Assembly: GCA_016212825.1 (NCBI GenBank)
Contig: JACRDS010000028.1
Location: 1 to 33,069, forward strand
Origin: Elusimicrobiota bacterium
GTDB taxonomy: Bacteria; Elusimicrobiota; Elusimicrobia; UBA1565; UBA9628
Length of the DNA stretch: 33,069 nt
Direction: 5' to 3'
The notes under the pieces are model-generated. The model saw nothing but the letters and a program-made list of their open reading frames with translations, was not told the origin of the DNA and searched no databases. Shown here piece by piece: positions 1-33,069 of the stretch (within the stretch, counting starts at the first letter, position 1; each line of letters opens with the position of its first letter). The translations under genes and the position numbers were made by a program.

Positions 1-62
1 CCAAGCCCGAGATGCTGGAGCTCAACGTGCAGGCCCTGAAGAAGGGCGCGGAGCTCAACTAG
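1..62 (+). CDS. C-terminal tail of an unidentified protein (5' end outside window)
   Basis: An open frame enters from the left edge and stops at TAG 60-62. The visible residues read KPEMLELNVQALKKGAELN. A strong rho-independent terminator follows on the same strand, which supports a real gene end. The tail resembles the C-terminus of 2-oxoacid:ferredoxin oxidoreductase gamma-type subunits, but 19 residues are too few to assign it. It is convergent with the next gene. Confidence 0.5.
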   Translation, partial: KPEMLELNVQALKKGAELN

Positions 63-106
63 GCCGTTGTCGTACTGACTTCCGGGCGCCGCAGGAGCCC
101 GGAAGC

Positions 107-143
107 CGACGCGCCCCCCGCCAAGGGGGCGCGTCGTGCTTTT
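107..143 (+). terminator. Rho-independent terminator of the left-edge gene
   Basis: A perfect 12-bp GC-rich stem pairs 107-118 with 125-136 around a 6-nt loop and is followed by TGCTTTT. It lies 45 bases after the TAG at 60-62. It also sits just beyond the stop of the convergent minus-strand gene at 159, but the minus-strand side lacks a T-run, so it mainly serves the plus strand. Confidence 0.8.
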
Positions 144-158
144 GGGGGAGCCTTGCCG

Positions 159-3128
159 TTAAGGTATCAGTATCACCCCGCGCCCCGTCGACCCGTCGAT
201 GCGGATGTCCAGCGGCTCCGCGAGCCGCACATGGCGCAGCAGCTCCGTCTCCCCCTCCGCCGGCTGAGAGGCCAGCCAGTCCCAGCGCAAGGCCCCCCCG
301 CCGTGCGCCCCGTGCACCGTGAGGTAGCCCAGCCCCAAGGAGGTGACGTTGTGGAAGAAGTGCGTCCCGTAGGACGGGTCGATGACGAAACCCTCGAGCG
401 TGGTCTCCACGATGACCCGCGACTCCGAGATCTGGTTCCAGCGCACCGGGATGCCCAGCCAGGGGTCGGCCGAGCCCCAGCGGCCCGGCCCGATGAGCAG
501 GTACTGCCGCCCCCCCCGCTTGAGGGACTCGTTGACCCGCCCGATCTCGGCGGCGATCTCCCGGGTCCGGGCCGGGTCGAAGCGGTCGGGCTTGACATAG
601 ACCACGTCGGCGATCCCCGGCACGTAGCCGTTGCCCAGGGCCCGCGGGCTCTCGCAGAGCACCCGTTCGGACGGCAGGCCGTCCATGCGGACCTTCTGCG
701 AGCTCCAGCGCGAGATCATGGGCCGCAGCTGGAGGATGGCGAACTCCCGCAGGCCATCCGCGTCCGGGTCCAGGTTGGCGGCGAACTCCAGCTCCACGTG
801 CGAGCCCATGGCCTCGCGGCCGACCTGCGTGATGGTCCGGAGCACCTCGGGGAGCGGGAACACGTCGTTCTTCAGGATCGGAGCGAAGGTCACCAGGCGC
901 ACGCCGGGGCGCGAGACGCCGTCGTAGACGCACTCGTTCTCGGCCGAGTAGGTCGACCCCACGCAGGCCAGGGTCCCGTCCGCCTCCGCCGCCTCCAGGC
1001 CCAGCCAGCCCATGCTGGGCTCATGGTCGTAGCCGAGTTCCCCTCCGGCCGCCGCCAGGTCCACGGCCAGGAACTCCTTCTGGGAATTCGCGAGATAGTC
1101 GTTCGTCGTTGAGAACTGGTGCAGGTGGTGGGGATGGTTGGGCGAGAAGCGCAGGGAACGGTAGCCGTCCATGATGGTCTTGCCCAGGCCGAGCGCCACG
1201 TAGGCCACCCCGTCCTCGGTCAAGACCGGCGGCACCGGGTAGTAGTTGTAGGACTGCACCACCCCGGAGAAGCTCGGATAGTAGCGGCCGCCCCCGCCCC
1301 GGGGGCGGCCCACCAGGTGCTGCACGATCACCGCCATCTTCTCCTCTTCCGGGAGGTGGGTGCTGAAGCGCAGGTAGGAGGCTGCCTCCGCGGAGAAGGT
1401 CGAGGCGTAGACCAGCTTGACCGCCCGGGCCAGCTGCTCCAGGCGCCGGGCCGGGTCCGGGTCATTGTTGGGCAGCATGTAGGTCTTATAGACGCCGGCG
1501 AAAGGCTGGGAGCGGGAGTCCTCGAGCAGGGAGGAGGAGCGCACCGCCAGGGGGCCGCGGATGCGGTCCACCATGGTGCGCAGGTCCTCCTTGACATAGT
1601 CCGGGAGGTCGGCCTTCACGAAGGCGGCGGCCAGCTCGTCGTGGGAGCGCTCCTGGCGCAGGAAGGGGCCCAGGCCGTTGTGCTCCATGAAGTAGTCGAA
1701 CACGTCGGTGGCGATGACCGAGGTGTGGGGCACGGTGATGCGCACGCCCTCCACGCGCTGGGCCAGGTCGGTCTGGGAGAGCAGGAAGTTGACGAAGGCC
1801 AGGCCCCGGGCCTTGCCCCCGATGGAGCCCTTGCCGATCTTGACGAAGGGGCTCTCCTCGTCGAAGAAGCGGCCGTCGAACTGGATGATGGTCCCCAGCT
1901 GGGTCTTCTGCAGGAACCGGTGCATGGTCTCGATGAGGTAGCGGCGCAGGCCCCCGATGTCGTCGAACTCGGCCACCTTGCGCGGCCGGATGCGGTAGGC
2001 GATCTCGAACTCGGTGCGCGCCATGAGCCACTTGGAGAAATGGTTGCGGTTGGCGTGGAACTCGACGCAGGCGTCGGGGACGACGCGCAGAGCCGAGATC
2101 ATCCCGTGCAGGTCGGAGGCCTTGCCGTACTCCTTGCCCGACGCGTCGCGGAACACGAAGTCCCCGAAGCCGAAGTAGCGCAGGATGAAGTCCTGCAGCT
2201 GCTTGAGCAGGGCCGGCGAGGTCTTCAGCAGGAACGACGCGCCCACCGCGGCGGCGGCGGCGGCCGTGCCCTCGTCGGAGGACTGCACCAGGACCGGGAG
2301 GTCCGGGATGCGGCCCTTGAGCCGTTCCGTCAGCGCCAGGCCCGCCCGCGGGTCATCGGCGCCCTCGCGGCGGAATTGGACGTCGGTGATGACCCCCAGG
2401 AGGTTGCCGCGGTACTTCTCGAAGAGCGCCCAGGCCGACTCAAAATCGTGGGCCAGCAGGATCTTGGGGCGGGCGCGCATGCGCAGCATCTTGTGGGTGA
2501 GGTTGAGCCCCTCGGCCATGAGCAGCTGGGTCTGCTTCATGAGCTCGGCGTAGAGGACGGGCAGGTAGCTCGAGTAGAAGCGCACGGAGTCCTCCACCAC
2601 GATGATGGCCTGGACGCTGGAGAGCCCCATGTCGTGCTCGATGTTGCGCTCGTCCTCCACCAGCTTGATGATGGACATGAAGATGCGCGGATCGCCCAGC
2701 CAGACGAAGACCCGGTCCACGGCCGAGCGGTCCTCGTCCGAGAGCTGGGCCACCTCCATCATGTTGAAGGCCAGCAGGATGACCGGCAGCCCGGGCCGTT
2801 CGCGCCGGACGGAGCGGGCGAAGGCCGCGACCTCCAGGTTGCCGACCGAGGCCATGGTGATGATGAGGTCGAAGGACTCCCGGGAGATGCGCTCCAGGGC
2901 CTCGTCCGCGGTGGAGACGCGGGTCACGCGGGGGGCGTAGCGCAGGTTGAGGTCGAGGTACTCGCTGAAGACCAGCTCGGTCAGGGCGTCGTCGTCGGCC
3001 AGCAGGAAGGAGTCGTAGGGGGCGGCGACGAGCAGCACCTCCCGGATGCGGGAGGGCATGAGCTTGTCGAAGCCCCCGAACTGGATGTCGTAGCTGCCCA
3101 CCAGCGGGGCGGAGGAGCCTTTGGCCAT
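159..3128 (-). CDS. Receiver-like / PEP-synthase N-terminal-domain fusion protein
   Basis: This 989-residue protein starts with a receiver-like region (about residues 28-155) in which the usual phospho-acceptor Asp position reads TMASVG, so it looks degenerate. A second receiver-like domain (about 220-315) keeps Asp249 in GVITDV and a Lys at 302. Residues from about 430 on match the ATP-binding PEP/pyruvate-binding domain of PEP synthase and pyruvate phosphate dikinase: IGKGSIGGKARG at 431-442 and AVRSSSLLEDS at 528-538. No swivelling phospho-His domain (TxxGGxxxHxAI) or PEP-binding TIM barrel is visible, so it is not a complete PEP synthase. The role is probably regulatory or phosphotransfer, but the substrate is unknown. 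A TACAAT box at 3135-3140 lies only 6 nt before the ATG, so the mRNA may be nearly leaderless, although no good -35 is visible. The gene is separated from gdhA by a terminator. Confidence 0.8.
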   Translation of the reverse strand: MAKGSSAPLVGSYDIQFGGFDKLMPSRIREVLLVAAPYDSFLLADDDALTELVFSEYLDLNLRYAPRVTRVSTADEALERISRESFDLIITMASVGNLEVAAFARSVRRERPGLPVILLAFNMMEVAQLSDEDRSAVDRVFVWLGDPRIFMSIIKLVEDERNIEHDMGLSSVQAIIVVEDSVRFYSSYLPVLYAELMKQTQLLMAEGLNLTHKMLRMRARPKILLAHDFESAWALFEKYRGNLLGVITDVQFRREGADDPRAGLALTERLKGRIPDLPVLVQSSDEGTAAAAAAVGASFLLKTSPALLKQLQDFILRYFGFGDFVFRDASGKEYGKASDLHGMISALRVVPDACVEFHANRNHFSKWLMARTEFEIAYRIRPRKVAEFDDIGGLRRYLIETMHRFLQKTQLGTIIQFDGRFFDEESPFVKIGKGSIGGKARGLAFVNFLLSQTDLAQRVEGVRITVPHTSVIATDVFDYFMEHNGLGPFLRQERSHDELAAAFVKADLPDYVKEDLRTMVDRIRGPLAVRSSSLLEDSRSQPFAGVYKTYMLPNNDPDPARRLEQLARAVKLVYASTFSAEAASYLRFSTHLPEEEKMAVIVQHLVGRPRGGGGRYYPSFSGVVQSYNYYPVPPVLTEDGVAYVALGLGKTIMDGYRSLRFSPNHPHHLHQFSTTNDYLANSQKEFLAVDLAAAGGELGYDHEPSMGWLGLEAAEADGTLACVGSTYSAENECVYDGVSRPGVRLVTFAPILKNDVFPLPEVLRTITQVGREAMGSHVELEFAANLDPDADGLREFAILQLRPMISRWSSQKVRMDGLPSERVLCESPRALGNGYVPGIADVVYVKPDRFDPARTREIAAEIGRVNESLKRGGRQYLLIGPGRWGSADPWLGIPVRWNQISESRVIVETTLEGFVIDPSYGTHFFHNVTSLGLGYLTVHGAHGGGALRWDWLASQPAEGETELLRHVRLAEPLDIRIDGSTGRGVILIP

Positions 3129-3140
3129 GGCTCAATTGTA

Positions 3141-3175
3141 CAAAAGACGACCGCCCAGGCAGCGCGCCTGGGCGG
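3141..3175 (-). terminator. Rho-independent terminator of gdhA
   Basis: A perfect 10-bp stem pairs 3151-3160 with 3166-3175 around a 5-nt loop. Read on the minus strand it is followed by TCGTCTTTTG. It lies 24 nt after the gdhA stop and directly upstream of the next minus-strand gene, so it separates the two transcripts. Confidence 0.85.
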
Positions 3176-3198
3176 TGTCTTCCGGATCGCGTCCGGGG

Positions 3199-4593
<1,395 letters not shown>

Positions 4594-4626
4594 CTAGCCT
4601 TTCGGCGATGAACGGCTCTTGTCCTA

Positions 4627-4655
4627 AGAATATCTCTTAAGGATGGGCATGTCAA
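4627..4655 (-). promoter_or_regulatory. Sigma-70 promoter of gdhA
   Basis: On the minus strand a perfect -35 TTGACA (4650-4655) and a -10 TATTCT (4627-4632) are separated by 17 nt. The start codon of gdhA is 48 nt downstream of the -10. An imperfect inverted repeat (CCTTAAGAGATATTCTTAGG, 4623-4642) overlaps the -10 and could be an operator. Confidence 0.8.
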
Positions 4656-4695
4656 CGGTTTTTCAGACGGGAAAAGGCGTAAAAAACCCTTGCGG

Positions 4696-5214
4696 CTATA
4701 TCTTCCCGGCCAGAAGCGGCGGCAAGGCGAACACGCGCGTCCCCGCGTCCTTGTCCAGGAGATAGAGGGCCTTCTCATCCTCCAGGCGCTGGGCCTGGCG
4801 CAGCATGGCATCGGCGCTGGCCTCCTCCTCCACCTGCTCGGCCACGAACCACTCCAGGGCCTGCTTGGTGGCGTGGTCGCGCAACTGCACGGCCAGATCC
4901 GCGATCGCGTGGATGGAGGCGGTCACGACCCGCTCGTGCGCTACGACCGCCTTGAAGATGTCGGTCGCAGACTTAAACTTGGGCGGCGGAGCGTCTATCG
5001 CTCCCAGGACAGGCTGGACGCCTTTCTCGCAGAGGTAGTTGAAGAAGATCAGCGCGTGACAACTCTCCTCCTGCGCCTGCACCCGCATCCACTTGGCCAG
5101 CCCGGGCAGGACCTGCTCCTCGAACCAGCCCGCCATGGCCAGGTAGAGGTAGGCCGAATAGAACTCCTTGACGACCTGCTCGTTGAGCGCCTTCTCCAGC
5201 TTCTTATCCAGCAT
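4696..5214 (-). CDS. ftnA: Ferritin (bacterial non-haem type)
   Basis: The 172-residue product has the length and four-helix pattern of bacterial ferritins that oxidise Fe(II) and store Fe(III) in a 24-mer shell. Ferroxidase-site residues are visible: the early NEQVVKEFYSAYLYLAMA helix, the EESCHA segment (family E-x-x-H), a Glu in AVVAHERVV and EQVEEEA in the last core helix. The Cys before the His is unusual. The start at 5214 is chosen because AGGAGG lies 6 nt upstream; longer in-frame starts lack a site. The stop is followed by a T-run (4681-4686 complement) without a good hairpin, so some readthrough toward gdhA is possible. Confidence 0.93.
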   Translation of the reverse strand: MLDKKLEKALNEQVVKEFYSAYLYLAMAGWFEEQVLPGLAKWMRVQAQEESCHALIFFNYLCEKGVQPVLGAIDAPPPKFKSATDIFKAVVAHERVVTASIHAIADLAVQLRDHATKQALEWFVAEQVEEEASADAMLRQAQRLEDEKALYLLDKDAGTRVFALPPLLAGKI

Positions 5215-5388
5215 GTCGGACCTCCTTGGGGACCCTGACATATGTGCCGCTGGGGCTCGGCGCGTTACACCGCACCCCCGGTTTTAATCATAACCTTTTC
5301 CCTGGCAGGTTGCTGACGAAGCAGGGCCTTGCTCCCGTCCGATCGCCGAGCGCCTTGCAGGCAGTCCGAGGGGGATGCGACAAAACCC

Positions 5389-5455
5389 CCGACGGAGAGT
5401 CTGGGAATCTCCGTCCCGGATCTCTCGAGGTCCCCCTGGGACAGCCCCGGGGGCG
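5389..5455. terminator. Paired stem-loops between ferritin and the redox operon
   Basis: The 277-bp gap 5215-5491 holds no credible gene. It contains a perfect 8-bp hairpin (GACGGAGA 5391-5398 with TCTCCGTC 5408-5415), followed on the minus strand by GGGGGTTTT. A second hairpin pairs CCCCC 5432-5436 with GGGGG 5449-5453 with inner GGG/CCC pairs. They lie downstream of the 1232-residue redox gene on its strand and are candidate terminators. An RNA regulatory role for ferritin cannot be excluded. Confidence 0.5.
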
Positions 5456-5491
5456 GCAAACGACCGCCGGGCGCTCGCAGAACGGACTTTT

Positions 5492-8400
5492 TCAGCAGCC
5501 TGCGCGCGTCAGCGCTCCCGACTTCACCTCTTCGAGGCGCTTGCGGATGAAGCGCCCCACCAGGTCCGCCTCGGAAAGGTACTTGAGGAACTCCATGGGC
5601 TGGCGGGCCTCCTCCTCCCGGGGGACCAGCAGCCGGGCCTTGCCGCCTAAGAGCGCGCCGCCGTCCCGGTACAGCTGGCTGGCGCGGGACATCTCCCCGC
5701 GCAGCGCCTCCAGGCTCGACGTCTTGGGAAGCCCCAGGGCCTCGGCCAGACGCCCCAGGCTCTGCCAGTTCGGCGGGGGAGCGTCCTTGAGCGCCGCCGC
5801 CTTCTGCTGCTGGACCCTGCGGTCCCAGCTGGTGAGCCCACCATCGTCCTCAAGGAACAGGGCCGCGGGGAACACCACGCTCGCCGGATGCTCCGGCCCG
5901 GGCTTTATCCACTCCCCCGCCGCGATGAAGGCGCCCTTCCACGCGACGCTGGAGAGGCCGTTGTCGCCCCAGGAGAGCAGCGCCGAAAGGCTGCCCACCT
6001 CGCCGGCCTGGATGATGCCCGGGGTGGTCAGACCCGGCCAGTCCGGCAGCCCGCGCCCCCACAGGTCCTCGAGGCTCTTGCGCGCCGCGGGGTCCGAGAC
6101 CGGCCGGTAGCCGGGCAGCCAGCGGCCGTCGAGGCCGTTGTCGATGGCCCCCTGCGAGTTGCAGGCTCCGCGCAGGAGGATGAGGCCGGCGCCGGGGCGG
6201 CCCACCGCGCCTTTGAGCGCCAGCAGGTCCGCCAGGCAGGCCAGCTCGCTGTCGCGCACGCTGGCCGCGTCCACGATGACCAGAGGCCGCGCCGCCGCGA
6301 AGAACTCGTCGCGCAGCCGGTCGAGGCGATGCCGCCTGAGCCAGCCCGAAAGCTGCCGCGGCTCGCAGCGGGACATGGCCGCGCGCAGTTCCGACAGGCC
6401 CGAGACGTCCTTCCCGATCCGGGAGGAGTCCTGGGCCAGCAGGTCGGCCAGCCAGGACTCGAAGAGCGCGTAGGTATCCGGATAGGCGATGCGCAGGGTG
6501 CTGGTCGCGGCTTTGTCCACGCCCGTGGCCCGGTGGTGGTACACGTGCAGCTTGGCGCCGCTGCGGGCCGCGCTGCGCAGCATGGAGGCCACGGCCGCGA
6601 ACTCGGTCTCCGGATCGAAACCCACGGTCAGGATGAGGTCGCTGAGCAAGAGGTCCTCGCGCCGGGCCGTGGAGAAGTTCCCCCCGAAGGCCCGGGCCAG
6701 GACGTCGCATTCCCCGCCCACGCCCTTGCCGCCGAGGTGGTTGGTGCCCAGGGCCGCGCGGCCGATCTTCTGCAGGAGGTAATGGGCCTCGTTGGTCAGG
6801 CGCGCCGAGCCCAGCACGGCCGCGGACTTGCCGCCCTTGGCCTTGGCCGCCTTGGCCAGCCCTTCGGTCGCGGCCTTGAGCGCCTCGTCCCAGGAGGCCG
6901 GGCGCCAGCGCCCCTTCTCCTTGAGCATGGGCTCGCGCAGGCGGTCCGGCTGGACCAGCAGGTCGAAGCCGGCGAAACCCTTGGCGCAGACCGACATCTC
7001 GCCCTCGCCCGCCCCCATCTTGTGCTGGAGGCGCTCCACGCCCTCCTCCGACACGGCCACCTTGAGACGGCAGCCGGTGCCGCAGTAGGAGCAGACCACC
7101 TCGACCTCCTCGGTGCGCCAGGCCGGGTTCCGCTCGCCGCCGCTCTGCCGGGCCTGCAGGGCTCCGGCCGGGCAGGTCGCGATGCACTGGCCGCAGGACT
7201 TGCAGTTGACCGCCTGCAGGCTCGAGTGGAAGGCCGGGGCCACCTGGGTCACGAAGCCGCGGCCCACCAGGCCGATGGCGCCCACGCCCTGCAGCTCGGA
7301 GCAGACCCGCACGCAGCGGCCGCAGAGGATGCACTTCTCCGGGTCGCGCACGATGAAGGGGTGCTCGACGATGGGGCCGGGCTTGGTCTTCTCGCCCGCG
7401 AACTGCTCGCCGGTGGCGCCGTACTCGCCGGAGTAGCGGCGCACCAGGCAGGAGGAGACCTCCTGGCAGCCGCAGAGCAGGCAGCGTTTGGCCTCGGCGG
7501 CCGCGGTCTCGGCCGCGACCGTCTTCTGGACCTCTTCGTAGGTCCGAGCCCGGGCCGCGGCCGGCAGGACCGGGGTGGCGGCGCGCGGGAGCTTGGGGTG
7601 GCGCTCGTAGTCCTTGCGGTCGAGATCCTGCCACTTGCCCTTGGTGACGTTGAAAGGGTGTGCCTCCATGTCCACGGCTTTGCCGCTCACGCCCGCGTGC
7701 ATGGCCAGGGCGGCGCGGCGGCCGGCCGCGATGGCCTCTATGGCCGTGGCCGGGCCCGTGAAGCAGTCGCCCACGGCGAAGACGTCCTGCGCGCTCGTGC
7801 GCAAGGTCTTCTCGCTGGCCTCCAAAGTCCCCCATTTGGTGATCTTGAGGCCGTCGCCGTTGAAGCCGCCCCACCTGACCTTCTGCCCGATGGCCGCAAC
7901 CACGGAGTCGAGCGGCATCTCGAACTCGGAGCCGGGCACCGGCACGGGCCGGCGGCGTCCGGACTTGTCCGGCTCGCCGAGCTGCATCTTGATGCAGCGC
8001 ATGCCCGCCACCTTGTCCGCGCCCGTGAAGCCCAGGGGCGCGGTCAGGAAATGGAACTGGACCCCCTCCTCCTCCGCCTCGTGGATCTCCTCCGGGTTGG
8101 CCGGCATCTCCTTGCGGGAGCGGCGGTAGACGAGGGTCACGGACTGGGACCCCAGCCGCAGGGCGGTGCGCGCCGCGTCGATGGCCGTGTTGCCCCCGCC
8201 CACGATGACGGCGCGATCCCCCAATGACACCTTCTCGCCTTTGGCCGCCTTCTCCAGCAGGGCGATGCCGGACCAGACGCCCGGCCGGTCCTCGCCCTCC
8301 ATGTCCATGGCCGAACTGGCCCAGGCCCCGATGGCCACCAGGATGGCTGAGAATCCCCGCTGGCGCAGGTCGTCGAGATGGAAATCCTTGCCCCAGGTCT

Positions 8401-9190
8401 TGCCGCATTCGAGCTTCACGCCCAGGTCCAGGATCTGCCGGATCTCCGCGTCCAGCACGTCCTGGGGCAGGCGGTAGTCCGGCACGCCGTAGCGCAGCAT
8501 GCCGCCGGCCTTGGGCATGGCCTCGAAGACCGTGGGCTCGTAACCGAGCTGCACGAGGTAGTAGGCCGCGCTCATGCCGCCGGGCCCGCCGCCGATGACA
8601 GCCACCTTCTTGCCGTTGCGCGCGGCCAGTTCCGGCTTCCAGGGCTTGCCCGAGGCGCGGTCCAGGTCGGCCACGTAGCGCTTGACCAGGTTGATGGCGA
8701 CCGGGTCGTCGACGAGGTGGCGCCGGCAGGCGTCCTCGCAGCGGTGCGGGCAGATGCGGCCGCACACGGACGGGAAGGGGTTGCGCTCCTTGATGACGCG
8801 CAGGGCGCGGTGGTACTTGCCCTTGGCCACCTCGGCGAGATAGGAGCGTATGTCGATCCCGGCCGGGCAGGCCATGTTGCAGGGCGCCACGCAGTCGCCG
8901 TGGTGGTTGGACAACAACAGTTCCAGGGCCATGCGCCGGAGCTTGACGATGCTCTCGGTCCGGGCGCGCACCACCATGTTCGGCTCGCACTTGGTGGCGC
9001 AAGCCGGGACCACGCCGCGGCGGCCTTCCACCTCCACGATGCAGACGAAGCAGGAGGCGTAGGGGGGCAGGCGCGGGTCGTAGCACAGGGCCGGGATCTC
9101 CACGCCCAGGCGACGGGCCAGTTGCAGAATGGTCTCGCCCTCTCGGGCCTCGACGGTCTTGCCGTCCAGGTTCAGGTTGATGGTCTTCAT
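5492..9190 (-). CDS. 2Fe-2S / GltD-like / ferredoxin / NuoG-like fusion oxidoreductase
   Basis: The 1232-residue protein joins four modules. A NuoG-type 2Fe-2S domain has Cys36, 47, 50 and 64. A GltD/NfnB-like flavoprotein follows (about 100-520), with iron-sulfur cysteines CNMACPAGID and CGRICPHRCEDAC, the FAD loop VIGGGPGGMSAAYYL and the NAD(P) loop VIVGGGNTAIDAA. Next comes a two-cluster ferredoxin (CILCGRCVRVC, CKSCGQCIATCPAG). Last is a molybdopterin-oxidoreductase-like domain with a 4Fe-4S motif (CSYCGTGC...VCAKG). The segment where formate dehydrogenases carry Cys/Sec-His (after LGTNH) lacks that motif, so this part is probably NuoG-like and without catalysis at molybdenum. The gene starts 1 nt after the NuoEF fusion stop. 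The inferred role is electron transfer or bifurcation between NAD(H), NADP(H) and ferredoxin. No hydrogenase subunit is in the window. Confidence 0.85.
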   Translation of the reverse strand: MKTINLNLDGKTVEAREGETILQLARRLGVEIPALCYDPRLPPYASCFVCIVEVEGRRGVVPACATKCEPNMVVRARTESIVKLRRMALELLLSNHHGDCVAPCNMACPAGIDIRSYLAEVAKGKYHRALRVIKERNPFPSVCGRICPHRCEDACRRHLVDDPVAINLVKRYVADLDRASGKPWKPELAARNGKKVAVIGGGPGGMSAAYYLVQLGYEPTVFEAMPKAGGMLRYGVPDYRLPQDVLDAEIRQILDLGVKLECGKTWGKDFHLDDLRQRGFSAILVAIGAWASSAMDMEGEDRPGVWSGIALLEKAAKGEKVSLGDRAVIVGGGNTAIDAARTALRLGSQSVTLVYRRSRKEMPANPEEIHEAEEEGVQFHFLTAPLGFTGADKVAGMRCIKMQLGEPDKSGRRRPVPVPGSEFEMPLDSVVAAIGQKVRWGGFNGDGLKITKWGTLEASEKTLRTSAQDVFAVGDCFTGPATAIEAIAAGRRAALAMHAGVSGKAVDMEAHPFNVTKGKWQDLDRKDYERHPKLPRAATPVLPAAARARTYEEVQKTVAAETAAAEAKRCLLCGCQEVSSCLVRRYSGEYGATGEQFAGEKTKPGPIVEHPFIVRDPEKCILCGRCVRVCSELQGVGAIGLVGRGFVTQVAPAFHSSLQAVNCKSCGQCIATCPAGALQARQSGGERNPAWRTEEVEVVCSYCGTGCRLKVAVSEEGVERLQHKMGAGEGEMSVCAKGFAGFDLLVQPDRLREPMLKEKGRWRPASWDEALKAATEGLAKAAKAKGGKSAAVLGSARLTNEAHYLLQKIGRAALGTNHLGGKGVGGECDVLARAFGGNFSTARREDLLLSDLILTVGFDPETEFAAVASMLRSAARSGAKLHVYHHRATGVDKAATSTLRIAYPDTYALFESWLADLLAQDSSRIGKDVSGLSELRAAMSRCEPRQLSGWLRRHRLDRLRDEFFAAARPLVIVDAASVRDSELACLADLLALKGAVGRPGAGLILLRGACNSQGAIDNGLDGRWLPGYRPVSDPAARKSLEDLWGRGLPDWPGLTTPGIIQAGEVGSLSALLSWGDNGLSSVAWKGAFIAAGEWIKPGPEHPASVVFPAALFLEDDGGLTSWDRRVQQQKAAALKDAPPPNWQSLGRLAEALGLPKTSSLEALRGEMSRASQLYRDGGALLGGKARLLVPREEEARQPMEFLKYLSEADLVGRFIRKRLEEVKSGALTRAGC

Positions 9191-9191
9191 G

Positions 9192-11546
9192 TCATTTCCC
9201 CACGGGCGCCGGGTCCGAGGCTGGCTTCGGCGCGGGACCCGACGACACGGTCACGGCGTCGAAATTGCACACGTCGTAGCAGATCCCGCACTTGACGCAC
9301 TTGTCCAAGAGGATGCGGTGCTTCTTCTTGGCCTCCCCCTCCACCGCCCCGGTGGGGCAGCGCCGCTTGCACAGGGTGCAGCCGGTGCATCTGGCCGCGT
9401 CGATCTCGTAGCGAATGAGGGCCTTGCACACGCCCGCGGGGCAGCGGCCCTCCTCGATGTGGGCCTTGTACTCGTCGGCGAAGTAGCGCATGGTGGTGAG
9501 CACCGGGTTGGGCGCAGTCTGCCCCAGCCCGCACAGCGAGGCCTTCTTGATGCTCTCGCCGAGGTCCTTGAGCTTGTCGAGGTCCGCGGGCTTGCCCTCG
9601 CCGGCGCAGATGCGCTCCAGGGTCTCCAGCATGCGCTTGGTGCCCACGCGGCAGAAGGTGCACTTGCCGCAGGACTCGTTCTGCGTGAACTTGAGGAAGA
9701 AGCGGGCCACGTCGACCATGCAGGTGGAGTCGTCCATGACCACCATGCCGCCGGAGCCCATGATGGCGCCGGTGGCGTTGAGGGAGTCGTAGTCGATGGG
9801 GGTGTCGAAGAGCGATTCCGGGATGCAGCCGCCCGAAGGGCCGCCCATCTGCACGGCCTTGACCTTCTTGCCCGCGGGCACGCCTCCGCCCACCTCGTTG
9901 ACGACCTGGCGCAGGGTCATGCCCATGGGGACCTCGACGAGGCCGCCGCGCTGGATCTTGCCGGCCAGGGCGAAGACCTTGGAGCCCTTGCTCTTCTCCG
10001 TGCCCAGGGCCGCGAAGGCCTCGCCGCCGTGCGCCATGATCCAGGATACGCAGGCCAAGGTCTCCACGTTGTTGATGGTCGTGGAATGGCCGAACACCCC
10101 GGAGTGCACCGGGTAGGGCGGCCGGATGCGCGGCATGCCGCGCTTGCCCTCCACCGAGGCGATGAGCGCGGTCTCCTCGCCGCAGACGAAGGCACCGGCG
10201 CCTTCCTTGAGCGAGGCGCTGAAGGAGAAGCCGCTGCCCAGGATGTCCTGGCCCAGCAGCCCTTTTTTCTCGGCCTCGGCGATGGCAAGGGTGATCCGGG
10301 CCACGGCCAGGGGATATTCGGCCCGGACGTAGAAAATGCCGTGGCACGCCCCGACCGCGTAGCCCGCGATCATGAGCCCCTCCAGCACCGCGTGGGGGTC
10401 GCTCTCCAGCACGCTGCGGTCCATGAAGGCGCCCGGGTCTCCCTCGTCGCCGTTGCAGATGACGTACTTGACGGGGTCCGCGTTGGCCAAAGCGAACTTC
10501 CACTTGGTCCCCGTGGGGAAGCCCCCGCCGCCGCGGCCGCGCAGGCCGGACTTGGAGATCTCGGCCACCACGTCCTCCTTCTTCATCTTGAGGACCTTGC
10601 GCAGGGCGCCGTAGCCGCCGGCCGCCTCGTAGGCCGCCAGGGAGTCGGGGTCGATGACGCCGCAGTTGCGCAGCACGATGCGCTTCTGCTTGGCGTAGAA
10701 GGGGTGCTGCTCCATGGGCTTATCCGGCGAGAGGATGAGGTGTTTCTCGACCGGTTTGCCGCCCAGCACATGCTCCTCGATGATCTTCTTGGCGGCTTCC
10801 GGGTGCACGCCGCCGTAGAGGTAGGACTTGCCGCCGTCGCAGAGGACCTCCAGGAGGGGCTCCTGGTGGCACATGCCGTTGCAGCCGGTGGAGAGGAGCT
10901 TGATGGAGGGGGTCTTGTCGGCGACGAGTTCCTGCAGAGCCTGCCAGGTCTTGCGCGCGCCCGCGGCCACGCCGCAGGAGCCCATGCCCAGGCGCAGGCC
11001 GGTGATGCCCGCAGGCAAGGGCCTGCGGCCGTCGGAGGCGATGGCCTTTCTCCTCTCGCCGGAGACGGCGGCGGTTTTTCCTTGCCGACATTCCTTCACC
11101 ACCTTCTTGACCTTGTCGCCGGTGAGCCCGCCGTAGGTCTCGTCCTTGACCATGACCACGGGGGCCAGGGAGCAGCAGCCCAGGCAGGCCACGTCCTCGA
11201 CCGAGAACTCGCCGTCCTTGCTGGTCTCGCCGTGGCCGATGCCCAGCTCCTCCTTGAGCGAGAAGCTGATCTTGTCGGCTCCGGCCACGTGGCAGGCGGT
11301 GCCGTGGCAGACGCGGATGTGCTGGCGCCCCACGGGCTTGAGGCGGAACTGCGCGTAGAAGGTCAACGCCCCCATTATCTCGGCCACGGGGATGGAGAGG
11401 TGGTCGGAGAGGCGCTCGATGGCCGGCCGGGGCAGGTAGCCGAGGCGTTCCTGGACCTTCTGGAGGAGTGTGATCAGCGCCCCCTTCTTCTTCCCGAACT
11501 GGGCGACGATCTGGTCGACTTGATGTTCCATCTCGGCGATCTTCAT
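9192..11546 (-). CDS. NuoE-NuoF fusion, NADH-oxidising flavoprotein with extra ferredoxin domain
   Basis: The 784-residue protein begins with a NuoE thioredoxin-like 2Fe-2S domain (Cys80, 85, 121, 125). A second thioredoxin-like region (about 185-255) has Cys191, 222 and 226 and may have lost a ligand. The NuoF part follows with the FMN/NADH loop GLRGRGGGGFPTGTKW, CNGDEGDPGAFMDR, an SLBB region and the 4Fe-4S motif SCGKCTFCRVGTKRM. A C-terminal pair of 4Fe-4S motifs (CTGCTLCKRRCP, CVKCGICYDVC) ends it. This is the layout of HydB/HndC-type subunits of soluble bifurcating hydrogenases and formate dehydrogenases, here with the 24-kDa subunit fused at the N-terminus. It should oxidise or reduce NAD(H) and pass electrons to the adjoining 1232-residue partner. 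Confidence 0.9.
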   Translation of the reverse strand: MKIAEMEHQVDQIVAQFGKKKGALITLLQKVQERLGYLPRPAIERLSDHLSIPVAEIMGALTFYAQFRLKPVGRQHIRVCHGTACHVAGADKISFSLKEELGIGHGETSKDGEFSVEDVACLGCCSLAPVVMVKDETYGGLTGDKVKKVVKECRQGKTAAVSGERRKAIASDGRRPLPAGITGLRLGMGSCGVAAGARKTWQALQELVADKTPSIKLLSTGCNGMCHQEPLLEVLCDGGKSYLYGGVHPEAAKKIIEEHVLGGKPVEKHLILSPDKPMEQHPFYAKQKRIVLRNCGVIDPDSLAAYEAAGGYGALRKVLKMKKEDVVAEISKSGLRGRGGGGFPTGTKWKFALANADPVKYVICNGDEGDPGAFMDRSVLESDPHAVLEGLMIAGYAVGACHGIFYVRAEYPLAVARITLAIAEAEKKGLLGQDILGSGFSFSASLKEGAGAFVCGEETALIASVEGKRGMPRIRPPYPVHSGVFGHSTTINNVETLACVSWIMAHGGEAFAALGTEKSKGSKVFALAGKIQRGGLVEVPMGMTLRQVVNEVGGGVPAGKKVKAVQMGGPSGGCIPESLFDTPIDYDSLNATGAIMGSGGMVVMDDSTCMVDVARFFLKFTQNESCGKCTFCRVGTKRMLETLERICAGEGKPADLDKLKDLGESIKKASLCGLGQTAPNPVLTTMRYFADEYKAHIEEGRCPAGVCKALIRYEIDAARCTGCTLCKRRCPTGAVEGEAKKKHRILLDKCVKCGICYDVCNFDAVTVSSGPAPKPASDPAPVGK

Positions 11547-11565
11547 GGGGTTGCCTCGCGAGGTC

Positions 11566-11832
11566 TCAGGCCGCGGCGCTGCGGTGCCGGTCGAGGGAAT
11601 TGGTGATCTTGAGCGTCTCGACGGATTTGACCCAGGAGAAGCGGGAGACGGACTCCGCCACCGCGCCCACGCTCTCCCCGGTCTCGACCATCAGCACGAG
11701 GTCGTACTGGCCCACGACAGGGTCGGCGAAGTCCACCTCGGGCAGGGCTTCGACCTGGCGCAGGGCCTTCTCCGCGCCCTCGCGATCCACGCTGTCTGCG
11801 ATCTTGACCAGAAGATAAGCTCTCAGTGCCAT
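11566..11832 (-). CDS. Stand-alone AsnC/Lrp effector-binding (RAM) domain protein
   Basis: The 88-residue product matches only the alpha-beta ligand-binding domain of Lrp/AsnC regulators: AYLLVKI at the start, LPEVDFADPVVGQYDLVLMVE in the middle and VKSVETLKI near the end. No helix-turn-helix is present. Such single-domain proteins form oligomers that bind small molecules such as amino acids. GGGAGG precedes ATG 11832. It is the first gene of the redox operon, with 19 nt to the NuoE-NuoF gene, so it may sense a metabolite and modulate the complex or a partner regulator; that is inference. Confidence 0.82.
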   Translation of the reverse strand: MALRAYLLVKIADSVDREGAEKALRQVEALPEVDFADPVVGQYDLVLMVETGESVGAVAESVSRFSWVKSVETLKITNSLDRHRSAAA

Positions 11833-11889
11833 GGGTGCCTCCCGCTGTCTGTGATGCCCGTCGGAATCCGCGCGCCGCCGGCCTGCGAC

Positions 11890-11960
11890 GGCCGGCTTCC
11901 TAATAATAAGAAAAATCCGTGCGTTTTGCCATTAGTTCGTCTAATAATAACGTAAAATGA
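11890..11960. promoter_or_regulatory. AT-rich divergent promoter region
   Basis: The 156-bp gap between the redox operon and the divergent peptidase has an unusually AT-rich core. It contains ATTAG (11931-11935) and CTAAT (11941-11945) as a 5-bp inverted repeat around 5 nt, and TAATAATAA tracts on both sides. Several -10-like hexamers are possible on both strands and none has a clear -35, so exact promoters are not assigned. Confidence 0.4.
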
Positions 11961-11988
11961 GGCCCGCCATGCCACGGAGGACGCTCCC

Positions 11989-13944
11989 ATGACCATCCCG
12001 GCGTTCTGTCTCCTCTCCGCCGCGCTCCCGCTGCTCGCGCCGTCGCGCGCCGCGCCGCCGGAGTCGGAAAAGACTCGCTTCGAGGCGGGGAGGCTCCAGG
12101 CCTCCCGGCTCTGGAGGCCCGAAGACGGCTCGGCCGGAGAGTTCGAGAAGTTCTGCGCGGAGGGGTTCGCCGTGGGCGCGGACCGGGACCTGCTTTTGGA
12201 CCGCTTCGAGGCGAAGCTGGAGGCCCTGCGCGGCCACTTCACGGCCATGAGCCTGGAGCTGCGCCGCGAGCAGGACGAGGACCGCGGCGAGCTCAAGCCG
12301 GTGGACCGGCTCTTCGCCGCCTTCGCCCCGGACGCGCACTTGGCCGACGACCTGTTCAAGAGCCGCCTGGGCTTCGTGGCGGCCCTCAACTTCCCCCTCC
12401 CGAGCCTGGAAGAGACCTTGGCCGACGGCCCCGAATGGGACCGCCGGCGCTGGGCCGAGGCCCGGCTGGGCAAGGCTTTCGCCTTCCGGGTGCCGGCCGA
12501 GGTGCGCCAGAAGGTCTCCGACATCCAGTCCGCGGCCGAGGCCTACGTCTACGGCTACGACATCTACATGGACCATGTCGTGGGCGGCGACGGCAAGCCT
12601 CTCTTCCCTTCTGGTCTCAAGCTGATCTCGCACTGGGGCTTGAGGGACCACATCCGCGCCTTGTACGCGGACCCGAAGGGACTGCCGCTCCAGAAGCTGA
12701 TCCTGACCGTCATGGAGCGGATCATCAGCCAGGACATCCCGAAGGCGGCGGTGGCGGGCGAAGACCACCTCTGGGACCCGGCCAAGAACTCCCTTGATGG
12801 GAAGCCGGCCGAGCGCGAACCGGACACGCGCTACGAGACCCTCCTTTCCCTCTTCCGCGCCGCGCGGCTGGAGGACCCCTACTATCCGGGCTATCCGACC
12901 TTGATCGACCGGACCTTCCGCCTGCAGAGGGAGATGTCCGAGACCGAGGTGGAGGGCCTGCTCAAGGGTCTGCTGGAAGCCCCGGCGAGCAGGACGGCGG
13001 CGGCTTTGGTGAGGAAGCGGCTGGGCCGCAAGCTCCTTCCTTTCGACATCTGGTACGAGGGCTTCAAGCCGCCCAAGGGGATGCCGCTGGAGCAGCTCGA
13101 CGCTTTGGTCAGGAAGAGGTATCCGACCGCGGAGGCCTTCAAGGACGACATCCCGAACATCCTCATCAAGCTGGGCTTCGCGCCGGAGACGGCGCTCTTC
13201 CTCGCCCTGCGCATCGAGGTGGACGCGGCGCGGGGCGCGGGACACGCGGCGGGGCCGGACATGAAGAAGGACGTCTCCCACCTGCGCACCCGGGTGGGCA
13301 AGGACGGGATGGATTATCAGGGCTTCAACGTGGCCATGCACGAGCTGGGCCACTGCGTGGAGCAGACCTTCTCCATGCAGAGGGTGGACCATTACTTGCT
13401 CAGCGGGGTGCCCAACAACGCTTTCACGGAGGGTTTCGCCTTCGTGTTCCAGGCGCGGGATCTGGAGGTGCTGGGGCTCAAGAGACCGGACGCGAAGGCC
13501 GCGGCCCTGAAGGACTTGGATGACTTCTGGTCGGCACGGGAGATCGCGGGCGTGGCTTTGGTGGAGATGCGGACCTGGCGCTGGATGTACGAGCATCCGG
13601 AGGCCAAGGCGGCCGAGCTGCGCGAGACGATGGTGGGCATCGCCAGGGACGTGTGGAACAAGTACTACGCGCCGGCTTTCGGGGTGAAGGATTCGCCGAT
13701 CCTGGCGATCTACGCGCACATGTTCTACTACAGCCTCTACATCCCGAACTATCCGCTGGGGCACCTGATCGCGTTCCAGGTGGAGGACTACTTCAAGACG
13801 CACGCCCTGGACACCGAGATGGAGCGGTTGTGCCGCATCGGCAGCGTGACGCCGGCGGAGTGGATGCGGCAGGCGGTGGGCGGGCCGATCTCGGCTCAGC
13901 CGATGGTCAAGGCCGCGGAGAAGGCGCTGGCTTCTATACGCTGA
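11989..13944 (+). CDS. Secreted gluzincin-type zinc metallopeptidase (HExxH)
   Basis: The 651-residue protein has an N-terminal signal-like stretch (FCLLSAALPLLAPSRAA) and is probably exported. The zinc motif is HELGH at 451-455 within NVAMHELGHCVEQ. A likely third zinc ligand is Glu481 in NNAFTEGFAFVF, 26 residues later. This arrangement and the helical C-terminus recall M3/M32-type oligopeptidases, but the overall sequence is not one I can place in a named family. GGAGG precedes ATG 11989. The gene is divergent from the redox operon and appears to be a single transcription unit. No pro-domain or cell-wall-binding domain is evident. Metallopeptidase activity is well supported, the substrate is not. 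Confidence 0.75.
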   Translation: MTIPAFCLLSAALPLLAPSRAAPPESEKTRFEAGRLQASRLWRPEDGSAGEFEKFCAEGFAVGADRDLLLDRFEAKLEALRGHFTAMSLELRREQDEDRGELKPVDRLFAAFAPDAHLADDLFKSRLGFVAALNFPLPSLEETLADGPEWDRRRWAEARLGKAFAFRVPAEVRQKVSDIQSAAEAYVYGYDIYMDHVVGGDGKPLFPSGLKLISHWGLRDHIRALYADPKGLPLQKLILTVMERIISQDIPKAAVAGEDHLWDPAKNSLDGKPAEREPDTRYETLLSLFRAARLEDPYYPGYPTLIDRTFRLQREMSETEVEGLLKGLLEAPASRTAAALVRKRLGRKLLPFDIWYEGFKPPKGMPLEQLDALVRKRYPTAEAFKDDIPNILIKLGFAPETALFLALRIEVDAARGAGHAAGPDMKKDVSHLRTRVGKDGMDYQGFNVAMHELGHCVEQTFSMQRVDHYLLSGVPNNAFTEGFAFVFQARDLEVLGLKRPDAKAAALKDLDDFWSAREIAGVALVEMRTWRWMYEHPEAKAAELRETMVGIARDVWNKYYAPAFGVKDSPILAIYAHMFYYSLYIPNYPLGHLIAFQVEDYFKTHALDTEMERLCRIGSVTPAEWMRQAVGGPISAQPMVKAAEKALASIR

Positions 13945-13975
13945 CGTCTACTTGGCGCCGCGAATCCCGGCTCCC

Positions 13976-13988
13976 ATGATATACTCAT
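13976..13988 (+). promoter_or_regulatory. Candidate -10 region and palindrome before the 45-residue ORF
   Basis: ATGA-TATAC-TCAT forms a short inverted repeat that contains TATACT (13980-13985), a plausible -10. Its arms match the core of the larger palindrome at 14885-14902, but the spacer is 5 rather than 6 nt. A convincing -35 at 16-18 nt spacing is absent. Confidence 0.35.
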
Positions 13989-14014
13989 ATAGGCGCTTTA
14001 TCGCCGGAGGCCCC

Positions 14015-14152
14015 ATGCCAGAGAACCTTCCCCCCTCAGAGGACCAAGACCAGCTCGAAGCAGCTGAGACATCGGCCGCCATCGGCCACATGGGGATCGG
14101 CAGCGATGCGATGAAAAGTTTCGCTAAAGACGCAGTCTGGTCTAAGAACTAG
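14015..14152 (+). CDS. Small 45-residue protein of unknown function
   Basis: The frame starts at ATG 14015 with GGAGG 4 nt upstream and a TATACT box about 30 nt upstream. The product is acidic at the N-terminus (PENLPPSEDQDQLEAAE) and ends with DAMKSFAKDAVWSKN. There is no signal peptide, membrane segment or Cys. Its GC content is below that of its neighbours. It is convergent with the Crp-like gene, and both stop codons lie within one CTAG at 14149-14152. No family is recognised. It may be a true small protein, or a peptide connected with the regulator and repeat protein next to it. Confidence 0.5.
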   Translation: MPENLPPSEDQDQLEAAETSAAIGHMGIGSDAMKSFAKDAVWSKN

Positions 14153-14877
14153 ACGCCCGACCGCCGGCCGCGCACCCGCCGCATCTTCTTCCGGCCGTTC
14201 CGACCCCGCACGTGCGCCGCGATGGCGGCCGGGTCCTTGATGAGCAGGCTGCCGCTGGCCGTCGCCAGCCAGCCGTGCCTGCGGAAAGCGGCCAACACCC
14301 GGAACACCGTCTCGATGGTCGTCCCCACCTGACGCGCGATCTCCTTGCGCGTCAGAGGAACCTTGGCCCCGTGCAGGAGGAAGGCCCGGTGCAGGGCTGC
14401 CGCCACCCGGTACTCGGCCGGCTCCTGGCTCAGCCCCAGCAGCTTCTGCAGGAAAGAGAGCCGGTCCGCGCAGAGCCGGCAGGCCTCGCGCGCCAACGCC
14501 GGGTTGAGCCCCAGCAGCTCGTCGATGACAGAGTCCGGCACGCGCAAGGCCGCCACCGGCCCCGCCGCCACGGCCGTGCAGGGATAGAAACCCCGCTCGC
14601 CGCCCAAGCGGCAGAACAATCCGAAGGCCTGCCCCTTTTCCAGGGATTCGATCTCCATCGGCCGGGCGTCGCTCGACTGCACCACCACCGAGACTTTGCC
14701 GGAGCGCACCAGCCAGGAATGCGCGGCCCGGTCCCCCTCGCTGAAGATGACCTCGCCCGGAGCGAAGCGCTGCGGCTGCAGCACCCGGGCCAGGGCCGAG
14801 CGGGCCGGCTCCGGCAAGGAGCCGAAGAGCGGTGTGGCGCCCAGGAACCGGGCCAGAGAGGCGGTCGCGGACTCCAT
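14149..14877 (-). CDS. Crp/Fnr-family transcription regulator
   Basis: The 242-residue protein has a cyclic-nucleotide-binding-like beta-roll (about 10-125), a long dimer helix and a C-terminal winged helix. The recognition region reads LTRKEIARQVGTTIETVFRVL, keeping the Glu and Arg that contact the TGA part of half-sites in CRP and FNR. The N-terminus lacks the Cys cluster of FNR, and the cAMP-contact motif of CRP (RSAT-like) is not evident, so the signal is unknown. The start is ATG 14877. Directly upstream is the perfect palindrome GTATGA-N6-TCATAC, which has the expected TGA half-sites. The regulator therefore probably controls itself and the divergent His-Xaa-Ser repeat gene. Confidence 0.9.
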   Translation of the reverse strand: MESATASLARFLGATPLFGSLPEPARSALARVLQPQRFAPGEVIFSEGDRAAHSWLVRSGKVSVVVQSSDARPMEIESLEKGQAFGLFCRLGGERGFYPCTAVAAGPVAALRVPDSVIDELLGLNPALAREACRLCADRLSFLQKLLGLSQEPAEYRVAAALHRAFLLHGAKVPLTRKEIARQVGTTIETVFRVLAAFRRHGWLATASGSLLIKDPAAIAAHVRGRNGRKKMRRVRGRRSGV

Positions 14878-14884
14878 GGGACCA

Positions 14885-14902
14885 GTATGACATATATCAT
14901 AC
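14885..14902. promoter_or_regulatory. Palindromic operator (Crp/Fnr-type) between regulator and repeat gene
   Basis: GTATGA (14885-14890) and TCATAC (14897-14902) form perfect arms around a 6-nt spacer, the spacing of CRP sites, with TGA half-site cores. Its centre (14893.5) is 41.5 nt before the start expected from the -10 box TAAACT at 14923-14928. The site is 8 nt from the regulator's start codon, so it could also repress that gene. Confidence 0.7.
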
Positions 14903-14922
14903 CGGTCCGGCGCATCGCCCCT

Positions 14923-14928
14923 TAAACT
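14923..14928 (+). promoter_or_regulatory. -10 box of the His-Xaa-Ser repeat gene
   Basis: TAAACT lies 29 nt before the ATG at 14958. The hexamer at -35 (TACCGG with 17-nt spacing) is far from consensus and abuts the palindrome. That is the usual form of an activator-dependent class II promoter. Confidence 0.5.
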
Positions 14929-14957
14929 ATCGCGTCGGCCGCGGCACAGGGGGGCGC

Positions 14958-15380
14958 ATGGGCAAAGGCAAGGAGATCGTCCCTAAGATCAAGAAGGACA
15001 TTTCCCGGTTCCTGACCAGCGAGGAAGGCAAGATCCTCAAGAAGGACGTGGTCAAAGCCGCCGCGGTGCTGGGTATCGTAGGCGCGGCCATGATGCGCGC
15101 CGAGGACCTGCTGGCCCAGGTGGAGCACACCAACGCCCTGCACAACTCCGGGGCCAGCCAGCCCTCGCACGTGAGCCACTCCTCGCACGCCAGCCACTCC
15201 TCGCACGGCAGCCACGGCTCCCACGGCTCGCACGGCAGCCACGGCTCCCACGGCTCGCACGGCAGCCACGGCTCCCACGGCAGCCACGGCTCCCACGGCA
15301 GCCACGGCTCCCACGGCAGTCATGGCTCCCACGGCAGCCACGGCTCCCACGGCAGCCACGGCTCCCACGGCCAGTGGTGA
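14958..15380 (+). CDS. His-Xaa-Ser repeat protein (HxsA-like)
   Basis: The 140-residue product has a basic N-terminus (MGKGKEIVPKIKKDISRF), an Ala-rich hydrophobic stretch (VVKAAAVLGIVGAAMM), then AEDLLAQVEHTNALHNSG, and ends in 23 consecutive Ser-His-X triplets followed by QW. Nineteen of the X residues are Gly. This is the hallmark of HxsA, the presumed substrate of the His-Xaa-Ser system, in which radical-SAM proteins HxsB and HxsC are thought to modify the repeat. No hxsBCD genes are in the window, so the link rests on the repeat alone. A simple metal-binding role for the His tract is the main alternative. ATG 14958 has a G-rich ribosome site. The gene is divergent from the Crp-like regulator and shares its palindrome. 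Confidence 0.72.
   Translation: MGKGKEIVPKIKKDISRFLTSEEGKILKKDVVKAAAVLGIVGAAMMRAEDLLAQVEHTNALHNSGASQPSHVSHSSHASHSSHGSHGSHGSHGSHGSHGSHGSHGSHGSHGSHGSHGSHGSHGSHGSHGSHGSHGSHGQW
15165..15371 (+). repeat. In-frame tandem repeat encoding (Ser-His-X)23
   Basis: The 207-bp tract is an exact 9-nt codon periodicity. Serine codons alternate AGC/TCC with occasional TCG, giving 18-nt and 27-nt higher-order units. The pattern suggests expansion by recent unit duplication, and the first four triplets (X = V, S, A, S) are the oldest-looking ones. Confidence 0.95.
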
Positions 15381-15388
15381 GCCCCCGG

Positions 15389-16009
15389 CTAGACTGAGGC
15401 GAGAGGCTGCGCCTTCGCTGCGACCGGGGCGGCGCCGCGCTTGGGGCGGGCCGGCAGGGCCTTCTCGGCGGGCTGCGGCTTGGGTGCGGGCTTGACCTTG
15501 TCGATGACCTGGCCGGCGCAGAGCCGTCCCGTCACCCCGCTCTGGAAGGAGAACCGGTCCTCGGAAAGCGGGCCGCCCAAAGCCTTCTCGATGCGGGCCT
15601 TGTGGGGCGCCCAGGTTTTCTCGTGCAGGTCGCCGAAGGGATAGACCGCCAGGAAGACCGCGGCCCGGTCCTGGCCCCGGCCCTTGCGCAGGCGCTTGAT
15701 GAGCTTGCGCAGGTCCTTGACGTCGTCGGCCAGGCTCTTCGGGCCGGAGCCGGTCCCCGCGAAGGCGAAATCCGTGGGCAGGCTCACGGCTTCGACCAGC
15801 CAGCCGCCGGCGCGCACCGCGGCCCGGCCTTTGGGCAGCCTGAAGGAAGGCTCCACCTCGTCCCGCTCGGCCAGGATGGCGGAGAGCTCCACCCGGAGCC
15901 AGCCGTCCATGCCCAGCCGGCCGCGCGAGAACGCCGGCATCGCCCGGTGCTCCCAGAAGCGGCGCTTGAGCTCGTTGCCGACGAAGACCCGCAGTTCCTC
16001 GAACTCCAC
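15389..16009 (-). CDS. Hypothetical protein linked to glgB
   Basis: The 206-residue frame starts at GTG 16009, 2 nt after the glgB stop, with GAGGGGAAG upstream as a ribosome site. The body is a mixed alpha/beta sequence (GWLRVELSAILAERDEVEPS, LPTDFAFAGTG, a Lys/Arg-rich helix DLRKLIKRLRKGRGQDRAAV, FLAVYPFGDLHEKTW). The C-terminal 50 residues are a Pro/Ala/Lys-rich tail (PAPKPQPAEKALPARPKRGAAP). No signal peptide or membrane segment is present and I do not recognise the family. Coupling to glgB suggests a glycogen-related or simply co-expressed function. The same frame stays open upstream through glgB, but that part is antiparallel-free shadow sequence and glgB is clearly the real gene there. 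Confidence 0.65.
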   Translation of the reverse strand: MEFEELRVFVGNELKRRFWEHRAMPAFSRGRLGMDGWLRVELSAILAERDEVEPSFRLPKGRAAVRAGGWLVEAVSLPTDFAFAGTGSGPKSLADDVKDLRKLIKRLRKGRGQDRAAVFLAVYPFGDLHEKTWAPHKARIEKALGGPLSEDRFSFQSGVTGRLCAGQVIDKVKPAPKPQPAEKALPARPKRGAAPVAAKAQPLASV

Positions 16010-16011
16010 GG

Positions 16012-17943
16012 CTACTTCCCCTCGCTCTTGAAGTAGAGCACGGACAGGGGCGGCAGGCAGATCTCCAGGGACTGCCCGTGGCCGTGCCAGGGCACGCCCT
16101 GGGCGTTGACCCCGCCCAGGTTGCCCAGGCCGGAGCCGCCGTATTCCGAGGCGTCGGAGTTGAGGACCTCGGCCCACCAGCCGCCGCGCGGCACGCCCAC
16201 GCGGTAGCTCTTGCGCGGCACGGGGGTGCAGTTCATGACCACCAGGATGAAGTCCTCCGTGGACCGCCCCTTGCGGATGAAGCTCAGCACCGAGTTGTCC
16301 GAGTCGTTGCAGTCCACCCAGGTGAAGCCCGAGGGGTCGAAGTCGCGCTCGTGGAGGGCGGGCTCGGCGCGGTAGACGCGGTTGCAGCGCTCCACCAGAC
16401 GCCGCACCCCCTCGTGGGGAGCGTAGTCGAGCTGGTGCCAGTCCAGGCTGGAGTTGTTGTCCCACTCGCGCCACTGGCCCCACTCCCCTCCCATGAACAG
16501 CAGCTTCTTGCCGGGCTGGGACCACCTGTAGCCGTACATGAGGCGCAGGTTGGCGAACTTCTGCCAGTCGTCCCCGGACATCTGGGTCAGCAGGGAGCAC
16601 TTGCCGTGCACCACCTCGTCGTGCGAGAGGGGCAGGATGAAGTTCTCGTGGAAGGCGTAGAGCATGCGGAAGGTGATGACGTTCTGGTGGTACTTGCGGT
16701 GGATGGCGTCCTTCTTCATGTAGTTGAGCGTGTCGTGCATCCAGCCCATGTCCCATTTGAAGCCGAAGCCCAGGCCGCCCACGTAGGTGGGCTTGGACAC
16801 CATGCCCCAGGCCGTGGACTCCTCCGCGTAGGTCTGCACGTCCGGGAACTGCTTGTAGACCTCCTCGTTCATCCGGCGCAGGAACCAGATGGCGTCGATG
16901 TTCTCCCGCCCGCCGTACTCGTTGGGGATCCACTCCCCGTGCTTGCGCGAGTAGTCCAGGTAGAGCATGGAGGCCACGGCGTCGACGCGGATGCCGTCGA
17001 CGTGGTACTTATCGAACCACAGCAGCGCGCTGGAGATGAGGAAGGAGCGCACCTCGTTGCGGCCGTAGTTGAAGATGAAGCTGCCCCAGTCGGGATGGAA
17101 GCCCTTGCGCCGGTCGGCGTGCTCGTAGAGGTGCGAGCCGTCGAACTGGGCCAGGCCGTGGCCGTCCGTGGCGAAATGCGAGGGCACCCAGTCCAGGATG
17201 ACGCCGATGCCCTCCTGGTGCAGGTGGTCGACCAGGTACATGAAGTCCTGGGGCGTGCCGAAGCGCGAGGTCGGGGCGAAGTAGCCGATGGACTGGTAGC
17301 CCCAGGAGCCGGAGAAGGGATGCTCCATGATGGGCAGCAGCTCCACGTGGGTGAAGCCCATGCGCCGCATGTGCGCGGCGAGCTTGGGGGCCAGCTCCCG
17401 GTAGGTCAGGGCGCGGTTGCCCTCCTCGGGCACGCGCATCCAGGACTCCAGGTGCAGCTCGTAGATGGAGACCGGGGCGTCGTGGGCGTTGCGCGCCCGG
17501 CGGTCCTTCATCCAGGCCGCGTCGTTCCACTGGTAGTCCAGGTCCCAGACCACGGAGGCGGACTTGGGCGGGATCTCGGCGTAGAAGCCCACCGGGTCGG
17601 ATTTCTCGAGCTTGGCGCCGTGCAGATGAGAGGTGATGAAATATTTGTAGGGCGCGCCCTTCTGCACGCCCGGGACGAAGCCCTCCCAGATGCCCGAGGA
17701 GCCGCGCGGATGCAGGGGATTCTTGGTCTTGCTCCACTGGTTGAAGTCGCCGATGACCGTGACCTTGCGGGCATTGGGCGCCCAGACCGCGAAGCAGACC
17801 CCCTTCTGACCGTCGTGCTCCATGAGATGCGCCCCGAGCTTGTCGTAGATGCGGAAATGGGAGCCCTCGTTGTAGAGGTAGAGGTCCTGCTCGCTGAGCC
17901 GGGACGCCGCCGGGTTCTGGGTGTTCTTCTCGATGCTGTTCAT
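16012..17943 (-). CDS. glgB: 1,4-alpha-glucan branching enzyme
   Basis: The 643-residue GH13 enzyme transfers alpha-1,4 glucan segments to alpha-1,6 branch points during glycogen synthesis. An N-terminal carbohydrate-binding domain (VCFAVWAPNARKVTVIGDFN) precedes the barrel. Catalytic regions are visible: DWVPSHFATDGHGL, GIRVDAVASMLYLDYS (nucleophile Asp), YAEESTAW (acid/base Glu) and LSHDEVVHGKCS. The length fits short bacterial GlgB. ATG 17943 is chosen because it overlaps the malQ stop as ATGA and has GAGGAG 9 nt upstream; the ATG three codons earlier sits directly on that site. It is co-transcribed with malQ and the hypothetical gene downstream. Confidence 0.97.
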   Translation of the reverse strand: MNSIEKNTQNPAASRLSEQDLYLYNEGSHFRIYDKLGAHLMEHDGQKGVCFAVWAPNARKVTVIGDFNQWSKTKNPLHPRGSSGIWEGFVPGVQKGAPYKYFITSHLHGAKLEKSDPVGFYAEIPPKSASVVWDLDYQWNDAAWMKDRRARNAHDAPVSIYELHLESWMRVPEEGNRALTYRELAPKLAAHMRRMGFTHVELLPIMEHPFSGSWGYQSIGYFAPTSRFGTPQDFMYLVDHLHQEGIGVILDWVPSHFATDGHGLAQFDGSHLYEHADRRKGFHPDWGSFIFNYGRNEVRSFLISSALLWFDKYHVDGIRVDAVASMLYLDYSRKHGEWIPNEYGGRENIDAIWFLRRMNEEVYKQFPDVQTYAEESTAWGMVSKPTYVGGLGFGFKWDMGWMHDTLNYMKKDAIHRKYHQNVITFRMLYAFHENFILPLSHDEVVHGKCSLLTQMSGDDWQKFANLRLMYGYRWSQPGKKLLFMGGEWGQWREWDNNSSLDWHQLDYAPHEGVRRLVERCNRVYRAEPALHERDFDPSGFTWVDCNDSDNSVLSFIRKGRSTEDFILVVMNCTPVPRKSYRVGVPRGGWWAEVLNSDASEYGGSGLGNLGGVNAQGVPWHGHGQSLEICLPPLSVLYFKSEGK

Positions 17944-19577
17944 TTGGTCCATCTCCTCGGGCCCCGTCCATAGGCCCCGGTCATCAAAGCCAGCCTTCCG
18001 GCCACCTCGGCGGTGAGCGCGCCGGGCGCCAGGCGCCACTGCCAGTTGTTCTCGGTGGTCCCGGGCAGGTTCATGCGCGCCTCGGAGCCCAGGCCGAGCA
18101 GGTCCTGCGCCAGGACGATGCAGGTGTCGGCCGGGCTCTTCATCGCCGCCCGGATCATGTCCCAGTGTATCTCCACGCCGCTGGAGCCCAGGTAGCGCAG
18201 GGCGTTCTCGCGCTCCAGGCGCACCTGCTCCGCGGTGCGGGTGCCGGACTTATCGCCGAGGTTGCGGAACCAGCCCGCCACCGTGTCGTTGTCGTGCGTG
18301 CCGGTGTAGACCGCGCAGCGCTTGGGGAACTTGTGCGGCTGCCGACCTTCGTCCCAGTCCCAGAAGGAGAACTGCAGCACCCGCATGCCCGGGAACCGGA
18401 GGCGGTCGCGCAGGGCCTCGACCTCCCGGGTGAGGGTGCCGAGGTCCTCGGCGATGATCTCGATCCCGGGCGGGTCCTGTCGGCCCGGTGTCCCGTCGGC
18501 GCCTGTCGGCGCCGCCGGGATGCCCTCCGGGCCGCCACCCGCCCTTGGGTCGTTGAACGCCCGAAGGACGGTGGCGAAGAAGTCCTCGCCCGGGGCCGGC
18601 ACCCAGCGGCCCCGGACCGCGTCCTTGTCCCCGGCCGGGATCTCCCAGTAGTTGTGGAAGCCGATGAAATGGTCGAGGCGCACGACGTCGAAGCGGGCCA
18701 GGGTCGCCCGGAACCGGGAGAGCCACCAGGAATAGCCGTCCGCCTTCATGACGTCCCAGCGGTAGAGAGGGTTGCCCCAGAGCTGGCCCTTCTGGCTGAA
18801 ATAGTCGGGAGGCACGCCGGCCACCACCGTGGGCCGCCCGTCCGCGTCCAGGGAGAAGAGCTCCGGATGGGCCCAGACGTCGACGCTGTCGGCGGCCACG
18901 AAGATGGGGATGTCGCCGATGAGCCCCAGGCCGATCTTGGCGCAGTAGTCCTTGAGCTCGCCCCACTGCTTGTGGAAGAGGAACTGCAGGAACTGGTGGT
19001 AGCGGATGCGCGGCCCCATCGCCTGCCGGGCGCGCTCCAGGGCCGCGGGGTGGCGCGAGCGCAGGCCCGGCTCCCACTCCACCCAGGGGCGGCCCTGGTG
19101 GGATTCCTTGGCCGCGCAGAACAGAGCGTAGTCGTCGAGCCAGGGCTTCTGCTCCTCGCGGAAGGCGGCGAAAGCCGCCGCCGCGGCCGGGTCGGCGCGC
19201 CGCTCGAAGATGTCGAAGGCCTTGGCGAAGCGCGACTCCTTGAAGCGCTCGGCCGAGGCGTAGTGCACCCGGTCCCTGACCTGCCCCCGCAGGGACTTGA
19301 GGTCCCCAGGCTCCAGAAGCCCGTCCTGGCACAGGCGGTCCAGGCACAGGAGCAGGGGGTTGCCGGCGAAGGCGGAGGAGGAGAAGTAGGGAGAATGCCC
19401 GTGTCCGGTGGGCCCGATGGGCAGCATCTGCCACCAGGTCTGGCCGCAGGCGGCCAGGAAATCCGCGAAGGCGAAGGATTCCCGTCCGATGTCCCCGATC
19501 CCGTGCGGGCCCGGCAAAGAGCTCGGGTGGAGGAGCACGCCGGAGGAGCGCCGGCTCAGCGTGGGCTTCTCGATCAT
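17940..19577 (-). CDS. malQ: 4-alpha-glucanotransferase (amylomaltase)
   Basis: The 545-residue GH77 enzyme transfers maltodextrin segments between chains. Motifs include the N-terminal GVLLHPSSLPGPHGIGD, ACGQTWWQMLPIGPTG, YSWWLSRFRATLARFDVVRLDHF (nucleophile Asp), IIAEDLGTL (acid/base Glu) and YTGTHDNDT. A Gly/Pro-rich insertion of about 25 residues lies just before IIAEDLG, where family members have a short loop. The gene starts an operon with glgB. A sigma-70-type promoter lies upstream (CTGACA at 19612-19617, TAGAAT at 19590-19595, 16-nt spacing). Together the genes serve glycogen build-up and turnover. Confidence 0.96.
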   Translation of the reverse strand: MIEKPTLSRRSSGVLLHPSSLPGPHGIGDIGRESFAFADFLAACGQTWWQMLPIGPTGHGHSPYFSSSAFAGNPLLLCLDRLCQDGLLEPGDLKSLRGQVRDRVHYASAERFKESRFAKAFDIFERRADPAAAAAFAAFREEQKPWLDDYALFCAAKESHQGRPWVEWEPGLRSRHPAALERARQAMGPRIRYHQFLQFLFHKQWGELKDYCAKIGLGLIGDIPIFVAADSVDVWAHPELFSLDADGRPTVVAGVPPDYFSQKGQLWGNPLYRWDVMKADGYSWWLSRFRATLARFDVVRLDHFIGFHNYWEIPAGDKDAVRGRWVPAPGEDFFATVLRAFNDPRAGGGPEGIPAAPTGADGTPGRQDPPGIEIIAEDLGTLTREVEALRDRLRFPGMRVLQFSFWDWDEGRQPHKFPKRCAVYTGTHDNDTVAGWFRNLGDKSGTRTAEQVRLERENALRYLGSSGVEIHWDMIRAAMKSPADTCIVLAQDLLGLGSEARMNLPGTTENNWQWRLAPGALTAEVAGRLALMTGAYGRGPRRWTK

Positions 19578-19589
19578 CGGAAGGGCCTT

Positions 19590-19617
19590 ATTCTAGCAAA
19601 TGCGCCATCGGTGTCAG
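19590..19617 (-). promoter_or_regulatory. Promoter of the malQ-glgB operon
   Basis: On the minus strand CTGACA (19612-19617) and TAGAAT (19590-19595) are spaced by 16 nt, 12 nt before the malQ start codon. Each hexamer differs from consensus by one base. Confidence 0.65.
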
Positions 19618-19643
19618 GCTTTTCCGTGTTTTCCAAACGGATG

Positions 19644-20369
19644 CTAGGCCGCTCCCCACTTCTTGAGAACCGCAGCCTCTTCCTCAGGAGAAGAGACCTT
19701 CCTGAACAAAGCGGGCTTGCCGTGGACCCGGGCCTGGCATTCGGGCCAGGTGGCGTGCTTCTCAAGGCGGCCGTCGAGGAGGCTGATATACCAAGCCGGT
19801 TCCTTCCCGGCCCCCTTCGCGGAAGGAGAACGCCTGCGCTCCGGGACCGGCGGCTCCTGAGCCGCCGGGGGAAAGAGGTCCACGTCGTAGCCGAGCAGGG
19901 GGCCGTCGTAGAGGACGGGCGGCTTGCCTCGCGAGAAGGCCACCGCGAGCTCGTCGCAGCGGGTGTTGGCCGGGTGGCCCTTGTGCCCGCGCACGTAGTT
20001 CCAGGTGAGGCGGCCCCGCCGCGCCGAGGACAGGCGGTCGAGCTCCTCCCACAGGTCCCGGTTGAGGGTCTCGGCGCCGTCCACGCGGGTCCAGCCCTTG
20101 CGCTTCCACACGTGCAGCCAGCGCGTGACGCCCGAGATGAGATACGTGGAGTCCGTGTACAAAGCCACCGACGCGGCGTCCCCCTCCACCAGGCGCAGAG
20201 CCGCGATGGCGGCGCCCAGCTCCATGCGGTTGTTGGTGGTGCGCGCCTCTCTCCCCCCCAGTTCCCGGACCCGCCCCCCTGGGCTGAGCACGATGGCGCC
20301 CCAGCCGCCCGGACCGGGGTTGCCCGAGCAGGCGCCGTCCGTGTAGATGAGGAGAGCGTCCCGCTTCAT
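19644..20369 (-). CDS. rnhA: Ribonuclease HI with C-terminal hybrid-binding (viroplasmin-like) domain
   Basis: The 241-residue protein begins with a full RNase HI domain: YTDGACSGNPGPGGWG, the Glu in NNRMELGAAIAAL, the Asp in LYTDSTYL and GHKGHPANTRCDELAVA. It removes RNA from RNA-DNA hybrids. After a linker (about 155-190) the last 50 residues (WYISLLDG...WPECQARVHGKPALFRK...EEEAAVLKKWG) resemble the double-stranded-hybrid-binding domain usually found at the N-terminus of eukaryotic RNase H1. A promoter TTGAGG-17-TATACT ends only 6 nt before ATG 20369, so the transcript is predicted to be leaderless or nearly so. Confidence 0.93.
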   Translation of the reverse strand: MKRDALLIYTDGACSGNPGPGGWGAIVLSPGGRVRELGGREARTTNNRMELGAAIAALRLVEGDAASVALYTDSTYLISGVTRWLHVWKRKGWTRVDGAETLNRDLWEELDRLSSARRGRLTWNYVRGHKGHPANTRCDELAVAFSRGKPPVLYDGPLLGYDVDLFPPAAQEPPVPERRRSPSAKGAGKEPAWYISLLDGRLEKHATWPECQARVHGKPALFRKVSSPEEEAAVLKKWGAA

Positions 20370-20375
20370 GCCGAG

Positions 20376-20416
20376 AGTATAGCGTTATTGACCTCTGCCC
20401 TCAAATAGCCGAGAAT
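20376..20416. promoter_or_regulatory. Overlapping divergent promoters of rnhA and terC
   Basis: Minus strand: TTGAGG (20399-20404), 17 nt, TATACT (20376-20381), serving rnhA. Plus strand: TTGACC (20388-20393), 17 nt, GAGAAT (20411-20416), serving terC. The two polymerase sites overlap, so the promoters should compete. Both leave almost no 5' leader. Confidence 0.6.
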
Positions 20417-21343
20417 ATGGGTCCCATGCTCGGCGAGACCGGCCTCTGGCTGCTCTTCAGCGTCATCATGTCCGTAGTCCTCTGCATCGACCTCGGCATC
20501 ATGCAGAAGAAGGCCCATGTCGTCTCCTTCCAGGAGGCCCTGTTCTGGACCTTGGCCTGGTCCCTGCTGGCCTTCGGCTTCGCGGGCGTCATCGCCCTGT
20601 CCAGCGGCCGCGAGCGGGCCATGCAGTTCATCGCCGGCTTCCTGCTGGAGAAGTCGCTCAGCGCCGACAACATGTTCGTCTTCATCCTCATCTTCAGCTA
20701 CTTCGGCATCCCCCCTCTCTACCAGTCCCGCATCCTGCACTGGGGAATCCTGGGCGCCATCGCGATGCGCTTCCTGCTCATCTTCGCGGGCGTGGCCCTC
20801 ATCAACACCTTCCACTGGATGATCTACGTGTTCGGAGCCGTCCTGGTCTACACCGGCGCCAAGATGGCCTTCCAGAAGGAGGAGGCGGTGGACCCGGGCC
20901 GCAATCCCGCCCTGCGCCTGTTCAAGCGCTTCATGCCGCTGACCGCCGGACACGACGAGCAGCGCTTCTTCGTCCGCATCCAGGGGGTCCTGCATGCGAC
21001 CCCGCTCTTCGCCACCTTGCTGGTGGTGGAGTTCTCAGACCTGGTCTTCGCCATGGACTCCATACCGGCGGTGATCGCCATCACCACGGACACACTGGTG
21101 GTCTATACCTCCAACGTCTTCGCCATCATGGGCCTGCGGGCCCTGTTCTTCCTGCTGGCCAGCATGATGGGCATGTTCCGCTACCTGAAGTTCGGCATAT
21201 CCGTCATCCTGGTCTTCGTGGGCTTCAAGATGATGGCCGGGCCCTTCTACCACATACCCACGAGCGCGTCCTTGTGCGTCATCGCCGGGATCCTGGCCGC
21301 GTCCATCGCGGCGTCGCTCCTCGATAAAGAGAAAACGGCCTAA
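20417..21343 (+). CDS. TerC-family integral membrane protein
   Basis: The 308-residue protein has about eight hydrophobic segments and the two TerC hallmarks: LEKSLSADNMFVFILIFSYF and VVEFSDLVFAMDSIPAV, with acidic residues inside membrane helices. TerC proteins are linked to metal-ion handling (manganese efflux in some bacteria) and metalation of exported enzymes. Tellurite resistance is not implied without other ter genes. The start may be ATG 20417 or ATG 20426; neither has a strong ribosome site, and the -10 box ends at 20416, which favours 20426 with a very short leader. The gene stands alone, convergent with the phosphopentomutase-like gene across a MITE. Confidence 0.93.
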   Translation: MGPMLGETGLWLLFSVIMSVVLCIDLGIMQKKAHVVSFQEALFWTLAWSLLAFGFAGVIALSSGRERAMQFIAGFLLEKSLSADNMFVFILIFSYFGIPPLYQSRILHWGILGAIAMRFLLIFAGVALINTFHWMIYVFGAVLVYTGAKMAFQKEEAVDPGRNPALRLFKRFMPLTAGHDEQRFFVRIQGVLHATPLFATLLVVEFSDLVFAMDSIPAVIAITTDTLVVYTSNVFAIMGLRALFFLLASMMGMFRYLKFGISVILVFVGFKMMAGPFYHIPTSASLCVIAGILAASIAASLLDKEKTA

Positions 21344-21364
21344 CCTTATAAACGGAACTTAATT

Positions 21365-21484
21365 CGGGACACAATACCTATTACCGCCGTTGCCTCGGTG
21401 GCGACAACGGAAGCAGCCAGCTCGCCCGAGAGTTGGACAATCCGTCTCTCCGGTCCCGGGAGACGAAATGAGTATTGTGTCCCG
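21365..21484. mobile_element. 120-bp non-autonomous RAYT-type MITE (REP-like)
   Basis: The left end (21365-21382) is identical to the 18-bp left end of the RAYT transposon at 31973, and the right end (21467-21484) is its inverse with two changes. The interior has no ORF but contains stem-loops: CCGTTG/CAACGG around 21388-21410, and CGTCTC/GAGACG with a GC-rich middle at about 21443-21465. It lies in the intergenic space between convergent genes terC and the phosphopentomutase-like gene and may also act as a bidirectional terminator. Confidence 0.82.
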
Positions 21485-21536
21485 GATTTCTCAGGATTTC
21501 TAACGGAAGAACGGAAGGAGTTGGCTCACCCGAGAC

Positions 21537-22790
21537 CTAGACGGGCCGCTTGGTCGCCTTCGGCGAAAAGCCGCAGGCCGCTTCGAACTCCCTGGCGCAG
21601 CCCAGGGCCTGGGCCGCGAGATGTCCCACCTCGCAGAGGCTCCTGCCCGGCCCGACCCTGAGCCCGCCCAGGTCCGCCCCGGACCCGATGCGCTCCACGA
21701 TCAAGGGCAGCTCTTCCTTGTTGTGGTAGCCGTAGTCCTCGCGGTGCTGCATGCCGTGGTCCGCGGTGATGATGAGCAGATCGCCCTTGCACAGGCGATC
21801 TTCGAAGAGCGGCAGGGCCGCATCCACGCCTTCCAGACAATGGAGGGCTCCGGCCACGTCCCGGGTGTGGCCGTAGAGGCTGTCCGCGTCCACCAGGTTC
21901 GTGAACACGAAGGTCCCGGCCGGGCGGTAGACCGCGGCGGCCGCGTCCAGGGCGTTGACCGTGCCCTGGACCGTGTAGGGGTTGGTGTCCTTCTTCTTCG
22001 GGTGCACGAAGCGCAGGCCCAGCCCGGGGTCGAGGAACGCGGGCTTGGTCAGCTTGATGCGCTCGTGGTAGGAGGTGTTGACCAGGTCGCTGGTCTTGCC
22101 CACGGCCACGGTCCAGACGTCGCGTTCGCGCAGGACGTCGACCAAAGACCGCCCCGGCATGGGCAGGACCGCGTCGTGCCGGTTGGTGGTGCGGACGATC
22201 TCCCCCTCCGGGGTCCGGACATAGGCCCGGGCGATGACCCGGGTGATCGGTATCCCCATCTCCCGGGCCAGCTCGAAGGCCAGGTCCGCGATGGCGTGCT
22301 GCTCCTTGACCGGGATCACCGCCTCGTTCATGGCGATCTGCACCAGCGGGTCGCACTTGCTGGCATAGACGATCGGGTGACCGGTCTTCTCGTGCTCGTC
22401 GGCGTTGAGCTCGATGGCCTGCAGTCCCCCGGCCATCCTGTTGAAGATGGTCTTGCGGCCGATGCGCGACTCCAAGGCCTTGATGAAGTCCGGCCGGAAG
22501 CCTTCTGGGAAGAGCTCGTAGGTGCTCGGGTCCACGATGCCCACCATCTCCCGGTGCCCGATGACCGAGTCCGCCGAGGCCGAGGCCTGTCGCAGGCGCC
22601 TGGCGGCGCTCTTGCCGCCGTCGCGACCGAAACGGCCGCGGTGCCGGGGAGCCGCGATGCGGCCCAGGCCCAGGCGCGAGAAGTTCGGCAGCTTCAGCCT
22701 GCCGGGGAAGCGGTCGAGCAGGAAATCCAGAGTCTCGGCGCCCACCGCGTCGACCACCAGCAACAGGACCGTCGGCTTCGTCTTGCCCAT
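21537..22790 (-). CDS. Phosphopentomutase-like metalloenzyme (divergent DeoB)
   Basis: The 417-residue protein belongs to the alkaline-phosphatase superfamily and follows DeoB along its length: VLLLVVDAVGAETLDFLL (first metal Asp), SADSVIGHREMVG, TNLVDADSLYGHTRD and LLIITADHGMQHREDYGYHNKEELP. DeoB interconverts ribose 1- and 5-phosphates using a phospho-Thr directly before the GH of DTxTGH. Here that position is Ile77 (DSVIGH), and GNDP after TADHG is GMQH. The classic mutase mechanism is therefore doubtful. It is the last gene of the ole chain, overlapping oleD. GGAGGG directly precedes an ATG at 22796, so ATG 22790 is preferred; 22796 would give the ATGA overlap. Confidence 0.82.
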   Translation of the reverse strand: MGKTKPTVLLLVVDAVGAETLDFLLDRFPGRLKLPNFSRLGLGRIAAPRHRGRFGRDGGKSAARRLRQASASADSVIGHREMVGIVDPSTYELFPEGFRPDFIKALESRIGRKTIFNRMAGGLQAIELNADEHEKTGHPIVYASKCDPLVQIAMNEAVIPVKEQHAIADLAFELAREMGIPITRVIARAYVRTPEGEIVRTTNRHDAVLPMPGRSLVDVLRERDVWTVAVGKTSDLVNTSYHERIKLTKPAFLDPGLGLRFVHPKKKDTNPYTVQGTVNALDAAAAVYRPAGTFVFTNLVDADSLYGHTRDVAGALHCLEGVDAALPLFEDRLCKGDLLIITADHGMQHREDYGYHNKEELPLIVERIGSGADLGGLRVGPGRSLCEVGHLAAQALGCAREFEAACGFSPKATKRPV

Positions 22791-22792
22791 GT

Positions 22793-23800
22793 TCATCCCT
22801 CCGAGCGTTCGCTCTTCTGCGCCAGCCAGACGCGCAGGCGCTCCAGAGCGGCCTCGAACGGGACCTGGGGAGAGTATCCCAGGTCCCGCCGCGCGGCCGA
22901 TATGTCGAACCAGTGCGCGGTGGTCAGTTGCTGGACCAGGAAGCGCGTCAAGGGCGGCTCCTCGGCTTTCCCGGCCGCGGCGTAGAAGGTCTCGTAGCCC
23001 CAGGCCGCCAGCCTGGCGGCCAGCGAGCTGACCGCGGCGGTCACCGGCGGCAGGCCGGCAGCGGCCAGGATGTCGTTGACCACGTCCCAGACCGGCCGGG
23101 GCTCTCCGGCGCTGATGAAATAGGCCCTGCCCGCGACCGGGGACCGCGGCTCGAGCCGATCCAGGGCCAGACGGTGCGCCTCGGCCGCGTCGTCGACGTA
23201 GGTGCTGTCCACCTTCTTGTTGAGGGTCCCGATGCGGCGCAGCTCGCCGTTCCGGGCCTTGGCCAGCAGGCGGGAAACCAGTTTGTCCTCTCCCGGCCCC
23301 CAGACCAGGTGGGGCCTAATGGCCACGGTCGCGAAGCTGGCCGTGTTGCTGGAGAGCACCATCTCCTCGGCCGTGGCCTTGGTCCGCGAGTAGAAGGAGT
23401 CGAAACTCCGGGAGTAGGGGGCGGATTCGTCCCAGCCCTCCACATCTCGGCCGTCGAAGACCACGCTCGGGGAGCTGGTGTAGACGAGCTTCCGGATGCC
23501 CAGTTCCTGACAGGCGCGCAGCACGTTGCCGGTCCCGGTCACATTGGCCTTATGGAACTCCTCCAAAGGCCCCCAGAGCCCGACCTTGGCCGCGCAGTGC
23601 ACCACGGCGTCGGCTCCGCGGCAGGCCGCGCGCACGGAGTCGAAGTCGAGGAGGTCCCCTGGGACCTCGCCCACCCCGTGCTGGGCCAACTCGGGATGCT
23701 CGCGGCGGGAGAGGCTGCGCACCTCATGGCCATGCCGCCGCAGGACCCGCGCCACCGCGCCGCCCACGAACCCGCCTCCGCCCGTCACCAGGACCTTCAT
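22793..23800 (-). CDS. oleD: OleD: NAD(P)-dependent 2-alkyl-3-ketoalkanoate reductase
   Basis: The 335-residue short-chain dehydrogenase-type protein has the Rossmann start KVLVTGGGGFVGGAVARVL, the strand VYTSSPSVVFDG and the catalytic YSRTK. Its similarity to 3-beta-hydroxysteroid dehydrogenase/isomerases and its place after oleC support OleD, which reduces the beta-keto acid made by OleA to a beta-hydroxy acid. The start codon overlaps the oleC stop as ATGA (23797-23800), and its own stop overlaps the candidate 22796 start of the next gene. Alone, the family would be ambiguous; the neighbourhood makes the call. Confidence 0.9.
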   Translation of the reverse strand: MKVLVTGGGGFVGGAVARVLRRHGHEVRSLSRREHPELAQHGVGEVPGDLLDFDSVRAACRGADAVVHCAAKVGLWGPLEEFHKANVTGTGNVLRACQELGIRKLVYTSSPSVVFDGRDVEGWDESAPYSRSFDSFYSRTKATAEEMVLSSNTASFATVAIRPHLVWGPGEDKLVSRLLAKARNGELRRIGTLNKKVDSTYVDDAAEAHRLALDRLEPRSPVAGRAYFISAGEPRPVWDVVNDILAAAGLPPVTAAVSSLAARLAAWGYETFYAAAGKAEEPPLTRFLVQQLTTAHWFDISAARRDLGYSPQVPFEAALERLRVWLAQKSERSEG

Positions 23801-25362
23801 GGAATCCTCCTCTGGGCCCAGACCGCCAGTTTCTCGCGGGATATCTTCGCATTATGCCGGATGTCCACCGGGAAAGCCGGGTGGAACAGCACCGTCCGGA
23901 TAGCCTTGGTATGCTCAAAGCGCCGGGCCGTCTCCAGCAGCTCCCGCCGGACCCGAGCCTCGTCGGCCCCGCGCTCGAGCTCCACGCAGAGCACCGGGCC
24001 GGACGGGACGCCCACCAACGCGCTGCGCCGCACCGCCGGATGCTGGTTGAAGACCCCCTCGCAGGGGATGGTGAAGAGCCCGCCCACCCGGTGGCTCTTG
24101 CGGCCGCAGAACCAGAGTCGTCCCCGATCGTCGAAATAGCCCAGATCCCCCATGCGGTGGCGCACGGAGCCGTGGTCCGGGATCTTGGCCAGGGCCGTGG
24201 CCTCGGGCCTGCGGAAGTACTCGGCCGTGACCACCGGGCCCTTGACCACGATCTCGCCGGTCCGGCCCTGCGGCAGGCAGAGTTCCTCGGACCAGGAGCC
24301 GATGGGCTCGTCGCTGATGCCGACGATCCTGACCTCCATGCCGGGCCAGGGCCTGCCCACGCAGACCCCGCGGCCCTGCGCGGTCAGGGCCGCGGTCTCG
24401 CCGAGCACCTCCGCCGCGGTGATGCAGGCCACAGGCAGAGCCTCCGTGGCGCCGTAAGGAGTGTGGATCTCGGCTCCCGGCCCGAGCATCCGGGCCAGCC
24501 GGGCCAGGACCTTGGCCGGCACCGGCGCGCCGCAGCTGATCACGCGCCGGAGGCTGGGCAGGCAGACCCCGTGCCTCTCGCCGCAGCGGCTCAGCGCGTC
24601 GAGCAGGGCCGGCGAGCCGAAGAGCTGGACCGCGCCGTGCTCCTGGATGGGCAGGACGATCTCGAGCGGGTCCACTCTGGCCGGCCGGGTCGGGTCCATG
24701 CGCGGGATGATGGTGGTCAGGCCCAGGGCCACGTCGAAGAGGGCGAAGAGCGGGAAGGTCGCCACCGAGACCCCGCCCGGCTCGATGCCGAAGTGCTCCT
24801 TGAGCATGGCGGCCTGGTGCGCGAAGAGGGAATGCGTGTAGACCGCGCCCTTCGGGGCGCCGGTGCTGCCCGAGGTGAACAGGATCGCCGCCGTGCCGTT
24901 CTTGTCGAAGTCGGGGCCGGAGGCCCCGACTCCGCGAGGGCCCCCGCGGGGCCCGAGCGCGTTGCTGGGGGACAATGCCGTTTTTATGCTGTCCTTCCCC
25001 CAGCCTCCGATGATCCGTGCGATATGGGCTTTGGCCGACCCGATGAACGCCTCCGGCGCCGCCTCGTCGAGGCAGCGCCCCAGGTTCCTCCAGCCGATGC
25101 CCGGGTCGATGAGCACCGGGACCGCGCCGCAGCGGAACAGGGCGAAGGCCAGGGAGACGAACTCGATGCCGGGAGGCACCAGCAGCGCGGTCCGCACCCC
25201 GGGCCCGATGCCGCGCGCGGCCAAGCCCTCGACCAGCCGGGAGCACCGCTCGTCAAGCTCGCGGAAGGTGACGCTGCGCCCGCCGGCCAGCACGGCGGGG
25301 CGGTCCGGGACCGCGGCGGCGGCCTGCGCGAGCAGTTCCGAGACGCCGGGCAAACGCGTCAT
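23797..25362 (-). CDS. oleC: OleC: beta-lactone synthetase (AMP-forming ligase family)
   Basis: The 521-residue protein has the adenylate-forming core: ILFTSGSTGAPKGAVYTH, YGATEALPV, GDLGYFDDRGRLWFCGRKSHRV and a C-terminal catalytic region. OleC activates the beta-hydroxy acid from OleD with ATP and closes it to a beta-lactone. A Gly/Pro/Arg-rich stretch (about 30 residues, SNALGPRGGPRGVGASGPDF) precedes the P-loop and is encoded by two adjacent hairpins (24910-24954), apparently an insertion. The ATG at 25362 overlaps the upstream stop as ATGA. Confidence 0.92.
   Translation of the reverse strand: MTRLPGVSELLAQAAAAVPDRPAVLAGGRSVTFRELDERCSRLVEGLAARGIGPGVRTALLVPPGIEFVSLAFALFRCGAVPVLIDPGIGWRNLGRCLDEAAPEAFIGSAKAHIARIIGGWGKDSIKTALSPSNALGPRGGPRGVGASGPDFDKNGTAAILFTSGSTGAPKGAVYTHSLFAHQAAMLKEHFGIEPGGVSVATFPLFALFDVALGLTTIIPRMDPTRPARVDPLEIVLPIQEHGAVQLFGSPALLDALSRCGERHGVCLPSLRRVISCGAPVPAKVLARLARMLGPGAEIHTPYGATEALPVACITAAEVLGETAALTAQGRGVCVGRPWPGMEVRIVGISDEPIGSWSEELCLPQGRTGEIVVKGPVVTAEYFRRPEATALAKIPDHGSVRHRMGDLGYFDDRGRLWFCGRKSHRVGGLFTIPCEGVFNQHPAVRRSALVGVPSGPVLCVELERGADEARVRRELLETARRFEHTKAIRTVLFHPAFPVDIRHNAKISREKLAVWAQRRIP
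24910..24954. repeat. Two adjacent perfect hairpins inside oleC
   Basis: GTCGGGGCC (24910-24918) pairs perfectly with 24922-24930 over a 3-nt loop. GGGCCCC (24938-24944) pairs with 24948-24954 over CGC. They encode the extra Gly/Pro/Arg-rich loop of OleC, keep the frame, and look like an inserted palindromic repeat. Confidence 0.75.
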
Positions 25363-26012
25363 GGCGCCACGGCTCCCTGCAGGCCGCGGCGCAGGTGCGC
25401 GCAGACGGCCTGCAGCCGGCCGGCATCGCGCGCCAGCGCGCCGCGCAGGCCCCGGGCCAGCTCGAGCTGGACCCCGCCGCGCTGCGCGCGGTTGACGATG
25501 TTGCGGCGGCTGCGGCCGGGGAGCCGACGGCAGGGCTCCTCCACGCTGAAGCCGCCGGCGCGCAAAGCCTGCGCCACGCGGCGCCGCGGTCCCCGAGCGC
25601 TGCCGCCCACGCACACCCCCTCGCCCTCATCGCGCGAGCCGTGCACGGACAGGGCCAGGACCGCGGCCGTGGCCAAGGCCACGGCCGCCGGGTCGTCGAA
25701 ATGCTTGGAGGTCACGTGGAGTCGGCCGTCATCCTGCCCCAGCAGGCCCTCCAGCAGATACAGGTTCCAGTCCTCCTGCGCCACGGCGCGCGCGACCTCG
25801 GCGGTGCCGGCTTCGATGCCGCCCCCATGGACGGCCAGCACCGTGACCGGCGCTCCCCGGTCGCGGGCCGTGACGCGGAAGGCCTCGCCCGGCTTCTCCG
25901 CGGCCTGCAGTGCGGCGAAGCCGGAGTAGCGGTCCTTGCCCAGGCCGGGAACGGCGGCGAACAGGAGCCCGGCCGCCAGACCCGTGTTAAGCCGCCAGCG
26001 GATGCCGCGCAA
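25359..26012 (-). CDS. Exported poly-gamma-glutamate hydrolase-family protein
   Basis: The 217-residue protein fits the zinc-dependent poly-gamma-glutamate hydrolase family (phage PghP/YjqB type): VLAVHGGGIEAGTAEVARAV, LHVTSKHFDDP, LSVHGSRDEG, VCVGG, NIVNRAQRGGVQLELARGLR. His, Glu and Asp of these motifs are the probable metal and catalytic residues. A TTG start at 26012 is used because it gives a signal-like N-terminus (RGIRWRLNTGLAAGLLFAAVPGLG) and no in-frame ATG lies near. The gene overlaps oleB by 26 nt and oleC by 4 nt, so it is embedded in the ole operon. The family has no known role in olefin synthesis; it may act on an envelope amide or ester. Confidence 0.85.
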   Translation of the reverse strand: MRGIRWRLNTGLAAGLLFAAVPGLGKDRYSGFAALQAAEKPGEAFRVTARDRGAPVTVLAVHGGGIEAGTAEVARAVAQEDWNLYLLEGLLGQDDGRLHVTSKHFDDPAAVALATAAVLALSVHGSRDEGEGVCVGGSARGPRRRVAQALRAGGFSVEEPCRRLPGRSRRNIVNRAQRGGVQLELARGLRGALARDAGRLQAVCAHLRRGLQGAVAP

Positions 26013-26871
26013 GGAAATCCCTCACCAGGGGTATGATCTGCTCCCCGGCGTCCTCCAGGACGTAGTGCCCCGCGTCCGCGAAGCTGTGCACCTCGGCCCG
26101 GGGGAAGCGCCGGGTCCATTCGTCGAGGAACTGCCGGTCGAACACGAAGTCCTTCTCGCCCCAGCAGATGAGCATGGGCCGGTCCTGGAACTGCGGCAGG
26201 GCCGCCGCCGTCTGCTGGACCACGCCGAAGGCCCTGTCCCGGGGCCCCAGAGGGATGTCCTCCACGAAGCGCTGCACCGCGATGCGGTGCGCCCAGGAGT
26301 CGTAGGGCTCCAGATACAGGCGCTGCAGCTCCGCGCTCATGGGCTTGCGCGTGCAGCAAAGGTGGACCGCGGCCCGGGCGAAGGCGTTGGCCCCGCGCAC
26401 CAGCAGGGCGCCCAGGGGATTGCGGCAGGCCCGCAGGCGCCAGGGGAAGCTCTTCCCCGCGGGCAGGGGGAAGGCCGCGGAGTTGAGGATGACCAGACGC
26501 CGCACGCGCTCCGGATGGCGGGCCGCGTAGGTCATGCCGATCATCCCTCCCCAATCGTGCAGGACCAAGGTGACGCGGTCCTTCACCCCGATGGAATCGA
26601 GGAGCGCCTCCAGGTCATCGGCGCGGCTCTTGAGCGTGTAGTCGTAGAGGCCGTCGCCGGGCTTGCTGGAGAGGCCGCAGCCGATGTGGTCCGGGACCAC
26701 GACGCGGCAGGAATCGCTGAGGGCCTTCGCAAGCTCCCGATAGTAGACCGCCCAACTCGGGTTGCCGTGCACCATGACCACCGGGTCGCCGGAGCCCGCG
26801 TCGAGGTAGTGCTGGCGCAGGGCGCCGCGCTCGAAGAACCGGCTCTCGAAAGGCAGGGCCGGGTGCTTCAC
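25987..26871 (-). CDS. oleB: OleB: beta-lactone decarboxylase (alpha/beta hydrolase)
   Basis: The 294-residue protein is of the haloalkane-dehalogenase type: VVMVHGNPSWAVYYREL, VVPDHIGCGLSSKP, the nucleophile elbow VLHDWGG with Asp106, GEKDFVFD and the catalytic His269 in ADAGHYVLED. OleB removes CO2 from the beta-lactone made by OleC, giving a cis-olefin. GTG 26871 overlaps the oleA stop as GTGA. The frame also remains open far upstream within oleA, but that is out-of-frame sequence of the real oleA gene. Confidence 0.93.
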   Translation of the reverse strand: MKHPALPFESRFFERGALRQHYLDAGSGDPVVMVHGNPSWAVYYRELAKALSDSCRVVVPDHIGCGLSSKPGDGLYDYTLKSRADDLEALLDSIGVKDRVTLVLHDWGGMIGMTYAARHPERVRRLVILNSAAFPLPAGKSFPWRLRACRNPLGALLVRGANAFARAAVHLCCTRKPMSAELQRLYLEPYDSWAHRIAVQRFVEDIPLGPRDRAFGVVQQTAAALPQFQDRPMLICWGEKDFVFDRQFLDEWTRRFPRAEVHSFADAGHYVLEDAGEQIIPLVRDFLARHPLAA

Positions 26872-27881
26872 CACTGCCACCCCAGCATCAGGCAGTTGAG
26901 GCCGCTGCCGATGCCCAGGAAAGCCACCTTGTCGCCCTTCTGCAGGAACTCGCGCTCCTCGGCGAGGGCCGCGGTCATGGGCAGGGATACGGTGCCGATG
27001 TTGCCCAGGAACTCGTAGGTCTGGAAATCCCTGTCCTCGGGGACGCCGATCTCGGCGAGGACCTGGCTGCGATGCGGGGCGCCGACCTGGTGGCAGACGG
27101 TCTTGTCGACGGAGGCCGCGGTCCAGCCCAGCTCCTTCAGGAAGGCCGCCCAGGTGGCGCGGCCCAGGACCACGCCGTGCTTGAGCACCGCGGCCGCGTC
27201 CGTGGACATGGAGTCGCGGTGCCAGAGGCACAGGCCGTGGTGTTCCGGGGCCGCGCGCAGCACGCCGCCCAGGAGACGGCGGCCTTCGCGGCCGAAGGAC
27301 CCGTCCGTGATGAGCACTCCCGCCGCGCCCGAGCCGCCGGTCAAAGTCGCCATGGAGAGGCGAAAGCGGTCCATGCCCGGGTCCTTGAGCATGCTCGCGA
27401 TCATGCTGTCGTTGATCTCGCGGGCCGACTCGCAGGAGACCACCAGGCCGGCGCGCATGGCGCCCAGCTCGATGGCGTTGGCCACCTCGAAAATCCCGTT
27501 CATCACCCCCAGGCAGGCATTGGAGATGTCGTAGACCGCGCAGTCGGGCCGCACGCCCAGGCCGGCCGCCACGGCGCAGGCCGTGGCCGGCTCGCTGGCC
27601 TCGCGGCAGACCCCGGCGGAGATCAGCGCCCCCAGCTCGGAGGCGGGCACCCCCGCCGCGGCCAGGGCTTTGCGCCCGGCCCGGACGGCGCCCTCGGAGA
27701 GCTTGAAGCCGGGGTCCCACCAGCGCCGCTCGCGGATGCCGGTGAGGGCCTCGAGCTGGCCCGCCTGCATGCCCAGGGCCTGGTAGACCGGGGAGATGCG
27801 CTCCTCCAGGGCCGCCGAGGTCACGACGTTGGGAGCGAGCTCGTAGCCGATGGCGTCGAGGCGGACCTTGGCGTAGCGCAT
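26868..27881 (-). CDS. oleA: OleA: acyl-CoA head-to-head condensing thiolase
   Basis: The 337-residue thiolase-fold protein joins two acyl-CoA chains by non-decarboxylative Claisen condensation, the first step of long-chain olefin synthesis. The catalytic Cys is 123 (ISNACLGVMNG), with His264 (TVCHQVGAPH) and Asn294 (FLGNIGTVSLP). Glu97 (REASEPATA) lies 26 residues before the Cys, the spacing I recall for the OleA-specific Glu117/Cys143 pair of Xanthomonas campestris. FabH is the main alternative, but this Glu and the oleBCD neighbours argue against it. ATG 27881 lies 9 nt after the lipoprotein gene, so the two may be co-transcribed. Confidence 0.94.
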   Translation of the reverse strand: MRYAKVRLDAIGYELAPNVVTSAALEERISPVYQALGMQAGQLEALTGIRERRWWDPGFKLSEGAVRAGRKALAAAGVPASELGALISAGVCREASEPATACAVAAGLGVRPDCAVYDISNACLGVMNGIFEVANAIELGAMRAGLVVSCESAREINDSMIASMLKDPGMDRFRLSMATLTGGSGAAGVLITDGSFGREGRRLLGGVLRAAPEHHGLCLWHRDSMSTDAAAVLKHGVVLGRATWAAFLKELGWTAASVDKTVCHQVGAPHRSQVLAEIGVPEDRDFQTYEFLGNIGTVSLPMTAALAEEREFLQKGDKVAFLGIGSGLNCLMLGWQW

Positions 27882-27890
27882 GCCGGCGGC

Positions 27891-28730
27891 TCAGTCCTCG
27901 ATGGCGCCGGAGACGGCGTCCGCCAGGACGGCGGCGGCCTGGGCCGCGGCCTTGCCCGCGGCCTTCTCGCAAGCCTCGCTCTGGGTGCGGCCGAAGCCGG
28001 TGGCGTCCTTGACCGAGCGGCCCGCGACCTTCCGCTCACCGGGGGTCCCCCGGGCCACGACCGCCTCGGGTGCGAGCACGGCGCGGCAGGCCAGCCCCAC
28101 CTCCACACCCAGAGGCCGGGCGGAGCCGAGCTCCTCGCTCTTGAGCTCCCCGGAGACCAGGATGCGCGCCGCCGCGGCCTGGGTCGGAGGCAGGATCCAG
28201 TAGCCCTTCTCCATGAAGCGCCGGGTGAACTCGGCCTCGGCGAGCTTGGCCAAGGCCGGGGACGGACTGGAGAGCGCCAAGGCCACGCTCTTCTCGCTGC
28301 GCCGGCGCGTCGCCTCGGCCAGGGCCTCCTTCACCGCCGCGTCGGCCTCTTCCCGGCTCATGGCGCAGCGCACCCAATACTCCCGGCGGCGCTCGTCGCG
28401 GAACTCCTCGAAGCGCTTGCGGCCGAGCGCGAGGTCCACGACGCTGCCGGTCACGCTCTCCACGGTCTGCTCCGAGTCCTGTCCAGAGCTGCGCAGGCTG
28501 GTCTGGACCTCGCCGCGGACCTTCGCGCGGAGCTTGAGGCTCAACTTCTGCATCGCATCGTTGTAGGCCGCGTCGCGGGCCTTCTTCGGCCCTTCGGGGT
28601 CATGAGCCTGGTAGGAGCCCATGCCGACGCCCTCCAGGTCCGTCCCGGAGGCTCCGACCCAGGCCGGACGCCGGACCGCGGGTCCGCAGGCGGCAAGCGC
28701 CGCGCACAAGAATAGGGTCGCTTTTCTCAT
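27891..28730 (-). CDS. LPP20-like outer-membrane lipoprotein
   Basis: The 279-residue protein starts with a lipoprotein signal (MRKATLFLCAALAAC, Cys15 after the lipobox). Residues 40-125 resemble the LPP20 fold (AHDPEGPKKARDAAYNDAMQ, then LRAKVRGEVQTSL), common in exported proteins such as FlgP. The C-terminal half adds a sequence with ILVSGELKSEELG and an Ala-rich tail. It lies 9 nt upstream of oleA on the same strand and divergent from a FlgO-like/VWA protein, so it may serve envelope assembly rather than hydrocarbon synthesis. Function is unproven. Confidence 0.75.
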   Translation of the reverse strand: MRKATLFLCAALAACGPAVRRPAWVGASGTDLEGVGMGSYQAHDPEGPKKARDAAYNDAMQKLSLKLRAKVRGEVQTSLRSSGQDSEQTVESVTGSVVDLALGRKRFEEFRDERRREYWVRCAMSREEADAAVKEALAEATRRRSEKSVALALSSPSPALAKLAEAEFTRRFMEKGYWILPPTQAAAARILVSGELKSEELGSARPLGVEVGLACRAVLAPEAVVARGTPGERKVAGRSVKDATGFGRTQSEACEKAAGKAAAQAAAVLADAVSGAIED

Positions 28731-28830
28731 CGGAACTCGGCCCCGGAGCCGGTGTCAGATAAGGATAGCATTTCATTGCTGTTCTGGTTCTCGATACTAT
28801 GTTACAATCCAGCCAGTCGAAGGAGGCCCG
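28731..28830. promoter_or_regulatory. Divergent intergenic region with AGGAGG site
   Basis: The 100-bp gap is AT-rich at 28770-28810. A TACAAT (28803-28808) is a plausible -10 for the VWA gene, without a clear -35. AGGAGG at 28821-28826 is the ribosome site of that gene. No distinct promoter for the minus-strand lipoprotein was found. Confidence 0.4.
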
Positions 28831-30453
28831 ATGAAGCTCATCTCCAGACTCGTCCTCGCCGCATCTGCCCTGGCTTTTCTCGCCGCGTCCGCCTCGGCGG
28901 AGCCCCTCGAGAAGCTCGCCCGCAAGCTCGAGGCCGGGCTCAAGGACCGGCCGGTCAAGCAGGTGGCCGTGCTGAGCTTCCCCTACCACGAGGGCGCCAC
29001 GAGCAGCGGCTCGAGCATCGTGCAGGAGCGTCTCACCACCTTCCTGGTGGAGGGCGGCAAGATGCAGGTCGTGGAGCGCAGCCTGCTCAAGAAGGCTCTC
29101 GAGGAGATGAAGCTCGGGACCAGCGGGCTGCTCGACCCCGAGACCACCAAGGAACTGGGCAAGGTCCTGGGCGTGGACGCGGTGGTGGTGGGGACCCTCA
29201 ACGACCTCTCCAAGAAGAAGACCGAGCTCAACGCGCGCATCATCCAGACCGAGACCGGCAAGATCCTCACCGCCTCCCAGGCGCGCTTCGCGCGGACCTG
29301 GACCGACGAGCCGGTCAAAACGGGGCAGACTCCGGTGGCGGGCCCGACGACTCCAGTCACGCCGGCCAACCCCGAGCCCAAGCAGCCCGCGGGCAAGCCC
29401 CTGGTCCAGCTCGCCATCCTGCTCGACACCTCCAACAGCATGGACGGGCTCATCAGCCAGGCCAAGAACCAGCTCTGGCACATCATCAACGAGTTCGGCG
29501 CCGCGGAGAAGAGCGGCGGAGCCCCGACGGTGCAGGTGGCGCTCTACGAGTACGGCAACAGCACCTTGGCCGCCGGAGAAGGCTACGTCCGCCAGGTCCT
29601 GCCCTTCACCACGGACCTCGACAAGGTCTCCGAGCAGCTCTTCGGGTTGCGCACCAACGGCGGGGACGAGTACTGCGGCTGGGTCATCCGCGACGCGGTC
29701 AACGCCCTGCGCTGGGACAAGAACGCCGACGTCTACAAGGCGGTCTTCATCGCGGGCAACGAGCCCTTCACCCAGGGGCCGGTGGACTTCCGCGAGTCCG
29801 TCAACGCCGCGGCCCGCAAGGGCATCGTGGTCAACACCATCTTCTGCGGCGGCCGCCAGGAAGGCATGGCCATGCAGTGGCAGGCCGGGGCCCAGATGGG
29901 CGGCGGCGACTACGCCAACATCGACCAGGCCGCGCAGGTGGTGTCCATCAGCGCCCCGCAGGACGCGGAGATCCAGAAGCTCTCGTCCGAGCTCAACCGC
30001 ACCTTCATCGCCTACGGCGCGTCCGGAAAGAAGGCCATGGCCCGGCAGGAAGCCGCGGACCGCGCCGCGCTCGCGGCACCGGCCGCCGCCGGCGTGGCGA
30101 CCCAGCGCGGCCTGGCCAAGGCCAGCGGCCAGTACGCGCAGTCGGCCCAAGAGTGGGACGCGGTCAGCGCCCTGCAGAGCGGCAAGCTCCAGGCCAACGA
30201 GCTCAAGGCCGAGGAGCTGCCCGATGAGATGAAGGGCATGGACGCCAAGCAGCGCGAGGCCTACATCAAGAAGAAGGCCGACGAGCGCAAGGACATTCAG
30301 GCCAAGATCCGGCGCCTCAACGAGGAGCGCCGCAAGTACGTGGCGCAGAAGGAGAAGGAGGAGGCGGGCAAGGGCGGGGCCGAGACCCTGGGGCAGGCGG
30401 TCATCAAGAGCGTGCGCTCGCAGGCCTCCAAGAAGGGCTTCAAGTTCAAGTGA
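28831..30453 (+). CDS. Secreted FlgO/CsgG-like and VWA-domain protein
   Basis: The 540-residue protein has a signal peptide (RLVLAASALAFLAASASA). Residues 43-155 resemble the FlgO/CsgG domain of periplasmic and outer-membrane proteins (VAVLSFPYHEG, LGKVLGVDAVVVGTLNDL, ARIIQTETGKIL). A Pro-rich linker leads to a von Willebrand A domain (about 192-370) with the metal-site DTSNSM (Asp199, Ser201, Ser203). The C-terminal 170 residues are Ala-rich and then charged, likely coiled coil (YIKKKADERKDIQAKIRRL). AGGAGG lies 5 nt before ATG 28831. It probably mediates cell-surface or envelope contacts. The next gene begins at its stop codon. Confidence 0.8.
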   Translation: MKLISRLVLAASALAFLAASASAEPLEKLARKLEAGLKDRPVKQVAVLSFPYHEGATSSGSSIVQERLTTFLVEGGKMQVVERSLLKKALEEMKLGTSGLLDPETTKELGKVLGVDAVVVGTLNDLSKKKTELNARIIQTETGKILTASQARFARTWTDEPVKTGQTPVAGPTTPVTPANPEPKQPAGKPLVQLAILLDTSNSMDGLISQAKNQLWHIINEFGAAEKSGGAPTVQVALYEYGNSTLAAGEGYVRQVLPFTTDLDKVSEQLFGLRTNGGDEYCGWVIRDAVNALRWDKNADVYKAVFIAGNEPFTQGPVDFRESVNAAARKGIVVNTIFCGGRQEGMAMQWQAGAQMGGGDYANIDQAAQVVSISAPQDAEIQKLSSELNRTFIAYGASGKKAMARQEAADRAALAAPAAAGVATQRGLAKASGQYAQSAQEWDAVSALQSGKLQANELKAEELPDEMKGMDAKQREAYIKKKADERKDIQAKIRRLNEERRKYVAQKEKEEAGKGGAETLGQAVIKSVRSQASKKGFKFK

Positions 30454-30455
30454 CC

Positions 30456-31958
30456 ATGGACCCGATCAAGATCAGCGTCTTCGCCGACGAACTGCTGGAG
30501 CGCTGCGCGCGCCGCCGGCTGGGCCTGAAGGCCACCCTGGATGAGTTCCTGCCCGCCATGGCTCGGCGCTTCGGCGCGGCCGCGGCCGCGGTCGAGACAC
30601 TAACCGAGGACCTCCGGAAGGAGGCGTTCCGCTGGGGGGCGGGCTCGCCGCGGCTGCGCTGGGTCCACCACCCGCTCGATGTGGCGGGCCGGCGCGTGGG
30701 CTCCATCGCCTTCGGCTACCGGGCGCCCGCGGGCCCGGGGCACCGTGCCTGCCTCGAGGCGGTCTGCGAGGAGCTCGACGGCGTCCTGTGGAACATCCAG
30801 ACCTCGGCGATCAAGCAGCGGCTCATGGAGCGGGTCACCCGCTGCCTGACCAAGAGCGTGCTGCGCGAGGCCATCGACGAGGCGGTGGGCGCACTGCACG
30901 CCGAGATCCCGTTCCGGCACCTGGGCCTGGTCTATCTCAACGACGACGCCTCCGGAGGCAACCGCATCCAGTACCGCATCTACAAGGGCCGGCGCTGCGT
31001 GCGCGACTCCGAGCAGCGGCCGAACCGGGCCCTGAGCCGGGCCATCGGCTGCCTGGGGCTCGACCTGCTCAACCCGGACCGGCACGTGGTGCGCCACTCC
31101 CTGGGCTTCCGGGAAGGCATGGGCTTCACCCTCAGCGGCCAGGCCGCGGGCGCGCGCAGCCTGGGTAAGCTGGTGGCCGAGGTGGACGGCGGGCTGGACA
31201 CCTTCGGCCGCGACCTCATGCGCATCTTCGCCAACTCGATCAGCCAGCGCCTCATCGACTACAACCGGGAGCGGCGCCACCTGGCGCAGTTCTTCGCCCC
31301 GGCCGTAGTCTCGGAGCTGCTCAGCGACCCGGACTACCGGCGCAAGCACCTCTCCCCGCGCGTCAAACCCATCGCTATCCTCTACGCGGACATCAACTCC
31401 TTCACCAAGCTCTGCGAACGCGCCCTGCGCCGGCCCGACCGCATCGGCGAGTTCGTGGACCGCTGGAGCGAGGGCGCCGTGCGCATCGCCTGGGAGCGGG
31501 GCGGGGTCTTCGACAAGATGGTGGGCGACTGCGTCATCATCCACTTCGGCCCGCCGTTCTACCGGGGCGGCGACGGGCAGAACGCCCGGGAGGCCCTGCT
31601 CGCGGCCCGCGAGATCCAGGCCTTCACCAGACGCCTGGAGCGCGACCCGCGCTTCCGCAGCCTGCCGCGCAAGGCCAAGCTCAAGGGCCTGGGCGTGGCC
31701 GTGGGCATCAACCTCTGCCCGGCGGCCATCGGCCTCTTCGGGCCCAACCAGGACTTCACGGCCTTCTCCTCGGGCATGAACCAGGCCGCCCGCCTGCAGT
31801 CCAAGGCCGGGTTCCGCGAGACCTTGGTGATGGAATCCGTGGTCGCGGCGATGAAGAAGGCGGGCTTGGCCAGGGGCATGCGCTTCGAGGGTCCCTTCGA
31901 GGTCGAGGTCAAGAACGTGGCCAAGCCCCTGCGCTACTACCGGCTGAAGGGCCGCTAG
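30456..31958 (+). CDS. Class III adenylate/guanylate cyclase
   Basis: The 500-residue protein has an N-terminal region with GAF-like character (residues 1-285) and a C-terminal cyclase domain. Metal-binding Asps are 312 (LYADINSFTKL) and 358 (VFDKMVGDCVIIHFG), 46 residues apart. The transition-state Asn and Arg are in SGMNQAARLQ. The usual Asp/Thr in the substrate-specifying position is not clear, so ATP or GTP cannot be chosen. ATG 30456 lies 2 nt after the VWA stop; GTG 30450 would overlap it as GTGA. It may supply a cyclic nucleotide signal, and a Crp-like regulator is encoded elsewhere in the window, although a link is speculation. A transposon is inserted 14 nt beyond its stop. Confidence 0.88.
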   Translation: MDPIKISVFADELLERCARRRLGLKATLDEFLPAMARRFGAAAAAVETLTEDLRKEAFRWGAGSPRLRWVHHPLDVAGRRVGSIAFGYRAPAGPGHRACLEAVCEELDGVLWNIQTSAIKQRLMERVTRCLTKSVLREAIDEAVGALHAEIPFRHLGLVYLNDDASGGNRIQYRIYKGRRCVRDSEQRPNRALSRAIGCLGLDLLNPDRHVVRHSLGFREGMGFTLSGQAAGARSLGKLVAEVDGGLDTFGRDLMRIFANSISQRLIDYNRERRHLAQFFAPAVVSELLSDPDYRRKHLSPRVKPIAILYADINSFTKLCERALRRPDRIGEFVDRWSEGAVRIAWERGGVFDKMVGDCVIIHFGPPFYRGGDGQNAREALLAAREIQAFTRRLERDPRFRSLPRKAKLKGLGVAVGINLCPAAIGLFGPNQDFTAFSSGMNQAARLQSKAGFRETLVMESVVAAMKKAGLARGMRFEGPFEVEVKNVAKPLRYYRLKGR

Positions 31959-32655
31959 AAAATCGAGAAAATCGGGACACAATACCTATTTCCCGCTCTC
32001 CCTTTGAGGGACGACCGGCCTTTCGTTTGCGTAGCTGACGCCCTGTTAGGGATTCCAAATGGGCCAAGAATTCTTCGGACCCTAGAGGCCTTCCTGTCTT
32101 CTCGCTACGTCGCAAATCTTCGACCGCTTTTTCACATAATGGCTCACCGAGGTGACGCCTCCAGTCGCCAGCGATGTCCAGCAGCGGCTTCACCTCGACC
32201 AGACGATCGCTCCTCATCTGCAAGTGCGCCCGAGCGCTGCTCCATGGATAGTCTTCCGGATTGCCAACCAAGCCGGCGCGCACAGGGTTCAATTCGAGGT
32301 ACTTGGCCGCATTCACGAAATGCCGCTCATCCATAGGGCAGGAGCTGAATCGCCCTTGCCAAAGGTAGCCCGTCCACCCCTCCCTTCGATTGATTAGGTT
32401 CGTATAGCGACGGTGCGTTTCCCCTATCGCCGAGCGCAAACCACCGGAAGTCCCCGGGACCGCGATGAGATGCACATGATTGGGCATCAGCGCATATCCC
32501 CATATACGCACATCGTTCTCTGCGGTCCTTTTAGCTAACAAATTCAGATATGTCCTATAATCCGAATCTTTGAAAAAAGTCCGCATCCTCCTCGTCCCTC
32601 GCTGGACCACATGGTGAGGAATTCCTGGGATGACGACTCTGGCAATGCGGGGCAT
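31909..32655 (-). CDS. REP-associated tyrosine transposase (Y1/IS200-like RAYT)
   Basis: The 248-residue protein has the Y1 transposase core: MPRIARVVIPGIPHHVVQRG, the HUH motif MPNHVHLI (His60, His62) and the probable catalytic Tyr84 in HRRYTNLINR, followed by GYLWQGRFSS. GGAGG precedes ATG 32655. RAYTs nick and move REP/BIME single-stranded elements and are usually chromosomal and non-catalytic on themselves. The visible C-terminus continues through the left inverted repeat and ends 50 bp inside the opposing cyclase gene, so the last 30 or so residues are not family sequence and reflect the insertion site. The base composition is more AT-rich than neighbours, a sign of a transferred element. 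Confidence 0.9.
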   Translation of the reverse strand: MPRIARVVIPGIPHHVVQRGTRRMRTFFKDSDYRTYLNLLAKRTAENDVRIWGYALMPNHVHLIAVPGTSGGLRSAIGETHRRYTNLINRREGWTGYLWQGRFSSCPMDERHFVNAAKYLELNPVRAGLVGNPEDYPWSSARAHLQMRSDRLVEVKPLLDIAGDWRRHLGEPLCEKAVEDLRRSEKTGRPLGSEEFLAHLESLTGRQLRKRKAGRPSKGEREIGIVSRFSRFSSGPSAGSSAGAWPRS

Positions 32656-32743
32656 AGTCGGTCCTCCGGGCCTCTAGCAGGCCCTACTATTCATACGACG
32701 CAGGACCGATTTTGTTCCACCAGGGAATAGGTATTGTGTCCCG
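31973..32743. mobile_element. RAYT transposon, 771 bp with 18-bp inverted ends
   Basis: CGGGACACAATACCTATT (31973-31990) and its perfect inverse (32726-32743) enclose one transposase gene. No target-site duplication is evident, as expected for single-strand Y1 transposition. The element lies between the convergent cyclase and PfaC-like genes and carries the same ends as the MITE at 21365-21484. Confidence 0.9.
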
Positions 32744-32745
32744 AA

Positions 32746-33069
32746 TTAGACGAGGCGCAGGGCGAAGTCGGTCATCTTATAGATGACCAGGCCGTCCACC
32801 TTCAGGAAGCCGTCGGCCTTGAGGAGCCGGCGCGCGTCGTCCACCGCGGTCACGCAGGCCTCGACGGTGACCAGCTTGTTCCTGGGGATGACCTGCCCGC
32901 GATAGAGCCAGGTGTGCTTCTGCCCCAGAGCCATCGACTCGAAGCGCCCGCCCGCGCCCTTCCAGCGCTCGCGCGCCGCCGCCTTCATGAGCTGGATGAA
33001 GGACTCCAGGCCCAAGGAGCCCGGACAGACCGGGTCCTGGTAGAAATGCGCCTTGAAGAACCACTCGGA
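32746..33069 (-). CDS. C-terminal FabA-like dehydratase domain of a PfaC-type PUFA synthase (5' end outside window)
   Basis: The last 107 residues of a minus-strand gene are visible. They match the hot-dog dehydratase of polyunsaturated-fatty-acid synthases: FFKAHFYQDPVCPGSLGLES (active-site His and DPVxPGSLGLE), then KHTWLYRGQVIPRNKLVTVE and a closing DGLVIYKMTDFALRLV. In PfaC, such domains remove water during stepwise synthesis of polyunsaturated chains. A separate FabA or heterocyst-glycolipid-type dehydratase is possible because the N-terminus is missing. The TAA stop (32746-32748) lies 2 nt from the RAYT end, which did not truncate the domain. Confidence 0.8.
   Translation of the reverse strand, partial: SEWFFKAHFYQDPVCPGSLGLESFIQLMKAAARERWKGAGGRFESMALGQKHTWLYRGQVIPRNKLVTVEACVTAVDDARRLLKADGFLKVDGLVIYKMTDFALRLV

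Follow-up and report, generated by a model that had tools for sequence, protein, structure and literature searches.

The FNR operator reads TTGAT-N4-ATCAA, and the CRP site carries TGTGA. We know of no function assigned to the His-Xaa-Ser (Hxs) system, which comprises an HxsA precursor, the radical SAM maturase HxsB and HxsD. Sections of two reports name the hxs genes without treating control of the system (PMC9062424, PMC8446631), and part of a third account places the operator centre at -41.5 at the class II position (PMC5957442).

The locus described here lies in a 33,069-nucleotide stretch of an Elusimicrobiota genome (the window), where a Crp/Fnr-type regulator gene (P0001) and a His-Xaa-Ser precursor gene diverge from a palindrome. 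It resembles the FNR, FixK and ANR systems (E. coli FNR and others) in its Crp/Fnr domains, its palindrome with TGA cores, its class II spacing, and the genes for respiratory oxidases and redox proteins that follow the motif. It differs from FNR in its operator, TATGAY-N4-RTCATA, and in lacking the N-terminal cysteine cluster of the 4Fe-4S type, the first cysteine of P0001 being residue 89. The protein scores below the cut-offs of both the FixK model (46.7 bits, cut-off 300) and the Fnr model (32.1 bits, cut-off 228), as it does for the CRP model (33.8 bits, cut-off 266). The helix of P0001 carries E and R at what we take to be the E181 and R185 positions of CRP; however, it has Ile at the R180 position, the residues that hold cAMP are absent by alignment, and the site reads TATGA. 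Further likenesses to E. coli CRP are the domain order, an 18-bp site with a 6-bp centre and the class II position of -41.5, as given in the relevant part of PMC5957442. The Hxs system is represented by HxsA4 in the window and by HxsB and HxsD on another contig (C95), but differs in that the window hxsA stands alone behind a putative Crp-type promoter, with no maturase gene found beside it. No description of the regulator clade was found in the literature searched, nor any paper there pairing TATGAC and GTCATA with Crp.

In our best reading, the gene in the window encodes an orphan HxsA precursor and is activated by an FNR-like redox or oxygen regulator of Elusimicrobia. This reading rests on comparison of motif, spacing, co-occurrence, gene content and duplication, from which we infer binding, start site, direction of regulation, signal, autorepression and maturation.

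Regulator, candidate operator and predicted promoter in the window

P0001 (14149..14877, minus strand; 242 aa, helix IETVFR) belongs to a clade marked by Cys89, Cys100 and Cys136, and its start codon lies 7 bp from the palindrome. Its N-terminal cNMP-binding-type domain (PF00027, 55.2 bits, cut-off 27.5) and C-terminal Crp-type HTH (PF13545, 46.3 bits, cut-off 27) place it in the Crp/Fnr superfamily. The orphan hxsA4 gene (14958..15380, plus strand) encodes a 140-aa His-Xaa-Ser repeat precursor that scores 114.8 bits against NF038313 (HxsA4; cut-off 55). A preliminary description of this DNA had proposed a Crp-like regulator divergent from a His-Xaa-Ser repeat gene, and the domain and profile models confirm both identifications.

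The palindromic operator candidate GTATGA-CATATA-TCATAC (GTATGACATATATCATAC; 14885..14902, no strand assigned), for which the clade consensus is CTATGAY-N4-RTCATAG, has two perfect 6-nt arms, as had been claimed, and its centre pairs at two of three positions, making 16 of the 18 bases symmetric. Scanning the window with up to two mismatches returned one palindrome match, against a shuffle mean of 0.12 and at least one match in 11 of 100 shuffles. The genome scan for GTATGA-N6-TCATAC that the preliminary description had proposed recovered the window copy as the single exact occurrence in the organism's own genome (3,557,477 bases; assembly 85.74% complete).

Downstream of the palindrome, a 20-nt spacer with no recognisable -35 (14903..14922, plus strand) leads to the -10-like hexamer TAAACT of the hxsA promoter (14923..14928, plus strand), whose position fits the conserved spacing described below, a gap of 20 being the peak in both spacing tests. 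The -35 candidates at spacers of 16-18 are poor (ACCGGT, TACCGG or ATACCG), and a sigma-70 promoter scan of 13900-15500 found none, in agreement with the weak -35 noted earlier. TAAACT starts exactly 20 nt past the palindrome, and a transcript beginning at the start predicted from this hexamer (14935, plus strand) would put the operator centre, 14893.5, at -41.5; the arithmetic first given for this position is therefore correct. The 20-nt gap and the weak or absent -35 are those of a class II Crp-type promoter, an assignment made on the spacing to the -10 only. A Shine-Dalgarno-like AGGGGGG (14948..14954, plus strand) probably precedes translation of hxsA. Within the operator, TATGAT (14896..14901, minus strand) may be the -10 of the regulator gene, in which case autorepression would be possible.

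Operator-to-promoter spacing in related genomes

The comparison drew on a family set of 44 genomes and a wider search of 235 genomes of the class, with many loci taken because they contained regulators or hxs genes. The 44 family genomes together contain 62 exact copies of TATGA-N6-TCATA, compared with 13 of the reversed pattern. When 55 distinct sites of the 62 were read outward both ways (104 directions), 24 directions showed a -10-like hexamer (A at position 2, T at position 6, at least four of six matches) at a gap of precisely 20, compared with 1.4 in shuffles, and every other gap accounted for at most six. Because G037, itself among the 24 directions, had prompted the idea of a constant spacing, the analysis was repeated outside the family. 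There the gap of 20 was found in 16 of 73 directions against 1.5 expected; gaps of 13, 15 and 32 also exceeded 3 sd (7, 6 and 6 matches), far under the 16 at gap 20. This strong over-representation at relatives' sites supports the earlier suggestion of a CRP-type site at the class II position.

A consensus was built from 22 promoter directions at 20 sites, selected for a -10 at gap 20, and reads CTATGAY-N4-RTCATAG, 20 nt, TAtaCT. The first -10 position was T in all 22 directions, though the selection did not demand T.

The motif follows orthologues of the regulator

Orthologues of P0001 were identified in 21 of the 44 family genomes (19 full-length, forming alignment A1, and partial ones in G011 and G017) and, among the 191 other genomes of the class, in 13. 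Each of them scored above 186 bits, with the next matches at or below 168 bits. At E 1e-40 an orthologue is absent from the other six genomes of the window's genus, and the exact regulator-hxsA pair thus rests on one genome.

Within the family, TATGAY-N4-RTCATA occurs at 40 sites spread over 15 of the 21 orthologue genomes versus six sites in five of 23 others (Fisher 0.002), the exact site being missing from the remaining six orthologue genomes. Outside the family, where 40 of the 191 genomes were scanned, 39 sites were found in 13 of 13 orthologue genomes versus nine in six of 27 others (Fisher 2e-6), and control matches numbered three across the 40 genomes. Genomes without a detected orthologue also had a few sites, two of them with a -10 at 20 nt (G030, G031). 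In nine of the 13 outside-family genomes the regulator gene has a site no more than 50 bp away, each time at the 3' end of the gene; a strand-aware scan of the regulator's side found an exact palindrome immediately 5' of the regulator in the window only. That the motif follows the orthologues across genomes strengthens the link originally drawn between the site and its divergent regulator.

Cys89 and Cys100 are present in 34 of 34 orthologues and Cys136 in 33 of 34, and all 11 other Crp proteins compared are without Cys89 and Cys100; the three cysteines mark the clade better than the recognition helix does. The helix was rejected as a clade marker, since orthologues show ETTIR, ETAIR and RTTFR (the last in G054). 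Paralogues have ET-A-M/I-R, and one of these adjoins a CATGAC-N4-GTCATG palindrome. The preliminary description had explained the site by an ETVFRVL recognition helix; with orthologues that vary and paralogues that are similar, the helix alone does not discriminate.

When P0001 was aligned with solved Crp-type chains, Cys89 and Cys100 fell at positions that in CRP are, we assume, cyclic-nucleotide (cAMP) contacts, and all 19 A1 orthologues carry Cys at both. By a sequence test only, the Glu/Arg/Ser set of cAMP residues is absent from P0001, the aligned positions reading FG-L-F-C and F-Y-P-C-T. Since cysteines replace the cAMP contacts, cAMP is an unlikely signal; the signal may be of the thiol, metal or Fe-S type, and the cysteines of the clade suggest a sensor. 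An AlphaFold model from two sequences had a mean pLDDT of 67.5 and a poor N-terminal domain.

Genes behind the motif

The motif precedes a variety of genes in the related genomes, some of the first-gene assignments using a gap of 18-22 rather than exactly 20. COX2 is the first gene in three genomes (G033, G035, G204), and COX1 lies behind the motif in G048, where the NCBIfam ccoN match is under its cut-off. KatG (G204) is above its cut-off, and thioredoxin-reductase-like proteins (G024, G216) are under that for TrxR. Hemerythrins (G032, G046, G054), a universal stress protein (Usp; G044), P-type ATPases (G044, G047, G048) and DUF488 proteins (G028, G029, G049, G053, G218) were also found, as were, among first genes, an Rrf2 regulator and radical SAM proteins (as a group, G021, G028, G029). 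Other first genes scanned had no Pfam match.

This gene content points to oxygen or redox control of the regulon, and hxs would share its promoter type with respiratory oxidases, a catalase-peroxidase and hemerythrins. The locus had been called a small, self-contained control unit, a view that does not survive the finding that its regulator belongs to a clade spanning the class, whose motif precedes respiratory and redox genes.

The DUF488 gene follows the operator in five genomes (L137 8823-9284; L086 8553-9014, minus strand; L253 2159-2551; L254 2009-2452, minus strand; L269 5935-6360) and stands directly behind the regulator in G028, G029 and G049.

The motif and the hxs clusters

A composite model (palindrome, gap of 19-21 and -10), applied to the coding strand up to 9 kb ahead of hxsB, found a promoter there in nine of 14 genomes with both the regulator and a testable hxs cluster (G005, G006, G011, G012, G016, G019, G020, G024, G037) versus none of 13 without the regulator (Fisher 0.0006). 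The regulator-bearing genomes in which it was not found are G000, G004 (1.9 kb available), G018, G032 and G033. Among the regulator-less genomes, G002 offered only 714 bp, hxsB of G039 is split in two, and for G013 and G041 the scan covered only a second type of cluster; with these last two dropped, the count becomes none of 11 (Fisher 0.001). The second-type clusters of G024 and G037 have no composite promoter and were excluded from the count, and G001 and G017 stand outside the comparison, their upstream sequence being missing. Eight of the 13 composite promoters found lay outside the training set, and the model gave no match in 172 kb of mononucleotide-shuffled sequence. From gene order, a promoter 2.2-7.5 kb upstream probably reaches hxsB. 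In G037, where the gene calls come from a home-made gene caller, the regulator gene is directly upstream of the hxs operon and the palindrome lies at its 3' end.

At seven loci the operator's first gene before an hxs cluster encodes a protein with a ESVTLTTYYPAPSGVYTQM-type motif (L118 12599-13330; L128 7633-8589, minus strand; L126 5030-5917, minus strand; L078 2277-3044; L122 10718-11278; L133 8818-9516, minus strand; L125 8082-8636), and none of the seven has a Pfam match.

A duplicated precursor gene

The match between the hxsA genes of the window and of C95 starts one base ahead of the ATG and ends at about the stop codon. Over the first 80 codons the two differ at six synonymous and no non-synonymous positions and encode the same protein, a codon pattern pointing to recent copying or conversion, with selection acting on the protein. 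The order on C95 is hxsD and hxsB, then hxsA, then radical SAM-like genes (HxsB 531.8 bits, cut-off 370; HxsD 63.2 bits, cut-off 50), with no HxsC among the matches listed for the six C95 genes scanned. In the window hxsA does not stand beside hxsB or hxsD, and the matches listed include no HxsB place on C158. The description of the unit as self-contained fails on this point as well, the repeat protein being a duplicated precursor whose likely maturases are encoded on another contig.

The organism's own hxs operon on C95 has the promoter TTGACA-18-TATCCT, and the composite scan found no operator there. Just a two-mismatch look-alike, ATATGTCTATTCTCGTAG (L075 6750), is present at this promoter; the composite scan at 14 missed it, and it was rejected. 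Judging from these sequences, the regulator apparently acts on the added precursor copy, not on the maturation operon.

A gene for a metallo-beta-lactamase-fold protein (L075 5739-6686, minus strand) diverges from the own hxs operon; the protein is closest to AHL lactonases but far under their cut-offs. In the window, an ORF without a Pfam match (15389-16033, minus strand) lies between hxsA and glgB (16012-18039) and malQ (17940-19577).

Interpretation and alternative explanations

We consider it probable (about 0.7) that the palindrome is the site of the divergent Crp/Fnr regulator, which in a class II arrangement without a -35 would activate the orphan hxsA4 under the redox- or oxygen-type control of its clade; this estimate rests on the tests of spacing and co-occurrence. 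The divergently encoded regulator would bind the palindrome at the class II position and, once bound, switch on hxsA4 from a promoter that has no -35. The motif of its Elusimicrobia clade, CTATGAC-N4-GTCATAG, is found at the class II distance ahead of genes related to oxygen and redox, and several relatives also have it in front of genes that lead into the hxs cluster. With a TTGACA-type promoter and no site found at the own hxs operon, and a coding-sequence-only copy of hxsA under the regulator, extra precursor would be produced in response to the regulator's signal, with maturation by HxsB and HxsD encoded elsewhere. That signal would be oxygen or redox, perhaps perceived via Cys89, Cys100 and Cys136, and the arrangement likely places a His-Xaa-Ser precursor under redox or oxygen control.

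The site might instead be bound by a different Crp/Fnr paralogue, either the one encoded on C54 next to CATGACGGCCGTCATG or the one on C121, with the neighbouring regulator incidental. The genome does encode other Crp/Fnr proteins, one of which adjoins a similar palindrome whose outer arm position has C in place of T. However, CATGAC-N4-GTCATG has no match in the window at up to two mismatches, and the occurrence of the TATGAY motif tracks the P0001 orthologues of the Cys clade, with the motif lying within 50 bp of them in nine of 13 outside-family genomes, which makes binding by a paralogue improbable. We hold it equally doubtful that the palindrome is a repression operator through which the regulator shuts off both hxsA and itself at otherwise active promoters. 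With TATGAT inside it and the regulator's start codon 7 bp away, the site when occupied would block a promoter of the regulator there; yet a 20-nt spacing without a -35 is the layout of a class II activator, seen here at many sites, and a repressor site would have no need of a fixed distance of this kind.

A chance palindrome or a structural (hairpin) element without a regulator is very improbable. The single strand does fold (28 nt, -5.1 kcal/mol, z -3.0; 24 nt, -2.9 kcal/mol, z -1.7), but the palindrome is upstream of the -10 and would not be transcribed towards hxsA. Base composition predicts 0.04 exact TATGAY-N4-RTCATA matches per genome, and the same motif recurs with fixed promoter spacing in many genomes.

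A conserved regulator together with its motif would provide a handle on when the His-Xaa-Ser system is made, and a readable regulon for a phylum with few cultured members. More tentatively, and with the balance somewhat against it, this clade, of which we found no description in the literature searched, may sense oxygen, NO or thiol redox via Cys89, Cys100 and Cys136 in a former cyclic-nucleotide pocket, read TATGAC-N4-GTCATA at class II promoters and tie His-Xaa-Ser peptides to aerobic respiration, control having moved here from the hxs operon to a duplicated precursor. If true, this would involve the Hxs products in oxygen or redox physiology.

Other Crp/Fnr proteins of the genome

Candidates for a regulon within the own genome were weak and given no weight. 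One is a one-mismatch copy on C121, whose -10 at gap 20 points at a second Crp/Fnr gene; the other is a poor copy (score 13.7) before a multihaem cytochrome gene on C130. Near 30880 of C121 (G000; L156, L278), a NapC/NirT-type multihaem cytochrome gene diverges from the second Crp/Fnr gene, whose product has N-terminal cysteines, and the one-mismatch operator copy lies between the two. On C54 (G000), the palindrome CATGACGGCCGTCATG (5742-5757; L280) adjoins a regulator gene (5081-5701) with relatives at L058, L062 and L064. This paralogous Crp group, lacking the clade cysteines and found beside CATGACGGCCGTCATG-like palindromes, is perhaps a sister regulator with an operator shifted by C for T.
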